From the NCBI GenBank assembly GCA_025359945.1, contig JANYDD010000063.1, forward strand, positions 1 to 64,000: DNA of 64,000 nt, read 5' to 3'. The notes under the pieces are model-generated. The model was not told the DNA's origin and searched no databases. It saw only the letters and a program-made list of their open reading frames with translations. Source of the DNA: Bdellovibrio sp. (GTDB taxonomy: Bacteria > Bdellovibrionota > Bdellovibrionia > Bdellovibrionales > Bdellovibrionaceae). A program made the translations under genes and the position numbers. The number at the start of each line of letters is the position of its first letter. The stretch's first letter is position 1. Shown here piece by piece: positions 1-64,000 of this stretch.

Positions 1-156
1 AGATGTCTTTCGTTAATCTACCAAGTCGCTAAGAGTTATTCCTATCCACAGCAAAGGGTGCAAGTCGATGATCTGATACGAAGACTTTGGAAAAAGGTTC
101 GGGAAGAAAAAAATTCAATGATCAAACAACTTCAATTTGACTTAACCGCAGCCTAG
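1..156 (+). CDS. C-terminal fragment of unidentified protein (partial, cut by window start)
   Basis: Frame 1 is open from the first base to a TAG stop, giving 51 residues that begin RCLSLIYQVAK and end QLQFDLTAA. The piece is basic and probably helical (a LIRRLWKKVREEK stretch). I do not recognise the family, and the start lies outside the window. No clear T-rich terminator follows; the next 100 bases before the converging leftward gene hold nothing I can name. Confidence 0.5.
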   Translation, partial: RCLSLIYQVAKSYSYPQQRVQVDDLIRRLWKKVREEKNSMIKQLQFDLTAA

Positions 157-257
157 GAAATAAAAGAATGAAAATAATTCTGGAAGCTCTCTAAAAAATT
201 TCTACCAAAATCGGGACGCCGCCCTGGTGAAATCAAAGATCGCGTTGGTCGACTGAC

Positions 258-680
258 TCAAGGAATGAGTTCGATCCGACGTGGCTGCGACGGCGCCTGA
301 GTCAGATCTTTGCCTGACTCAGCACCCAGCCAGAGTTTGTTGTAGGAGTCGCGCCACATCTCGAGGTTGCGAATCTTGATCTCGTCCCGCGCTCGCTTCA
401 TCACGGCGACGATCTGATCAGCCGCTGACCGACGCAGGCGGAAGAGTTCCATCTCGTTTTCGGTTGTTCGGGTGCAATGATTCAAAACCGACAGCAAATC
501 GAGAGCGTTGATCGACAGATGATTTCCCTCGAGCGAATAGGGCCCCATCCAAACGATGCGCGTTCGGTGGGCCTGTTCCAACTTTTGCAAAATGAAAGTC
601 ACTTCGCTGAGCTGAATCTCGCTTAAGTCAAAATGCAGATTAGGGAGGAAGCGGCTTTCGCCATCAAGTCTTTCACTCAT
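258..680 (-). CDS. Hypothetical protein, last gene of a three-gene overlapping operon
   Basis: A 140-residue soluble protein with no signal peptide or membrane segment. It is rich in charged residues and predicted mostly helical in the second half (around EMELFRLRRSAADQIVAVM). The start ATG overlaps the stop of the upstream VOC gene by 4 bp (ATGA), which indicates translational coupling, so it probably belongs to the same function. I do not recognise the family. It is the third and last gene of the leftward group beginning with the GNAT-cupin-GNAT gene. Confidence 0.6.
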   Translation of the reverse strand: MSERLDGESRFLPNLHFDLSEIQLSEVTFILQKLEQAHRTRIVWMGPYSLEGNHLSINALDLLSVLNHCTRTTENEMELFRLRRSAADQIVAVMKRARDEIKIRNLEMWRDSYNKLWLGAESGKDLTQAPSQPRRIELIP

Positions 681-1261
681 TTTGATGCTTTTGGAGTAAG
701 GATGTCATCAAGAGAGATAACTTTTGAGCCAAGGGTGATGGACGACCTTTGCGAGGACGGAACTATAAAGCCCTCAAGTCCTAGAATGGGAAGAAGGCGG
801 ACCAAGTCCTTCTCAAAGGAAATTTCGATTCTCGACACAAAGGGTTCTTGCTCACTAAGCTTGTCTCTTTCTTGCACCTCAATCAACGCCGGAAATCCTG
901 GCCGTGCGAGATATGCCGTCTTCGATTGGGCAATGGTCTTGATGCTACTCGGATGCAGCAGCCAGCCAGAACCAGCGATTGAATGAAGAAACTCATCCAT
1001 ATTCAAAATGTCGATAGCAATGTGATGAAGGCCGGGGCCTCGCTTCTCAATTGCCCTCTGATATGCGCCGGGTTTAGTTGGTTCCATCAATAGTAGCGAA
1101 TTGCATCGGTCGCGCTCAACGTAGATTTCCTTGGTGCCTTCGCCTTCCCATATCTCGGAAGGGCTGATCTGGAATCCGAAGCTTTCGAGATACCGAGCTG
1201 ACAGGTCAACGGACCTGACGAGCAAAGCGACGTGGCTTGGTTTGATAGTCAACCTGCTCAT
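677..1261 (-). CDS. VOC (glyoxalase/methylmalonyl-CoA epimerase-like) family protein
   Basis: This 194-residue protein begins SHVALLVRSVDLSARYLESFGF, a typical first beta-alpha-beta module of the vicinal oxygen chelate fold with His at about residue 10. It continues with GPGLHHIAIDI near residue 75 and PALIEVQE near residue 125, the pattern of methylmalonyl-CoA epimerase-like VOC proteins (metal His, His, Glu). The extra 60-residue C-terminal part, SRIEISFEKDLVRLLPILG, is less typical. The substrate cannot be told. The gene overlaps both neighbours by 4 bp (ATGA), so it is part of a tight operon. Confidence 0.75.
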   Translation of the reverse strand: MSRLTIKPSHVALLVRSVDLSARYLESFGFQISPSEIWEGEGTKEIYVERDRCNSLLLMEPTKPGAYQRAIEKRGPGLHHIAIDILNMDEFLHSIAGSGWLLHPSSIKTIAQSKTAYLARPGFPALIEVQERDKLSEQEPFVSRIEISFEKDLVRLLPILGLEGFIVPSSQRSSITLGSKVISLDDILTPKASK

Positions 1262-2829
1262 ATGAGATCCTTTGAAAAAATAAATTCGTCGCTTGTACTG
1301 CCTTTGAAGGAATCGGCGTTCTTGATGACTTCGATTTGCACCATTCCCATCTTTTGCGCGAGTCGGTGGGAGGCTAAATTCCTTGTGTCACTCCATGCCT
1401 TCACTTGGCGAACGCCAAGTCTTTCTTTGAGGTATTCAAACACCGCACCGAGGGCCTCAGTGGCCAGGCCTTGATTTTGAAATTGTCTGCCAACGACATA
1501 GCCTATTGAGGCAACAGCGTCTTGACCAACCCCGGCCTGAAAGTGACCAACAGGTTTTTTGGTAGCGGTGTCTCGAGCAAGCCAGTTCAGCCAGAGTTCC
1601 TTACCATCGGGTGACTTCCGCTTTGCCCACCGAGCGCATCTTTCGCTTTGCTGTTTCAACGTGGGTGGTTCAAAGGGCACATAGGTATGAAGTTCGGAGT
1701 CCGCGAAGAGCTCGCAAAGTTCTGTAGCATGACCTTCGTGAATTGGCTCGAGGGTGAGTCTCGATGTTTCGAGCGTCGGTTGTACGAAGGCTTCATTGGG
1801 AACGCCGTCGTGATTGCCTAAGGTCTCCTGTGGTGGATCTTCCCACAGCCATCCTTCAATTTTCGCCTGTTCATTTCGCTTCGGATGAAGAGCATAGAAG
1901 CATTTGTTGGTTTTCTTTGTCGCTTCGCCAACCACCAAAAGTCGAATGTCGGCTTTAGTGTTGTTTAAAAAGGTGTGGCAGATACCAGTGCCAGCAACGA
2001 AGCCGACTGCATCCCCCGGATTAAGTCGGTGAAGATCTCCATCAATCCACACATCGGGGTTCCCTTCGATCACATAAACGAATTCTTCCTCTTCCGACTC
2101 AGCATGGGGCCACGACGTGCGACGCCCCGGAGGCAACAACTCGTGGTGAATTCCAAGTCTGGTCAGTCCGAATTTTTTGGCAAAGGGCGATCCGATCGAG
2201 AGCAGTTCATCGCTATTTGGATAGTGTGCGCTGTCTGGTTCTTGGATTTCATAGTAATGCTTGATGAATTCAGGGCGACTCTTGGGAGGCTGAACAGCAG
2301 GGATATCAGTCATAGCATACAGCTTGCCGTCAAAAATCTTGTTGTCTTTGCAATAGTGATTTCGCAAGCGACCTTCATACTGAAAGCCTGCCTTTTCGAG
2401 GGCTCGAGCCGAAGCCTGGTTAAAGTGAAAGACATGGGCCGTAATTCGAGCCAGCCCCATTTTCTCAAACCCAAACGCAGTGACCGCTTTTATAGCCTCA
2501 GTTATGAGACCCTTATTCCAATAAGACTTTGCCAGCCAATACCCAAGTTCGCCACGATGATTGGCTCCAGATTCAAAGCCATGAAACCCAATTCCGCCAA
2601 TCAGTTTTCCGTCTTTGGAGCGAATGGCCCAGTTAATCGGATGACCAATCTGCTTGGTTTCATTTGCAACATACTCGAACCATTCATCGGCGTGCTGCTG
2701 AGTGTACGGGTAAGGAATATTCAGCGTTTGATCGTAAATTTGCTTCTCGCGAAAATGTTCAATGAAGGATGTTTTGTCGGTCGATTCGATTTCTGAGAGT
2801 AAAAAGCCATCTTTAAGTTCTTGCTTCAC
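1258..2829 (-). CDS. Triple-domain fusion: GNAT acetyltransferase - cupin - GNAT acetyltransferase
   Basis: The 523-residue reading frame is uninterrupted and holds three domains. Residues about 1-175 are a RimJ/RimL-type GNAT domain (GELGYWLAKSYWNKGLITEA, with N-Q-A-S-A-R-ALEKAGF acetyl-CoA side). Residues about 205-310 form a cupin (GRRTSWPHAESEEEEFVYV, PGDAVGFVAGTGICHTFLN). Residues about 350-523 are a second GNAT domain (GYVVGRQFQNQGLATEAL, NLASHRLAQKMGM). GNAT domains move an acetyl group from acetyl-CoA to amines; the cupin may bind a metal or the substrate. It is the first gene of the operon with the VOC and hypothetical genes. The two GNAT domains are diverged, so the fusion is not a recent tandem duplication. 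Start ATG follows a weak purine-rich stretch. Substrate unknown. Confidence 0.8.
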   Translation of the reverse strand: MKQELKDGFLLSEIESTDKTSFIEHFREKQIYDQTLNIPYPYTQQHADEWFEYVANETKQIGHPINWAIRSKDGKLIGGIGFHGFESGANHRGELGYWLAKSYWNKGLITEAIKAVTAFGFEKMGLARITAHVFHFNQASARALEKAGFQYEGRLRNHYCKDNKIFDGKLYAMTDIPAVQPPKSRPEFIKHYYEIQEPDSAHYPNSDELLSIGSPFAKKFGLTRLGIHHELLPPGRRTSWPHAESEEEEFVYVIEGNPDVWIDGDLHRLNPGDAVGFVAGTGICHTFLNNTKADIRLLVVGEATKKTNKCFYALHPKRNEQAKIEGWLWEDPPQETLGNHDGVPNEAFVQPTLETSRLTLEPIHEGHATELCELFADSELHTYVPFEPPTLKQQSERCARWAKRKSPDGKELWLNWLARDTATKKPVGHFQAGVGQDAVASIGYVVGRQFQNQGLATEALGAVFEYLKERLGVRQVKAWSDTRNLASHRLAQKMGMVQIEVIKNADSFKGSTSDEFIFSKDLI

Positions 2830-2871
2830 AGTGCGACCTCTCCCTGAAAAAATGCGCAGGAATGCCTCCTA

Positions 2872-2886
2872 CTCACCGCCGGTGAG
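2872..2886. promoter_or_regulatory. Inverted repeat upstream of the GNAT-cupin-GNAT operon (possible operator)
   Basis: CTCACC-GCC-GGTGAG is a perfect 6-bp inverted repeat with a 3-base centre. It sits 43-57 bp upstream of the start codon of the leftward operon, where an operator would be expected. No T-run follows on either strand, so a terminator is less likely. The site is short and could be chance. Confidence 0.3.
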
Positions 2887-3057
2887 CATGGAACATTTTG
2901 CGCAGCAATTTTTTGATTTTTTGAATCGTGTGTCATTCGCGAGCTCCTCAACCTTTGGGAATTCCCACGCACCAACGAACCTGGAGCACACTTCTTAAAA
3001 TTTTCGTTTTTTGATTTTACCTGTGGATTCGATCAGTTAACCAATTTCTCCAGGTGC

Positions 3058-3139
<82 letters not shown>

Positions 3140-3204
3140 ACATTGGGAAAATTTTTTTGAATTGCCCAAACGTTAGGGGACAAAACTGACCCCGTCAATG
3201 TCTA

Positions 3205-4599
3205 TCAACCTTTGTCGCCCATAATTTTTTTCAATGGATTTTTCGCCAAGAAAAAAATCAAACCCGCGCCGAAGGCAATTCCGCCTAGCAATGTAAAAAA
3301 ACTGGTCTGCGACATCGTACTCATTTTGCTGCCGATTTTGCCCGATAAAATTCCAGCCGCAGAAAAAGTAAGAAACCACATTCCCATAATCATAGACACC
3401 ATTCGCGCCGGAGCCACTCGTGTCACCAATGATAATCCCACGGGGCTTACATAAAGCTCGCCCAGAGATAAAAACAAAACCATCATCACGGGCCAAAACA
3501 AACTGACTTTTTCGCCCGGCACCATTGTGCTGACGACGTAAATCAATGCCAAGAAAGAGGCGCCCAAAAGTAAACTTCCGATTCCCATTTTTGAAACCGT
3601 ATGAGGTTCTCGACCTTTGGAATTTTGCCATGCCCACAATCGCGACAGCACCGGCGCCAAAGTAATAATAAAAAAAGGATTCAACGACATATACCAAGAA
3701 GAAGGAACGGTGATTCCAGCAATGATCCAATCGACGTTCTTATCCACCCAAAGCATCAAGGTGTTCGCCTTCTGTTCAAATACGCTCCAGAACAAAACGT
3801 TCACCACCGCCAAAAAAACCAAAGCAAAAAGTCTTTTGATATCTTGACTAGATAGAACCTCATCGGTGTGGCCGACTGCTTTACTTTCCTTCATCGCTTG
3901 AGTGCCGGCGTCGATGGGCAAATATTTTTTACCAAAGTGGTAAATAAATAAACCTGCAATCATGCCCACACCCGCGGCCGCGAACCCGTAATGGTAGCCA
4001 AATTTCTGTCCCAAGGTTCCGCAAATCAGCGGCGCAAGAAATGCACCCAAATTAATTCCTTGATAGAAAATAACAAAAGCTCCGTCGCGACGAGGGTCTT
4101 TTTCGGCGTAAAGGCTTCCCACTTGGGTCGAGATATTTGGTTTGAAACAACCGCAACCCAAAACGATAAATAAAAGGGCCACGAAAAACAAAGACTCGAT
4201 GGCCATTAGAAAATGTCCGATGGCCATTAAAACTCCGCCCAGATAAACGGATTTTCGCTGACCCAAAACTCGGTCCGCCAAAATGCCACCAAAAAGCGGG
4301 GTGAAGTAAACCATTCCAACGTACAACCCGTAAATTTGCGACGAGATCATCTGAACCGTGACCTCGGACGAGTTGGCATTGCCAAGCAGGCCCAGGACGA
4401 TACTTTTAATAAATGAATACCCTAAAAGTTCTTTCCCTTTTTCGGCTTCAAGAATCAGAAACTTTGTCATGTAAAGAATCAAAAGCGCGCGCATCCCGTA
4501 AAACGAAAATCGTTCCCACATCTCGGTGAAAAAGAGGACAAAGAGGCCCACTGGGTGGCCCATAATCTGCTTCTGCTTTTCGGGGGGTACAAAGCTCAC
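3205..4599 (-). CDS. POT-family (PTR2) proton-dependent oligopeptide transporter
   Basis: Inner-membrane proton symporter for di- and tripeptides, MFS fold with about 12-14 transmembrane segments. The first helix carries the family signature E-x-x-E-R in FFTEMWERFSFYGMRALL; FKPNISTQVGSLY and DGAFVIFYQGINLGAFLAPL match the later POT/PTR2 signature. The GTG start used here (464 residues, MSFVPPEKQKQ) has AAAGGAGAT five bases upstream. A longer frame opens with TTG at 4662, but it adds residues absent from the family and lacks a ribosome site. Peptide uptake suits an organism living on protein. It is read toward the initiator tRNA, with about 65 bp between them. Confidence 0.92.
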   Translation of the reverse strand: MSFVPPEKQKQIMGHPVGLFVLFFTEMWERFSFYGMRALLILYMTKFLILEAEKGKELLGYSFIKSIVLGLLGNANSSEVTVQMISSQIYGLYVGMVYFTPLFGGILADRVLGQRKSVYLGGVLMAIGHFLMAIESLFFVALLFIVLGCGCFKPNISTQVGSLYAEKDPRRDGAFVIFYQGINLGAFLAPLICGTLGQKFGYHYGFAAAGVGMIAGLFIYHFGKKYLPIDAGTQAMKESKAVGHTDEVLSSQDIKRLFALVFLAVVNVLFWSVFEQKANTLMLWVDKNVDWIIAGITVPSSWYMSLNPFFIITLAPVLSRLWAWQNSKGREPHTVSKMGIGSLLLGASFLALIYVVSTMVPGEKVSLFWPVMMVLFLSLGELYVSPVGLSLVTRVAPARMVSMIMGMWFLTFSAAGILSGKIGSKMSTMSQTSFFTLLGGIAFGAGLIFFLAKNPLKKIMGDKG

Positions 4600-4712
4600 A
4601 AGATCTCCTTTGAAGAAATTAATGAAAGGCAGTGAATATTGATAGTTGCTGCCTGTTGTCAAGCCGAAGCTTTAACTGTTGAACAGATAATATTTTTTAC
4701 CCGATTGCTTGT

Positions 4713-5687
4713 TTAATACCTGGAACCAAATTTCCAGATTTTGCGCCAGTGTGGGGGGATTCTGGGTCTTTCGTGGCTGCCACTTTGAGGTTTTGCTTTT
4801 CTACCCGGGCGAAGGTTTTCGTGATGAGCGCAATCTTTCGAGCATGTTTTTTGTTTTATCGGTAACTGCAAGCAAGCATCGCAAATTCGAATTTTAGAAT
4901 CACATCGAACGCAGTCCACACTTTGCTTTGCGGGTTGCCCGCAGTGCGGACACAACCCATACTTTTCCGAAGGCTTAAGGTCTTGGTCCAAGGCTACGCG
5001 ATGGTCAAAAACAAAACATTCACCTTCAAAATTCTTGCGCGGAGATTTTTCTAAATAATTTAAAATTCCGCCATCCAGCTGATAGACTTTGTCGAAGCCC
5101 TTTTCCTGAAGATCTAGGATCGCCTTTTCGCAGCGAATGCCGCCGGTGCAAAAGATCAGAATTTTTTCTTGTTTTGAAAGTTTTTTTTCTGCGGCGATTT
5201 GGTCCATATAATTTGGAAATTGACCAAAATCATCGATCGGCGGGACCAGCGCCCCTTTAAAAGTTCCAAGCTCGGTTTCATACCAGTTTCGGGTGTCAAT
5301 CAGGGTGACTTTTTCATTTGCAATCACAGCGTTCCATTCTTGGGGGTTAAGATGGTGGTTCTTTGCCTGCTGCGGAGTTAGTTTTGGACTTCCCAAGGTG
5401 ACGATCTCGTCGCGAATTTTCACGACGAAACGTTGAAAGGGCCTGACGGCTGACTGCGAATCTTTGGTTTCGATTTTAAAGCCTAAATCTGTCAGCGCCG
5501 ATTTAAATTTTTGAAGATGTTCAGGGTCAGTGGACGACACGGTCGAATTAATCCCCTCGGGGCCCAAAATCACCAAGCCTTCGATTTTCGATGCCAAGGC
5601 ACAATCGACAAGAGTTTTTTTCAAAGCATCCAGATTTTCTAGAAATTTAAATTGATAGAATGTCGATACATAATAGTTGTTTTCCAT
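4713..5687 (-). CDS. trhO: tRNA uridine(34) hydroxylase TrhO (YceA, rhodanese domain)
   Basis: TrhO hydroxylates U34 of a group of tRNAs, the first step toward 5-carboxymethoxy- or methoxyuridine. The protein (324 residues from MENNYYVSTFYQF) has the N-terminal acylphosphatase-like domain with LGPEGINSTVS, a central rhodanese domain with DTRNWYETELGTFKGA and the catalytic loop CTGGIRCEKA, and a C-terminal cysteine-rich part (CPHCGQPA, CVRCDSKIRICDACL) that probably binds zinc. The start at 5687 has GGAG six bases upstream; the frame extends to 5792 without family similarity. It is divergent from prfC. Confidence 0.93.
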   Translation of the reverse strand: MENNYYVSTFYQFKFLENLDALKKTLVDCALASKIEGLVILGPEGINSTVSSTDPEHLQKFKSALTDLGFKIETKDSQSAVRPFQRFVVKIRDEIVTLGSPKLTPQQAKNHHLNPQEWNAVIANEKVTLIDTRNWYETELGTFKGALVPPIDDFGQFPNYMDQIAAEKKLSKQEKILIFCTGGIRCEKAILDLQEKGFDKVYQLDGGILNYLEKSPRKNFEGECFVFDHRVALDQDLKPSEKYGLCPHCGQPAKQSVDCVRCDSKIRICDACLQLPIKQKTCSKDCAHHENLRPGRKAKPQSGSHERPRIPPHWRKIWKFGSRY

Positions 5688-5815
5688 AAGAGTCTCCAAA
5701 ACTAAAAGGAATAAAAAATTTTCGAACTTCCACGGTTTAAATCTGCCTGAAGAAAAAATCAATTGCCGATCTGGAAAGACAATTAATTGCATGCTTTCGC
5801 ATTTCCAAGTATTCG

Positions 5816-7423
5816 ATGTCGATGAAAGTTAATGCTGCCGTTGAAAAAGAAATTCGCCGCCGTCGCACCTTTGCGATTATCTCGCATCCGGATGCTGGCA
5901 AAACCACGCTGACCGAAAAGCTGCTGTATCACGGCGGGGTCATCCATGAAACCGGCGAAGTCAAAGGCAAAGCGGGCAGCAAGTCCACCACCAGCGACTG
6001 GATGGAACTTGAAAAACAAAAAGGAATCTCGATCACTTCGTCGGTGATGACCTTTGATTTCGAAAATTTAAAAGTGAATTTACTAGATACCCCAGGTCAT
6101 AAGGACTTTTCCGAGGACACATACCGAGTTTTGATGGCCGTAGATTCCGCATGTATGTTGATCGACGTCGCCAAAGGCGTCGAAGACCGCACCCGAAAAC
6201 TTTACGAGGTCTGTCGACTGCGCCAAATTCCCATCATGACTTTTGTTAACAAACTGGATCGCGAGGGCAAAGCCCCCTTGGATCTGATCGATGAGGTCGA
6301 AAAAACTCTGCAAATGAATTGCTATCCGCTGACTTGGCCGATCGGAATCGGATCACGCTTTAAAGGGATTTTCAATCGGGTCACCAGAAAAGTAAATTTA
6401 TACGACCAGCGCCGCGAAGGCGACGAGGTTCAGATCTTTGATTTTGACGATCCCAGTTGGCAAGACCAAGTTCACCCCGAGATTATGGGCCAGCTACTAC
6501 AAGAGCTTGAATTGGTCGAAGGCGTCCTGCCCCCTTTCGATGCGCTGGCGTTTCTGCGCGGTGAACTAAGCCCCGTGACGTTTGGTTCTGCCAAACAAAA
6601 TTTTGGAGTGGACACGTTTTTAAAGTTTTTTTCTCAGTACGCGCCCGAGCCCCAAAAACGAGCGCTTCAAAAAGACCAGCAGATCGAACCCTTAGAGGAT
6701 GTTTTTTCGGGTTTTGTCTTTAAGGTTCAAGCCAATATGGACCGAAAGCATCGCGATCGAATGGCGTTTGTGCGCATCTGTTCGGGCCAATTCGACCGGG
6801 GCATGAAAATTCAACACGCGCGATCGGGGCGTGAACTTAAGATCTCATCCTCAAAAATATTTGTGGCGCAGGATCGCGAGACCGTCGACACGGCCTACGC
6901 CGGGGACATTATCGGAATCAATGATTCTGGTCATTTCGCGATCGGCGACTCGATGAGTTCAAACGGAAAAATTATTTTCGAAAGTATTCCCCGATTTGCG
7001 CCCGAAATTTTTGCCAAGGTTTCGATTAAAGACGCTCTTCGCCGCCGTAAAATGCAAGAAGCTCTTCAACATTTGGCCGAAGAAGGTGCCGTGCAAATTT
7101 TTACTCATCCTTTTGTTGGCATCCAAGATCCCATTTTGGGGGTGGTCGGGGAGCTGCAGTTCGAGGTGCTTTTGTATCGTCTTCAGGACGAGTACAATCT
7201 AGAAGCTAAACTGCAAAGACTATCCTTGTCGGTGGCCCGCTGGCCGCAAAATAGTCAAGGTGAACCCGTCGCAAGCCTGAAGGGCAATTTCACTATATAC
7301 CGCGATTTGGCCGACTGCCCAGTGATTCTGCTGGATCAAGAATGGGACTTGAACTGGGCACAAAAAGAAAACCCAAACGTCGAATTTAAAACCTCTATGA
7401 ACTTTTCACCTGGGAAAAACTAA
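5816..7423 (+). CDS. prfC: Peptide chain release factor 3
   Basis: RF3 is the GTPase that removes RF1/RF2 from the ribosome after termination. The 535-residue length is normal. The G domain shows G1 SHPDAGKTTLTEK at about residue 24, G3 DTPGHKDFSEDTYR, and G4 NKLDREG. Domain II contains the AFVRICSGQFDRGM stretch and the C-terminal domain GVVGELQFEVLLYRLQDEYN, typical of RF3 as opposed to EF-G. The second ATG (5822) is an equally possible start. The stop is only 4 bases before the ffh start, so the two are probably cotranscribed. Confidence 0.96.
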   Translation: MSMKVNAAVEKEIRRRRTFAIISHPDAGKTTLTEKLLYHGGVIHETGEVKGKAGSKSTTSDWMELEKQKGISITSSVMTFDFENLKVNLLDTPGHKDFSEDTYRVLMAVDSACMLIDVAKGVEDRTRKLYEVCRLRQIPIMTFVNKLDREGKAPLDLIDEVEKTLQMNCYPLTWPIGIGSRFKGIFNRVTRKVNLYDQRREGDEVQIFDFDDPSWQDQVHPEIMGQLLQELELVEGVLPPFDALAFLRGELSPVTFGSAKQNFGVDTFLKFFSQYAPEPQKRALQKDQQIEPLEDVFSGFVFKVQANMDRKHRDRMAFVRICSGQFDRGMKIQHARSGRELKISSSKIFVAQDRETVDTAYAGDIIGINDSGHFAIGDSMSSNGKIIFESIPRFAPEIFAKVSIKDALRRRKMQEALQHLAEEGAVQIFTHPFVGIQDPILGVVGELQFEVLLYRLQDEYNLEAKLQRLSLSVARWPQNSQGEPVASLKGNFTIYRDLADCPVILLDQEWDLNWAQKENPNVEFKTSMNFSPGKN

Positions 7424-7427
7424 GCTT

Positions 7428-8822
7428 ATGTTTGAACAACTTTCTGAAAAAATGCTGACCAGCCTTAAAAAAATCCGCGGGCAATCGCGACTGACCGAAG
7501 CCAATCTCGAAGAAACTTTGACAGAACTGCGCCGCGGTCTTTTAGAGGCCGACGTCAATTTTAAAGTCGTCAAAAATTTTCTGGAACGGGTCAAACTAAA
7601 GGCCTTGGGCAAGGATGTCTTGGGCCAGCTGAATCCCGGCCAACAGTTTACAAAAATCGTTCACGACGAATTGGTGAAAACTTTGGGCGATCAAGCTGTG
7701 GACCTTAATCTTCGGGAAAAGCGAAGCTCGATTTTGTTAGTTGGATTGCAAGGGGTTGGAAAAACCACGACCAGCGCCAAATTGGCTTTATATATTCGTA
7801 AAAAAATCGGCAAAAAACCTGGGCTTGTGCCCTTGGATGTTTATCGACCGGCGGCGATTGCGCAGCTTCAAATTTTGGCCAAGGGTCAGGATCTGCCGTG
7901 TTTCCCCTCGGATCCCAACGACATGCCCGCGCAGATTCTTGAAAAAGCACAAGCTTGGGCCGAAAGCCACATGATCGAAGTTTTAATTTTGGATACCGCA
8001 GGCCGCCTGCAGCTGGACGAAGCGCTCATGGAAGAGCTTTCTATTTTGAAAAAGCTGGCCAATCCCCAAGAAATTTTGTTGGTCTCGGATGCGATGCTTG
8101 GACAGGCCAGTGTCGAGGTCGCGCAAGGCTTTCACCAAAAGCTAGGGTTGACAGGTTTAATCCTGACCAAGATCGACGGCGACGCCCGAGGCGGCGCGGC
8201 CCTAAGCATTAAAGAAGTGACCCAGGTGCCGATCAAATTTTTAGGTGAAGGCGAAAAAGTCACGGCTTTGGAAGTGTTTCACCCGGATCGACTTGCAGGT
8301 CGAATTCTAGATCAGGGCGACGTATTAACTCTGGTCGAAAAAGCGCAGGAAGTCGTGGATCAAAAACAGGCAGAAGCTTCTGCCCAAAGAATGCTAAAAA
8401 ATGAATTCACCTTAGAGGACTTTCTAGAACAAATTCAGGGATTAAAAAAATTGGGTGGCTTAGAGTCGATGCTGAAGTATTTGCCCGGAATGGGGGAGAT
8501 TTCAAAGCAAATGAAAACGATGGCTCCACCTGATGAGGAAATCAAAAAAATCGAGTCTGTAATTCACTCGATGACAACTCAAGAACGCCGGGATCCAAGA
8601 ATTCTCAACGCTTCCCGACGAGAACGAATCGCCAAGGGGTGCGGGCGGCGGGTTCAAGACATCAACAAGCTGGTAAAGCAGTTTGAGGAGTCCAAAAAGA
8701 TGATGTCGATGATGATGAAAAGCGGGATGAAGTCCGGCGGTCCGGACGGATTTCCGGGAATGCCCAGCATGGGTGGGAGTGGAATCAAATCCGTGTTGGC
8801 CCGAGGCAAATGGCGATCGTGA
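7428..8822 (+). CDS. ffh: Signal recognition particle GTPase Ffh (SRP54)
   Basis: Ffh binds signal sequences of nascent membrane proteins with 4.5S RNA and docks to FtsY. The 464-residue protein has the N domain, the G domain with GLQGVGKTTTSAKLA near residue 105, DVYRPAAIAQL, DTAGRLQ and TKIDGDARGGAAL, and the methionine-rich M domain (GLESMLKYLPGM, SRRERIAKGCGRRVQDINKL, MMSMMMKSGMKS). The C-terminal tail after residue 430 is glycine and methionine rich. It follows prfC by 4 bases and precedes rpsP by 148 bases. Confidence 0.97.
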   Translation: MFEQLSEKMLTSLKKIRGQSRLTEANLEETLTELRRGLLEADVNFKVVKNFLERVKLKALGKDVLGQLNPGQQFTKIVHDELVKTLGDQAVDLNLREKRSSILLVGLQGVGKTTTSAKLALYIRKKIGKKPGLVPLDVYRPAAIAQLQILAKGQDLPCFPSDPNDMPAQILEKAQAWAESHMIEVLILDTAGRLQLDEALMEELSILKKLANPQEILLVSDAMLGQASVEVAQGFHQKLGLTGLILTKIDGDARGGAALSIKEVTQVPIKFLGEGEKVTALEVFHPDRLAGRILDQGDVLTLVEKAQEVVDQKQAEASAQRMLKNEFTLEDFLEQIQGLKKLGGLESMLKYLPGMGEISKQMKTMAPPDEEIKKIESVIHSMTTQERRDPRILNASRRERIAKGCGRRVQDINKLVKQFEESKKMMSMMMKSGMKSGGPDGFPGMPSMGGSGIKSVLARGKWRS

Positions 8823-8876
8823 AGAGCGAAGAAAACCGAAAAAATATTAATATTAAGTCAAGCATGGGGAATGGCA

Positions 8877-8891
8877 GTTGCATTTTGCAAC
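8877..8891. promoter_or_regulatory. Small inverted repeat in the ffh-rpsP gap
   Basis: GTTGCA-TTT-TGCAAC, a 6-bp perfect inverted repeat with 3-base loop, 80 bp upstream of rpsP. The gap around it is AT rich (TTGTAATTAAATTTTTTG) and may hold the promoter of the ribosomal-protein operon. Function is not established. Confidence 0.25.
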
Positions 8892-8970
8892 GGGAACTTG
8901 TAATTAAATTTTTTGTACAAACATCAGCTAGACCCTTGAACAGGTCGTAGAAAACAGAAAGGCAAACGAA

Positions 8971-9222
8971 ATGGTCGTGATACGATTAACTCGAGTAGGA
9001 ACTAAGAACGCCCCAAAATACCGAATCACCGTGGCAGATTCTAGAAGATATGTTCAAAGTAAGTTTTTAGATATTTTAGGATATTACAATCCAACGCCGC
9101 GAGGACAAGAAAAGAAAGTCGTGTTGGACATGGCAAAAACTAAGGAATGGATCAGCAAGGGAGCACTCCTGACTGACCGAATGAAACACGTTGTGGCCTT
9201 AGCTGAAAAAGCCACTACATAA
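8971..9222 (+). CDS. rpsP: 30S ribosomal protein S16
   Basis: S16 is a primary assembly protein of the 30S platform. The 83-residue protein has the full family pattern: MVVIRLTRVGTKNAPKYRI, VADSRR, LGYYNPTP and a final WISKGALLTDRM. Start ATG is preceded by AAAGG. First gene of the classical rpsP-khpA-rimM-trmD-rplS operon. Confidence 0.97.
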   Translation: MVVIRLTRVGTKNAPKYRITVADSRRYVQSKFLDILGYYNPTPRGQEKKVVLDMAKTKEWISKGALLTDRMKHVVALAEKATT

Positions 9223-9261
9223 ATATCATCCCGGTTTCGGGCTCAGCAAACTGGAGTTCTA

Positions 9262-9546
9262 ATGTCTACAGAATCTAATGCAGATTCGGTTACAAATTCA
9301 GATGTACATTCACCTTTGAAGGAACTTGTCGAATACATGGCCAAGTCTTTGGTGGACGAACCGGATCAGGTCGAAGTCTTCGAGATTTCTGGCGAGCAAA
9401 CGACTGTTGTTGAACTAAAAGTGGCCAAAAGCGATCTTGGTAAAGTAATCGGAAAGCAGGGTCGCACGGCAAAATCGATGAGAACCATTCTCAATGCAGC
9501 CTCTACCAAATTGCAGAAAAGAAGCGTTTTAGAAATCGTTGAGTAG
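9262..9546 (+). CDS. khpA: KH-domain RNA-binding protein KhpA (YlqC type)
   Basis: A 94-residue protein with one KH domain: [18 protein letters not shown] followed by [18 protein letters not shown], the latter holding the RNA-binding GxxG loop (GKQG). KhpA binds many RNAs, often with a partner KhpB/Jag. The first 17 residues are a Ser/Thr/Asn-rich extension beyond the usual family start. Its end overlaps the proposed rimM start by 8 bp. Confidence 0.93.
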
Positions 9547-10108
9547 ATTGGCAGATGAAAATCCTAAAGCTTGGCGCAAGGCGGGTGTGATCTCTCATGC
9601 CCACGGAATATTAGGCGAATTATTTTTATTTGTACCCAGTCAAGATTTTGATTTTTTAAAAAAAATTAATATCTTTTCTTTGAAGAAATCTGGCCTTGGT
9701 GGTTCCCACCAAATCTTTGATTTAAGAAGTTTTAGCCTTCATAAAAACGGTGCCATTTTGCGCTCGCCCCAAATTAAAAATCGTAATCAGGCCGAGGATT
9801 TAGTTAAATCCGATTTTTTTGTTTCTGCTGATCTTTTTATTTCAAAGGCCAATGAAAGAATTTATCTGGACGAGCTTTTGGGTTTTCAAGTTTATGATCG
9901 TGATCAAAGCTTAGGGTCGATTTCAGGATTTTCTTCAAACGGACCGCAAGATCTGCTTCTGGTTCAAGGTGCTGAGGATGAAATGGAGATTCCTTTTGTC
10001 GAGGCCTTTATTCGCGAAATTGTTTTTGATCAAAAAATCATCAAAATGGAACTGCCTGAAGGTCTGACCGAAATTAATTTAAAACCGCCAATTGTGAAAA
10101 AAAAATGA
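9539..10108 (+). CDS. rimM: Ribosome maturation factor RimM
   Basis: RimM assists maturation of the 16S 3' domain and binds S19. The N-terminal part, [20 protein letters not shown], is the RimM beta-barrel signature, and the PRC-barrel domain is visible near residues 105-175 ([23 protein letters not shown]... split here; [11 protein letters not shown]). The family start is close to TTG 9539 or TTG 9548; neither has a strong ribosome site, consistent with coupling to khpA. The stop overlaps the trmD ATG by 4 bp (ATGA). Confidence 0.9.
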
Positions 10109-11478
10109 AATTCGATGTCATCACCATCTTTCCCAAGCTGATTGAAAATTATTTGAAAGAAGGTCTTTTAGGAAAGGCCATTCAAAATAAAAAAATAGAA
10201 GTGCAAACGACGAACCCCCGGGACTTCACCACCGATCGTCATCAAACCGTCGACGATAAACCTTATGGCGGCGACGACGGTATGGTATTTACTTACGGGC
10301 CACTAAAGTCTGCGGTCGCCAAGGCGAAACTTCAAAATAGGGGCCGTGTGATTTATTTGTCGCCACAGGGAAAGCCTTTGACTCAGACGCTGGTGCAAGA
10401 GCTTTCTAAAGAAGGACAACTGATCTTAGTCAGTGCTCGTTACGCTGGAATTGATCAACGCTGGATCAATGAGTTTGTCGACTTAGAAATCTCGGTGGGC
10501 GATTATGTTTTGATGGGCGGCGAGCTTCCTGCTCTGACCCTAATCGAAGCCGTCGCTAGGCAAATCGACGATGTTCTTAGTGACCCTGAATCCAAAACCA
10601 GAGACTCGTTTACAGATGGGCTTTTAGAAGCGCCGCAATTTACAAGACCCGAGCGCTTGGCCGATCACGAAGGCCCTTCGCTGGTTCCGCGGGTTTTGGT
10701 TGAGGGTCATCATCAAAAGATTAAAGAGTGGCGAAACCTAATGGCGTATTTGGTGACCTTGCAAAAGCGACCCGATTTATTCGCGCGAAAACTTTCGGCG
10801 GGTGCAGAAGAAACTAGGGAACAGGTCTTGAATTTTTATCGAAAGCTTTCGAACGACGAAAAAGCGTCGTGCGGTCTAGGAGATTTAGAGCATCTGCTTG
10901 AAGATCAGCGAAAAGGGCGATTGTCCGTGGCGCTATTTCACTATCCGATGCAAGATCGCGAAAAAAAAATTGTCGCAACTAACATTACCCATTTTGATAT
11001 CCACGATATTGCTAGGGCCAGCCGTGTGAACGGGGTTAAAAAATATTTTGTAGTGCATCCTTTGGATGATCAGTTGGCTTACGTGGAGCGGATTTTGGAT
11101 CACTGGCGCGTGGGTGCGGGATCAAAATTTAATCCTTTTCGAAGACTCTCCTTAGAAAATGTCATTTCGGCTGCGAATCTAGAACAAGTGTTAAGACATT
11201 TTCCGGAGCGACCTTTGATTGTCGCCACACACGCAAGACCTGTGGGGGGGAGTCGCCATTTTTCCTGTCGCGAACTGCATGAAATCGTGGCCCACCAAGA
11301 TCGGGATGTGCTTTTGTTATTTGGTACGGGATTTGGATTTCCGGATGAATTTATGGTCAGCGAATGTGATGGGACTTTGGAAAGTTTGAGGGGCGCTCCG
11401 CCGGATGATTTTAGGCATTACTCTGTACGCTCTGCGGTTTCGATTTACTTGGACAGAATTGTTGGACAAATTATTTGA
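10105..11478 (+). CDS. trmD: TrmD tRNA (guanine-N1)-methyltransferase fused to a second SPOUT RNA methyltransferase-like domain
   Basis: TrmD methylates G37 of tRNAs reading CNN/GNN-type codons and prevents frameshifting. Residues about 1-245 are a complete TrmD: FDVITIFPKL, DDKPYGGDDGMV, VSARYAGIDQRWINEFVD, SVGDYVLMGGELPAL, DSFTDGLLEAPQFTRP. Residues about 260-457 match the pattern of the small SPOUT family (Pfam Methyltrn_RNA_4) that in other lineages is a separate gene beside trmD: LSVALFHYPMQDREKK, NITHFDIHDIARASR, LIVATHARP, LLLFGTGFGFPDE and YSVRSAVSIYLDRI. Normal TrmD is about 240-260 residues, so this 457-residue protein is a fusion. The target of the second domain is unknown. Overlaps rimM by 4 bp. 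Confidence 0.92.
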   Translation: MKFDVITIFPKLIENYLKEGLLGKAIQNKKIEVQTTNPRDFTTDRHQTVDDKPYGGDDGMVFTYGPLKSAVAKAKLQNRGRVIYLSPQGKPLTQTLVQELSKEGQLILVSARYAGIDQRWINEFVDLEISVGDYVLMGGELPALTLIEAVARQIDDVLSDPESKTRDSFTDGLLEAPQFTRPERLADHEGPSLVPRVLVEGHHQKIKEWRNLMAYLVTLQKRPDLFARKLSAGAEETREQVLNFYRKLSNDEKASCGLGDLEHLLEDQRKGRLSVALFHYPMQDREKKIVATNITHFDIHDIARASRVNGVKKYFVVHPLDDQLAYVERILDHWRVGAGSKFNPFRRLSLENVISAANLEQVLRHFPERPLIVATHARPVGGSRHFSCRELHEIVAHQDRDVLLLFGTGFGFPDEFMVSECDGTLESLRGAPPDDFRHYSVRSAVSIYLDRIVGQII

Positions 11479-11525
11479 CCGAATGAATACGTGAATGTTA
11501 GCCCTGATGCATATTGAGGTGTGCA

Positions 11526-11936
11526 ATGGATCGAGTGAAAAAACTGACTCTTCGTGAAAAAAACAAAAATATTGAGGATTTTCGTTCGGGCGATACCGTC
11601 AACGTGTACGTCAAAGTTAAAGAGGGCGAGAAAGAACGTATTCAGGTTTACAAAGGCATCGTAACCAAACTGCAGGGCAGTGGTGTCAGCCGAAGTTTTA
11701 CCGTTCGTAAAATTTCAGCCGGTGTTGGGGTTGAAAGATCTTTTCCTTTTTCAAGCCCTTCGGTTGATAAAGTTCAGGTGGTTTCCTACGGGGAAGTGCG
11801 AAGATCTAAACTGTACTATCTTCGAGGTCTTGAAGGTAAAGCAGCGAAGATCGATTCTGAATTAGCGACAAGCTTGGGTAAAGCCGCACTTGCTGAGGCT
11901 GCTTCTGCTGCAGCTGCAGAGACCACAGCGAAGTAA
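11526..11936 (+). CDS. rplS: 50S ribosomal protein L19
   Basis: L19 lies at the 30S-50S interface. The 136-residue protein shows [40 protein letters not shown] and [18 protein letters not shown], the family hallmarks. Start ATG at 11526 has GAGG six bases upstream; the longer frame from 11514 (TTG) is not needed. The last 20 residues are an alanine-rich tail ([14 protein letters not shown]) longer than usual. Confidence 0.96.
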
Positions 11937-11999
11937 AAATCGCGTTTGCCAGTGAATTTGAAAAAAAAATAGATAATTAATTCGAGAGTTTACCGCTAA

Positions 12000-12017
12000 G
12001 TCTGATTAGCGTCAGAC
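12000..12017. repeat. Short inverted repeat in the rplS-rnhB gap
   Basis: GTCTGA-TTAGCG-TCAGAC, a 6-bp perfect stem with 6-base loop, in the 215-bp gap between rplS and rnhB. There is no T-run directly after it, so a classic terminator is not supported. Role unknown. Confidence 0.25.
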
Positions 12018-12151
12018 GAAGATCCGTTTTAGGTTGGTCAGCATTTGCAACTTTTGAGAATTGAAACATCAAAGACTTAGACGAAAAAAATAAAAATTCG
12101 AAAGCTGTTTTAAAGGTCGATTCTTTCGACTGGAAAAGACTTTACCAATCA

Positions 12152-12730
12152 TTGTCGGGCCCGGTGATCGGGGTTGATGAAGTGGGTCGAGGTTGTTTGG
12201 CCGGTGCGGTAGTTTCTGCCGCAGTTTTTCTTAAGAGCGACGAGGGAATTCATCAGTTCCGGGATTCGAAAATTTTGTCCGAGAAAAAACGAAAAGAACT
12301 CTCAGATCTAATTTATTCTTATCATGAAGTCGGAATTGGAATTGCAACTCCTGAAGAAATTGACGAAATAAATATTTTACAAGCCAGTCTACTTAGCATG
12401 AAACGAGCTTGTTTGGAATTGGCTTCAAAAATGATTGTCGATGGGGCTAGTCTTCTAGTCGACGGAATTTTTAAAATTCCGGATTTGGAATGGAAGCAAA
12501 TTCCAATTCCCCAAGGAGACAATAAAGTCCCAGTGATCTCTGCGGCGTCGATCGTAGCTAAAGTCTATCGCGATGAATGGATGAAAAGGCTAGCGGTGCA
12601 GTATCCACAATATGGCTTTGAAAAGCACAAAGGGTATTCAAGTGTTTGCCACAAAGAAAATATTAAAAAATTTGGGCCGACCGCAATTCATCGGAAATCC
12701 TTTCGCGGCGTCAAAGAATACACGCTCTAA
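12152..12730 (+). CDS. rnhB: Ribonuclease HII
   Basis: RNase HII cuts RNA in RNA-DNA hybrids and removes single ribonucleotides from DNA. It shows GVDEVGRGCLAGAVVSAAV with the catalytic Asp-Glu, RDSKILSEKKR, LLVDGIF, and VPVISAASIVAKVYRD. The TTG start used leaves only six residues before the catalytic motif and has no ribosome site. The frame is open upstream to a TGA at 12062, with no ATG, GTG or TTG between, so a longer protein would need a rare start such as ATC at 12068. The true N-terminus is uncertain. The 3' end overlaps the yraN frame. Confidence 0.92.
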   Translation: MSGPVIGVDEVGRGCLAGAVVSAAVFLKSDEGIHQFRDSKILSEKKRKELSDLIYSYHEVGIGIATPEEIDEINILQASLLSMKRACLELASKMIVDGASLLVDGIFKIPDLEWKQIPIPQGDNKVPVISAASIVAKVYRDEWMKRLAVQYPQYGFEKHKGYSSVCHKENIKKFGPTAIHRKSFRGVKEYTL

Positions 12731-13052
12731 GCAAGAACGCGGGCTTTGGGGCGAAAACCAAGTTATTGCTGATTTTTTGAAAAGAAAATTTAGACTGGTG
12801 GGTCATCGAAAAAAAATATTTGGTGTTGAAGTGGACTTGTTATTTCGGGACTTGTCCGGATCCCTGTACCTGATTGAAGTGAAGAATATCGCTTGCGACG
12901 ACAGAATTTCGACAAGCCTATCTTGGCGACAAAAATTACGACTGCAAAAAGTGATGGGTTTTTTGTGTGAAAATGAACCAAAAGTCTTTTTTCAAATGGC
13001 CTACGTCACGCGAACGGCAAAAGTGATCATAATCGATGAAAATATTTTTTAA
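12612..13052 (+). CDS. yraN: YraN / UPF0102 family endonuclease-like protein
   Basis: GLWGENQVIADFLKRKFRLVG followed by FGVEVDLLFRD and LYLIEVKN is the UPF0102 pattern and resembles the PD-(D/E)xK nuclease core. The cellular role of this family is not firmly established. Family similarity begins near residue 38, just after the rnhB stop. The first ATG (12612) would overlap rnhB by about 120 bases; GTG 12642 or a TTG further in are alternatives. rnhB-yraN pairing is common in bacteria. Confidence 0.85.
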   Translation: MALKSTKGIQVFATKKILKNLGRPQFIGNPFAASKNTRSKQERGLWGENQVIADFLKRKFRLVGHRKKIFGVEVDLLFRDLSGSLYLIEVKNIACDDRISTSLSWRQKLRLQKVMGFLCENEPKVFFQMAYVTRTAKVIIIDENIF

Positions 13053-13447
13053 AAACTTTTAAGTTTAATGGCTAAAGCGGCGCCGTCTAATTTTTGGTCC
13101 TTAAACTGCGGCCAAAAAAACCAACTAAAGTCTTGTGTGCGGGCGGAATCGTCAGCTGGTGTTTGATTGAGAATAAAAAATCCGTAACCTATCCCTGCAT
13201 ACAAACCCAAAGAAGCCCCGATGGCGATATTATTTGTTTTTTTCGTCGGACTATCGACAAAGGCTAAGCTCATTGCGCCTACACCGGCTCCGGCTAAAGT
13301 TCCCCAGCCACAATAAGATAGAAACGTTTTAAGGTCGTGATCAACGGCCCAAGCTGATCTGGGCAGACCCATAGAAATCGTTAGCGCGCAGATCAAGAAA
13401 AAACTGATCAAGCTGGGGCAAAATGTTCGCTTTAATTTTATATTCAT
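13049..13447 (-). CDS. Small exported/membrane protein of unknown function
   Basis: The start at 13447 gives 132 residues with a clear signal peptide (MNIKLKRTFCPSLISFFLI, cleavage probably after SAWA). Two glycine- and alanine-rich hydrophobic stretches follow (GWGTLAGAGVGAMSLAF and IAIGASLGLYAGIGYGFFI), which look like a membrane hairpin. The frame is open further upstream, but that part overlaps lptD and has no similarity to a leader. I do not recognise the family. It lies 106 bp downstream of lptD in the same direction. Confidence 0.6.
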   Translation of the reverse strand: MNIKLKRTFCPSLISFFLICALTISMGLPRSAWAVDHDLKTFLSYCGWGTLAGAGVGAMSLAFVDSPTKKTNNIAIGASLGLYAGIGYGFFILNQTPADDSARTQDFSWFFWPQFKDQKLDGAALAIKLKSF

Positions 13448-13553
13448 TTTTTTTGCGGTAAAGGGTGAAAGTCTCTTTATTAGTTTCAGGTTTGTCGGTT
13501 GGGTTTTCAACCATCCCGGTAGCTCAGGCGATGATGCGTTAGTCGAATCACGC

Positions 13554-16007
13554 TTAAATTCCAAACTGATCCAAAATATTATTTTGAATTGGGCCCACAG
13601 GTTTGCCGTCCCACGAAAACGCAAAATTGACTTTGTATCCAATCAATCCAATCGGATTTTGGTACTGCATAAATGTAAATTTCCAACAGTCACCGGGAAG
13701 ATTAATCTGAACTCCATATCCATAACTTTTAAAAACACGGCTGGTCGAAGCGTAAGGGTTTAAATCGTAAGTCACTTTGGCCAAGGCATCTAGTGGGATA
13801 AAAGATTTTTTTGCAAAAACCGAAATTTCCTCACTGCGGGTGCTGTAGTCGACTCGCTTGCCGGGCTCGATCGTGAATCCCGAATTATATCCCAAAGTAA
13901 TAAATTCGCTGGCGTCGTTACTTAACGTCACATTGGTCGACGAGTTTGTCGCCGACTGGTAGGGGTAGTACCTGCTCAGCTGATAAAAAGTAAAATGCTC
14001 GAGATTCAGCCGAAGCTCTGACGAAATATCGGAATAGGCTTGAGCCATTTTGTTTCGGCTTTCCGCTTGGAAAAAGTCATAGCTTTGTGAAATTCTCCAG
14101 GTCAGAAATTGGTTGTAAGCAGGGTCAAGAAGTTTTGCACTTCCAATGGGCTTTTCTACTTTTTTCTGGATGATCTTGTTAGTGAATCCAAAAGTTATAA
14201 TCTTGCGGTCATATAATCGGTCAGAGTAGTCAAACTGAATTCCATAAGGCCCATTGATATCCGAATCCGTTATATTTTCTTGCGAGTAAAATGGGATATC
14301 CGCGGACGAATAGTTACCAAAAAAAGGATGGGCGGGGTGATAAATCCAAGGAATTGTCGTGAAGGTGACTTCGGGCTGAAACTGATGTTTGTAGTAGGTG
14401 CCGTGGCCTTTTTCTTTAAGCTCATGCCCACCGAAAAAACCCGAAAACGTTGTTCGGGTTGAGATCTGAGTCTTTAGATACTGACGTGTATTTGTGCGAT
14501 CTTCGCCTACGGGAAACGAGTAGCGGGTCTCGCGATAACTGATCTGCGGCAGGAAATCGAAAGGTCCGGATTTCAGTGGGTAAAATAGGGATCCTTGTCC
14601 GTCGACTCTTTGCCCAGCGCGAATAATGTCTTTGGCGGAATCATACCGACCAGTTCGAAGTGGGGAGCAGTCTCGATTTTTTTCCCAACTTTCTTCTGCG
14701 CATTCTTTGGCTGTTCCCCCGTGGAGAAGCAGTCTGCTTTTATCGGTCACATCGGGGTTGTAGGCGCGATCCATTTCATCCCATCCAAAACCTGATCTGG
14801 AAAACTGCGTTGAAACAAAATCTAAGTTATAGAAAAGTTTTTTTCCCCACAAACTTTCGCTTCGCTGACTGATGCGGACCTCGGGCATTCGATGGACCGA
14901 ATCGTTCGAAGTCGACATGGGATCCGACTGAAGCATGTTCACGTAGTAAGAAGAATCAACGCCCCAGTAGATTTTGTCTGACGAGTGAGTGACGGAAACT
15001 CGATTCTCAAGAGCCGGATCGTTGGGGTTTAGGGATTCATTAGTAAAGTCACGCGGGTATTTTAAATCGCTGGTGGTGTTGACCTGAATACGATTGGTAA
15101 AGCCTTCGGGAAGGTCATAATAGTGCTGATACTTTATAAACCAGCGGTCAGTCAGGCTGCCGCGATCCTGCCGACTGCGATAAAGATTAACATCTTCGTT
15201 GGTCGCAAAAACTTTATCTTGGATGGTGCCGGCATCGAATTCGCCAGAACTTCGTTCTGAAAGGTAATACCGGTAATTGACTAGTTCTTTGGGCCCCCGA
15301 AGCTCGTAGTTTTTTAACGTAAAAGTCGCATCCGAACTTCGATTGATCGCCCAAAAATAACTATCCGAAATCGCAATTCCAGAGTCCTGAATGTATTCAC
15401 CCTCGGGAGTCAGCAGTCCCGTTTGTCGATCTGATTTCAGCGGTAAAATAAGGTAAGGAAGCCAAAAAATGGGAACAAAGGTGACTTTCATCACCGAGTT
15501 TTTTATGTACGCATAACCGCCCAATTCGGCACGCAGGGTGGTCCCCGAAAAGCTCCAGGTCTCGGGGCAATTTTTGCAGCTGGTGTAGCGGGCGTCCGTC
15601 GCAATAAATTCGGCAGGGCCAATTTTCTGAAGAACTTTACCTTCGATAAGAATTTGATTCGACTGTACGTAGCCGTCGTAAATAATTCCGGTGTTGGATT
15701 CGTAATCAAATTTAAGTCGATCGCCGCCGTAGGTGGCTTCGGGTGTCGACATGAAAACTCGACCTCGGGCTTCAATGATTTTTGATCGCAAATAGATGCG
15801 AACAAAATCGGCCTTTAAATGCTGCTCTTTAAAAATAACTTGAACATTTCCATTCAACTCGATCGTTTCTTTATCCAGATCGCGATCGCTAGAATCCGCG
15901 TTCATTAATATGCCTTGAACTTTTTGTCCTGTAGGAACGGCGTTAGGACTATTTTGAGCCAGGGATAAAAACGGCGCGAAAAAAGCCAAAAATAAAAACG
16001 CCCTCAT
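13554..16007 (-). CDS. lptD: LPS-assembly outer membrane protein LptD
   Basis: LptD forms the outer-membrane barrel that inserts lipopolysaccharide with LptE. From ATG 16007 the protein is 817 residues: signal peptide MRAFLFLAFFAPFLSLAQ, an OstA/LptA-like beta-jellyroll domain (residues about 40-150, DKETIELNGNVQVIFKEQHL, IEARGRVFMS), then the barrel with the conserved FVPIFWLPYLILPLKSDRQT stretch. Cysteines at TSCKNCPE sit after the jellyroll; the usual disulfide pattern of E. coli LptD is not obvious. The start overlaps the stop of the cyclase gene by 4 bp (ATGA), showing translational coupling. Confidence 0.93.
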   Translation of the reverse strand: MRAFLFLAFFAPFLSLAQNSPNAVPTGQKVQGILMNADSSDRDLDKETIELNGNVQVIFKEQHLKADFVRIYLRSKIIEARGRVFMSTPEATYGGDRLKFDYESNTGIIYDGYVQSNQILIEGKVLQKIGPAEFIATDARYTSCKNCPETWSFSGTTLRAELGGYAYIKNSVMKVTFVPIFWLPYLILPLKSDRQTGLLTPEGEYIQDSGIAISDSYFWAINRSSDATFTLKNYELRGPKELVNYRYYLSERSSGEFDAGTIQDKVFATNEDVNLYRSRQDRGSLTDRWFIKYQHYYDLPEGFTNRIQVNTTSDLKYPRDFTNESLNPNDPALENRVSVTHSSDKIYWGVDSSYYVNMLQSDPMSTSNDSVHRMPEVRISQRSESLWGKKLFYNLDFVSTQFSRSGFGWDEMDRAYNPDVTDKSRLLLHGGTAKECAEESWEKNRDCSPLRTGRYDSAKDIIRAGQRVDGQGSLFYPLKSGPFDFLPQISYRETRYSFPVGEDRTNTRQYLKTQISTRTTFSGFFGGHELKEKGHGTYYKHQFQPEVTFTTIPWIYHPAHPFFGNYSSADIPFYSQENITDSDINGPYGIQFDYSDRLYDRKIITFGFTNKIIQKKVEKPIGSAKLLDPAYNQFLTWRISQSYDFFQAESRNKMAQAYSDISSELRLNLEHFTFYQLSRYYPYQSATNSSTNVTLSNDASEFITLGYNSGFTIEPGKRVDYSTRSEEISVFAKKSFIPLDALAKVTYDLNPYASTSRVFKSYGYGVQINLPGDCWKFTFMQYQNPIGLIGYKVNFAFSWDGKPVGPIQNNILDQFGI

Positions 16008-18739
16008 TTTGTTTTCATCACAAAGATACCGTCCCAATTGGCTGGCGGAGGGTTCAAAATAAAGGCTTCGCATCGCTCAACGTACTGGGCGCTGGTCTTG
16101 TCAGCAGGATCTGCGGCCAAAACTTTGAATTGCAAATGCGCTGATTTAAAGTCCTTCTCAAAATATTTGGTCAGGGCGCTGTCAAAACTTTGCGCTTTCT
16201 TTTCTATTTCAGGATTAAACTTTGGACTTTTACGGTTCTGGATCAGTTCATAAATTTTTACAGGTTCTTTTTTTCCCTTCACCTGAACCAAGTCCAATGT
16301 GCGACAAAGAAAAAAGGTTTTAACTTCTTCATAAGTGAACTGGCTGATGACAATTCGCGTTCCGTACTCTTTGTTGATGCCCTCAAGACGTGCGGCCAAG
16401 TTAACTCCGTCGCCCATGACCGTGTAATTGCGGACGATATCGGAACCCATATTTCCAACACTGACTTCAGCGGTGTTGATGCCGATGCCGATATCAATAT
16501 GAATATCGCCAAAGTTTTTTAACGCGATTTGGATTTCTGCCAATTTCTCTAAACTTTCTAAAGCGCATTGACAAGCGCAGTAAGCGTGATTGGCAAAAGA
16601 AATAGGTGCGCCAAAAAAGGCCATCACTGCATCACCAATATACTTATCTAGCGTCCCTTTATTTCGAAAAACAATTTCGGTCATGGGTGTTAAATAAATA
16701 TTTAAAACATCAGAAAGAACGCGCGGATCTAGTTTTTCGGAAAGAGTCGTAAAACCTCGTACGTCAGAGAAAAAAACTGAAACCCTTTTTTTCTGACCTC
16801 CCAATTCGACGTTGGCCGGGTCTTTTAAAATTTCGTCAACGATGGCCGGAGAAACATATTTAGAAAAAGTACTGCGCAGGTGTTTCTTCTTTCTTTCCTC
16901 GACCAAATATTTGTAAAAAGTAAGAAATACGTAAAGACCCAAGGTCATTAAAATCGGCAAGAGTATGACGACCTCAATCCCGCGGAAAAACAAATAAAGA
17001 TCAAAGCCCACCAAACTGGCTAAAGACGCGGCTGTTAAGGCAAATCCAAATGCCGCTCCTTTGATCGAGATGGCAGCACTTAAGACCAATCCAAAAATAA
17101 TTAAAAAGGTGATCATCCAAAATTTTTCATGGGCATAGTTTTTTAGAAAATCTTGATCCAAAAGATTGGCCAAAACGTTCAAATGAATTTCGGGTCCGGG
17201 AAAGTTCTTTTCAAAGGGCGTTACCCGAAGGTCGTAAACCGCGATGGCAGTTGCACCCACGATTAAGGTTCTGTCTTTGAGAAAGAAGCTCTTATCGACC
17301 TCTTCGGTTTTTAGCATCTGTTTATGTGTGACCGGATCGTAAAAGCCGGACGTCACTTCCGCTGTTTTCTTTCCATTAAGAAGTTCACGCGCCGGTAAAA
17401 AATAAAAATGGTTAGAGCCCCCAAAATAATTTATTTTTAGACGGCCTTGTTGGTCAATGGGGAGAGAACCCACAGTGACCTCGGGATCTTTGGTGGCGTC
17501 GATGATCTGAAAACCTGAAATAATTTTTTGCTCGACGTTTTCAGGATCTTTCTGAATTTCAATTCGGGCCTGGAAACCTTGCGACACCAAATAAGTTTGC
17601 AATGCCAACGACGGGACGTAGCTAAGGCCGATACGATTTCCGGTTCGGTAAAAAAGCGACATCTTTCGGATCGTGCCGTCACTGTCTTGTTCTGCGTTGA
17701 AAGATCCCGAAAAGTCAGCCGCTTGGTGGAATTGCGGCAAGTTAATTGTCCACTTTCTTTTTTGATTTACTGGAAGTGTTTTTACCATGCTTTTAAACTT
17801 TTTTACTGCATCATTGAATTCAAGACCTTTCAGATCGGGCGACGTCTGAAACAGTTCAAGATAGGAATTTCGAAAAGAATTCAAATAGCGATCCGATTCA
17901 GTCAGCCAGACCGAACAATAATCCATATTGGATTCCTGTAAAAAAAAGGTCAGCTGCTTTTTTTGTCGCTCTAACTTGTCTTGATTGGCAGCCCTTGGTT
18001 CTGCCGTTCGTTGATCAAAAAAGGCTTTGGTGTTTTCTTTTTCCAGGTGATCGAAAATATTTTTAAAAATTGAATCAAAGTTAAAATCTACGAAAAGGTC
18101 AGTGGTGTCGTCGACAAAAAAAGTAGGATTTAATTTAACAAAAGTATTGGCATTAGCGCGCTGAAAGGCTTCGTTGCGGCAGTAGTCTTGGAAGGCCTTA
18201 AAGTTATCCCCGTGATCATCGTTGAAGACCCCTAGCACAATTTTGTCTTTATATTTCTCGATGGTTTTTGCAAGAATATCGTCGGCAGCACCGCCCGCAT
18301 CTTTTTCGGGTTCAGAAAATATCACATCTAGCCCAATGGCTTTGGGGTTCAACTTCATTGCGTTTTCCAAAACTTCAGCCGTCAAGGACCTCGTCCATGG
18401 CCATCGACCCAATTCTTCAATGGAACGATCGTCGATTGTGATTAATGCCACCTGAGGATCTGTGGTCTGGGATTTTTTAGGGCCTCGGAATCGAAACCGA
18501 AAGTCCGAATACTTAAGGTCTAGGGTCTCGAGCAGATTAAAAAAAGCGTGTGTCCTTCGGTCATTTTCGTTCTGATGTTTCAGGCGATAAAAATCAAAGG
18601 CTAGACCTGCAAAAATCCATGTCAGGACTACGCCTAGAAAAAGCGGGGATTTAAAAAAGCGAAGAATTTTAAAATCTTTTCTATTTTTTTTGTTTGAGTT
18701 CACGAAAATGATTAGATCAAAAGCTTTAGGGTCTGTCAT
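16004..18739 (-). CDS. CHASE2-domain class III adenylate/guanylate cyclase
   Basis: A 911-residue membrane receptor cyclase. One N-terminal membrane helix (FFKSPLFLGVVLTWIFAG) precedes a large periplasmic CHASE2 domain (QVALITIDDRSIEELGRWPW; IGLDVIFSEPEKDAGG; TLIVGATAIAVYDLRVTPF), which contains an acidic/helical insertion at about residues 190-330. Three membrane helices follow near residues 535-610. The catalytic domain has metal aspartates D659 (FFSDVRGFT) and D703 (IGDAVMAFFG), 44 residues apart as in active enzymes, plus GDGVNLAARLE. The tail has a TPR-like stretch. The product is probably cAMP; the ligand is unknown. It is cotranscribed with lptD. Confidence 0.92.
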   Translation of the reverse strand: MTDPKAFDLIIFVNSNKKNRKDFKILRFFKSPLFLGVVLTWIFAGLAFDFYRLKHQNENDRRTHAFFNLLETLDLKYSDFRFRFRGPKKSQTTDPQVALITIDDRSIEELGRWPWTRSLTAEVLENAMKLNPKAIGLDVIFSEPEKDAGGAADDILAKTIEKYKDKIVLGVFNDDHGDNFKAFQDYCRNEAFQRANANTFVKLNPTFFVDDTTDLFVDFNFDSIFKNIFDHLEKENTKAFFDQRTAEPRAANQDKLERQKKQLTFFLQESNMDYCSVWLTESDRYLNSFRNSYLELFQTSPDLKGLEFNDAVKKFKSMVKTLPVNQKRKWTINLPQFHQAADFSGSFNAEQDSDGTIRKMSLFYRTGNRIGLSYVPSLALQTYLVSQGFQARIEIQKDPENVEQKIISGFQIIDATKDPEVTVGSLPIDQQGRLKINYFGGSNHFYFLPARELLNGKKTAEVTSGFYDPVTHKQMLKTEEVDKSFFLKDRTLIVGATAIAVYDLRVTPFEKNFPGPEIHLNVLANLLDQDFLKNYAHEKFWMITFLIIFGLVLSAAISIKGAAFGFALTAASLASLVGFDLYLFFRGIEVVILLPILMTLGLYVFLTFYKYLVEERKKKHLRSTFSKYVSPAIVDEILKDPANVELGGQKKRVSVFFSDVRGFTTLSEKLDPRVLSDVLNIYLTPMTEIVFRNKGTLDKYIGDAVMAFFGAPISFANHAYCACQCALESLEKLAEIQIALKNFGDIHIDIGIGINTAEVSVGNMGSDIVRNYTVMGDGVNLAARLEGINKEYGTRIVISQFTYEEVKTFFLCRTLDLVQVKGKKEPVKIYELIQNRKSPKFNPEIEKKAQSFDSALTKYFEKDFKSAHLQFKVLAADPADKTSAQYVERCEAFILNPPPANWDGIFVMKTK

Positions 18740-18844
18740 AAAGCCCAGTCGAGGAGGTGGTGCGTTAGTTGCACAAAAACTAGTCGAATGACGAATCTAA
18801 TTTTTCGCGAATCTGCCGATAAGGAATTGGTGCGGAGGTCTCGT

Positions 18845-19207
18845 ATGCTAGTCAGTCTTAAGACAACCGGTGATATTTCAATCGTAGAACTTCAAGGGCC
18901 ATTGGAAATTGACCTAACACAGCCTTTTCGTGAAGCCTGCAAAAATCATTTCAAAGAAAAAAAAGTGATTTTTAATTTAGAGCGTGTCAATTTTGTGGGA
19001 TCTACAGGCATTCAATCATTTCTTGAGACCATTCGACTTTTGGCAGAAAATCGGGGCATCAAACTGGTGGGCACTAAATCCGAGCTCAAACGAATGATCG
19101 AAAATTTAGCTTTAACTAACTTAGAATTTTGCGAAACAGAAGATCAGGCGTTTAGGAGTTTTTTGACGCCGCTGCTGATCCCCGAAGCTGATTTATCTTC
19201 TGACTGA
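18845..19207 (+). CDS. STAS-domain protein (anti-sigma-factor antagonist type)
   Basis: A 120-residue single STAS domain: ISIVELQGPLEID, KKVIFNLERVNFVGSTGIQSFLETI, NRGIKLVGTKSELKRMIE. The serine in VGSTG is at the position phosphorylated in SpoIIAA/RsbV-type antagonists. The start ATG 18845 has GGAGG seven bases upstream; the longer frame from 18788 lacks a ribosome site. No anti-sigma kinase or sigma gene is nearby, so the partner is unknown. The last 56 bases overlap the convergent coiled-coil gene. Confidence 0.85.
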   Translation: MLVSLKTTGDISIVELQGPLEIDLTQPFREACKNHFKEKKVIFNLERVNFVGSTGIQSFLETIRLLAENRGIKLVGTKSELKRMIENLALTNLEFCETEDQAFRSFLTPLLIPEADLSSD

Positions 19208-20228
19208 GCTCGCCATTGAGCTTTTCTAGAGACCTGATTGAAATCTTATACCGCTCCAGCTCATCGCTTTTCGAGGCCCATAAAAAACGCAAACTGGCCA
19301 ACTGCTCTTCGACGGTTTGAAGACTTCGATCTAATTTCGAGTTTCTTTCTTGCAAGTCCTGATTTTTTTTAACGGTCTCGTCCAACCGCAAAGATTTATC
19401 GTGCAGTTTTGTGGCCATTTCTTTCATTTGTTCGCGATGAGAATTTTGTTGTTGATCAAGCTTTTGTGACTGTTCCTGATAAAGGGTTTTGAAAGACTGA
19501 AGTTCATTGTCCAATTCGTCTTGGCGCTGAAGACTTTCAAAAAGTTTTTCGGCTTTGGCCTGAAGATCCTTATTTTCTTCTTTTAAAAGAGCCATATTTT
19601 TTTGTTGATCCCAATGCTGCCGGTTTAACTTTTGGTTTAAAAAATGAACTTGGCTGCTTTCAGTTTTAAGTTCGACCAGATGATTTTCTTTTTGGATTTC
19701 AATTTCCAATTGCAGTTGTTGAATTTGATTTTTCTTCACATCCAAATCTCGTTGCAAAGATTTAATCCGTGAACCCATTTGATTGGCAAAACTCTTCAGA
19801 TTTTCAATATAAGGCTTAATGACTGTTTTGATTTTTTGGTGATATTTTTGATGCCGTTTGTAGGCCGTCTGAAGGTCTTTCACGCTGGGTTCCAACGAAT
19901 CAATGGCCCAAAGACGTTGTTCGATCTGTTGCCGTTTGATGTTCCAAATTTTTTCTTTTTCCTTCCAGACTTCAAGTTGGTCCTGAAGGGACACACTTTT
20001 ATTTTGAGTTTGCAATGAAAACTGTTTGGCTTGCTCTAAATCTTTTTCCAGCAGTGAAAGTCTTTTCAAGGTGACTTTCAGTCGCGACGACAGGTCTTCG
20101 TTCTGGCCTAAAAGTGTATCAAAACTGGCAGATGGATTTGGGTTCGGGCCGTGGGTCGATTTCTTTTCAACGAAATCAACGTTGCCCAAACTTTTTGGCA
20201 GGAAGGATTTTTCTCTTTCAAAGTCCAT
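19152..20228 (-). CDS. Long coiled-coil protein
   Basis: A 358-residue protein rich in Gln, Lys, Glu and Leu. Heptad-like repeats run from about residue 45 to 345 (SLLEKDLEQAKQFSLQTQNK; LQLEIEIQKENHLVELK), with no signal peptide or membrane helix. It is cytoplasmic and probably structural or scaffolding; the family is not recognised. Its 3' end overlaps the STAS gene by 56 bp tail to tail. It shares the divergent gap with the 175-residue gene at 20343. Confidence 0.7.
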   Translation of the reverse strand: MDFEREKSFLPKSLGNVDFVEKKSTHGPNPNPSASFDTLLGQNEDLSSRLKVTLKRLSLLEKDLEQAKQFSLQTQNKSVSLQDQLEVWKEKEKIWNIKRQQIEQRLWAIDSLEPSVKDLQTAYKRHQKYHQKIKTVIKPYIENLKSFANQMGSRIKSLQRDLDVKKNQIQQLQLEIEIQKENHLVELKTESSQVHFLNQKLNRQHWDQQKNMALLKEENKDLQAKAEKLFESLQRQDELDNELQSFKTLYQEQSQKLDQQQNSHREQMKEMATKLHDKSLRLDETVKKNQDLQERNSKLDRSLQTVEEQLASLRFLWASKSDELERYKISIRSLEKLNGELSQKINQLRGSAAASKNS

Positions 20229-20258
20229 ATGGCCTCCTGACTCCAGTCTGGCAGTGAA

Positions 20259-20284
20259 TCTCGTTTTGAGTCAAAAACGCGAGA
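20259..20284. promoter_or_regulatory. Interrupted inverted repeat in a divergent promoter region
   Basis: TCTCG-TTTTGA-G-TCAAAA-(ACG)-CGAGA forms an 11-bp imperfect stem with a single-base loop and a 3-base bulge. It lies between the divergent genes starting at 20228 and 20343 and could be an operator serving both. It could also be a transcript hairpin. No regulator is known. Confidence 0.3.
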
Positions 20285-20342
20285 CGAATACCTTCCAAAG
20301 TCTAGTGGCTTAATTTTTTTCTGGAGTTTCCGATACTTTAGT

Positions 20343-20870
20343 ATGGCTCAAGAGTTAGCAGTACGGCCAAATTTTAGTGAAAAAGGGCGAGTCGAGCTTT
20401 TGCGTCGCAATGTCGTCACATGGGTGATCGATGAACACTATGATCGCGCCATTAAAGAACTTAAAGATTTTCACAAAAAAGAATTCGACTACCCCGAGTA
20501 CCGCAAGAAGATCGAAAGATATATTAACCACAGCATCGACTTGGTTCACGCCATCCGAGCCAAACGCCGGTTTCCCGGAATCAAGGCTTTAACGATGGCA
20601 AAACAAATGGAGCTAAAAGAAAAATTCCATCAGCACTTTGAAGATCTTCAAGATACTCTATCCAAAATGGAAAAGGTTCACAGCGATCTGCATATCCAAG
20701 ATGTGCGTTCAACGGTTCTTATTGTTAAGGCGCTGATGAATGCTGTCTTTGTGGTGACGGTCGTAGCGCTGGCTTTAGAGATGACTAGGGGACAACTAGA
20801 TAATGCTTCTGTAGTGCTGGACGATTTTCTTCAGACCACGGTGATCGCTGTAGATTATTTTTTTGAATAA
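20343..20870 (+). CDS. Conserved-looking hypothetical protein with one hydrophobic helix
   Basis: 175 residues, rich in His, Lys and Glu in the first 120 (VIDEHYDRAIKELKDFHKK; LKEKFHQHFEDLQDTLSKME) and predicted all-helical. A hydrophobic segment near residues 128-148 (ALMNAVFVVTVVALALEM) may anchor it in the inner membrane. Family not recognised. No clear ribosome site precedes the ATG. Its stop is 17 bases from the stop of the convergent VKOR-DsbA gene. Confidence 0.65.
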   Translation: MAQELAVRPNFSEKGRVELLRRNVVTWVIDEHYDRAIKELKDFHKKEFDYPEYRKKIERYINHSIDLVHAIRAKRRFPGIKALTMAKQMELKEKFHQHFEDLQDTLSKMEKVHSDLHIQDVRSTVLIVKALMNAVFVVTVVALALEMTRGQLDNASVVLDDFLQTTVIAVDYFFE

Positions 20871-20886
20871 ATTATTTGCAGGCCGT

Positions 20887-22095
20887 TTATTTTTCAATGC
20901 GCTGATAAACTTCGCGAAGAATCGGTAAAAACTGAGCCCTTGGCAATTGGCGGCCATTGAGAAAAATCGTCGGCGTTCCCCGGATTTGGGCGCGATTACC
21001 TTCTTCGGCCATTTTAATAATGGCTTCGAATGTGGATTCCTTTTTAATGCAGTCCAAGATTTCGCCCTCATTCCACTTTTGCAGAGCGATTTTTGCTTTT
21101 ATTTTTTCTTCGAAATTGGCTTTGGACCAATCCCGTTGATTCTCAAAAATAAACTGAATCGCAGCCCAGCCGCTGGATTGAATTTGTTCGGAACAGTATG
21201 CAAAGTAAGCCAAATCACATCGAAGCCCATCGCCCTTTTGGGTAAAACCCTTGTTACAGTTGCCGTCCAATGGGTAAAATTTGTAGATCAATTGAAGTTC
21301 GGGTCGGGTTGCAGTGAAAGCGATTAAAGTGGGGCCGGCTTCTTTACAGTGGGGGCATAAAAAATCTGCGAATTCCACTAATGTGGCCTTGGGCTCGCTG
21401 AGCGTTTTGGTGGAGACACCCGCTTTTTTATCGAAATCATACAAAGTGCCGCTTTTCCATTCGGCAAAACTTTCTTCAACGTAAAGATCCAAATTCTTAA
21501 AACCCATGGTGTCCGAAATCATCGAGTGCCCCAAAGCGGCGACGACGGGGATGAGTCCCAACAAAACAAAAATCCACTTTTGTTCTTGAATCGCACCCTG
21601 AGCTTCAGCGACAAAATGAGACACCAAATTAGACGACAAATCAGACCTAGGCTCATTGGCTTTCCAAAGCGAAAACAAGATGATAAAAGAAAATGCGTAA
21701 GTTAGTAGACAAAATAGACAGTAGGAATTTAAGAAAGAAAAAGAAACAAATCCCATCACGACTGATACCAAAGCGATGTAAGCCGAGAGCCAAAGCGAAG
21801 CGTGCAAAATACGCTGGCCGTTAATCGATAGGTTCAGCGCATACACCACTAGAAAAATCAACAAAACGAAATGTGTAATGGCGCCAAATAGCGCGATCGG
21901 AATTCCAAAAATTTGAGAGTACACGCTGGCCGCAACCGTATCGCAATTAAAAACGCTGTTGATATTGCAAAGCGATTGCCCATCCGACGCGCCAAACTTG
22001 ATCGCGTAGGTGTGGTAGGTCAGATAAATATGGGTCAACAAAGAACCCAAAGAAAAAATAAAACTACTTAACAGCCACTTTGATTTTGATTGCAT
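20887..22095 (-). CDS. VKOR - DsbA/thioredoxin-like fusion (periplasmic disulfide-forming protein)
   Basis: This 402-residue protein joins a vitamin K epoxide reductase-type quinone reductase to a periplasmic oxidoreductase. The VKOR part has four to five membrane helices, the loop cysteines C43 and C51 (LCNINSVFNCD) and the active-site C126-LF-C129. After another membrane helix (about 175-195), the DsbA/DSBA-like domain carries C247-PH-C250 (EFADFLCPHCKEAGP) and the cis-Pro loop IRGTPTIFLNG. The family makes disulfides in exported proteins, replacing DsbB plus DsbA. Convergent with the gene at 20343. Confidence 0.92.
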   Translation of the reverse strand: MQSKSKWLLSSFIFSLGSLLTHIYLTYHTYAIKFGASDGQSLCNINSVFNCDTVAASVYSQIFGIPIALFGAITHFVLLIFLVVYALNLSINGQRILHASLWLSAYIALVSVVMGFVSFSFLNSYCLFCLLTYAFSFIILFSLWKANEPRSDLSSNLVSHFVAEAQGAIQEQKWIFVLLGLIPVVAALGHSMISDTMGFKNLDLYVEESFAEWKSGTLYDFDKKAGVSTKTLSEPKATLVEFADFLCPHCKEAGPTLIAFTATRPELQLIYKFYPLDGNCNKGFTQKGDGLRCDLAYFAYCSEQIQSSGWAAIQFIFENQRDWSKANFEEKIKAKIALQKWNEGEILDCIKKESTFEAIIKMAEEGNRAQIRGTPTIFLNGRQLPRAQFLPILREVYQRIEK

Positions 22096-22169
22096 GACTT
22101 TTATTAAAGCAGCTTCTCATTTGTAATCAACTATTTATCGTGTCAGAATCAAATTTTGGAGCGTTTTTT

Positions 22170-23759
22170 ATGGATTGGTTGCGGAATCGGCGAGAGCTCT
22201 TGCGGTGGGCTCAGGAACAAGTTCATTTGCGCCTCGGCGACCAGCGCAGCACTCAGGCCTATCAGGCTCAGTACGAAGCCGAATTTCAACGAAAATGGTC
22301 CCTGATACATCGGTCCACTTTTCTGCGGCATCTTGATCAGCAAAGACTTTTACTATTGGCCGATTTTCACGCTCTTCAGCAATCTCAGAAAACGCATCTT
22401 CGGATTTTAAAAGGATTGAAATCAGATCGACCGCAAGTTTTGATGGTTGAATTTTTTGAAACTCAGCACCAAAAGCTGATCGACAAATGGATGGCGGGGA
22501 CCATCACCGAAAAAGAATTTCTTCGCCAAATTCAGTGGCAGAAACGGTGGGGCTTCCCGTGGGAAAATTATCGACCCTTGGTTCGCTGGGCTCAAAAGAA
22601 AAAAATTCCCGTAATCGGACTGAATTTGTGGAGCGAAAAACGGTCTGTACATTCGTTGCGCGTCCGCGATCGTCATTTTGCCCAGCAAATTGCGCAAATC
22701 ACCCAAGCTTTTCCTGAAAGTCAATGGATCGCGGTGATCGGGGACTGGCATTTAGCGCGCGGGCATTTGCCCCACGAGCTCAAGAAAAAGCGATTGCGAC
22801 ACGTGCCCCATATCGTTTTTCAGAATTCAGAAAGAATTTATTTTCAGCTGCTTAAAAAAAACCTTGAGATGACGGCCGATATCGTTCGTTTAAGCGAAAA
22901 TTCATTTTGTATTTCAAATGTTCCACCTTGGGTGAAATGGCAAAATTATCTTTTCTACTTGGAAAAAAATTATGACCTCAGTTTGGACGAGGACAGTGCG
23001 ATCGAGCTGACGGATCACGTGGAAAATCACTACAAAATTCTGTGCCAGGATTTTCAGATAAAGCCAAAGTCAGGGCATTTCTCGGTTTATACAAGGCACG
23101 AACATTCCTTTTTTGAAAAATTAAAAAAACATTACTCAAGTACTGAGCTTAAACAACTTCGATTTCTGATCAAAGAGGGCGAAAGTTTTTATCTTCCCGA
23201 AATTCAAGCGGGGTATTTATCCCGCGGGTCGGTCAACCAGTCGGCGCGTTTGGCTTCGTCGATCTTGCATTTCGAGCTTGCCGATATTCAAAAGACACCG
23301 CTTCATTTTCCAGAGGACTACATCCGCAATATATGGATCCAGTCCTTGCAGTATTTTGGAAATAAAATGATTAACCCCAAAAAAAAATCTCCCACTTTAT
23401 TAGATATTAAAAATGAACTTTTAGTGGATCGTCCCACGGAAATTAAGGCAGCGGCACTCAAGCTGACTTTGTCCCAGCGAATGCAAGAGATTATTTTTTT
23501 GTCAAGCAGCCGGAAACCCCAAACCAAGGCTGTAGTTAGACAGAATTTAGCTTATTTATTGTCGGCAAAACTGATTGGAACTTCAATGGGGGAAAAACTT
23601 TATTTTGGTTATCGAAAAAAGTTAATTCAGCTGGAAACTATTCGAAAATTGTATCGTAAGAATATTTATGATCCCTCGTTCTTGGATTTTTATTATGAAA
23701 TGGTTGAGTTTGTCGAAGGTCTACCCCAACCCTTCGTTTCTAAATCAGACAAACTGTAA
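22170..23759 (+). CDS. ChaN-like (haem-binding, Tiki/TraB-type fold) protein with long C-terminal extension
   Basis: Residues about 60-220 have the ChaN/Haem_bdg_2 pattern: LLLLADFHALQQSQKTHLRI, RPQVLMVEFFETQHQKLID, IPVIGLNLW, and WIAVIGDWHLARGHLPHEL with His near the ends of strands. Known ChaN proteins bind haem; here no lipobox or signal peptide is seen, so it seems cytoplasmic. The C-terminal 300 residues (LSLDEDSAIELTDHVENHYK onward) are unassigned. ATG 22170 with GGAG eight bases upstream is preferred to GTG 22140. The stop codon abuts the convergent HU gene. Confidence 0.7.
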   Translation: MDWLRNRRELLRWAQEQVHLRLGDQRSTQAYQAQYEAEFQRKWSLIHRSTFLRHLDQQRLLLLADFHALQQSQKTHLRILKGLKSDRPQVLMVEFFETQHQKLIDKWMAGTITEKEFLRQIQWQKRWGFPWENYRPLVRWAQKKKIPVIGLNLWSEKRSVHSLRVRDRHFAQQIAQITQAFPESQWIAVIGDWHLARGHLPHELKKKRLRHVPHIVFQNSERIYFQLLKKNLEMTADIVRLSENSFCISNVPPWVKWQNYLFYLEKNYDLSLDEDSAIELTDHVENHYKILCQDFQIKPKSGHFSVYTRHEHSFFEKLKKHYSSTELKQLRFLIKEGESFYLPEIQAGYLSRGSVNQSARLASSILHFELADIQKTPLHFPEDYIRNIWIQSLQYFGNKMINPKKKSPTLLDIKNELLVDRPTEIKAAALKLTLSQRMQEIIFLSSSRKPQTKAVVRQNLAYLLSAKLIGTSMGEKLYFGYRKKLIQLETIRKLYRKNIYDPSFLDFYYEMVEFVEGLPQPFVSKSDKL

Positions 23760-23760
23760 A

Positions 23761-24036
23761 TTACAAAATTAAAAGTTCTTTGAAGTCTTTGCCGGGCTTA
23801 AATTTTGGGATCTTTGAACTAGGTATTTCAACAAGTTCTCCTGTCTGAGGGTTGCGACCTCGCCGGGGTTTTCGCTGCAACCGTGAAAATGTTCCAAAAC
23901 CAACTAACTTGACTTCTTCGCCCTTGGCCACCGACTTTTGGATAATTTCTAGAGTCGCATCCAACAGAGATTCGGATTGGACTCTGGTCATTTTTGTTTT
24001 TTCGGCCAGTTTCTGAACCAGTTGCGATTTATTCAT
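23761..24036 (-). CDS. hup: HU-family DNA-binding protein
   Basis: A 91-residue nucleoid protein with MNKSQLVQKLAEKTKMT, VKLVGFGTFSRLQRKPRRG and RNPQTGELVEIPSSKIPKFKPG. The RNPQTG arm tip with Pro that intercalates DNA is intact. HU bends and compacts DNA as a dimer. Only one base separates its stop from that of the convergent ChaN-like gene. Confidence 0.97.
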   Translation of the reverse strand: MNKSQLVQKLAEKTKMTRVQSESLLDATLEIIQKSVAKGEEVKLVGFGTFSRLQRKPRRGRNPQTGELVEIPSSKIPKFKPGKDFKELLIL

Positions 24037-24244
24037 GAAACAATTCCCCCAATTAAAAAAAGGTAAAGTTCACCGAAGTTGGGGTCAAGTTTTCTTCATG
24101 TAAATTTTGGCCTTGATGCAAAGTGATTGCTCTTTAATTGCTTGACTCAAATTGAGACACAGTTCGAACAAGGTCTTAAAAAAATTTTTTGAAATTATTA
24201 AAATTTCCGTCCAGTCGCGCTCTATTTTTTCCGATAGATCTAGT

Positions 24245-24907
24245 ATGCGCGGCAACTCTTCGTTTTTTATCATTTTTTGTTTAATTCTGACTTTGGGACT
24301 AGTGCAGGCGTACCAGGCTTTCGAAAATTATTTTTCAGCGCGCGGAGAACTTCAGCTGCAGCAAACTTTACTGAAAAAAAATCTGGAACAAGAAAAGCTT
24401 AAAACCGCTTTGGTCGCCAATCAGTTTCAGGATTTTCGTCAGTCGATAGCTCAAAACTTTCCAGAATCAAGTTACGAGGAAAGAAATTTACTGTCAGCCA
24501 TTCGAATCCCTGCTCAGGAAAAAAACTTGAACTCTCAAAGTTTGATGGCCGGTGCGAAAGCCGATTTCCGTGACAAAAATTACACCAGCGCCATTGCAAA
24601 ATTGAATCATCTCTTGAAAAAATATCCGGCATCTAGCGCCCAAGTCGAAGCCAGGTTTTTGTTGGCCGAGTCTTACTTTTTGTTAGGTGAACTGGATTCG
24701 GCAATAGAAAATATCGATCTAATGACCGCGCGCTACCCAGATCACCCATTGACCGGACATATCTTACTAAGACTGGGACAAATTTACGAGGCTCGTCGGC
24801 GACCCGCAGAAGCTAGATCGGTCTATCACATGATTCAAGAAAACTTTAAAGATCAAAGCAGCTTAGTTCTTCAATCCAAGAAAAACGAAGGCCGAGTCGA
24901 GGACTAA
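24245..24907 (+). CDS. Membrane-anchored TPR protein (YbgF/CpoB- or BamD-like repeat region)
   Basis: From ATG 24245 (220 residues) a signal anchor (FFIIFCLILTLGLVQAY) is followed by a helical linker. Three tetratricopeptide-like repeats cover about residues 115-215 (GAKADFRDKNYTSAIAKLNH, VEARFLLAESYFLLGELDSA, HILLRLGQIYEARRRPAEA). The repeats resemble the periplasmic scaffold proteins YbgF/CpoB and BamD, but the rest does not. The frame extends upstream to 24152 without a convincing leader. The stop is 2 bases before the GTG of the next gene, so they form an operon. Confidence 0.7.
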   Translation: MRGNSSFFIIFCLILTLGLVQAYQAFENYFSARGELQLQQTLLKKNLEQEKLKTALVANQFQDFRQSIAQNFPESSYEERNLLSAIRIPAQEKNLNSQSLMAGAKADFRDKNYTSAIAKLNHLLKKYPASSAQVEARFLLAESYFLLGELDSAIENIDLMTARYPDHPLTGHILLRLGQIYEARRRPAEARSVYHMIQENFKDQSSLVLQSKKNEGRVED

Positions 24908-24909
24908 AC

Positions 24910-25632
24910 GTGATTTATATTTTTTTAAGCTTTTTTTCCATGGCTTTGTCGCATGTCGAATTTCCCGAGGGGTGTTTGACTCAAGCTGAATTTCCTTGCT
25001 CGGTCAGGGCTGTAGACCAGGACCTGCAAATACAAAAAACTTTTCCCAAGCTTTTTTTGCAAAAGCAAAGTTCCATTTTGCTTCAATCTCAAGAAAGTTT
25101 TAAACCGCTCGAAGGCGTTATTTGGCTTCAAGGAAATCTGGAATCCAAGGGAGACAGGGTTATTGCCCAAAAAGTGGGGCTGTTAGGGTTTGAATTTGAA
25201 CTGACAGGCGAGTGGTTGATCGAGGCCACGGGCAGCCAAATTAAACTGCAGAATTTGCAAGGTGAAATCGTTAAAGGATCAAAATCCATTTTTGCGATTC
25301 CCGCAGGATTTGAAAACTGGATCTCGCTTGTGAATTCCAAAGGGATTTTGTCGCAAGGAATCCCAAAGCCATTTGACACCGCGGAATTAATTAAAGCTTT
25401 GAAGCCACTGATGAAGCTCTCGAATATGAGCGCCGTCGAGTGGCAAGAAAATAAAAAGTTAATTTGGAAAGTAAATCAAAAGCAAGCGTCCGAGATTTAT
25501 CGCCAGGCCATCGAACAGACCGAAGATCTGCAGGCGCAAGCGATCAGTCGCCGTGAAGAAAAAATAAAACGAACGGCACAAGAAAAACAAAAAATCCGCG
25601 AGCTCTTCAGGCTTCGAGCCTTTGCACCATAG
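24910..25632 (+). CDS. Exported hypothetical protein
   Basis: 240 residues starting at GTG with GAGG seven bases upstream. The leader MIYIFLSFFSMALSHVE looks like a signal peptide. The body is beta-rich (VIWLQGNLESKGDRVIAQKV; LTGEWLIEATGSQIKLQN), resembling a FecR-like or surface beta domain only loosely. The last 45 residues are a charged helix (REEKIKRTAQEKQKIREL). Family not recognised. It follows the TPR gene by 2 bp, suggesting a joint envelope role. Confidence 0.6.
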   Translation: MIYIFLSFFSMALSHVEFPEGCLTQAEFPCSVRAVDQDLQIQKTFPKLFLQKQSSILLQSQESFKPLEGVIWLQGNLESKGDRVIAQKVGLLGFEFELTGEWLIEATGSQIKLQNLQGEIVKGSKSIFAIPAGFENWISLVNSKGILSQGIPKPFDTAELIKALKPLMKLSNMSAVEWQENKKLIWKVNQKQASEIYRQAIEQTEDLQAQAISRREEKIKRTAQEKQKIRELFRLRAFAP

Positions 25633-25657
25633 GAATGATCGGATCAGCAAAAAACGA

Positions 25658-25680
25658 ACTGGACTCCTGTCCAGTGTTTA
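25658..25680 (+). terminator. Putative rho-independent terminator
   Basis: ACTGGAC-TCCT-GTCCAGT is a perfect 7-bp stem with a 4-base loop, followed by GTTTATTC. It lies 26 bp after the stop of the exported hypothetical gene. The T-tract is interrupted, so termination strength is uncertain. Confidence 0.5.
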
Positions 25681-25823
25681 TTCTTCTGTCGCAGCTAAAA
25701 GGCTAGGCAAGTTCGTCCCAAAAATTTTTATCAGAGGACAAACCCCCGTGGGGAATGTTAAATTAGAAATTGATTTGGGGTCTTAAATCCCAATTTTAAA
25801 ATTCAAAGGCGAGGAGGACACAG

Positions 25824-27488
25824 ATGTCTTCTGTTTCAGGAGCGGATCGCTCCGAAAACCGTGATGTTCGTGAAGAATATCAGGACAAAGAAGTCAAAAA
25901 TGCAAAGAAGCAGGCGCAAGAACTGAAGCGGCTTCGTCAAAAACAAAGCGAAGAGCTTTCACGTCTGACTGAAAGCTTTAACGAGCAGATTCAAGAATTA
26001 CGAAATAAAAATAAAGAAATTCTTTCCGAGAGAGACGAAAATAATCAGAAGCAGGTCGATCAGGTACGCCAGCTGTACCGAGATCAATTCAAGTCTAAAG
26101 CAGAAAAGGCTGAAGAAGAAAGGCGCGCCCAGAAAGAAGCTTACTCTGGAGAAATGAACAAACAAAAATTGGTCACCCAGCAGCAAAAAGAAATTATGAA
26201 GAAAAATTTCGATAGTTCTCTGAAAGAAAAAGACCGCGCGCTGGAAGAAACTTCTGAGAACTCGATCGAAGGTCTGCAGGATCAATTGAAGAAAAGAACC
26301 GACCAGCTGAACGAAAAGCACGCCAAAGAGCTGACGCGCATGCGCGAGGATCGCGACCAAGGTGTTTACGAACAAAGCTCCGATAAAAAAGATTTAAAGT
26401 CCAAATACGCTAATGAGCTTGCCGACTTAAAGCGGAAGCAATCTCAGGATGCCGGCAAACGCGAAGACCGATGGATGAGCATCTATCAGAATGAACAAAG
26501 AAAATACGGCAATCTACTGAACGAGAATCAGGGCACCCTGCGGGCCGAGCGCGAAGAACAAGCCGAAAAACTGGCGAACAAAATGGGTCAGAAACGCGAA
26601 AAAATCCAGGCCGACTATGAGACCTTTAAGGATGAAATCACCGATCGTACCGAGACTCAATTACGAGGCGCCAAATTAAAGGCCGAAGAACTACGACTGG
26701 GTCGCACCGCCGATCTGGTGACCGACAAAAAAATGCGAGAACTGGACCGTCGTAATTTGCAAACGGATTATGAAAATAAGTACCAAGATCTGTATAAACA
26801 ACGCGATCAAATCTACGACGTGGTCAATGCAAAGGCTTTAGAGAACATCGAAAAAATAAAAAAAGAATCCGACAGAATGCTTTCCGAAAATAATTTTAAA
26901 AATCAGAGCGAGCGTCAGCTAAAAGACACTCAAAGCAAAGAAGACCGACATCAGTTAGTACGTCAATTTGAACAAGAAATGGATCACACGGTCACCCAAG
27001 GGGATAAAACTTATAAAAGGCTGGTGCACGAAACCACCCAAGCCCAAAAAATTCAAGGTCGTTATTATGCAGAAAATTTGGATCAACTGAAGCAGTCCTA
27101 CGCCGAACATTTACAAGACCAACGAGAAAAGCAATTAGAAAATCTGCGCGACATTTCGACCAGAATGGAGAAAAAATTTCGTGAACAAACTTCAGGCCTT
27201 AGCCAGAAAATCGAAGAAGTGACGCAAAACTACGAAGTGAAACTAGATGAATTAAAGCAAGGCCATCAAGACCAAGTTAAAAGGCTGAATATGGTTTTCG
27301 AGCAACGCGCGAAAGATCGCGAAAAAGCCATCCATACCGAAAAACAGGCGATCGAAATGAAGTATGAATCGCGATTAGCTCTGCAAGAGGATTTGCATTC
27401 AAAAGAAATTGATCGTCTTGAAAAAAAGCATCAAGAGCAAATGTCCACATTAGCCTCAAGAATGAACGCCATTAACAAAAAGGCTTAA
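25824..27488 (+). CDS. Very long cytoplasmic coiled-coil protein
   Basis: 554 residues, over a third Lys, Glu, Gln and Arg, almost without Cys, Trp or Pro. Coiled coil is predicted by eye over nearly the full length (KKQAQELKRLRQKQSEELS; LKSKYANELADLKRKQSQD). No signal peptide. The ribosome site GAGGAGG is strong. It ends 6 bases before pyk. The N-terminus MSSVSGADR resembles the MSSVGRKDE start of the 92-residue coiled-coil protein encoded near 58.9 kb. Structural or filament-forming role is inference only. Confidence 0.75.
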   Translation: MSSVSGADRSENRDVREEYQDKEVKNAKKQAQELKRLRQKQSEELSRLTESFNEQIQELRNKNKEILSERDENNQKQVDQVRQLYRDQFKSKAEKAEEERRAQKEAYSGEMNKQKLVTQQQKEIMKKNFDSSLKEKDRALEETSENSIEGLQDQLKKRTDQLNEKHAKELTRMREDRDQGVYEQSSDKKDLKSKYANELADLKRKQSQDAGKREDRWMSIYQNEQRKYGNLLNENQGTLRAEREEQAEKLANKMGQKREKIQADYETFKDEITDRTETQLRGAKLKAEELRLGRTADLVTDKKMRELDRRNLQTDYENKYQDLYKQRDQIYDVVNAKALENIEKIKKESDRMLSENNFKNQSERQLKDTQSKEDRHQLVRQFEQEMDHTVTQGDKTYKRLVHETTQAQKIQGRYYAENLDQLKQSYAEHLQDQREKQLENLRDISTRMEKKFREQTSGLSQKIEEVTQNYEVKLDELKQGHQDQVKRLNMVFEQRAKDREKAIHTEKQAIEMKYESRLALQEDLHSKEIDRLEKKHQEQMSTLASRMNAINKKA

Positions 27489-27494
27489 AAGCAA

Positions 27495-28997
27495 ATGCTT
27501 GCAAATCGCCGCGCCAAAATTGTAGCTACGATTGGTCCCGCTTCGCAAAGTCGTGAGAATCTTAAAAAATGCCTTCAGGCGGGGATGAATGTCGCGCGCC
27601 TTAATTTTTCACATGGGACGCAAAATGAGCATCAGCAAGTGATCAAAAACTTGCGAGAACTTTCCGAAGAGATGCAAGCTCCACTTTCCATTCTGCAGGA
27701 TCTGCAGGGACCAAAAATTCGGGTCGGCATGTTTGAAAACGGATTTATCGACTTAGCCCCCAATGCGGAAGTCACCCTAACGGTCAAAAAAGTGATGGGC
27801 CGGGAGGGCCTGATTTCGTGCGATTTTGAACCCTTGATGAATAATTTAAAAATCGGCGCCAAGGTCTTGATGGACGACGGCCTGATTGAACTTAAAGTCC
27901 TTGGTGTGAATGGCCAAGAAGCTCGCTGCCAAGTCATTTTTGGCGGAACTTTAAAAAATCGAAAAGGGATGAATTGCCCCGGAGTTCATTTGTCCATCGA
28001 GTGCATGACCGCCAAGGACCTCAGCGATCTTGAATTTGGTTTGCAACAAAATGTGGATTATATCGCTTTGTCTTTTGTTCGTTACGGAAAAGACATTCGC
28101 GCCTTGCGAGATATTATTGATTCCAAAAAATCGGTCGCCAAGATTTGCGCCAAGATTGAAATGGAAGAAGCCATTGAAAATTTAGAAGAAATCGTTCGAC
28201 TGAGCGATTGCGTGATGGTCGCTCGCGGAGATTTGGCGGTCGAGCTTGGGCAAACTAGGCTTCCGGGATTGCAAAAAAGAATTATCACTCTTTGCAATGA
28301 GCTGAATAAACCAGTGATCACGGCAACTCAAATGCTAGACAGTATGGTGAATAATCCCACACCCACGCGCGCCGAGATCACCGATGTGGCCAATGCAGTG
28401 TTGGATGGAACCGATGCTTTGATGCTATCGGCAGAATCCGCAAGTGGAAAATATCCGTTTAAGTGTTTGCAAACGATGCATGAGATTATTTTGGAAGTTG
28501 AAACCAACCAAGAAAAATATTATAAGCTGTCGCTGGAAAAAGAATATTTAAGTGTTTCGGGCAGTATCGCCGCCAGCAGTGCACTTTCGGCCTTGAAGCT
28601 GGATGCGAAAGTCATTGTTTGTTTAACTACGACCGGAAAAACCGCAATTCAGATTTCCGGTTTAAGGCCCAAAGCGCGAATCTTAGCGGTCACCGATAAG
28701 ATGGCCATCTTGAACCGACTAGAACTGACCTGGGGACTGCAGACTTTAATTATTAAACCCTATCAAAAACTAGAAGACGTTGTTGAGCAGTTGGAAAAAG
28801 TTTTGATCGAAATGGGCTTAGCTAAAACCGGGGACTCGATCATTTTAACTTTGGGCCAGCCCATGCGACAGGGGCATAAAACCAATTCACTTTTTATCTT
28901 CACTATGGGTGGCGCCAATGTGCAGAAACTTCCCGAACAAGATCTTCCATTGCGCTATCAAACAAGCACCCGGGTTGGTGATCTTCCACTTTCTTGA
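27495..28997 (+). CDS. pyk: Pyruvate kinase
   Basis: Converts phosphoenolpyruvate and ADP to pyruvate and ATP. The 500-residue length fits. Visible motifs: RRAKIVATIGPAS, MNVARLNFSHG, ILQDLQGPKIRVG, YIALSFVR, AKIEMEEAIENLEEI around the catalytic Lys, MVARGDLAVELG and KPVITATQMLDSM. The C-terminal regulatory domain is complete (VIVCLTTTGKTAIQISGLRP). In the signature, the common IEN is IEM here. It is 6 bp downstream of the coiled-coil gene and probably cotranscribed. Confidence 0.96.
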   Translation: MLANRRAKIVATIGPASQSRENLKKCLQAGMNVARLNFSHGTQNEHQQVIKNLRELSEEMQAPLSILQDLQGPKIRVGMFENGFIDLAPNAEVTLTVKKVMGREGLISCDFEPLMNNLKIGAKVLMDDGLIELKVLGVNGQEARCQVIFGGTLKNRKGMNCPGVHLSIECMTAKDLSDLEFGLQQNVDYIALSFVRYGKDIRALRDIIDSKKSVAKICAKIEMEEAIENLEEIVRLSDCVMVARGDLAVELGQTRLPGLQKRIITLCNELNKPVITATQMLDSMVNNPTPTRAEITDVANAVLDGTDALMLSAESASGKYPFKCLQTMHEIILEVETNQEKYYKLSLEKEYLSVSGSIAASSALSALKLDAKVIVCLTTTGKTAIQISGLRPKARILAVTDKMAILNRLELTWGLQTLIIKPYQKLEDVVEQLEKVLIEMGLAKTGDSIILTLGQPMRQGHKTNSLFIFTMGGANVQKLPEQDLPLRYQTSTRVGDLPLS

Positions 28998-29007
28998 GGT
29001 GGACGGA

Positions 29008-29118
29008 ATGCAATCTGACATTCCATTTTTTTCGATGAGGAGCGGTCCTCCTAAATTACTTCAGGATAAACTGGCTAAATTGTTTACGGATCTAGAAGAA
29101 ATTCATAACTCGTCCTGA
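29008..29118 (+). CDS. Possible small protein (36 aa) downstream of pyk
   Basis: ATG 29008 has TGAGG eight bases upstream, overlapping the pyk stop. It encodes 36 residues starting MQSDIPFFSMRSG and ending in an amphipathic helix (LLQDKLAKLFTDLEEIH). Size and position fit a small cotranscribed protein, but coding status is unproven. The rest of the 230-bp gap before the next gene is AT-rich and may hold its promoter. Confidence 0.35.
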   Translation: MQSDIPFFSMRSGPPKLLQDKLAKLFTDLEEIHNSS

Positions 29119-29229
29119 ACCAATATCGTTTTGAATTTTGTGGTATTTTCCGGTACATAGTTTTTGATGTAAATAGTATTGTTTTCAATTTAATTGAAAA
29201 GTTGAAAAGCCATGCTGAAGGAGCAGAGA

Positions 29230-32200
29230 GTGAGTTTGAATAAATTGTTTGGGGAGTTCTCGCAAAAATTTAGATTTGTGTTGGTGATTGTACTGACCTT
29301 CGAGCTTTCTGGTGTCAGTTCGTTGGCACAGTCAAATTTATTCCAAACCAATGATAAACAGGTTGGTAGTGGCCTAATCTCTCAGCAGGATTTTGAGGAG
29401 CGACAACTTATTTTGCGGCTGATGCAGATGGCGAGTATGCATCAATCAGCCATGCAGGACCCTATACAGCAAGTTCTTTTGCATGAACCTTTCAGGCTCA
29501 AAAATCTTTATTTAGATAAAACTCTGATCGACAGAAACCCTTTTTGGATGCTCGGCCAGCAATGGTCTGAGGTGCAAACTTTTGAGGGGGTTAGTGAATC
29601 GAATGTCCAGTATCGAACTGACGATGATCTGACTACATTTGTTTTTCGAGAGCTTGGCAAAAGTTTAAGCATCCCACATGGGTTCACGATTCTCGGAACG
29701 TCGAATGACAAAGTGCTAATGACAGATGCCGAAGAAGATGGTCTATGGTTCATTGATTTAAATGAGGCTGCCGACCGGTCATCAATGAAAGCTTCTGTTC
29801 CTGTTTATTTTTTTCCATTACCAAAAAGTATTTTCCCAATTCTTAGTGTGGTTGAAGAAGTCAGTGCAAACTGGACTATAATTGAGTTTGGTGAGGATGA
29901 ATCCATAACCCTTGATGACAAGCTTTTTAGCAAAGCGATGGCCTGGCAAAATCATGTGCTCACTCTTTCGATCAGTCAATGCATGAGAAATCCGATTTGT
30001 CGCAGACCACAGGGTAGGCTTTCGACGGATCCAGAAAAAGCCAATGGCCAAATAATGCGATTGTTACCCACAGTGGGAACAGTGGGCGGACACGGGTTTA
30101 TTCCTGGTTTGGATCCAAGTAGACAGGGGTTGGCACAAAGTAATTTCCCATCTAGGCTGGAGACCATCGCTCGATTTTTAATTCCGCAAGTTCATGCTAT
30201 TAGTCTTGATCCAGCAGTGATTGCGCGTGCCATACACGTTGCTTCGGTCATGGGTGTTGTTATGGGAGCAAGTCTCTTTTTGCAGATGACATTTCTTCGT
30301 GAAAAGCTGGCTCAGTTGAATGTGATCCGTGATATCGAAACTCGAACGGGTCGCCTTGAGAAAGAAATTCTGACACTGAAGGAAAAATTACTTAAGCATC
30401 GCGACAGAATCAGTGAAGCTGAACTGAAGCAAAAGGTGACCTATTTTATGGCCCTTGATGCCTTTCGAAGGGATTGGTCCGAAGCCAATAGCAATTTAGA
30501 AAAAGATAAAAGAACTGAAGTATTGAATAGGATTTCAAAAAGTTTTGAAGAGATGCGTGTGGGAACTTTTGGTGAAGTGCCAAAACTTTACGAATCTTTT
30601 TGGAAAAGGCGACGAACAAACTTCGTCAACACTTGGGATATCTTTGCACATGGGATGACGGTGCTTTTTCAGTTTTCCGAGATGACAATGGCAAGCTCAG
30701 TTGAGTTTTTTGCAGATCGTTTTCTTCCGGGTGTAGCTAGTGGTGAAAACTCCATCACAAGGTTATTTATCAATAAAACATTTATTTTTGCCAGCCATTC
30801 GGTCAAAGATGGTGGCGCAAGCGCACGGACTTTTTGGCTGGGAGCAATTGTTGCTGGGGTCACCGACTCTTCCATCGTAGGTGGACAGTATGAATTTATG
30901 TTTCCGGCAATGGCTGAATGGGCTTCTGAGTCCTTGTCCCCTGAGACTCGTTCACTTGTTTTACAAGCCTTTGACACTTCAAGACCTGATGCTGCAATGT
31001 TGATGATCAATGATGTGACACGAAATCAGATTGCCTATCTGGTCGCGGGATCTGTCCACTTTTCTTCAGATGCTCGAGCTATAGAATTACAAACAGTTGA
31101 AAAAGCGGTCGAAAAAGAGTTGCGCAGTAGAGGGCTAAATCCCTATGCCTCAGAAAATAAAGAGTTAAGAGACAAGTTAATTCTTGAGGAAATTGACCGA
31201 GCCTTGGCAAGGCTTGGTGTTCCCACCGCAAATCAATTTTTGTTTGATTTTGGCACTTATTGGAGAGGGGTACAGAATTGGCTTGGATATGGGATGTTGA
31301 CTTCTAATGAAAGAAAACGCTCTCAGATAGTTGAACGTCCTGGATTATCGATACCAGCCCTGAAGCTGGCTATTGAAGTGGCAAAAAGTGTACAAGAAAG
31401 AAACAATGAAAAGGAAAATCTGGGGGCGTTGCGGGCTTTAGAAAGTGTTCAATCAGCATTTTCACTAGTAGACAAAATTCGTGGCAAAGGGAAATTTCCA
31501 AGCCTAAGCGCACGGCAAACCGCCCAGAGGGCACGAGCTACGCTTGCGCTGCTAGCTTTAGAGGGCCCTGCTGATCGTGCAGCACAACTATTTCCAGAAC
31601 TTTGGAGTGGCTTTTCCCCAGAAGAATACCGACGGGCAAATGTGATGTTTCGATTTGCTGTTGCTAGCATTGGTCTTGGTCGCGGAGAAGTCGAACTACA
31701 TGATGACTTCACGATTCATGATTCCAAAAAACGAGAAGTAAAAGCTGAACAAAGAAAACAAAAACAAGAAAAACTAGATTTCTATGCCAAACGTCAATTG
31801 CAACAGGCTGAAGCCGCGGGCTTCCAGGCTCTCGCTGCCGCAGTTGTTAACTCTGAATCACCTGAATTGAGAACAGCACATGCTGAACACGTCGAAGCTT
31901 TTGAAGCGATTGTTCGTAAATCTATTGCAAGACGCTATAGTGTGCAGACACAGCAGGGTTTGGTGATGGATGGTGTCCTAAATAAGGTTGGTATTTCGGT
32001 TATGGTTCAAGCTGAAACAGAAGCTTTACGTGTGCTAGGACAGCAGTTGATCAATATTCCAAGGATTCGAAATATCCACCCAGAACTTGAATTGGCTTAT
32101 CGATCTGGCTTTGATCGCGGTCTAGCTAAGTCTGTCGGACTTACATATAGTGAGGGCGATCATATTAAATATGCTGAATCCCGAGCGGATGCGGCAGTTG

Positions 32201-33039
32201 TTATCGCTGAAAAAAGTTCTGAAGCGTTAGCGCTTCAAGACGAAGAGTATGCCTATCAGAAAACGCTTCTTCTAGCCCGTGTGCATTCTTTGGAATTTTT
32301 GCGCGCATACAGAGAAGCTACCCAAAAGAGTGCGAAAATATCAGCCATGCATCCTGATCAACCAGGAACCTTGCAGTTTGTCCGACAGTGGAGTCTGGTG
32401 AAAAGTTCTAAAGCTTTGACCACCGCAGTTCGTATTCTTGAAGGGACTTTCGCTGATGGCCGATTTGTAGATCTTGGTTTTTCGTCTTTGATCGATCGAA
32501 CTATCCCTGGCTGGTATGATATGGTTGGCGGAACTGCCCAAATGATGCGAAGACTTCCTAGTATGATGACCAGTAGGTACTTGACTGCAACGTATTTTTG
32601 GCTAGTCCCATGGGCTTACCCAGTTTGGGCACTATTTAGTTTATCGATCGGATTAATAATTACTCCAACGCGAATATTACAGCGAGTTTTCCGCAATATT
32701 GGATACAAGCCTTTGAATAACACAATCTCGAAGCTAACCTATATGATTCCCTATTCTATGGTGACTTGGACTCCATCGATCGTGTTGTTGTTGTTCCAAA
32801 ATGATGCTCGTAGAGTCATTCCTGATTTTTATGGGCCAGCTCTAACTGCTGGTGCAGGGATAGGACTAAGTTTGATATCGTACCAGGCTTACTTAAAGTT
32901 TATTGCCAAGAACCCAGCGTTGGACATCAAATCAGCAAATCCTCACCCTGATGATCCCTTGCGGACAACATCTAATAGAATTCCCCCAAGTCTTCAATGT
33001 TCGCGGCTGAAGTTCAACTTACTATCTCCAAGAAAATAG
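29230..33039 (+). CDS. Giant exported/membrane protein of unknown family (about 1269 aa)
   Basis: The GTG at 29230 has GGAG six bases upstream and is preferred to ATG 29212. The N-terminus has a signal peptide (FVLVIVLTFELSGVSSLAQS). Residues about 330-355 form a membrane helix (VASVMGVVMGASLFLQMTF), followed by a short coiled coil (RLEKEILTLKEKLLKHR). The middle is helical and soluble. Residues about 1150-1250 hold three more membrane helices (AYPVWALFSLSIGLIITPT; MVTWTPSIVLLLF; GAGIGLSLISYQAYL). I recognise no family or catalytic motif. The gene stands alone between pyk and a 0.5-kb gap. Confidence 0.7.
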   Translation: MSLNKLFGEFSQKFRFVLVIVLTFELSGVSSLAQSNLFQTNDKQVGSGLISQQDFEERQLILRLMQMASMHQSAMQDPIQQVLLHEPFRLKNLYLDKTLIDRNPFWMLGQQWSEVQTFEGVSESNVQYRTDDDLTTFVFRELGKSLSIPHGFTILGTSNDKVLMTDAEEDGLWFIDLNEAADRSSMKASVPVYFFPLPKSIFPILSVVEEVSANWTIIEFGEDESITLDDKLFSKAMAWQNHVLTLSISQCMRNPICRRPQGRLSTDPEKANGQIMRLLPTVGTVGGHGFIPGLDPSRQGLAQSNFPSRLETIARFLIPQVHAISLDPAVIARAIHVASVMGVVMGASLFLQMTFLREKLAQLNVIRDIETRTGRLEKEILTLKEKLLKHRDRISEAELKQKVTYFMALDAFRRDWSEANSNLEKDKRTEVLNRISKSFEEMRVGTFGEVPKLYESFWKRRRTNFVNTWDIFAHGMTVLFQFSEMTMASSVEFFADRFLPGVASGENSITRLFINKTFIFASHSVKDGGASARTFWLGAIVAGVTDSSIVGGQYEFMFPAMAEWASESLSPETRSLVLQAFDTSRPDAAMLMINDVTRNQIAYLVAGSVHFSSDARAIELQTVEKAVEKELRSRGLNPYASENKELRDKLILEEIDRALARLGVPTANQFLFDFGTYWRGVQNWLGYGMLTSNERKRSQIVERPGLSIPALKLAIEVAKSVQERNNEKENLGALRALESVQSAFSLVDKIRGKGKFPSLSARQTAQRARATLALLALEGPADRAAQLFPELWSGFSPEEYRRANVMFRFAVASIGLGRGEVELHDDFTIHDSKKREVKAEQRKQKQEKLDFYAKRQLQQAEAAGFQALAAAVVNSESPELRTAHAEHVEAFEAIVRKSIARRYSVQTQQGLVMDGVLNKVGISVMVQAETEALRVLGQQLINIPRIRNIHPELELAYRSGFDRGLAKSVGLTYSEGDHIKYAESRADAAVVIAEKSSEALALQDEEYAYQKTLLLARVHSLEFLRAYREATQKSAKISAMHPDQPGTLQFVRQWSLVKSSKALTTAVRILEGTFADGRFVDLGFSSLIDRTIPGWYDMVGGTAQMMRRLPSMMTSRYLTATYFWLVPWAYPVWALFSLSIGLIITPTRILQRVFRNIGYKPLNNTISKLTYMIPYSMVTWTPSIVLLLFQNDARRVIPDFYGPALTAGAGIGLSLISYQAYLKFIAKNPALDIKSANPHPDDPLRTTSNRIPPSLQCSRLKFNLLSPRK

Positions 33040-33488
33040 TAGTGTTTAAGCAGAGCTATTCCAAATCATTGTTTAAAAGAAATACTGGATCTGTATTTTG
33101 AGGATGCATGGCCGGAGGTGTTACGCGGTAGACTTGGTCGGCGGTGTAGGTGGCGTTGACCTCTGGCGTACCGGTTCGAAGATGTACCCAATTCTCATGC
33201 CAACGAGGATGTCTTCTTTGTTTGATCTGAAACTCGATTTTTAGTGAGAAGAAAAAATTCGCCGTGGAGAAAATAAGATTAGCTTTCTAGTGTCTAGCTA
33301 TTTTTGCGCGTAATTAGAAAACCTAATTTTCGAGTTAATTCTGAGTCAAGAATTCATGCTTTTTTTTGCTGGCGAAAAACTTCGTCAGTCCATTTCCGAC
33401 CTTATAGAATGTTGGCTTAAACGCGCACGCAACAATGTGAAAAAGCAGAACGGTCACGGTGGTCTCCAAAAAAAAATCAGCAGCGCCC
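33040..33488. other. 0.45-kb gap with possible gene remnants
   Basis: No confident gene. On the minus strand, 33121-33240 is open and reads KSSFRSNKEDILVGMRIGYIFEPVRQ then a Pro/Thr tail; it lacks a start and looks like the end of an outer-membrane barrel protein. Also on the minus strand, 33335-33457 is a 40-residue frame starting GTG with GGAG six bases upstream (MTVLLFHIVACAFKPTFYKV). Either may be a decayed or very small gene. Confidence 0.35.
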
Positions 33489-33522
33489 TTGAATTTTTTT
33501 AAAAGGTCAATCTAGTATAAAT
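33489..33522 (+). promoter_or_regulatory. Candidate sigma-70 type promoter of the OsmC gene
   Basis: TTGAAT at 33489-33494 and TAGTATAAAT at 33513-33522, with 18 bases between TTGAAT and TAGTAT. The -10 like element is 21 bases before the GTG start. Assigned by eye only. Confidence 0.35.
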
Positions 33523-33543
33523 CTAAAACGAAAGGCCGGCGAC

Positions 33544-33975
33544 GTGATTCATTATCCTATTTCATTTTTTGCAGAAGCCAAAGCCAATTCCGGAATTCAA
33601 ACTTCTTGGACCATCGCCAGTAAAAACATCGAGAATGCTTGCGCCGTTCCCTCGGAATTTGAAGGGCCCGGTGGGGCCCTTTCGCCAGAGGATTTATTTG
33701 TGCAGGCTCTCACTAATTGTTTTGTAGCCACGTTTAAAGTTTACGCCGAGAAATCAAGAGTCGAATTTTCGAAAGTGTCAGTCAGCGCCGAGCTTATCGC
33801 AGATCTAGACGCCCATAAAAAACCAGTGATGAAGAGTTGCACCCTGCGGGTAAAAATCGAAGGATCTGCGCAGCTCGATCGCGTTCGGACCATCGCTGAA
33901 AAAGCTTTTCAATCAGGTTTTATTTTAAATTCAGTAAAAACAGAAGTGAAACTGGAACTTAACATTAGTCCATAA
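33544..33975 (+). CDS. OsmC-family peroxiredoxin-like protein
   Basis: A 143-residue OsmC/Ohr-fold protein: GGALSPEDLFVQALTNCFVATF places the first conserved Cys in the long helix, but the second Cys usual in Ohr appears as SCTLRV or is missing. These proteins reduce organic peroxides by cysteine chemistry or are OsmC-like proteins of unknown substrate. GTG start with AAAGG upstream. It converges with the CoA-transferase operon. Confidence 0.85.
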   Translation: MIHYPISFFAEAKANSGIQTSWTIASKNIENACAVPSEFEGPGGALSPEDLFVQALTNCFVATFKVYAEKSRVEFSKVSVSAELIADLDAHKKPVMKSCTLRVKIEGSAQLDRVRTIAEKAFQSGFILNSVKTEVKLELNISP

Positions 33976-34033
33976 GGTGAGGATGAGATTTATGGAAGTG
34001 CAAGCCGCGCCATCGAAAAGACATCCTGACTTT

Positions 34034-34693
34034 TTACCTGGCACCGATTTTTTTTAGGTGAGGGTGAATCGTTAAGCGCCCTTCGGTGGCGGCTTTGATT
34101 TGGTCGACGTTGAGGTCTGCTGGGTGCTCGCGCAAGACAAATCCGTCGGGTGTAACATCGAAGACTCCATAGTCACTGACGACCATGTTCACGCATTTTA
34201 GTCCGGTCAGGGGAAGCGTGCATTTTTTCATAAGTTTTGATTGGCCTTCTTTGTCGGTGTGTTGCATCGCCACGATCACGCGCCTAGCTCCGGCGACTAA
34301 GTCCATGGCGCCACCCATGCCCTTGACCATTTTTCCCGGCACCATCCAGTTGGCGATACTGCCTTGTTCATCCACTTGCATCGCGCCCAAGATCGTGACA
34401 TGCACGTGTCCGCCGCGAATCATCGCAAAAGAATCTGCCGAGGAAAAAAAACTAGCTCCCGGTACTGCCGTCACAGTTTGTTTTCCGGCATTGACTAAGT
34501 CTGCATCGACGTCTTTTTCTAAAGGAAATGCGCCCATTCCCAAAAGGCCATTTTCACTTTGAAATAAAACATGATGGTCCACCGGAACAAAGTTCGCCAC
34601 TAGTGTTGGAATCCCAATACCAAGATTAACAATAAATCCTGGTTCAATTTCGCCGGCGATTCTTTGCGCGATTTGATCTCGTGTTAAGGGCAT
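34034..34693 (-). CDS. scoB: 3-oxoacid CoA-transferase subunit B
   Basis: Beta subunit of a succinyl-CoA:3-ketoacid (acetoacetate) CoA-transferase. It has NLGIGIPTLVANFVP, the catalytic Glu loop FQSENGLLGMGAFP, GGHVHVTILGAMQVDEQG and CTLPLTGLKCVNMVVSD. 219 residues is the family length. The start overlaps the scoA stop by one base (TAATG), so the subunits are translationally coupled. It activates acetoacetate for the thiolase encoded upstream. Confidence 0.95.
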   Translation of the reverse strand: MPLTRDQIAQRIAGEIEPGFIVNLGIGIPTLVANFVPVDHHVLFQSENGLLGMGAFPLEKDVDADLVNAGKQTVTAVPGASFFSSADSFAMIRGGHVHVTILGAMQVDEQGSIANWMVPGKMVKGMGGAMDLVAGARRVIVAMQHTDKEGQSKLMKKCTLPLTGLKCVNMVVSDYGVFDVTPDGFVLREHPADLNVDQIKAATEGRLTIHPHLKKIGAR

Positions 34694-35397
34694 TAGATCC
34701 TACCTTTTGAAACCGTTCTTTGTTCAATACGTTTCTGATAATTCTGACCTTGAAAAATTCTTTGGACATAAATTCCCGGCGTGTGAACTTGATCTGGGTC
34801 CAAGCTTCCGACAGGAACTAGTTCTTCGACTTCGGCCACGGTGATTTTTCCCGCCGTGGCCATCATCGGATTAAAATTTCTAGCTGTCTTTCGGTACACT
34901 AAATTTCCGCAGGCATCACCTTTCCATGCTTTTACAAAGGCAAAGTCCCCTTGGATTGCTATTTCTAGCACGTACTGGCGCCCGTGAAATTCGCGAATCT
35001 GTTTACCTTCGCTCACCAAAGTACCCACACCCGTTGGTGTAAAAAAAGCGGGGATACCGGCACCACCTGCGCGCAAACGTTCCGCCAAAGTGCCTTGTGG
35101 GACAAACTCAACTTCTAGTTTTTTTTCTAAATATAATTTTTCAAACAGCGCGTTTTCTCCGACGTAACTGGAAACCATTTTTTTAATTTGTCCCTGTTGC
35201 AACAAAAGTCCCAAGCCAAAATCATCCACGCCGGCGTTGTTCGAAACGCAGGTTAAATTTTTTGTCCCAAGGTTTCGGATTTGTTCGATCGCATTTTCGG
35301 GAATTCCGCAAAGGCCGAAACCCCCAAAAAGGCAGGTCATCCCGTCCGACAAACCCTGAAGCGCACTTTCGCAAGATGAAAATACTTTTTTGGACAT
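34693..35397 (-). CDS. scoA: 3-oxoacid CoA-transferase subunit A
   Basis: Alpha subunit, 234 residues from MSKKVFSSCESAL. It shows MTCLFGGFGLCGIPENAI, NNAGVDDFGLGLLLQQGQI, GGAGIPAFFTPTGVGT and ARNFNPMMATAGKITVAEVE, all typical. The frame continues upstream of ATG 35397, but that part overlaps the thiolase end and is not conserved. Middle gene of the thiolase-scoA-scoB operon. Confidence 0.95.
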   Translation of the reverse strand: MSKKVFSSCESALQGLSDGMTCLFGGFGLCGIPENAIEQIRNLGTKNLTCVSNNAGVDDFGLGLLLQQGQIKKMVSSYVGENALFEKLYLEKKLEVEFVPQGTLAERLRAGGAGIPAFFTPTGVGTLVSEGKQIREFHGRQYVLEIAIQGDFAFVKAWKGDACGNLVYRKTARNFNPMMATAGKITVAEVEELVPVGSLDPDQVHTPGIYVQRIFQGQNYQKRIEQRTVSKGRI

Positions 35398-35402
35398 GGC
35401 CT

Positions 35403-36593
35403 CTACGCTCGCTCGATGATCATGGCCACGGCCTCGCCGCCGCCAATACACAAAGTGGCCAGACCGGTTTTTTTAGAATGCGTTTGTAGGGCATAAATCA
35501 AAGTTGTTAAAATGCGTGCGCCACTAGCGCCAATAGGATGGCCGATCGCAATCGCACCACCGTGCACATTAATTTTCTCTATTGGGATTTGCAGTTTTTT
35601 CTGCGCTGCCAAGGTCACGTTGCTAAAAGCCTCGTTGATTTCAAAAAGATCAATGTCTGAAATCTTTTTACCGGTTTGGTCCAACACTTTTTGAATCGCG
35701 CCGACGGGTGCGGTTGTAAACCATTTGGGATCTTGTGCAAAAGTCGAATAGCCAACAATCCTGGCCAAGGGTTTAAGCCCTTTTTTTTCAGCCCGACTTT
35801 CAGACATCAACACCAAGGCTGCAGAACCGTCATTGATTTTAGACGAGTTTGCAGCAGTCACTGTACCAGCCTTATCAAAGACTGGTTTCAGCAATGGGAT
35901 TTTATCAAATTGAGTTTTAAAAGGCTCTTCATCTTTTTCAAATCGAATCGGTCCTTTTTTATCTGGAACTTCGACAGCGGCGATTTCATTTTTAAAATAA
36001 TTCTTGGCTTGCGCTTCTTGGGCTTTTTTGTACGACCCTATGCTAAACTGATCTTGTTCTTCGCGGGTGATTTGAAACTCGCGCGCACAAAGTTCCGCCG
36101 CATTTCCCATATGCCAATTGTTATATGGATCCCACAGGCCATCTTTGATCATCGAATCTGTCAAAGTTTGATTTCCCATGCGAAGTCCGGTGCGCGCGTT
36201 TTCGACCAAGAAAGGAGATTGACTCATGCTTTCCTGACCCCCGGCCACCACGATTTGCGAGTGCCCCAATCGGATCGAATCGGCTCCTAACATCACTGCC
36301 TTCAATCCGGATCCGCAAACTTTATTAACTGTCATGCAAGCCACCGAGACCGGCAGCTGTGCATAAATGGCGGCTTGCCTGGCCGGTGCTTGACCGCTGC
36401 CTGCAGGCAAAACTTGCCCCATAATACACTCTTGAATTTCATCGGTAGATAAACCCGATTGTTTGACGGCTGCTTGAATGGCCAAGGCGCCTAAGCGGGG
36501 CGCGGGCAATGAATTAAGAGCCCCTAGAAAACTTCCCACTGGGGTTCGTTGGGCCGCGACAATCACTACAGAGTCCGAAAAATTATTCTGCAT
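35403..36593 (-). CDS. atoB: Acetyl-CoA acetyltransferase (thiolase II)
   Basis: 396-residue thiolase that condenses or cleaves acetoacetyl-CoA. Catalytic residues are visible: nucleophile Cys in VNKVCGSGLKAV, His in GGAIAIGHPIGASGAR, and the second Cys in LCIGGGEAVAM. The start MQNNFSDSVVIVAAQRTPVG at 36593 has GGAGG nine bases upstream; the upstream extension to 36674 is not conserved. Only 5 bases separate it from scoA, so the operon supports acetoacetate use or polyhydroxybutyrate-type turnover. Confidence 0.95.
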   Translation of the reverse strand: MQNNFSDSVVIVAAQRTPVGSFLGALNSLPAPRLGALAIQAAVKQSGLSTDEIQECIMGQVLPAGSGQAPARQAAIYAQLPVSVACMTVNKVCGSGLKAVMLGADSIRLGHSQIVVAGGQESMSQSPFLVENARTGLRMGNQTLTDSMIKDGLWDPYNNWHMGNAAELCAREFQITREEQDQFSIGSYKKAQEAQAKNYFKNEIAAVEVPDKKGPIRFEKDEEPFKTQFDKIPLLKPVFDKAGTVTAANSSKINDGSAALVLMSESRAEKKGLKPLARIVGYSTFAQDPKWFTTAPVGAIQKVLDQTGKKISDIDLFEINEAFSNVTLAAQKKLQIPIEKINVHGGAIAIGHPIGASGARILTTLIYALQTHSKKTGLATLCIGGGEAVAMIIERA

Positions 36594-36794
36594 AAAAGAG
36601 AACCTCCAATCAAGAAGGCTAGACGACCTTGCAGATCCAAGTCGAGTCGAGATGGACAGTGTCAAATTTTTCAATTTGAAACCTGACCATCTACGGGCTC
36701 TTAAAAAGCTCTATCGTCGGCCCGTGCGTGAGGCTCCCCAACGCCAATCCTAAAACCAGAAAATAGACTAGCTTATCCTAAGTGATTGCGGAGA

Positions 36795-38918
36795 TCACTT
36801 TAAATCAACCCGCACCATGGAATGGGGCTCGATGGTTATCTCAAACGTGTTTGCGACGGAAATTGGAGTTTCCACAAGTCCAACATTAGATGCCAAGTTT
36901 TCATTGTGCTCTGAAAGTTTGCCGCTGACGTAACTGATCAACTTTCCCGATATCGGCGTGAACCCAGAAATTTGTAGACTGATTTTTTTCCGTGCGACGT
37001 ATTCGCTGCTTAAAATAAAAATATGGTGATTGCCGGCGCTGTCTTTCGAAGCGAACGCGGAAATACTAGAATAATTTGTGTTCGACGGAATAATCCCAAC
37101 GCCTGTAGCGATCGATATCGTTGACGCGCCTGTAGCCGTTGTGTTGATCAACGTGTCGCCTGCGCTAACACTAAAAAGTGAAAAGGCCAGGCCCGCAGGT
37201 CGTAAGAAAAATTGATCCGGATCGCGAGTGATGCCATAGCCAACATCTCCAGAGAAATTAAAAATTTGTGCCCCCGCCAGATTTTGGTTGATCATCGTGT
37301 GGTACATTTGCCCGATCGCCAATCCTGACTGAAAATCCTTAAAAAACTCGACCTGTTTTTCGTCGGTATCGGGTTTTGCAATATCCACATGAAATTCAGT
37401 AATCCCCAACGGAAGTCCGCCGGTTTGCGCGCGAACGGTTGCAATATTTTTGCGAAGCACTTCTCCGCCCGACATCACTAAGCGAAAGCGCGTGGCTTCA
37501 TCGGCATCCCAGCTGTTGTATGGATAAAAATGGCCGTGCACAAAATCGACGTTGCCTTTGATATTTCCAGCGTTCACGTACACTTGCGGATTCCAATCGC
37601 CGATCAAAGGCGTGTTCGCGATCCAGTCGGCCGAGATAAATCCGGCTTCGACAACTCCACCTAAGAAAATCACTTTATTTAAAGTTGTCGCCCTTGCCCG
37701 GACGGCGCTGGAAATGGCCTTGGCTAGCACAGCATAATTAGTTCCGCTTCCATACGAAGTAGCGGGCTCGTTACCTATCTCGAAAGTATTTACATTCCAA
37801 GGATCAGGCCGTCCGTTTTTAAGCCTTAAATTTCCCATAGCCGTTGCGCTGCAACCTGACTTTGAAGGGTTACACGAAAGAATATAATCGATCAGATCGG
37901 CTGCATTGCCAGCGGTATCCAACACGTTTATTTCCATCAGCGGCGCAAGCTGAAGCTCCTCGCAGAGATTCAAAAATTCATGCAGACTATATGCAGGGGT
38001 CTCATAATTTTTAAGATCAGTGAAAAATTCAGCTCGTAGCAATCGGGGGCCGATGGCGTTTTTCCAAAAATAAGTGTTCATAGAAGATCCGCCAAATCGA
38101 ATTCCTTTGACCCGCAATTCTTGCAGCCTAGTTTTAGCCATAACTTTTACGGTGGGTTCTAAGCCGCGCCTATTTAATCTGACTTCGTCAACATAGGCTG
38201 TCCCCGCGGTTGCCAAACACAATCGAAAGTACGCAGGAATCGAGGTTACCGAGGGGCGCAGAGTCTTCGTGTGCCTGGTCCAAGAATTTAAAGTTGTCGC
38301 CATCCGGTCGCTTACGGGATTGGCAGACAATGAAATCGGCATGACGGAAGTGTCAGCGAAAAAGGCTAAAAGTTTTGGAGTTCCTGAAGTCGCCATCGAT
38401 GAGAAATTGAGTTGGTAGTCGCTATCTGCCTGCACGCCATCCAACAAAACTTGATCCAAGCAGGTATAGCCATCGGCGGTCTGAGACATTTTCATCGAAC
38501 CCGGAATGGAATTGCCACCTGTTGGTGTTGCGTCACCTACGGAATTATCTTTGACGATAACGCCATTGGCAGCAGACCAGAGGCTGGGTACCCATTGACG
38601 ATGATCAGCGTCCAACGCTAACCGAAATGATCGATCCCGCAACATATCGCCGGATTCAATGATTTTGTCGCCATTGCCGGTCCATCCGATATTCAATCCG
38701 AAAATATAAGGATTAATCGTTCCTATCGTGCCGGAAGAGTCAATTTTTAACACAACATCGGGGGCTACTGTTGGCGTCACCGGGTTTGGGGCCGCGGCAT
38801 CGCCCGAGTTTTCCCCGGAACTTCCAAATTTGCCCGAGCAGTTTATATAAAGAGTCGCGACCAACGCCATTGCCGCCATTACCGCCATTGCAGATGCATA
38901 TTTAAACCATGATTTCAT
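36795..38918 (-). CDS. GH51-like alpha-L-arabinofuranosidase, predicted lipoprotein
   Basis: A 707-residue exported enzyme. The leader MKSWFKYASAMAVMAAMALV ends in LYINC, a relaxed lipobox. Residues about 55-230 form a beta-rich carbohydrate-binding part with Cys pairs; then a TIM-barrel follows with FEIGNEP (E384, acid/base) and GITEFHVD (E508, nucleophile) in the GH51/GH-A arrangement. The C-terminal beta domain ends EPHSMVRVDL. It likely hydrolyses arabinose-containing glycans outside the cell, or a related furanoside; the true substrate is not shown. The 200-bp gap to the thiolase gene holds no gene. Confidence 0.8.
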   Translation of the reverse strand: MKSWFKYASAMAVMAAMALVATLYINCSGKFGSSGENSGDAAAPNPVTPTVAPDVVLKIDSSGTIGTINPYIFGLNIGWTGNGDKIIESGDMLRDRSFRLALDADHRQWVPSLWSAANGVIVKDNSVGDATPTGGNSIPGSMKMSQTADGYTCLDQVLLDGVQADSDYQLNFSSMATSGTPKLLAFFADTSVMPISLSANPVSDRMATTLNSWTRHTKTLRPSVTSIPAYFRLCLATAGTAYVDEVRLNRRGLEPTVKVMAKTRLQELRVKGIRFGGSSMNTYFWKNAIGPRLLRAEFFTDLKNYETPAYSLHEFLNLCEELQLAPLMEINVLDTAGNAADLIDYILSCNPSKSGCSATAMGNLRLKNGRPDPWNVNTFEIGNEPATSYGSGTNYAVLAKAISSAVRARATTLNKVIFLGGVVEAGFISADWIANTPLIGDWNPQVYVNAGNIKGNVDFVHGHFYPYNSWDADEATRFRLVMSGGEVLRKNIATVRAQTGGLPLGITEFHVDIAKPDTDEKQVEFFKDFQSGLAIGQMYHTMINQNLAGAQIFNFSGDVGYGITRDPDQFFLRPAGLAFSLFSVSAGDTLINTTATGASTISIATGVGIIPSNTNYSSISAFASKDSAGNHHIFILSSEYVARKKISLQISGFTPISGKLISYVSGKLSEHNENLASNVGLVETPISVANTFEITIEPHSMVRVDLK

Positions 38919-38997
38919 TGGTGACCCCCGGTGACGTTTTTTTCTAGTTTAGCGCGATCAATTGTTTTGAGTAAAGAGGAGATCGTTCGCTGTCAAA

Positions 38998-40125
38998 ATG
39001 AGACATCCGTCTGTCCAGTCCAGTCCAGTCCAGCTGGACAGAATCCAAGTCTGGAGTGAAAATAAAAAGATGGTTGAACTCAATTCCGCAAATCGCAATT
39101 TTGTGACATGGTTCGTGACTTGTTTCGTGACCTATTTTGAGAAGTGCTTTGTGACGTGCTTTGTGAATTGGGCAAAGACTTTTTTGGTGATACTTGTACC
39201 CTTGGTTGTAGTTTCGGTAGCCCCAGCGGCGTCGAATAGTGCCGCGGCTGCGCAAACCTTTCCCATTCAAAGCGTTCAAAAAATTAAATTTAAATTTTCT
39301 TCAGCTCAGATCAAAATTTCTGGAAACTTAAGTACGCAATTAGAAATGACCGGCGCGGACACTGAAGAATTAAAAGTTTCAACCGAGGACGGAGTTTTGG
39401 TGATTGAGCCTCGCGATTCGAAATCGATTAAAAAAATAAATTTGAATGTCACCTCGGGAAGTGTGCCAGTGGAATTTTTTTTAGGTCAAGGCCAGGTCGT
39501 CGTTCAGGATTGGAAGGGCCCCATCTTGGTGAACCTTCAAAAAGGCGAATTCGAATCGGTGCGATCGCAAGGCGATTTTAAACTGCATATGCTGAAGGGC
39601 AAAGCTTTAGTCAGTCAACACACCGGTGATCTGGCATTAGATTTTTACAATGTGGATTTAAATATTAAAAATGCCGAGGGCGCAGTGCAAATCTCTAATT
39701 TTTCTGGCGACACCGGACTTCAAAAAACCAAAGGGGATGTCAAATGGAACTCTTTGTCGGGTCCCTTGAAAGTGGAGCAATCTCAGGGCAGCCTTCAAAT
39801 TGAAACTCAAAAAGGTTCGATTGTCGCTTCCGATTTTCAGGGTCGCATCGAAGGCCTAAATAGTGAGGGTTCCACGCAAGTAGCCGCAGTCGAAAGCACA
39901 GAAATGAACTTTCGAAGTTTGTCCGGTGGGATTCGAGTCACTTCGTCGCCGAAAGCTTCGCAGTGGGTGAACCTGTCGACGGTTTCCGGCGAGCTTTGGG
40001 CCCCTTCTTACTTGCACGAAACTCGTGATGGCGCCGGCAAAAACGTACAAGGAAGGTTACGCGGGGTCGAGCCCAAAGGCGTCTTGCGCTTGCGGTCTGC
40101 CGATGGATCTATTTCTTTGAAATAG
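38998..40125 (+). CDS. Beta-helix adhesin-like exported protein (DUF4097-like) with unusual aromatic repeat N-terminus
   Basis: 375 residues. A hydrophobic signal/anchor lies late, near residues 60-85 (TFLVILVPLVVVSVAPAAS). The rest is a repeated beta-helix: short strands such as GPLKVEQSQGSLQIETQKGS and LSGGIRVTSSP, as in DUF4097/putative auto-transporter adhesin heads. Before the signal stretch, residues 37-60 contain repeated F-V-T-x-F-V-T units with several Cys and Trp. The start is uncertain: ATG 38998 or ATG 39070, neither with a ribosome site. Function unknown; surface location inferred. Confidence 0.7.
   Translation: MRHPSVQSSPVQLDRIQVWSENKKMVELNSANRNFVTWFVTCFVTYFEKCFVTCFVNWAKTFLVILVPLVVVSVAPAASNSAAAAQTFPIQSVQKIKFKFSSAQIKISGNLSTQLEMTGADTEELKVSTEDGVLVIEPRDSKSIKKINLNVTSGSVPVEFFLGQGQVVVQDWKGPILVNLQKGEFESVRSQGDFKLHMLKGKALVSQHTGDLALDFYNVDLNIKNAEGAVQISNFSGDTGLQKTKGDVKWNSLSGPLKVEQSQGSLQIETQKGSIVASDFQGRIEGLNSEGSTQVAAVESTEMNFRSLSGGIRVTSSPKASQWVNLSTVSGELWAPSYLHETRDGAGKNVQGRLRGVEPKGVLRLRSADGSISLK
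39011..39041. repeat. (CAGTC) pentamer repeat inside an inverted repeat
   Basis: CTGTCCAG at 39011-39018 and CTGGACAG at 39034-39041 are an 8-bp perfect inverted pair. Between and into them runs CAGTC repeated about 3.6 times (39016-39033). The block lies in the first 15 codons of the adhesin-like gene if it starts at 38998, or in its promoter region if it starts at 39070. Copy-number change by one unit would shift the frame. Confidence 0.6.
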
Positions 40126-40181
40126 TTTGGCGCCGACAAAAAAATTGACTTTCAGATCCTTTTCGATCACGTTTTGTCTCT

Positions 40182-41141
40182 ATGTCGAAATCAAAATCAA
40201 AAAATAAATCGGCCTCGAAAGTAACTTCAAAAACAACGCCTAAAAACAAGCCTAAAAGCACTCCAATGGCTGCTGTTAAAGCATCGACCAAGCCAGCGGC
40301 CAAAGGCGTTGCAAAGCTTGCCGGCAAAGTAGCTAGCCACGTAGCGACCAAGCTGTCTAACAAAGTAGCAAGCCTGGTGGCGGGAAAGAAAGACTTGGGC
40401 AAAGCATCTAAGATTTTTGGCAAAACTCCTAAACTTCAAAATTCGGCATCTCAATCACCAGCTAAGGAAGAAATCTTTAAATCCGCATCTGCAAAGTCCG
40501 GTGGAAAAAAGAACGAAGCTGCCAAGCCATCAGTAAAACAAACGGCGAAATCAGCTCAGAAGTCCGATAAAACTAAAAAGGACTTGAAAAAAAATAAACC
40601 TGAAGATTTTGATGATTTGGTTCCCGATGACGATTTGGTTGAAACCGAGGATCTCAGCGCCTTGGACGAATTGGAAGAGGCTTCTGACGTTTCATTGAAC
40701 ATTGAAGAAGAAGTGATTGTGACCAGCGATATCGCTATTGCTGCCAGCGCAAATATCAGCGGCATCAAAGAAATTTTACTGACTGACCCCGAGGGTCGAC
40801 CGCTGTGCAGAGTTCGTGATTGCGACCAAGCCGCTTCTGTCGAAGGGTACTGCCGGTACCACTATTTGTTGCAGTGGAAAAAGATTCAAGTTCGCCGAAA
40901 AATTTTGGTCGACGGAAAACTTCAAAAATATGTCGATGAATTGACCTCTCGTTATCCAGATAAATTTTTAGAAATGTTGAAAAAAGATCTGCGATCTGAA
41001 AAAGAATTCCTTGGCGCCATCGCCGAGCTTGATATCGACGAGGCCGCAATCGACCAGGACGTCGAAGACGAATCACAAAATTTTATCGACGAAGTTCGTG
41101 GCGTCACCCCAATGGGAATGGAAGACGAAGAAAGCTTTTAA
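40182..41141 (+). CDS. Histone-H1-like basic N-terminus with C-terminal zinc-type Cys/His motif protein
   Basis: 319 residues in three zones. Residues 1-145 are Lys/Ala/Ser rich with AKxxxK repeats, like histone H1 tails. Residues about 145-190 are strongly acidic (DFDDLVPDDDLVETEDLS). Residues about 205-235 contain CRVRDCDQAASVEGYCRYHY, a C-x4-C-x9-C-x3-H arrangement likely to bind zinc; the remainder is charged and helical. Nucleoid or RNA binding is inference. No signal peptide. The start ATG lacks a clear ribosome site. Its own promoter may lie in the 56-bp gap after the adhesin gene. Confidence 0.75.
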   Translation: MSKSKSKNKSASKVTSKTTPKNKPKSTPMAAVKASTKPAAKGVAKLAGKVASHVATKLSNKVASLVAGKKDLGKASKIFGKTPKLQNSASQSPAKEEIFKSASAKSGGKKNEAAKPSVKQTAKSAQKSDKTKKDLKKNKPEDFDDLVPDDDLVETEDLSALDELEEASDVSLNIEEEVIVTSDIAIAASANISGIKEILLTDPEGRPLCRVRDCDQAASVEGYCRYHYLLQWKKIQVRRKILVDGKLQKYVDELTSRYPDKFLEMLKKDLRSEKEFLGAIAELDIDEAAIDQDVEDESQNFIDEVRGVTPMGMEDEESF

Positions 41142-41247
41142 TTGGTTTTTATTTTATTTCGGGGACTATTTTCATCGATAGAAATTCCAATGGTTTTGGA
41201 CTCGGCAAGGCCTTCGCTAGGCATTCCATCAGCCGAATAATATAAGC

Positions 41248-41874
41248 TTAGTGAATTAAGGGGTCGGCAGGCACTGCATTCCCTTTTTCCATGTTGGATC
41301 TTGAATCTGCAGGTAAATCATCAGTTACATCTGCAGTGGCAAATTCATCATCCAAAACTTGATCTAGGGCGTCCTGCAGTTCTTGTTCGCTTCGAAACTC
41401 TTTAACTAAATGGTCATTTTCGGCGGCGGAACGAAGGCCTAACAAGCGATCGGCTTCAGCTTCAAGGTCGGTGTTTTCGCCAGAGGTTTTGAAATACAGC
41501 TGCTTTTTTTGAAATAAAATTTTCTTCCACAGAACGGGCAGTTCTTGGAAGGGGTCGAAAAACTCGTCCCCGGAAGCCAGAGCCTGGCTAAAAACCTCTT
41601 CAAGAATAAAGTGCAGATATTCGAAACCAAATGAAATTTGCGCCATCAAAGGATCTTTTTGGTTGAGATCCATCGACAATTCCAAATTATTTTGCTTAAG
41701 CCTTTCGGGTTCTCGAAAACCTAATCGAAGCGTCACTTCATCAGAGTAAATTAAACCCTCAACTACCCAAATGTATTCTGGACGCTGTTCGCGCAAAAGC
41801 TCCTGAATTTGCGCCAAATACTCTGCGGGCAAACTGGTCGCCATGGTCGAGATTTTTAGTCGTGGTTTTAGCAT
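41248..41874 (-). CDS. Hypothetical cytoplasmic protein, acidic C-terminus
   Basis: 208 residues from ATG 41874, which has AAGGAG seven bases upstream (the frame extends to 41931). The centre has YIWVVEGLIYSDEVTLRLGF and a helical region LPVLWKKILFQKKQLYF. The C-terminal 70 residues are acidic and probably disordered. Family not recognised. It is convergent with the histone-like gene; 106 bp between them hold no clear terminator. Confidence 0.65.
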   Translation of the reverse strand: MLKPRLKISTMATSLPAEYLAQIQELLREQRPEYIWVVEGLIYSDEVTLRLGFREPERLKQNNLELSMDLNQKDPLMAQISFGFEYLHFILEEVFSQALASGDEFFDPFQELPVLWKKILFQKKQLYFKTSGENTDLEAEADRLLGLRSAAENDHLVKEFRSEQELQDALDQVLDDEFATADVTDDLPADSRSNMEKGNAVPADPLIH

Positions 41875-42693
41875 TTTAAGGCTCCTTTTGACTCGAAGCG
41901 TTTTGATATAACAAATCAAAATGACTCGCAACTAAATATGTCCAGGCTGTTGGCCAGGGCACGGGAAACGAATCAAAAGTTTAGAAACTACTAATGTTTC
42001 AGAAATGGACTATCCTTTTAGAAACAATTTTTAAAATGAGTTCGGCATAGATGTTAGACCTCCGCTCACTGTCGGACAGGGAATTAAAGCGGCTGCCCTA
42101 ATTGGGGTGCGTTTCCCCCGCGGCTGGACTAAGCTTTCAAAGGAGCTTTATTGTCTTACATTTCAATTTTCTTAGAAATTTGAAAGTATGATAAGAAGGT
42201 TTCTGTTTGATTCCATAGGTAGACTGGGTCCTAAGAAAAGGAAAAAACTTTTTTCCGATCGAAGTTAAACTTTCTGGATCCGTGAGTAGGGCCGACTGTA
42301 GGCATCTGCGCACTTTTTTAGATGAAAACCCGTGCCCGCGAGGCGGCTTCGTGCTGTACACCGGAAAAAATCGCCAACAACTGGCCGAGAACATTTCTGC
42401 AATTCCTAGGCAAGAATTTCTTATGGAAACTTTCGCAGAGTTGATCTGAGCTAAGGCGCTCTGCCGGAACTCGGCCAATTCTTTTTTTTTGGGGGGGGGA
42501 TTCCATTCGGCAATTCCAGGAAGTTGCGAACCCCACCCTCCTTCTGCGGTGCAATCATTTCGACTTCCTGCCAGCCTTCAGCACCGCAGTGGAACAATCC
42601 ACACGAAGTGAAAAATGCTGGCCTTGGCGAAAGACTTCAAGTATTTTAAAATTCTTTGATGAAAACCTAATTGAAATTTTAGCGACAAATTAT
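41875..42693. other. 0.8-kb intergenic region upstream of miaB, possible non-coding RNA or leader
   Basis: No frame here looks like a gene on either strand. The region has a GC-rich patch at about 42060-42130 (GGCTGCCCTAATTGGGGTGCG can fold), a run of T then G near 42482-42499, and a large hairpin at 42544-42589. I compared by eye with tmRNA, RNase P and 6S patterns and could not match any. It may hold a small RNA or a long 5' leader for miaB. Confidence 0.4.
42544..42589 (+). promoter_or_regulatory. 9-bp inverted repeat upstream of miaB (possible RNA hairpin)
   Basis: CTGCGGTGC at 42544-42552 and GCACCGCAG at 42581-42589 are perfectly complementary with 28 bases between them. It is about 105 bp upstream of the miaB ATG. 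No T-run follows. It could be a structured leader or part of an unrecognised small RNA. Confidence 0.35.
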
Positions 42694-44094
42694 ATGAGTG
42701 AAAAAACTAATTCTGAAATTCTTAAGCCGATTAAAACTCGTTCTGGCGGGACCTGGCCGCCGGCTTCTCCGATCGATCGCGGGGTGTTTATTTCCACCTA
42801 CGGTTGTCAGATGAATGTGGCCGATTCCGAGCGCATGTACGCGGTGTTGGAAATGCAAAACTACACCCAAGTCCCCAGCGCTGACTTGGCCGAAGTGATC
42901 ATTATTAATTCGTGTAGCGTGCGGGAAAAGCCGGTGCATAAGGTTTACTCTGAAGTTGGATCGTATCGCGTGCTTAAGGGTCGAAATCCAAAACTTAAAA
43001 TTGGTGTGGGGGGGTGTGTTGGTAGCCAAGAAAAAGGCAATCTGACTAAAAAGCAGCCCTTGATCGATTTTGTTTTTGGCACCGACAATATTGATGAATT
43101 GCCCGAAATTTTGGCGAAGTTAGACGATAAATATAAGAAAGTGATTCAGTCGCAGTTTCACCACCGGACCCCTTATCATATTCAGACGATGGTGACTCAA
43201 CCTGGGGTGGCACAGTTTGTGAATATCACCAAGGGCTGTGATAATTTTTGCACTTTTTGTGTGGTGCCGTTCACTCGGGGTCGCGAAAAAAGCAGGCCTC
43301 TGCAACATGTTCTAAAGGACTTTCAAGACTTCAGTTTAAAAGGCACAAAGGAAATCACTTTGTTGGGGCAGAATGTAAATTCCTATAAGTCCGAATGCGG
43401 CGCTGATTTTGCGGACCTGCTAGAAATCTTAAGTCGTGAAACTGATCTTTTAAGAATTCGGTTTACGACCTCGCACCCTAAAGATTTTGATCAAAAGCTG
43501 GTGGATGTGATGGCTCGTTATCAGTCTAAACTGTGTGAATATATTCATTTGCCTTTTCAAAGTGGAAATTCGCGGGTGCTTGAGATGATGAATCGTGGCT
43601 ACACCCGAGAAGAATACCTGCAGAAAGTAGCGATGATCCGAGCGGCTATACCAGGGGTTGTCCTATCGACCGATATTATTGTGGGATTTCCATCGGAAAC
43701 CGAAGCCGAATTTCAAGACACGATGTCTTTGGTTGAAGAAGGTGGCTTTGAAACGATTTTCGCGTTTATGTATTCTCCCAGGCCGATGACCAAAGCGGCA
43801 AGCTTTGAGAGTCAACTTCCTGAAGATGTAAAGTCAGAAAGACTGCAAAGGCTTTTTGCCCATCACGAAGCATTGGCCGACGGCTGGGTTAAAAAATACG
43901 AAGGTCAAACGCTGCAGGTCTTGGTTGAAAAATTTGATCAAAATCGAAGCAATTGGGTGGGTCGTTCAACGCAAAATAAACTTGTGTATTTTGCTGGAGA
44001 TCAGTTTACTGAAAATTTAATTGGGCAAGTGTGCCCGATTTTGATCTCCAAGGCCAGACCGTCCGTTTTTAGAGGAGACCTCGTTAAATTATGA
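42694..44094 (+). CDS. miaB: tRNA-2-methylthio-N6-dimethylallyladenosine synthase MiaB
   Basis: Radical SAM methylthiotransferase acting on A37 of tRNAs reading UNN codons. From ATG 42694 it has 466 residues. The UPF0004 domain shows STYGCQMNVADSERM and INSCSVREKP and VGGCVGSQE (second 4Fe-4S cluster), the radical SAM core KGCDNFCTFCVVPFTRG, and a C-terminal TRAM domain. The frame opens at 42589 but the extra 35 residues are not family-like. ATGA overlap with the next gene. Confidence 0.96.
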   Translation: MSEKTNSEILKPIKTRSGGTWPPASPIDRGVFISTYGCQMNVADSERMYAVLEMQNYTQVPSADLAEVIIINSCSVREKPVHKVYSEVGSYRVLKGRNPKLKIGVGGCVGSQEKGNLTKKQPLIDFVFGTDNIDELPEILAKLDDKYKKVIQSQFHHRTPYHIQTMVTQPGVAQFVNITKGCDNFCTFCVVPFTRGREKSRPLQHVLKDFQDFSLKGTKEITLLGQNVNSYKSECGADFADLLEILSRETDLLRIRFTTSHPKDFDQKLVDVMARYQSKLCEYIHLPFQSGNSRVLEMMNRGYTREEYLQKVAMIRAAIPGVVLSTDIIVGFPSETEAEFQDTMSLVEEGGFETIFAFMYSPRPMTKAASFESQLPEDVKSERLQRLFAHHEALADGWVKKYEGQTLQVLVEKFDQNRSNWVGRSTQNKLVYFAGDQFTENLIGQVCPILISKARPSVFRGDLVKL

Positions 44095-44756
44095 GCAAGA
44101 AAAAACTTCATTTAAGATCCAAAAGCTCGAAAATTGTTAAATCTGGAAATCCCACTCCGTTGAAAATTAAGATCGAAGAAAATTCTGCGGCGGCTCTTGC
44201 ACCGGTTAACGAATTGCAAGACCCAAGGCAAATGGTGCTTTTAGAGCCCATGGGAATGGCCATGGGTCCCGATCAAGTCAGGCCTTTGCTGTTGATGAAA
44301 ATGAAAGATCGATCCGATATTTTACCTGTTTTGTTATCTCCGTTAGAGGCTGGTTTGTCTTTGGCCCTGCAAAGCACGCAGTCGCCCATGGGATCTGGGG
44401 ACTATTTTGGACAGATGGCGATTTCTAACCCGCATCGAACTTCGGAAGTGTTATTTTCAAAGTTGGGTGTGCATTTGATCAAAGCCGAGTTTTGGGAAAT
44501 CAAGGGGCCGCTTCAGTTTATAAAAATTTATTTCGAAACCCCAAGCTCAGGTGTCACCGGTGAAAAAGTGACCGATACGATAATGGTAAGAGCGGACGAA
44601 GCGATGAGTTTAGGGCTTTATCTCAAGGTTCCGTTCTTTGCTACGCTAGAATTTATCCAAAAAAGTCGGGCGCTTAATGCTGAAGTCACAAAAGTGTCGG
44701 AATCCTTGATCCATCGGCCCGAGCTTTTGCAGAAATCACATCCTTATTTAATCTAG
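44091..44756 (+). CDS. Bifunctional nuclease (BFN, DUF151) domain protein
   Basis: 221 residues. After a basic 40-residue N-terminus, the BFN pattern is visible: LPVLLSPLEAGLSLALQ, HRTSEVLFSKLGVHLIKAE, IMVRADEAMSLGLYLKVPFF. Members of this family have been reported to have nuclease activity, but the physiological role is unclear. It overlaps miaB by 4 bp (ATGA) and precedes the carbonic-anhydrase-like gene by 46 bp. Confidence 0.88.
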   Translation: MSKKKLHLRSKSSKIVKSGNPTPLKIKIEENSAAALAPVNELQDPRQMVLLEPMGMAMGPDQVRPLLLMKMKDRSDILPVLLSPLEAGLSLALQSTQSPMGSGDYFGQMAISNPHRTSEVLFSKLGVHLIKAEFWEIKGPLQFIKIYFETPSSGVTGEKVTDTIMVRADEAMSLGLYLKVPFFATLEFIQKSRALNAEVTKVSESLIHRPELLQKSHPYLI

Positions 44757-44802
44757 AAAATTGGCGCTTTCTTTTTTCTGCGCTTTTCTGTAGTTTTGGA
44801 AG

Positions 44803-45315
44803 ATGATTCTGAAAACCGTTCGAAATCTAACTCCTCAAATTGGAAAAAATGTTTTTATCGCTGAAAACGCCACGCTGATTGGCGACGTTCAGGTCGCGGA
44901 CCAGGCTTCGATTTGGTATCAAGTGGTTTTGCGCGGGGATGTTGCTAAAATTCAATTGGGTGCTCGCAGTAATATTCAAGACGGAAGTATTGTCCACGGC
45001 TCCTATAAATATTCTGAAACCATTATCGAAGATGACGTGACGATCGGGCATCAAGTGGTTTTGCATGGTTGCCGGATAGGATCCTTTTCTTTGATTGGAA
45101 TGGGGACGATCATCTTAGATAAGGCGGTGATTCCAAAATACAGTTTGGTCGGCGCCGGTTCCTTGATTCTTGAGGGGGCTACTTTTCCTGAAGGGCATTT
45201 GATTGTTGGGCGCCCGGCAAAAGCCAAGCGACCGCTGACCGAAGAAGAAAAAAGATCGCTTGAAGAGTCAGTTCAGAATTATTTGTTCTACAAAACGTGG
45301 TATGCCCTGGCGTAA
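44803..45315 (+). CDS. Gamma-class carbonic anhydrase-like protein (left-handed beta-helix)
   Basis: 170 residues of hexapeptide repeats (IGDVQVADQASIWYQVVLRG; IGSFSLIGMGTIILDKAVIP) with the metal histidines in SIVHGS and IGHQVVLHGC. It fits the YrdA/CaiE/Cam family, of which only some members have measured carbonic anhydrase activity. C-terminal helix LTEEEKRSLEESVQNYLFY. It ends 9 bases before guaB. Confidence 0.92.
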   Translation: MILKTVRNLTPQIGKNVFIAENATLIGDVQVADQASIWYQVVLRGDVAKIQLGARSNIQDGSIVHGSYKYSETIIEDDVTIGHQVVLHGCRIGSFSLIGMGTIILDKAVIPKYSLVGAGSLILEGATFPEGHLIVGRPAKAKRPLTEEEKRSLEESVQNYLFYKTWYALA

Positions 45316-45324
45316 GGAGTGATG

Positions 45325-46794
45325 ATGAAAATAAATCAAAATGACGTAGAGATGGCCTTGACCTTCGATGATATTTTATTGGTGCCGCAGTATTCAGAAA
45401 TCGTTCCCTCGCAAGTCAGCACAAGCACTGAATTTGCGCGAGGAAAAAAATTAAATATTCCGGTGATTTCTTCCGCGATGGACACGGTGACAGAATCCAA
45501 AGTGGCCCGAATCATGGCGCAAATGGGCGGCTTGGGCGTTATTCATAAAAATTTGACCGTCGAGCAGCAGTCCCTAGAAGTCGAGAGGGTAAAAAAATAC
45601 GAAAGTGGAATGATCACCGATCCAATCACCCTGCCGCCCGATGCTTTGGTCAGTGAAGCCATGGAGCTGATGCGCAAATATTCCATCAGTGGCGTGCCAG
45701 TGACAGTGCAAAAACGTTTGGTTGGAATTCTAACAAACAGAGATTTGCGATTCGAACAAAACTTAAATCAACCCATTAAAAACCTGATGACATCAAAAGA
45801 TTTGGTCACGGCTCAGGCAGGGACAACGCTTGAACAGGCAAAAAAGATTTTGCAATCGCACAGGATTGAAAAACTACCTGTGGTTGATTCAGAAGGAATT
45901 TTAAAAGGCCTGATCACGATCAAAGATATCGAGAAGAACGAACAATTTCCTCAAGCCTCGAAAGACGATCGAGGCCGTCTATTGGTGGCGGCTGCCGTTG
46001 GAATTGGCGATCAAGCCATCGCGCGGTCCGAGGCTTTGGTTCAATCACAGGTGGATATTCTAGTTATCGATACTGCCCACGGGCATTCAAAAAACGTAAT
46101 CGAAACCATCAAGACGCTTCGGCAAAAATTTAAAGACGTTATTTTAGTGGCCGGGAACGTGGTGACCGCCGATGGCACTGAAAGTTTGGCTCAGGCTGGA
46201 TGTGATGTCATTAAAGTGGGCGTGGGTCCGGGCAGCATTTGCACCACGCGAATGGTCGCCGGTGTGGGAATGCCGCAAGTCAGTGCCGTGATGAAATGTT
46301 CGCAAGCCGCCAAACGTTTAGGAAAAACGATTATTGCCGATGGCGGAGTAAAATTTTCAGGAGATATCACAAAAATTTTGGCGGTTGGTGCACAGACGGT
46401 GATGATCGGAAATTTAATTGCTGGCGCCGAAGAAAGTCCCGGAGAAACGATTTTATATCAAGGCCGCACGTACAAACTTTATCGCGGCATGGGCAGCCTT
46501 GGCGCCATGGCACAAGGAAGTAAAGATCGCTACGGTCAAATGGATGTGGTCGACACCGATAAATTAGTTCCCGAAGGTATCGAAGGTCGAGTTCCCTACA
46601 AAGGACATTTGTCGACGATCATTCACCAGCTGGTGGGCGGCTTGAAATCGGGAATGGGGTACTTAGGAGCTTCCACCATTGCCGATCTTCAAGAAAAAGC
46701 ACAAATCGTTCGCATCAGTCATCAGGGCTTACGCGAATCCCACGTTCATAATGTAAGCATCACCAAAGAAGCTCCCAACTATCGAATTGAATAG
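45325..46794 (+). CDS. guaB: Inosine-5'-monophosphate dehydrogenase
   Basis: Oxidises IMP to XMP with NAD+, the committed step to GMP. 489 residues: ALTFDDILLVPQYSEI, two CBS domains at about 95-205, catalytic Cys loop GVGPGSICTTRMVAG, IADGGVKFSGDI and the flap YRGMGSLGAM. ATG 45325 has AAGGAG five bases upstream; GTG 45319 and ATG 45322 are less well placed. It is followed 12 bp later by guaA. Confidence 0.97.
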   Translation: MKINQNDVEMALTFDDILLVPQYSEIVPSQVSTSTEFARGKKLNIPVISSAMDTVTESKVARIMAQMGGLGVIHKNLTVEQQSLEVERVKKYESGMITDPITLPPDALVSEAMELMRKYSISGVPVTVQKRLVGILTNRDLRFEQNLNQPIKNLMTSKDLVTAQAGTTLEQAKKILQSHRIEKLPVVDSEGILKGLITIKDIEKNEQFPQASKDDRGRLLVAAAVGIGDQAIARSEALVQSQVDILVIDTAHGHSKNVIETIKTLRQKFKDVILVAGNVVTADGTESLAQAGCDVIKVGVGPGSICTTRMVAGVGMPQVSAVMKCSQAAKRLGKTIIADGGVKFSGDITKILAVGAQTVMIGNLIAGAEESPGETILYQGRTYKLYRGMGSLGAMAQGSKDRYGQMDVVDTDKLVPEGIEGRVPYKGHLSTIIHQLVGGLKSGMGYLGASTIADLQEKAQIVRISHQGLRESHVHNVSITKEAPNYRIE

Positions 46795-46806
46795 GTTTTA
46801 AAAATT

Positions 46807-48342
46807 TTGAGCACAAATTATTTTTTAATTTTGGATTTTGGATCGCAGTACACCCAACTGATCGCGCGCCGTTTGCGCGAAATTGGATTTTATTCCGAGA
46901 TCAAGCGATTTGATCTGTCAGTGGATGAAATTAAAAAGCTAAACCCCAAAGGAATTATTTTATCGGGTGGTCCATCGTCGGTTTATGATCATGGGTCTCC
47001 CCAGCGTGAATTAAAAAAATTGTCGCCGATCGCACCACTTTTGGGCGTGTGCTACGGCATGCAGTTGATGGCGCTTGAATGGGGTGGCGAAGTCAAAGGC
47101 GGAACATCGGGAGAGTACGGGCATCAGACGATTCATTGGAAAGATTCTTTACATCAAAATCTTTTGGGCGGAGATCAGCAAAAAGTGTGGATGTCCCATG
47201 GAGATTCAGTCGTAAAAGTCCCCCCCTATTTCCGAGTCACTGCGATCAGTGATTCGGGTTCGATCGCTGCCATTGAAAGCGATCGCATGATGGGACTGCA
47301 ATTTCATGCCGAGGTTGCGCACACCGAAAAAGGTTCTGAAGTTTTAAAATATTTCGCAGAAAAAATTTGTCGTGCTCAGCCCGATTGGAAAACGGGATCG
47401 ATGTTGGAGAAAATCAAAGTGGAAGTTTTGGCGGCCACATCCAAAGGCGGTAATATCTTGTGCGCACTCAGCGGAGGCGTTGATTCAACCGTGTTGGCAC
47501 AGATCCTGACCCAAACCTTGGGGTCAGAGCGAGTGCACTGTATGTTTGTCGATCACGGATTGCTTCGAAAAAACGAGGCCGAAGAAGTTTTAAATATTTA
47601 TAAAAAACTGGGGCTGAATATTCGTTTGATCAAGGCTGAAGAAAAATTTTTGGGGGCTCTTGCGGGTATCGACGACCCCGAGAAAAAACGAAAAACTATC
47701 GGCGGGCTTTTTATCGATGTGTTTAAAGAAAATGTTCGCGCTGAATGGAATATTGCTTATTTGGCTCAAGGCACGCTTTACCCCGATGTGATTGAAAGTG
47801 TTTCTTTGCACGGCACTGGTGTGACCATTAAATCTCACCATAATGTGGGTGGGCTTCCGGATATTTTGCCGTTTCCATTGATCGAGCCTTTGAAATTTCT
47901 TTTTAAGGATGAAGTCCGAAACCTGGGTCGAGAATTAAAAATCCCCGATGAGTTCGTTGGTCGCCATCCTTTTCCAGGTCCTGGGCTTGCGATTCGAGTT
48001 TTGGGTGCTGTGGATAAAAAGAAGCTCTCGATTCTGCAGGAAGCCGATGCAATTTATATTCGCGAACTGAAAAAACATGATTTGTATCATAAGATTTGGC
48101 AGGCGATGGCGATCTTGCTTCCGGTCCGAAGCGTTGGAGTGCAGGGAGATGGGCGCACTTATTCGTACGTTTTAGCTTTACGAGCTGTGACTTCTCAGGA
48201 TGGAATGACAGCTGATTGGTTTGATTTTCCGTCGCAATTTTTGCGACAAGTTTCAAATCAAATCACCAATCAAGTAAAGGATATCAATCGCGTCGTGTAT
48301 GATATTTCAAGCAAACCACCCTCCACCATCGAGTGGGAATAA
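46807..48342 (+). CDS. guaA: GMP synthase (glutamine-hydrolysing)
   Basis: Converts XMP to GMP. 511 residues from a TTG start: class I amidotransferase domain with GVCYGMQLMA (catalytic Cys), MGLQFHAEVAHT, then the ATP pyrophosphatase domain with ALSGGVDSTVLA and RHPFPGPGLAIRVLG, and the dimerisation tail ending PPSTIEWE. No ATG lies near the family start, and the ribosome site is weak. In an operon with guaB. Confidence 0.97.
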   Translation: MSTNYFLILDFGSQYTQLIARRLREIGFYSEIKRFDLSVDEIKKLNPKGIILSGGPSSVYDHGSPQRELKKLSPIAPLLGVCYGMQLMALEWGGEVKGGTSGEYGHQTIHWKDSLHQNLLGGDQQKVWMSHGDSVVKVPPYFRVTAISDSGSIAAIESDRMMGLQFHAEVAHTEKGSEVLKYFAEKICRAQPDWKTGSMLEKIKVEVLAATSKGGNILCALSGGVDSTVLAQILTQTLGSERVHCMFVDHGLLRKNEAEEVLNIYKKLGLNIRLIKAEEKFLGALAGIDDPEKKRKTIGGLFIDVFKENVRAEWNIAYLAQGTLYPDVIESVSLHGTGVTIKSHHNVGGLPDILPFPLIEPLKFLFKDEVRNLGRELKIPDEFVGRHPFPGPGLAIRVLGAVDKKKLSILQEADAIYIRELKKHDLYHKIWQAMAILLPVRSVGVQGDGRTYSYVLALRAVTSQDGMTADWFDFPSQFLRQVSNQITNQVKDINRVVYDISSKPPSTIEWE

Positions 48343-48360
48343 TTGTTCGCCGTGGCTTTG

Positions 48361-48430
48361 GAATCATATCCAGGCTTGTCGACGAAAACTAGCACCGCTG
48401 ATTTGTGAAGGAACAACGATGATATGATTC
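48361..48430. repeat. Perfect 10-bp inverted repeat spanning the guaA-dnaE gap
   Basis: GAATCATATC at 48361-48370 and GATATGATTC at 48421-48430 are exact reverse complements separated by 50 bases, 18 bp after the guaA stop and 46 bp before the dnaE start used here. It could pair in the transcript or be a two-half-site regulator binding region. Confidence 0.55.
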
Positions 48431-48476
48431 AAAAGACCAAGCAAAAATGTCTAGTGTATTCCTGGACGGGCACTTA

Positions 48477-51400
48477 ATGTCTTTTGTTCATTTGCACGTG
48501 CATTCCGAGTATTCGCTGCTGGAAGCTTCCAACACGGTTAAAGATTTAGCGGCGAAAGCAAAAACGTTTTCACAACCGGCCCTAGCACTGACCGATCTGG
48601 GCAATATGTTTGGGGCCATCGAATTTTATTTTGGGTGTCTCAACCAGCAAGTAAAACCGATTTTGGGTTTAGAATGCTATTTGACCCGCAAATCGAGGCT
48701 CGAGAAAACTTCGACAGAGCATCGCGATGTTTTAATGCGAGGGCCAGAGCGATTAGTTTTTTTAGCGCAAAATTTAGCGGGCTATAAAAATTTGTGTAAG
48801 CTTTCGACCTTGGGTTATCAAGAAGGGTTTTATTACAAGCCTCGGATTGATGACGAACTGATCCAGCGCCATCACGAGAATTTAATTTGTTTGTCGGGCG
48901 GATTGCGCGGAGATATCGCCGTCAGGTTTATGCAAGAGGGCCCAGATGCGGCCTTGCAACGAATCCAGAATTTAAAAGCAATTTTCGGTGATCGTTTTTA
49001 TTTAGAAATTCAAAAAATTCCTTTGCCTGAATTGACGGTCTACAATCAGTTTTTGCAGGAAGTTTCGCGGTCGAATCAAATCAAATTGGTGGCGACCAAC
49101 GAAGTTTATTATTTGACGCCTGAAGATCAGATTGCTCAGGAAGTTTTGGTTTGCATCGGGCAGAATAGGACCCTTCAAGACGAACATCGTCCCAAGCTTG
49201 GTTCCAATCAGTTTTATTTAAAATCTTCCGAGGACATGAAAGATTTATTTCACGATCTTCCAGAAGCTTTGGAAAGCACTTTGGAAATTGCTGAAAGAAC
49301 GAATTTGAAATTTAAATTAAAAGATGATCACGGCAAGGCTATCTATCATTTGCCTAGTTACCCCACCAAAGATGGAATTTCTTTAAAAGAAGAAATTCGC
49401 AGGCTGTCGCTTGAGGGCGTTAAGGATCGGTTTAAAGAAGCCGAGCGCAGGAAAGAAGCGATCGATGAAAATCAGAAGCAAAGTTATTTTGATCGTTTGG
49501 ATTTTGAGTTGGGCGTGATCGATCGCATGGGATTTAACGGATACTTTTTGATCGTTCAAGATTTTATCAATTGGGCGAAAATGAAAGATATTCCGGTGGG
49601 GCCGGGGCGGGGATCGGGTGCAGGGTCGTTAGTCGCTTACTCGCTCAAGATCACTGATTTAGATCCGATGCCTTATAAACTTCTGTTCGAGCGTTTCCTA
49701 AACCCTGAGCGTGTGAGCATGCCGGATTTTGATATCGACTTTTGTCAGGACCGCCGGGTGGAAGTTATTCAGTATGTGACTGAAAAATACGGTGCGGGCA
49801 GTGTTTCGCAGATTATCACGTACGGAAAATTGCAATGTCGAGCTGCTTTAAAAGACGTCGGCAGGGTGCTGGGATTAAGCTTCGCCGAAGTGGACGTAGT
49901 TTCAAAATTAGTTCCGGATAAGCTGAATATCACTATCGACGAAGCCTTGGAAATGGAGCCTCGCTTGCGTGAATTGATGGATCAAAATCCACAAGTTTTA
50001 ACCCTTATTGATCTTGCCAAAAAGGTCGAAGGTTTAGTTCGTCACGCAGGGATTCACGCGGCCGGTGTGATTATTGCTGATGGAAATTTAGTGGATCATG
50101 CTCCCCTTTATCGCGGTAGCGAAGGTGAAAACGTGGTCCAGTACGATATGAAGCACGCCGAAAAAATCGGTCTGATCAAATTTGACTTTTTAGGTTTGAA
50201 AACTTTGACTTCAATTCATCAGGCTTTGAAGTTGATTCAGAAAAATCAGGGAAAGACTTTTACTACAAATGATATTTCTTTGCATGACCAGGGGATTTAT
50301 CAAATTATTTCCGAAGGCGACACCGACGGAATTTTTCAGTTTGAGGCCGACGGCGTGACCGAGGCCATTCGAAAAATCAGACCCTCGAACTTTTTTGATA
50401 TTACCGCGATCAATGCTCTGAATCGTCCCGGTCCGATGGCGATGATTCCTGAATTCGCCAAGCGAAAACACGGAGAATCTCCGGTGGAATACCTGCTGGA
50501 TGAACTTAAAGAAGTTCTAGAGGAAACCTATGGAATTATTGTTTATCAAGAACAGGTGATGGCGATTGCTTCTAGAATTGCGGGCTTTACTCTGGGTGAA
50601 GCCGATATGCTTCGTCGGGCCATGGGAAAAAAGATCAAAGAAGAAATGGACGTTCATCGCGAGCATTTTCTAAAGGGTGCTGCCGAACGCGGTCATGACA
50701 AAAAGAAATCCGAAGAAATTTTCGAGCTGATGTACAAGTTCGCAGACTATGGATTTAATAAATCGCACGCGGCGGCTTACTGCGTGGTAGCGGCTCAAAC
50801 AGCGTGGTTGAAGCGATATTTCCCGTGCGAGTTTTACGCCAGTCTTTTGTCGATCGAGTTAGGCAATACAGATAATATTGTCAAATACGTGAAAGATGCT
50901 CAAGGCCACCAGCTAAAAGTCCATTCCCCCAACGTCAATCAATCGGATTTTTTATTTTCTGTTTTGGATGACAATATTTATTTTGGATTGGGCGCAATAA
51001 AAGGTGTTGGGGAAAATGCAGTCGATGCGATTTTGCAAGCGCGGTCGCTGAAACCAAATCAAAAGTTCGAATCTGTGGATGATTTTTTTCAAAGCGTCGA
51101 TGTGAAAAAACTAAACAAGCGCGTGATTGAATCCCTGATCAAAGCCGGTGCGTTTGACGTTTTTTTAACTCCGCGAGCGGATCTGATGGCCTACTTTCCA
51201 AAGCTGATGGAGCTTGCCAATGAAAAAAGAAAAGAAAAAGAATCAGGGCAAGTGTCGTTTTTTGATTTAAGTCCCGTCGAAGAAAAGCTTCAAATTCCGT
51301 CGGCACCGCCATGGAATCGCACACAGAATTTGGCGCTTGAAAAAGAAGTTTTAGGGTTTTACTTAAGCGATCACCCGTTGAAGGGTTACGAGCGCCTTTC

Positions 51401-52022
51401 ACAAGTCTGGGTGACGGGAAATTTAAAAGACTTGGGGTCGATTTACAATAAGCATCTGATCTCTTTAAATTCTGGCGGTGTCGAGCCCGCTATCGATCCT
51501 AAGAGGGGAAAACACAGCCAGAAAAAACGCGTCGTCGTCAGCGGAATGATCGCCGAACTTCGCGAGGTCATCACTAAAAAAGGCACGCGTATGGCCTTTG
51601 CAAAACTTGAAGATCTAACGGACTCTTGCGAGCTGATTGTTTTTCCAGACACTTTTGCACAGGTCCAGCAGTTGTTAAAGGATGAACGGCCGCTTTTGAT
51701 CGGTGGCTTTTTGGAGGTGGAAAACACCAACCCCAAAATTTTTGTCGATTCAATCATTATTTTAGAAGACGCCTTTAAAAAAACCAAAAAACTAACCTTT
51801 GATTTAAAAGATTTAAGCTACCATCAACTTAAAGATTTAAAATCGTTGTTGGTGGCTGCACCGGGAAATACGGCCATTGAATTTAAACTTTTCGTCCAGG
51901 ATTTAAAAAAAGAAGTCGTGATTCAGTCCGACGAAGTAAAGGGGATTCAGCTGTCGAATGATCTTTTGGAAAAGATTAAAAATCGGTTAGGGGATACTTC
52001 TTTTATTGAGGTCCAGTCTTAG
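48477..52022 (+). CDS. dnaE: DNA polymerase III alpha subunit
   Basis: Catalytic subunit of the replicative polymerase. From ATG 48477 it has 1181 residues; ATG 48447 adds 10 residues. PHP domain HLHVHSEYSLL is at the start, the C-family palm has PVGPGRGSGAGSLVAYSL and the catalytic MPDFDIDFCQDRR, then VRHAGIHAAGVII, LNRPGPMAMIPEF, FNKSHAAAYC and the C-terminal OB/tau-binding parts. Neither start has a strong ribosome site. Length matches DnaE1. Confidence 0.96.
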   Translation: MSFVHLHVHSEYSLLEASNTVKDLAAKAKTFSQPALALTDLGNMFGAIEFYFGCLNQQVKPILGLECYLTRKSRLEKTSTEHRDVLMRGPERLVFLAQNLAGYKNLCKLSTLGYQEGFYYKPRIDDELIQRHHENLICLSGGLRGDIAVRFMQEGPDAALQRIQNLKAIFGDRFYLEIQKIPLPELTVYNQFLQEVSRSNQIKLVATNEVYYLTPEDQIAQEVLVCIGQNRTLQDEHRPKLGSNQFYLKSSEDMKDLFHDLPEALESTLEIAERTNLKFKLKDDHGKAIYHLPSYPTKDGISLKEEIRRLSLEGVKDRFKEAERRKEAIDENQKQSYFDRLDFELGVIDRMGFNGYFLIVQDFINWAKMKDIPVGPGRGSGAGSLVAYSLKITDLDPMPYKLLFERFLNPERVSMPDFDIDFCQDRRVEVIQYVTEKYGAGSVSQIITYGKLQCRAALKDVGRVLGLSFAEVDVVSKLVPDKLNITIDEALEMEPRLRELMDQNPQVLTLIDLAKKVEGLVRHAGIHAAGVIIADGNLVDHAPLYRGSEGENVVQYDMKHAEKIGLIKFDFLGLKTLTSIHQALKLIQKNQGKTFTTNDISLHDQGIYQIISEGDTDGIFQFEADGVTEAIRKIRPSNFFDITAINALNRPGPMAMIPEFAKRKHGESPVEYLLDELKEVLEETYGIIVYQEQVMAIASRIAGFTLGEADMLRRAMGKKIKEEMDVHREHFLKGAAERGHDKKKSEEIFELMYKFADYGFNKSHAAAYCVVAAQTAWLKRYFPCEFYASLLSIELGNTDNIVKYVKDAQGHQLKVHSPNVNQSDFLFSVLDDNIYFGLGAIKGVGENAVDAILQARSLKPNQKFESVDDFFQSVDVKKLNKRVIESLIKAGAFDVFLTPRADLMAYFPKLMELANEKRKEKESGQVSFFDLSPVEEKLQIPSAPPWNRTQNLALEKEVLGFYLSDHPLKGYERLSQVWVTGNLKDLGSIYNKHLISLNSGGVEPAIDPKRGKHSQKKRVVVSGMIAELREVITKKGTRMAFAKLEDLTDSCELIVFPDTFAQVQQLLKDERPLLIGGFLEVENTNPKIFVDSIIILEDAFKKTKKLTFDLKDLSYHQLKDLKSLLVAAPGNTAIEFKLFVQDLKKEVVIQSDEVKGIQLSNDLLEKIKNRLGDTSFIEVQS

Positions 52023-52330
52023 CGAGGCCTGTTGGAGCTTTCTTGGCTTTGGAACATGCGGTACTAGAGGTGTGAAAATTACCGGATTCAAAGGATTTCG
52101 TTCTTTGCAAAGCGAATCAGTTCGAAACATTATCTGCTTAAATTGGGTCGATCCAAATCTATAAACTAATATTGGCGAAGTCTGTTTGGTTTTATTTGCT
52201 GAGCGTAAAGAGTGACATCTGCTTGAATTTGACGTCCAATTGAGGTGTGAACAAAAAAAAAATAACTTTCATTTTTTCGGGCGCCAAATCCTTCGAATTA
52301 ATTTCGCAAATTATTTTCAGCATTTCAAAA

Positions 52331-53524
52331 ATGCGAAGGCTTTACGGTTTTCTAATAACTTTAGGGTCGTTGATCTTTTTAAACGGTCCGCTAGGGCATG
52401 CCGAAGAAAACGCTTTGTTTGATACCACGGTCGAGGTTACTTCCACCGAGACCAATGCGAATTTAGCGCGCAAAGATCTAGTGGATAAAGCGAATTTCAA
52501 AGTTTCGGAAGATTTGATCAAACAAATCATTGGGGATTCCAAATATCAGCGAAATAAAAATTTGATCCGGCAAAAGGTGATTCAAAATAGTGGCCGCTAT
52601 ATTGTATTGACTAAGACTTCCGATGTCGTCCCCATCACCCCAGTAGAAAAGGGGGGTCCCGCATTTAAAATGAATGCGCAGATAAAAATTAACCAGCAGA
52701 ATCTAGAAAAAATTTTGCTGGATCAAGGTTTGTTTTACGAATCAGATGGCACTCCGATTGTGATTCCGTTTATCAGGTGGCGCGATCAGTTGACGTCGCA
52801 AACTTATGCTTGGTGGATCAAGAACGAAAATACTTTGGTTTCCAGGTATCAGAATATTATCGAGACTTCGCTTCGGGCTCAGTTTCAAAAGAACGGATTT
52901 TATCTGATCAAGCCTTTTGAACTTAAATATATCGAAATGATTCCCGAAGATTTGCGATCCGAAAGTTTGCGCACCGAAGATTTGCAGGGCCTTGCGCAAA
53001 AATGGAATGCTCAAGTTTTTTTAACGGGAACTTTTTTTATTTCGAAGCACCCGACTAAATCAGATATTTACAATATCGAAGTTAGCCTAAAGGCCCAGCA
53101 GACGGGAAATGCCAGATTGATCGCGGACCTCTACCGCCAGTTTGAAACCGAAATGGGACCGCAAGAAAAAGTGGTCGAGAAGAAAATCCACGAGCTTTCA
53201 GATGGGGTCTCGCAAGAAATCAGCGCTCAAGTTTTAGAAGCGTGGCAAAAAGGAACTTTGGGATCCAACGTTTATTATTTAACACTTCGAGGAAGTGTGC
53301 CGCTGCCGGTCCAGGAAGCATTGAAGGCCGCCGTAAAATCGAAATTTAAAGATATTCGCCAAATCTGCGAGCGAAAACTAAGTTCGCAGGAAATCAAATA
53401 CGAAATTGATTCGTCAGTGTCGCCAATTGAAATATCCAAAAAGATTTCAAGTTTCGAAGGCGCCGGGTTTCAATTTGTGCTTGGCAATGCCACCGATCGC
53501 GAAATCATTTTCAATAAAAAATAG
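52331..53524 (+). CDS. Exported protein resembling FlgT/CsgG-type envelope proteins
   Basis: 397 residues from ATG 52331, with a signal peptide ending GHA before EENALF. GTG 52247 (TGAGGT one base upstream) is an alternative that would make an atypical leader. The pattern of a first domain (LARKDLVDKANFKVSEDLI then YIVLTKTSDV) and a second domain (ETSLRAQFQKNGFYLIKPFE; NAQVFLTGTFF) resembles flagellar protein FlgT and other CsgG-like periplasmic proteins. This is a structural resemblance by eye, not a sure assignment. The 300-bp gap before it has no gene. Confidence 0.55.
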   Translation: MRRLYGFLITLGSLIFLNGPLGHAEENALFDTTVEVTSTETNANLARKDLVDKANFKVSEDLIKQIIGDSKYQRNKNLIRQKVIQNSGRYIVLTKTSDVVPITPVEKGGPAFKMNAQIKINQQNLEKILLDQGLFYESDGTPIVIPFIRWRDQLTSQTYAWWIKNENTLVSRYQNIIETSLRAQFQKNGFYLIKPFELKYIEMIPEDLRSESLRTEDLQGLAQKWNAQVFLTGTFFISKHPTKSDIYNIEVSLKAQQTGNARLIADLYRQFETEMGPQEKVVEKKIHELSDGVSQEISAQVLEAWQKGTLGSNVYYLTLRGSVPLPVQEALKAAVKSKFKDIRQICERKLSSQEIKYEIDSSVSPIEISKKISSFEGAGFQFVLGNATDREIIFNKK

Positions 53525-53533
53525 TTTCAAACA

Positions 53534-53560
53534 GGCAGAGGCCCTCTTAGGGCCTCTGCC
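53534..53560 (+). terminator. Strong 12-bp perfect hairpin (probable terminator)
   Basis: GGCAGAGGCCCT-CTT-AGGGCCTCTGCC is a perfect 12-bp stem with a 3-base loop, 9 bp after the stop of the preceding gene. The T-run (TTTTTT) is only found about 14 bases later, so it may be a processing hairpin or a repeated element. Downstream, GTGGAC and GTCCAC form a second 6-bp pair. The remaining gap to 53840 is AT-rich without a gene. Confidence 0.6.
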
Positions 53561-53840
53561 GAAGTGGACCCTAATTTTTTAAGGGGATGTGTCCACGGCT
53601 TACCCTTAAGAGCCTTCCCGTTTTAGTTTGGAAACCAGCTCAGACCCAAAAACAAAATAATTTGAAACGCTGACCAGAACTAATACTTGCATTGTTTTGA
53701 GTGCTAAGAAAAAATATGTTTCAACTTAACATAATTGTTGTTGGGAAAATTGACCGAATATGGGATTAGTGGAAGTCTATGAAAACTTCAAAACGCGCGG
53801 TTGATTTGACGAAAAGAATGGAGTTTGAAATTTGGAATTG

Positions 53841-54803
53841 ATGATGGGCATATCTCAATATTTTTTCGATGGAAGATTAAGAAAACAATTTTTGAGTATT
53901 TTGTTAGTGCCAATTCTGTTTTCAATGACCGCTTGTGAGAGTTTGACCGCGAAACGAAATGGACCATCTCGAAAAGACGTTGCCGTTGCACCAGCGCTTC
54001 ATGGTCCTAGACAGCGGGTTTTAATCTTACCTTTCTTGACCGAGAATCTTAAGAACAGCGAGAATTTGCGGGCGCAAGCCAAGAAAAGTTTTGTTGAAGC
54101 TTTGGTGAAAGCTGGAACTTTTGTGGTGGTCGATAGCGAAGATTTGAAAGTTGATTTCAAAAAATTCTATAATAATTCAGAATACCAGCTAACGGATATG
54201 GCCAAAGAAGTCTTGGCGCTGGGGATTCCAATTATTATGGAAGGAAAAGTTCTGACCTTTAAAGTGAAACGCAAATCCGGAACGGTTGGCGTTTTCAAAC
54301 AGGTGAAATCGGAATTTGAATCCAGTGTGCGGGTCCGGCTATTAAGCTCAAGCTCTGGGCGCGAAATGTTAAACACGACCAAGACAATAACTTTAGAAGA
54401 GCCCGGAATTCGTGTGCCTGACGATATGACTTTCGATCAACTGATGGAAGAAAACCCTGAACTGATCCAAAAATTAGTCACGGACGCATTTCTGCAATTT
54501 CTGCCTTCTTTGAGCCAGGTCACCCAAAAAATGGGGTGGGAGGGCCGCATCGCTATGATTGATTCGGACAAAATTTACTTAAACGTTGGCCAATTGACCG
54601 GACTGAACGTGGGCGACATTCTTAAAGTCAGTGAAGCCGGTGAAGATGTGTTTGACCCCCAGACGGGGACTTATATAGGCAAAACTCCGGGCCGAATGAA
54701 GGGTACTATCGAAATCGTTAATTTCTTTGGTCAAGACGGCGCTGTTTCGGTTATCCATTCCGGAGCAGGTTTTAAAGAAAATGACCGAGTCGATGTCTAC
54801 TAA
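53841..54803 (+). CDS. FlgT/CsgG-like envelope lipoprotein
   Basis: 320 residues with a leader and lipobox-like LFSMTAC, so probably a lipoprotein. The body has RVLILPFLTENLKNSENLRA and the CsgG-like MAKEVLALGIPIIMEGKVL, then a C-terminal SH3-like part (IYLNVGQLTGLNVGDILKV; AVSVIHSGAGFKENDRVDVY) that is seen in FlgT-type proteins. ATG 53841 or 53844; GGA lies just upstream. Its end overlaps lipB by 11 bp. With the gene at 52331 it may form part of one envelope or flagellar-base complex (inference). Confidence 0.65.
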   Translation: MMGISQYFFDGRLRKQFLSILLVPILFSMTACESLTAKRNGPSRKDVAVAPALHGPRQRVLILPFLTENLKNSENLRAQAKKSFVEALVKAGTFVVVDSEDLKVDFKKFYNNSEYQLTDMAKEVLALGIPIIMEGKVLTFKVKRKSGTVGVFKQVKSEFESSVRVRLLSSSSGREMLNTTKTITLEEPGIRVPDDMTFDQLMEENPELIQKLVTDAFLQFLPSLSQVTQKMGWEGRIAMIDSDKIYLNVGQLTGLNVGDILKVSEAGEDVFDPQTGTYIGKTPGRMKGTIEIVNFFGQDGAVSVIHSGAGFKENDRVDVY

Positions 54804-55689
54804 TTTTAATTTACCGGAAAACGAAAGCTCTTTCGAGAACAGCACGTCTTATTGCGAAGTCGCTTCTGTTCGCCATCAGAAAGTCCCTGACGGGGAAGCA
54901 TGTGAAGGTGATTCTATTTTCCTGGACCATCCACCCAAAAAGGATAGACACACCGGCAGGGGCGAAGCCCGTTGGCTGGGAGCAGTAAATTATATTCGTG
55001 GGTTAAAGTTCCAAGAATTCTTGGACTCAAAAATCAGCCAAGACCCGGATCAATTTTTTATTTTGGGATTAGAACACCCACTGGTGGCTACATTGGGAAA
55101 AAGAGCTTCGTCTGCGGAAATCATTTCCCCTGACGTTGAGGGTCATCCGGAAATTCCGGTAGTGCATGTTCAACGCGGTGGCCACGCCACGCTCCATTTG
55201 CCGGGCCAATTGGTGATTTACCCCATCGTCCATCTACAAAGAATGGGCTGGGGGGTCCGTCAGTATGTCGAGCTTTTGCTTCAAACCTCTGCAAAAACTT
55301 TAGCGCATTTTGGGGTACCCACGCAGTCCCAGCAGGCAGGACTTTTCACTAACGCGGGAAAAATTGTCTCGTGCGGAATTAGGGTGAAAAAAAATATTTC
55401 AACTCATGGATTGGCTATGAACATCAACAATTCGCTGGATCTTTTTTCGCAGATCAAAACTTGCGGAGTGAACGGGCAAGCGATGGATTCTTTGAAAAAT
55501 CAAATTCAAAAAGAAATTCCGCTTCAGGACGTATTTCAAGTTTGGATCAACGAATTTAACAAAGTTCTTGAAAAGACTGAAAAGTCTGAGATAACTGAAA
55601 AATTCGATGGTCTCTTGGCGCAGTTGGTAGCGCGTTTCCTTGACATGGAAAAGGTCACTGGTTCAAGTCCAGTAGAGACCACCATTTAA
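54793..55689 (+). CDS. lipB: Octanoyltransferase LipB; frame runs through the tRNA-Val gene
   Basis: Transfers octanoate from ACP to lipoyl domains. Motifs are intact: QRGGHATLHLPGQLVIYP, GKIVSCGIRVKK (catalytic Lys), THGLAMNIN, IKTCGVNG (catalytic Cys). From ATG 54793 the frame has 298 residues, longer than the usual 210-250, with about 55 extra N-terminal residues. At the 3' end no stop occurs before 55687: the last 27 codons, LLAQLVARFLDMEKVTG and beyond, are simply tRNA-Val read in frame. The start overlaps the previous gene by 11 bp. Whether the tail is translated is unclear. Confidence 0.88.
   Translation: MSTNFNLPENESSFENSTSYCEVASVRHQKVPDGEACEGDSIFLDHPPKKDRHTGRGEARWLGAVNYIRGLKFQEFLDSKISQDPDQFFILGLEHPLVATLGKRASSAEIISPDVEGHPEIPVVHVQRGGHATLHLPGQLVIYPIVHLQRMGWGVRQYVELLLQTSAKTLAHFGVPTQSQQAGLFTNAGKIVSCGIRVKKNISTHGLAMNINNSLDLFSQIKTCGVNGQAMDSLKNQIQKEIPLQDVFQVWINEFNKVLEKTEKSEITEKFDGLLAQLVARFLDMEKVTGSSPVETTI
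55609..55684 (+). tRNA. tRNA-Val (anticodon GAC), CCA encoded
   Basis: 76 nt with GGTCTCT/AGAGACC acceptor stem, GCGC D-stem with AGTTGGTA loop, anticodon stem TTTCC/GGAAA holding loop TTGACAT (GAC), T arm ACTGG-TTCAAGT-CCAGT, discriminator A and encoded CCA. It lies entirely within the open frame of lipB on the same strand. There is no independent promoter visible in the coding part upstream. Confidence 0.97.
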
Positions 55690-55780
55690 TTTTTTTGCGT
55701 ATTAGAAGTTCTTCAAAAACTCTTTTAAGGCCCGCTCAAAATTAAATAAAAGCAACGCCACGAATAGAAGCGAGGTTTAG

Positions 55781-58633
55781 ATGTCAGAATTTTTTCTAAA
55801 GGTTTTAAAACAGCGGGCGCATTTTGCGCTTTTAGCATTTCGGTTATTAATTCGATCTTTGTTCCAAAGTATAGTTTTAATTATTCTTTTTCAAGGGGTC
55901 CCAGCTGGAGCTCAGTCGGTCACCGTACCGGATGATGTCTCGTACCTGACATTGGACTACGGCCCTTTTCAGATTATTTATCCCGCAGAACACGCGCAGG
56001 TTCTGCCGGAATTGTTTCAACTGATTGATCCTATTTTTAAAACTTACGAAAAAGAATTCGATTGGGTTTTGGACGAAAAAATTCCCATCGTACTAGTTTC
56101 AAATCGGGCGCAAATTCCCGATGCCAACGTCGTTGGCCGGCCTTTTATGCGTACTGTTTACTACCCCGGTGGCGCCCCTATTCTTAGCCATTTGGCAGAA
56201 AGCCAGTGGATGAAAAGTTTGGTCGTGCACGAATCCGCGCATCTGTACCAGGTGAATGTTAAAAAAGGATGGCCTTCGCAGATCATTCATAAATATTTAA
56301 GAAATGTTTTTTTCTTTCCCGTGCTTTTTCTTCCCGTTTTTGTAACTCCCAATGAGCTATTGCCCAGGCTTTTTATGGAAGGCAATGCCACCTGGAACGA
56401 ATCGCGCTGGGGGGTCGGCGGGCGTTTGCATTCTGGCCGCGAACGGGCCTTAGTTTATACGTTGGCCCAAGACGATTTATTAACACCAGCACGTCTAATC
56501 AACGAGACCATTGGCTTTCCGTTTTCAAATTCAAAATATGCCTTGGGTGGTTATTTCTATAATTACTTGGACGAAACTTTTCCTGACCTAGAAGTGAACC
56601 AACATATGACCGAGAACTCGTACGGTTATTTAAATCCGATATGGTTGAACAAACATTTTCAAGGGTATTTTCATGCTAATTTGCGTGAATCCCTGGTTTC
56701 GTTTGCGAAATCTTTAAAGCAAAAATCCAAGGATCAGAAGAGTCTTTCTGAAGCAGCGATCATCAGTTCCTTAAGCAGTCCCGAACTTACAAGGGATTCA
56801 AAATATATTTACGGGGTTATTCAAGACGATTATCAATCTCCACCCAAAATTTTAAAAGTGGACCGTCAGACTTTGCAATGGACACTCGAGGAAAATGATC
56901 GGCCCGACGGTCCAGTGATTCAAAAAAATGGAAAGCTTTTTACTTCGGCCAGTGCGCGGCTGTCGCCAGCGCTCTTAAAATACGCCTTGTTTGAATCCTC
57001 GACAGATTATTTAGAGGATTCCTTAGGTCAATATTATTTTGATCAAAGCGAAAACCCTGAAAATCCAGTCTACGTTAGTATTGATATTCAAAAATCATTC
57101 AGTCAGACCATTTTAAATGTAAACGGTCAACAGTTTGGACCGGTTTCCTCGCTGCCTAGAGTGTCCGCGATCGGTGATCTTTATTATTTTGATCAGCAGG
57201 GCAGTCGTCGGATTTTAAAGAAAAATAGAGAGGAACTTTTTTCGCTGGAATCTTATGATTCAGAAGTCGTGGACGTGACCGACACTTGGGTTTATTTTTC
57301 TCAAGCTTCCGAAAAAGGAATTCAAATTTTTGGTTTTGAATTGGCAAGTCAAAAAGTTTTTAAAATCTTGGATTCCGATCGAGCCTTAGATATGCGAGTG
57401 CTAAAACAAGATTCTAAGAGCACAAAAGCATTGGTTACAGAGCTCAGCTCGGCCGGATATCAAATGAAGTTGGTCGAATTTAGTCCGGGGGCAAACCCCA
57501 ATGATGAATTTAAATCCGAAAAATTTTATCCGCCTTTGAAATTGAAAAAGCCAAAGTTTGATTTGGATCCGGGTCCTACGTCGCTGCAGGCGGCGGCGCC
57601 CACAGTACCGCCCACAGTACAGCCGGCAATGCCCCAAACATCGGATTATAATTATTTAAGCGAAATGCGATGGTCGCAAACCTACGCTGGTTTTGGATTT
57701 GGCTTTGAAAACGATTTCCTGCTGACTCTTTCCCCTTACTTTATTGACCCAATGGGATTTAATGCATTGTCGTTGCTTTACGCCCGGGGGATTTTTCAAT
57801 CGCAATATTTTGGAGTTAATTATTTGAATTCAAGAAACCGACTGAATTGGACGATTTCGTTTTTAGGATACGACACTCTTGAAATTTTAAAGTCCGACAC
57901 CAAATACAGTTTGTTATCAAAAACTAGTGAAAATAAATTTCAAGTGGGCTTGCTGTATCCATTTTGGCTGAATCGCCGAAACATAATAACTGGAAAAGTG
58001 TTCTCGAGTGTCCGATCAAAGTACAAAGATTTTATCAATACCGACGTTGAACTTTCTTACGAGTTTTCAAAAAGTTATCCGCTGAATATTGATTCCTATC
58101 GCGGCTACGTTTTTGAGATCGCCGGCAGTCGTCACAAAGAAAGTACCCCCAGCGGGGTCCAACAAATATGGACTTACAATTGGGGTTGGGAAGTGTATTC
58201 AACGGTGCAAAATTTTTATGCACGTTCGCAGATTTCTGAGATCGAACTTTTTGAATATTATCTAAATCAGCAATCAAGCCTTTCTCAATACAGCATGGAT
58301 TCAAGTTATGCCCTAAAAGTAGATCGTGTTTTTATGAATTCACTGTCGATCAAGAAAGCTATTCAGCTAGAATATTTGTGCTACAAATTTCCGTTGAGTT
58401 TGCGCAGAGTAATCCCTGAAATTAAATATTCGTTTTTTGATGTGACTGGAAGTTCCCGAACGGTTTCAGGCGTGGATCGGTTTCAAGAGCTCAATTTAAA
58501 TTTAGGGGTAGAATTTTTGATTCTGCACAGTGCTCCGATCACATTTGTGATGGGTGGGCGAAATATTTATTACGGCAATTCGGCAGCTGCTTTCACCGAG
58601 ACTTATGCATTTCTAAATTATCGCAAGAATTAA
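55781..58633 (+). CDS. Metallopeptidase-like, propeller, and outer-membrane-barrel-like exported protein
   Basis: 950 residues. Signal peptide ends near AGAQSVTVP. Residues about 50-290 resemble gluzincin-type peptidases: HESAH at 150-154 with E151, and MEGNATWNE with E200 as likely third metal ligand. Residues about 330-620 contain YWTD/WD-like repeats (DSKYIYGVIQDDYQSPPKIL; VTDTWVYFSQASEKGIQIFG), probably a propeller. A Pro-rich linker near 605-625 precedes an aromatic beta-rich C-terminus (WSQTYAGFGFGFENDFLL; NLGVEFLILHSAPITF), barrel-like. The signature is HExxH-like, so activity is plausible but unproven. Confidence 0.65.
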   Translation: MSEFFLKVLKQRAHFALLAFRLLIRSLFQSIVLIILFQGVPAGAQSVTVPDDVSYLTLDYGPFQIIYPAEHAQVLPELFQLIDPIFKTYEKEFDWVLDEKIPIVLVSNRAQIPDANVVGRPFMRTVYYPGGAPILSHLAESQWMKSLVVHESAHLYQVNVKKGWPSQIIHKYLRNVFFFPVLFLPVFVTPNELLPRLFMEGNATWNESRWGVGGRLHSGRERALVYTLAQDDLLTPARLINETIGFPFSNSKYALGGYFYNYLDETFPDLEVNQHMTENSYGYLNPIWLNKHFQGYFHANLRESLVSFAKSLKQKSKDQKSLSEAAIISSLSSPELTRDSKYIYGVIQDDYQSPPKILKVDRQTLQWTLEENDRPDGPVIQKNGKLFTSASARLSPALLKYALFESSTDYLEDSLGQYYFDQSENPENPVYVSIDIQKSFSQTILNVNGQQFGPVSSLPRVSAIGDLYYFDQQGSRRILKKNREELFSLESYDSEVVDVTDTWVYFSQASEKGIQIFGFELASQKVFKILDSDRALDMRVLKQDSKSTKALVTELSSAGYQMKLVEFSPGANPNDEFKSEKFYPPLKLKKPKFDLDPGPTSLQAAAPTVPPTVQPAMPQTSDYNYLSEMRWSQTYAGFGFGFENDFLLTLSPYFIDPMGFNALSLLYARGIFQSQYFGVNYLNSRNRLNWTISFLGYDTLEILKSDTKYSLLSKTSENKFQVGLLYPFWLNRRNIITGKVFSSVRSKYKDFINTDVELSYEFSKSYPLNIDSYRGYVFEIAGSRHKESTPSGVQQIWTYNWGWEVYSTVQNFYARSQISEIELFEYYLNQQSSLSQYSMDSSYALKVDRVFMNSLSIKKAIQLEYLCYKFPLSLRRVIPEIKYSFFDVTGSSRTVSGVDRFQELNLNLGVEFLILHSAPITFVMGGRNIYYGNSAAAFTETYAFLNYRKN

Positions 58634-58682
58634 GATTTGCGCTTTTTTTAACAAAAAAAATTTAGTGATATTTTATTGTCGC

Positions 58683-58961
58683 CTAAGCTTGCGATAATTT
58701 TTTTTGATACATCTTTTGAAGTTGATCGATTTCTTTTTGGTGTTTTTTGTCGATCTCGGTTAATTTTTCGCGCATTTTTTCTTTGGTCTGTTCGACTTCG
58801 CCTTTGGAAAGATTTTTTAAACTATCATATTCTGCTTGATGGGTTTCATTCAGGTCAGACACTTGTTGTTTTTGTTTTTGAATCAAATCGCTTTCGCGCT
58901 GAGAATAGTATTCTTTTAATCTGGCGACTTCGTCTTTTCGACCCACACTGCTCATAACCAT
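58683..58961 (-). CDS. Small coiled-coil protein
   Basis: 92 residues (or 90 from the third codon ATG, MSSVGRKDEVARLK). Nearly all charged heptads (ESDLIQKQKQQVSDLNETH; KEKMREKLTEIDKKHQKEI). No signal peptide. The MSSVG-type start resembles the 554-residue coiled-coil protein encoded at 25.8 kb. It converges with the preceding 950-residue gene. Family not recognised. Confidence 0.6.
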   Translation of the reverse strand: MVMSSVGRKDEVARLKEYYSQRESDLIQKQKQQVSDLNETHQAEYDSLKNLSKGEVEQTKEKMREKLTEIDKKHQKEIDQLQKMYQKKLSQA

Positions 58962-59003
58962 ATTCTAAAAGAACTTAAACTGCTCTGAAAGTCCAATTTG
59001 GCT

Positions 59004-59474
59004 TTACAGACTTTTAGAGAGTTCCACTGTCAGGCGATAAATGGCAGCATTCATTTCCTGTTGGGTGACGGGTTCTGGATCCCCTGGTTTCCACTTTCGA
59101 ATCTTTGCCAGATTTTTCCAATTCATACTAAAGATCACATTTCCTTTCGGCATATTTCCGTGGGGTGAAATATAGGGCTGAATTTCATTGTTCAAAGAAA
59201 CCAGACCCAGTGTCGAGGTCCTAAGAATCATCACGCCTATGGCAATGTCCTCGATGCCTTTTTTAATGATAGCTACACGCTCGCGATGAAGGTCCGGAAA
59301 ACGCAAGGTCGTATAATTTTCGTCGCAAAATATCCCAATAAATTTTTCGCCTTCGGTGGCCAGGTCTTCTTCGATTCCAGAGCGATCTTGATTCATCAGT
59401 TGAGCCAGTTCTAAAGACGCGGCCAAAATTTCGGCGGACGGGGATTGCGAAGGGATTTTTGCTTTTTGCGACAT
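59004..59474 (-). CDS. Hypothetical cytoplasmic protein
   Basis: 156 residues, no signal peptide. Mixed alpha/beta with RVAIIKKGIEDIAIGVMIL and GNVIFSMNWKNLAKIRKW. I do not recognise a family. It is 42 bases upstream of the small coiled-coil gene in the same direction, so they may be cotranscribed. The ATG has no strong ribosome site. Confidence 0.6.
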   Translation of the reverse strand: MSQKAKIPSQSPSAEILAASLELAQLMNQDRSGIEEDLATEGEKFIGIFCDENYTTLRFPDLHRERVAIIKKGIEDIAIGVMILRTSTLGLVSLNNEIQPYISPHGNMPKGNVIFSMNWKNLAKIRKWKPGDPEPVTQQEMNAAIYRLTVELSKSL

Positions 59475-59569
59475 AAAGTAGTTTTTAAGAAAATCCGACG
59501 TTTGTAAATTGAAAACGCTAAAAGTGGGGCCACTTATTTGTGATCAACATGCGATGACCGTCCAGGAAG

Positions 59570-59584
59570 GTCTCAAAGTGAGAC
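59570..59584. promoter_or_regulatory. Small inverted repeat in divergent gap
   Basis: GTCTCA-AAG-TGAGAC, perfect 6-bp inverted repeat, between the divergent genes starting at 59474 and 59670. A possible operator for either; short enough to be chance. Confidence 0.25.
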
Positions 59585-59669
59585 AGATCTCAATCAGTAC
59601 AGCGAAAATCTAAACTGTAATTTGAAAAAAGCTTAAACAATACCCGGAAATCTTCCGATCCCATTTACG

Positions 59670-61682
59670 ATGAGACCTCTATCAAGTTATAAAAATATTA
59701 TCTCGTACTTTTTGGCGACGTCACTTTCTGTGGCACCGGCGGTATCTTTGGCCGCTGGGACACCCAATATGAAGCAGCAAAGCCAACCGAAAGATCAACA
59801 AGTAAAATCAGTTGGCGTAACTACCAGAGAAGTCAGTTTAAGTAATATCAAAGCGATTCTGGATGACCCGAGTTCAGAACCAAAGACTGGTGCTGGGATT
59901 CCCCCAGCGACCCGAGACCCAATACTGGAGTATCCTACATTTCCAGAGTCTTCTACAACGGGAACAAAAAAGTTATCCAAAAGTAAAAGAGGGCCTAAGA
60001 AAAAACCTAAGACTGCCGCCGAGGCTATAGCTACCGAAATTGTTAAAGTACTTCCAGACGATGTTCCCTACACCATGGTCCAAAGGGTTTTCCCCTCAAA
60101 CTCTAAGAGCAATATTGCCACGCAGTTTGTGATCACCAGCAAAGTGAATCCAAATGATGTTCGACTTGTCACTTTAACTAAAAATGAACCCCAGCGGGCG
60201 GGGACCTACAGCGTAAAATTCAAAGCGGCAGACGGCAAGGGCCACGAAAAAAACGAAGTCGTCGATATTCCCAACGGAATGTTCGTGGAGCTTTCGACGC
60301 TGAACTCCAATAAAATCAGCGCTGAAGTGAGCAATTTTTTTGATAAGGCAGTGAAAGCAGAGATGACGGTTCGAGATGCGCCCAACTTAATACCAGCTCC
60401 GATCCAGCAAAAAATGGTGCTGCCGGGTCCGACGGATTCTGCTTCACCAAATATAGTAGATCAGACGCGTCAGGGTGGTGGATCTATAGGCGGAAGCTTA
60501 GCGCGGATTCCTGAAGCTGACGTGCCATATCCCCCTATAGGTGGCGCCAATCGCAATCGTGATTTAGGCCAACCGGCTTTAGTCGCTAATATTCAAGCTC
60601 CGTTAGTAGCTGGACCAAACCTGAAAATCGCTGAACTAGAGACTGGTGCAAAATTAGCTTCAAACTCAGGTTTAAATTCAAGGGCGATCGATAAACCTAA
60701 CGCACCAGGAACGCTAAGCTTAGATGATAAGGAGAGGCAGATTAGCGATGCGTATGATTTTTTGGCGGTGGTGAGGGATTTAAATCAATTGGGAAAGACA
60801 GGCGAAAGTTGTGTTAGTAACAACGGAACCACTGGCGAGCTGAATGACAAAAAAGAATGTATCTCTAAGGGCTCTGCAAATCGAATGTTTCAAAAAGAGG
60901 GTGTTCAGTACTTGGAGTGTCAACAGCCGGGCCAGACCGCTTCAATTTATCCACCGGGACTGATGGTTCAGGTTAAGCCTGATATGGATAGACTAGTAGA
61001 ATGTAACCGAGCGGCCAGATTTCAGTTTAAGCAAGACCCAAAAATTCTAGCGAATACGGTTTTGAATTTTCAGACTCCAGAATTTACTGCACTGATCGAT
61101 CGCAAAGTCGCTGAATGCAAAGTAAATTCGGGGAACCCTGTTTGTTCTAGTTTTTTTAGTGTGGCGGGAATTATGCTTGATCAATGTCGGAAGATGCAAG
61201 TAAGCGATCCCGAATTAGGTTTGGCTTGTTATATAAAAGATATTCCAGCCTATGATTCTGCGATCGAAAAAGGCGCCAGTGATTATTTAGCAAAGCCATT
61301 GGCTAAATTAGGTCCGGGGGCTGACCCTTCGCAAGCGGGGTTAAAAGAAGATCTGCAAGATGCTCCACGTAGGCCCAGCCATCGCGAGTTGATGGCTGTA
61401 GATGCAGCCATCGATCTGAACGATAATGATGACGAACCTAAAAAAAGTCCGTTCAATTGGGTGGCCTCATTCTTTGCAAATCCATTTTTACCTGCATTTG
61501 GAGTGGCTGCGGCCGCAATGTACTTTGGAACTCAGTCCGACAGAGCTTGGCTAGATCAAAGAAACAAGATCTTCGCGCCAACGCCAGTAAACACGGCGCC
61601 GCCAAGTTACTACAACATCAACAACCCTACCAACAATCCGGGCGGTACACTGAATAACTGGAGTCCCAATGCAACTCATTAG
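59670..61682 (+). CDS. Exported hypothetical protein (670 aa), Pro/Asn/Lys-rich
   Basis: Signal peptide ISYFLATSLSVAPAVSLAAG, then a Lys/Pro-rich segment (KSKRGPKKKPKTAAEAI) and a beta-rich domain (TQFVITSKVNPNDVRLVTL; TYSVKFKAADGKGHEKN). Residues about 385-545 contain Cys pairs in SCVSNNGTTGELNDKKEC and CKVNSGNPVCSSFF. A C-terminal hydrophobic stretch (FFANPFLPAFGVAAAAMYF) may anchor it. No recognised family. The ATG lacks a strong ribosome site. It precedes the M28 peptidase gene by 94 bp. Confidence 0.65.
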   Translation: MRPLSSYKNIISYFLATSLSVAPAVSLAAGTPNMKQQSQPKDQQVKSVGVTTREVSLSNIKAILDDPSSEPKTGAGIPPATRDPILEYPTFPESSTTGTKKLSKSKRGPKKKPKTAAEAIATEIVKVLPDDVPYTMVQRVFPSNSKSNIATQFVITSKVNPNDVRLVTLTKNEPQRAGTYSVKFKAADGKGHEKNEVVDIPNGMFVELSTLNSNKISAEVSNFFDKAVKAEMTVRDAPNLIPAPIQQKMVLPGPTDSASPNIVDQTRQGGGSIGGSLARIPEADVPYPPIGGANRNRDLGQPALVANIQAPLVAGPNLKIAELETGAKLASNSGLNSRAIDKPNAPGTLSLDDKERQISDAYDFLAVVRDLNQLGKTGESCVSNNGTTGELNDKKECISKGSANRMFQKEGVQYLECQQPGQTASIYPPGLMVQVKPDMDRLVECNRAARFQFKQDPKILANTVLNFQTPEFTALIDRKVAECKVNSGNPVCSSFFSVAGIMLDQCRKMQVSDPELGLACYIKDIPAYDSAIEKGASDYLAKPLAKLGPGADPSQAGLKEDLQDAPRRPSHRELMAVDAAIDLNDNDDEPKKSPFNWVASFFANPFLPAFGVAAAAMYFGTQSDRAWLDQRNKIFAPTPVNTAPPSYYNINNPTNNPGGTLNNWSPNATH

Positions 61683-61776
61683 CGCTCCAACAAATTAGGT
61701 TTGCCCAACACCCACACTAGTTGTTAACTTTTTCATCAAAACTTCCATCACCCATTTTTAAAATTGCGGAGATTTG

Positions 61777-64000
61777 ATGAGCACGTCGCTGGAACACTTA
61801 GTCTTAATTTTACTTTTAATATTTTCCTTGAACTCTGGTGTTTCGGCAAACGATGCGCCGCCTGAAAAATCAAAAAATCTAATCTCCGAAATGCGACAAC
61901 TCACCTTTGATGGACCAAAGGCTGGCGAAGGATACTTTAGCCCCGATGGAAGTCAGATGGTTTTCCAGAGTGAACGACAGGACGAAAATCCCTTTTATCA
62001 AATTTATTTAATGGACTTAAAAAAGAAAAAGATTCAGCGAATTTCGCCAGGCTTTGGGAAGACTTCGTGTTCTTGGATTCACCCAGGACTTGAAAAAGTC
62101 ATGTTTTCTAGCACGCACGACGATCCTGACTTCAATAAAAAAGTAAAAGAAGAATTCGAATCTAGAAAAAATCCCAAAGCCGCCAAATACAGCTGGAGTT
62201 TTGACGATCAATTTAAAATTTACGATTACAATTTAAAAACTAAAAAATACAAAACGCTGTTTGGGCCCAAGGGATACAGCGCCGAAGGCTCGTACTCGTC
62301 CGATGGAAAAAAAATTGCTTTTGCCTCTAATTTTAGGGCCTACCAGGGAATTCTTTCCGCTCAGGATCATAAAAAATTAGAAGCTGATCCATCGTATTTT
62401 ATTGATCTTTTTATTATGGATGCTGACGGGAAAAATTTAAAACAACTGACACACACTCCTGGATACGATGGGGGCCCTTTCTTTAGTCCAGATGGGACCC
62501 ACCTGACCTGGAGAAGATTTTCTGTCGACGGAAAATCCGCCGAAGTCTTTACTATGAAGATCGACGGCCAAGAAGAAAAACAAATCACTCATCTGCAGGC
62601 GATGTCGTGGGCGCCTTTTTACCATCCGTCAGGAGATTATTTAATTTTTACCTCGAACAAATTGGGTTATCAAAATTTTGAACTTTTTATTGTCGATAGC
62701 GAAGGCCAACGCGAACCTGTCCAGGCCTCTTTTTTGCCGGGCTTTGACGGCCTGCCGGTGTTTTTGCCCAGCGGTGACGGGCTATCCTGGACACGAAAAA
62801 ATGAAAAAGGCGAATCGCAAATCTATATGGCCGCGTGGGATGATCAGATGGCCAGACAATTGCTTAACTTAAAACCGCAAAGTCCTGTGCTAACAAAGCT
62901 TTCGCCAAAGATCCACATTGAAGACGAAAAAAAATGGTTGGCCTATTTAGCCGATCCCGCTCAAGGCGGCCGAGCCACCGGTTCGCCGCAAACTTTAGAA
63001 ATTTTCACTCAAATCGAAAAGGCCTTTAAATCATTTGGGTTAAAGCCTATCGATGGAAAAAATTTTCTGCAAAAATTTACTTTTACATCAGGAGTTTCGT
63101 TAGGACCCGACAATCGTCTGCAACTTAAAGGATCTGATTCAGATCCCACCTTAACCGTAGGAATCGACTATACGCCGCTTTCTTTTTCAAAAAGCGGGAC
63201 GCTTGAACCAGCAGAAATTGTTTTTGTCGGCTATGGCTTACAAGTGCCAGCGTCAGAGACAAATCAAAGTTTTGATTCCTTCCAGGGGTTGGATGTTAAA
63301 GATAAATATGTTCTGGCGTTTCGAGATCTGCCGCAAAGTATCGATGCCAAAAAGCGTGCGTATTACAGTCTTTTTTCAAAACCGCAACATAAGAGTTTCG
63401 TGGCGCAAAGAAACGGCGCCAAAGGTTTAATCCTGATTAATGGACCACTTTCCGAATTCAAAAAACCATTAATGAAAATTCAGTTCGAGGGCGCAGCAGT
63501 CAGCGATCTTTTCGTGGTCAGCGCAACGGATCAGTTAGCGCAAAAAATTCTAAAAAGTAAAAATCTTTCAGATCTGCAGAAAAAAGCAGACCTTGGGGAA
63601 GTTGTTCAAGAACCTGTTTCAGGACTTCTTTTGAGTGGGCAAATCGACATCAAAAAAGTGGAATCCACCGGCATTAACGTGATTGGATTTTTGCCTTCCA
63701 GCAAGGGCGGTAAAGAAAACCTTATGCTAGCGGCCCACGGCGATCATCTGGGGCACGGGGATCAAGGCTCGTCGATGGCCAAGTCCGACGAAGCCGGGCA
63801 AGTACATCCCGGTGCGGATGATAATGCATCGGGGATGACCGGCGTTTTAGAGCTAGCTCATTATTTTTCAAAAAAAGAAAATCGACTTCGAAAAAATCTT
63901 TATTTTGCTATCTGGTCTGGCGAGGAACTGGGCAATATTGGATCCACCCATTTTCTAGAATCATTTAAGAAGCCACTGCAGGCTTACGTCAACATGGATA
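61777..64000 (+). CDS. TolB-propeller - M28 family metallopeptidase (partial, cut by window end)
   Basis: Read from ATG 61777 (GGAG five bases upstream) to the window end, 741 residues seen. Signal peptide LVLILLLIFSLNSGVSA. Residues about 40-370 are TolB/WD40-like repeats (EGYFSPDGSQMVFQSERQ; GGPFFSPDGTHLTWRR). Residues about 450-610 look like a PA-type insertion. The M28 zinc site follows: H654 (AAHGDHLGHG), D681/D682 (HPGADDNASGM), and catalytic/metal Glu E716/E717 (SGEELGNIGS). Predicted exported aminopeptidase. The C-terminus is outside the window. Confidence 0.93.
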   Translation, partial: MSTSLEHLVLILLLIFSLNSGVSANDAPPEKSKNLISEMRQLTFDGPKAGEGYFSPDGSQMVFQSERQDENPFYQIYLMDLKKKKIQRISPGFGKTSCSWIHPGLEKVMFSSTHDDPDFNKKVKEEFESRKNPKAAKYSWSFDDQFKIYDYNLKTKKYKTLFGPKGYSAEGSYSSDGKKIAFASNFRAYQGILSAQDHKKLEADPSYFIDLFIMDADGKNLKQLTHTPGYDGGPFFSPDGTHLTWRRFSVDGKSAEVFTMKIDGQEEKQITHLQAMSWAPFYHPSGDYLIFTSNKLGYQNFELFIVDSEGQREPVQASFLPGFDGLPVFLPSGDGLSWTRKNEKGESQIYMAAWDDQMARQLLNLKPQSPVLTKLSPKIHIEDEKKWLAYLADPAQGGRATGSPQTLEIFTQIEKAFKSFGLKPIDGKNFLQKFTFTSGVSLGPDNRLQLKGSDSDPTLTVGIDYTPLSFSKSGTLEPAEIVFVGYGLQVPASETNQSFDSFQGLDVKDKYVLAFRDLPQSIDAKKRAYYSLFSKPQHKSFVAQRNGAKGLILINGPLSEFKKPLMKIQFEGAAVSDLFVVSATDQLAQKILKSKNLSDLQKKADLGEVVQEPVSGLLLSGQIDIKKVESTGINVIGFLPSSKGGKENLMLAAHGDHLGHGDQGSSMAKSDEAGQVHPGADDNASGMTGVLELAHYFSKKENRLRKNLYFAIWSGEELGNIGSTHFLESFKKPLQAYVNMD

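Follow-up and report, generated by a model that had tools for sequence, protein, structure and literature searches.

How a bacterial reading frame comes to pass through an entire tRNA gene, and whether the arrangement regulates anything, are the questions raised by a lipB locus on a contig assigned to Bdellovibrio sp., in which the gene for an octanoyltransferase-type LipB runs into tRNA-Val(GAC) on the same strand. The window referred to throughout is the whole stretch of 64,000 nucleotides that was analysed, and the features of the locus are collected in Table 1.

Table 1. Features of the lipB/tRNA-Val locus, in window coordinates
Feature	Position	Strand	Basis or remark
CsgG-like gene, stop overlaps lipB start (ATGTCTACTAA)	53832..54803	+	same gene order in G011
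lipB open frame (octanoyltransferase-type LipB + tRNA-encoded C-terminal tail)	54793..55689	+	ORF reading, Pfam, NCBIfam, alignment
LipB catalytic domain, residues 69–255	54997..55557	+	Pfam PF21948
-35-like hexamer TTGAAA, putative tRNA promoter inside lipB	55568..55573	+	equivalent of the TTGAC of the order
3.7 imperfect in-frame 9-nt repeats (TGAAAAGAC), linker from LipB core to tRNA	55569..55601	+	repeat analysis
-10-like hexamer GATAAC, 16-nt spacer, 13 nt 5' of tRNA	55590..55595	+	also in G011
tRNA-Val(GAC) gene, CCA encoded, entirely within lipB frame	55609..55684	+	ARAGORN, Rfam
lipB stop TAA, ending 5 nt beyond tRNA CCA	55687..55689	+	ORF reading

The lipB frame and its product

From the ATG at 54793–54795 to the TAA at 55687–55689 the frame is free of stops and comprises 298 codons, encoding 298 amino acids, with the tRNA inside it; the original prediction had read both the open frame and the position of its TAA just past the CCA in the same way. 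The product matches the Pfam family LplA-B_cat (PF21948, 107 bits over residues 69–255) and the NCBIfam lipB equivalog TIGR00214 (121.9 bits, cut-off 83.55), while scoring under the stricter PRK lipB cut-offs. Lys190 and Cys224, which we take to be the catalytic Lys–Cys pair, are invariant in 38 aligned LipB sequences. The domain match ends at residue 255 and conservation in this alignment around residue 260, N-terminal of the tRNA-encoded part, and a conserved C-terminal tail is absent, the relatives differing in length and sequence beyond about residue 263.

An AlphaFold2 model is confident over the core and extends the last helix through residues 244–289, with moderately confident pLDDT values of 73–78 across residues 261–290. 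Such a helix might be taken to indicate that selection maintains the tail as a component of LipB, with the tRNA doubling as the code of a C-terminal helix, but a helix predicted for a linker of charged repeats counts for little and a similar tail is found in no relative, the C-termini being variable; this explanation is considered very improbable.

The tRNA gene and the geometry of the overlap

The tRNA is called by both ARAGORN and Rfam (70.8 bits over 55609–55681, gathering threshold 29), and displays a cloverleaf, a GAC anticodon and an encoded CCA. All of its 76 nt lie inside the lipB frame, its first base being position 1 of codon 273, and together with the two T that follow it makes up 26 codons ahead of the TAA, encoding the peptide GLLAQLVARFLDMEKVTGSSPVETTI. 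The tail had originally been counted as 27 residues, a figure that includes the Asp codon before the tRNA. Two of the three frames of this tRNA-Val are closed, frame 1 by a TAG in the D loop and frame 2 by a TGA that U33 forms with anticodon bases 1 and 2, and lipB enters in frame 0, the only one without a stop.

Crossing a tRNA in this manner is not in itself exceptional. When the 30 distinct tRNAs of the genome were read in three frames, 34% of the frames had no stop over their whole length (for frame 0, 19 of 30), and 20 of the 30 carried TAG at bases 8–10; since about a third of tRNA frames are open, run-through after loss of a stop needs no special cause. The rare part is the entry of a frame into a tRNA, and not its crossing: among the 30 tRNAs examined (the genome has 35 in total), an ORF exceeding 70 codons extends from upstream on the same strand as far as the tRNA only at the tRNA-Val behind lipB.

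The tRNA leader (55598–55611) and trailer (55681–55694) are complementary over 14 nt (86%), with a T-run after them, and their pairing could give the tRNA precursor a longer acceptor stem. A conserved RNA hairpin immediately 5' of the tRNA was also considered and rejected, as the window gave a z of -3.5 but the relatives a mean z of only -0.37.

The repeat linker and loss of the stop

The LipB core is joined to the tRNA by an array of short in-frame repeats, which also holds the promoter-like hexamers of the tRNA discussed below. The repeats make it plausible that their expansion replaced the old end of lipB and was the route by which the stop was lost; the earlier state of the lipB end, before the repeats, is present in no close relative. 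A sequence or assembly error that took out a stop, or shifted the frame, before 55609 was also weighed, as the genome is a draft of 106 contigs, no closer relative was found in the contigs searched, by protein or by exact pattern, and none of the other genomes compared belongs to the genus of the window. Such an error appears quite unlikely, however: the linker consists of coherent in-frame repeats, and in genome G011 (locus L002), which provides the best-scoring homologue, lipB likewise extends into the tRNA, in a phase different from that of the window, so that overlap in this family needs no error.

The lipB/tRNA-Val pair among relatives

Across the order 81 lipB loci were surveyed. A same-strand tRNA lies 3' of lipB, no more than 299 nt from its stop, in 43 of the 81 loci and is Val-GAC in all 43; outside the order but in the same class, tRNA-Val(GAC) is downstream of lipB in two of three genomes, 599 nt (L120) and 43 nt (L121) from the stop. 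As the pair is common across the order and also found outside it, the adjacency is old.

The frame enters the tRNA in nine of the 43 adjacent loci, seven ending at the TAG of tRNA bases 8–10, G011 at the TGA of U33–G34–A35, and the window passing through. A comparison of lipB ends among relatives, which the original prediction had called for to learn whether the frame stops before the tRNA, therefore gives a divided answer: it does so in 34 of the 43 and does not in eight loci besides the window, G011 included. The relatives show graded states, namely a gap, a stop at bases 8–10, a stop at the anticodon and full run-through, and about eight changes between overlap and gap were placed on a lipB tree, which is a quick one with many weak branches. 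In seven of the nine overlaps the frame closes at the first stop that the tRNA can offer. This would fit selection against translation deeper into the tRNA, a point which is not pressed as the loci are partly related. Many relatives within the family have the tRNA without a lipB match in the approximately 1.5 kb taken upstream of it, which indicates that the tRNA does not depend on lipB.

In genus g5 (L021, L023 and L080) a partial tRNA-Val copy, the 5' part of about 45 nt, lies some 3 nt past the lipB stop and is followed by the full tRNA; further partial copies occur elsewhere in g5 genomes, as though elements had integrated at tRNA-Val there. tRNA genes are common integration sites, and it had been proposed that the 3' end of lipB in the window was replaced long ago by an element integrated at the tRNA. 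The partial copies between lipB and tRNA in g5 lend this some plausibility, but lipB stands directly 5' of tRNA-Val in many families, the upstream gene order is common to the window and G011, and this part of the window holds a single copy of the tRNA. With the adjacency being old, the remnant of a tRNA-directed insertion was rejected as a candidate and such an origin is judged exceedingly improbable.

A putative tRNA promoter in the lipB 3' end

A -35-like TTGAC is present 29–66 nt 5' of the tRNA in 25 of the 43 adjacent loci, compared to 1.5 on average and at most 7 in shuffled sequences and 0–5 in nine control windows. Being present in each of the three lipB frames, and past lipB stops as well, the motif is conserved at the level of DNA rather than of protein, and when the loci are aligned on it a TA...TT element, the best -10 match, appears at a spacer of 15–17 nt although it had not been selected for. 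Of 27 loci with a nearby tRNA, 18 have TTGAC around the lipB stop; of 37 lacking one nearby, 2 do. From this distribution, across the order, in every frame and beyond the stops, tRNA-Val is probably served by a promoter of its own that lies within the 3' end of lipB or next to it, which speaks for one separate start at least. In L121, outside the order, the TGA stop of lipB itself forms part of the promoter-like TTGAC element, 45 nt 5' of the tRNA (TCTTGACGA).

Within the window alone the match to a consensus promoter is not significant, the hexamers agreeing at 9 of 12 positions, a score reached by 14% of shuffles, and exact TTGAC is rarer in the window's own family than across the order. The counterpart in G011 is TTGACG-17-GATAAC, in which GATAAC is identical to that of the window. 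As the window match is weak by itself, its promoter is inferred from the order-wide motif.

Transcription of lipB, ribosome rescue and a second LipB

The overlap between the stop of the CsgG-like gene and the lipB ATG suggests that the two genes are transcribed together and, with the gene order shared by G011, that lipB is probably translated from the upstream operon transcript. Should such a transcript extend into the tRNA, RNase P would leave a lipB mRNA without a stop, as originally pointed out, and this holds: cleavage at 55608/55609 would remove the stop, and the genome encodes tmRNA and SmpB for rescue. Nonstop lipB mRNA could arise only where transcription reads through.

A second LipB homologue (G000:C39:38808-39386; L118:542-1177), 30% identical, is located directly 3' of the end of a dihydrolipoamide-dehydrogenase-like gene, named from reading its sequence, and could make the tRNA-linked copy less critical. 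Genomes of genus g6 are without a strong match to the tRNA-linked LipB type, and most g6 genomes among the matches listed have only a weak one, resembling the second homologue.

These elements allow a functional coupling to be imagined, in which RNase P frees tRNA-Val, the nonstop lipB product is destroyed by trans-translation and tRNA maturation thereby limits LipB. The adjacency is old and overlap recurs, the CsgG-like start overlap suggests a lipB transcript able to enter the tRNA, the rescue system is encoded, and the seven loci with TAG at bases 8–10 would lose their stop on cleavage too. The proposal that lipoylation is coupled to tRNA supply nevertheless does not fare well against the promoter-like TTGAC across the order, the 34 adjacent loci in which lipB ends before the tRNA, the relatives having the tRNA without lipB alongside, the second LipB and the drifting position of the stop, and we regard it as unlikely, though the least unlikely of the alternatives considered.

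Tolerated overlap or regulatory device

Considering the question posed at the outset, the overlap is best explained as tolerated drift, with the tRNA mainly on its own promoter, and we hold this to be likely, reading from sequence, in preference to a regulatory switch. lipB and tRNA-Val(GAC) are ancient same-strand neighbours in the order. In the window the linker of lipB carries no stop, the tRNA is entered in its stop-free phase, and the first in-frame TAA comes after the CCA. In the main, transcription of the tRNA most likely starts at the promoter in the lipB 3' end, as the order-wide motif suggests, and LipB would be made from the upstream operon with some 40 additional C-terminal residues, of which the tRNA encodes 26, a tail that is tolerated and probably useless. 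A minority of lipB transcripts would be cut by RNase P, lose the stop and be cleared by tmRNA/SmpB. Against drift, overlap recurs on several branches, which may be a sign that it is favoured and not simply tolerated. In that case it may be a selected device, whereby excision of the tRNA yields nonstop lipB mRNA and trans-translation sets the level of LipB versus tRNA maturation, an option to which we give rather little credence. The lipB/tRNA-Val overlap is real and unusual, and the probability that it has a regulatory role is small.

The locus is a clear natural case of a bacterial enzyme gene with a whole tRNA gene in frame, and shows that tRNA consensus bases provide preformed stops in two frames out of three. 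It suggests that the 3' end of a protein-coding gene can accommodate a tRNA promoter, and gives an opportunity to see, in nature, how cells cope with tRNA processing that would remove the stop codon of an mRNA.

Comparison with known systems

Spurious proteins translated from tRNA genes are among the members of AntiFam. The lipB tail resembles such peptides in that its GSSPV is a translated tRNA T-arm, and differs in continuing the frame of a genuine enzyme, for which reason it may well be translated. The AntiFam collection has been described (PMC9710616). A literature search gave nothing on lipB with tRNA-Val, and the titles and abstracts found for tRNA genes overlapping protein genes contain no report of a lipB-type arrangement.

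Operons carrying both tRNA and mRNA are found in Escherichia coli, such as tufB with its tRNAs and secG–leuU. As in these, protein and tRNA genes adjoin on one strand at the lipB locus; there, however, the protein frame ends outside the tRNA, whereas the lipB frame covers the tRNA from end to end and a separate promoter probably serves the latter. In animal mitochondria protein genes overlap tRNA genes, an organisation termed tRNA punctuation. The lipB locus is alike in that a protein frame runs into a same-strand tRNA and that excision would cut the mRNA within the frame. The mitochondrial cut leaves a U or UA that polyadenylation completes to a stop, whereas at lipB it would leave an intact GAT codon without any stop, and the tRNA is overlapped over its entire length.
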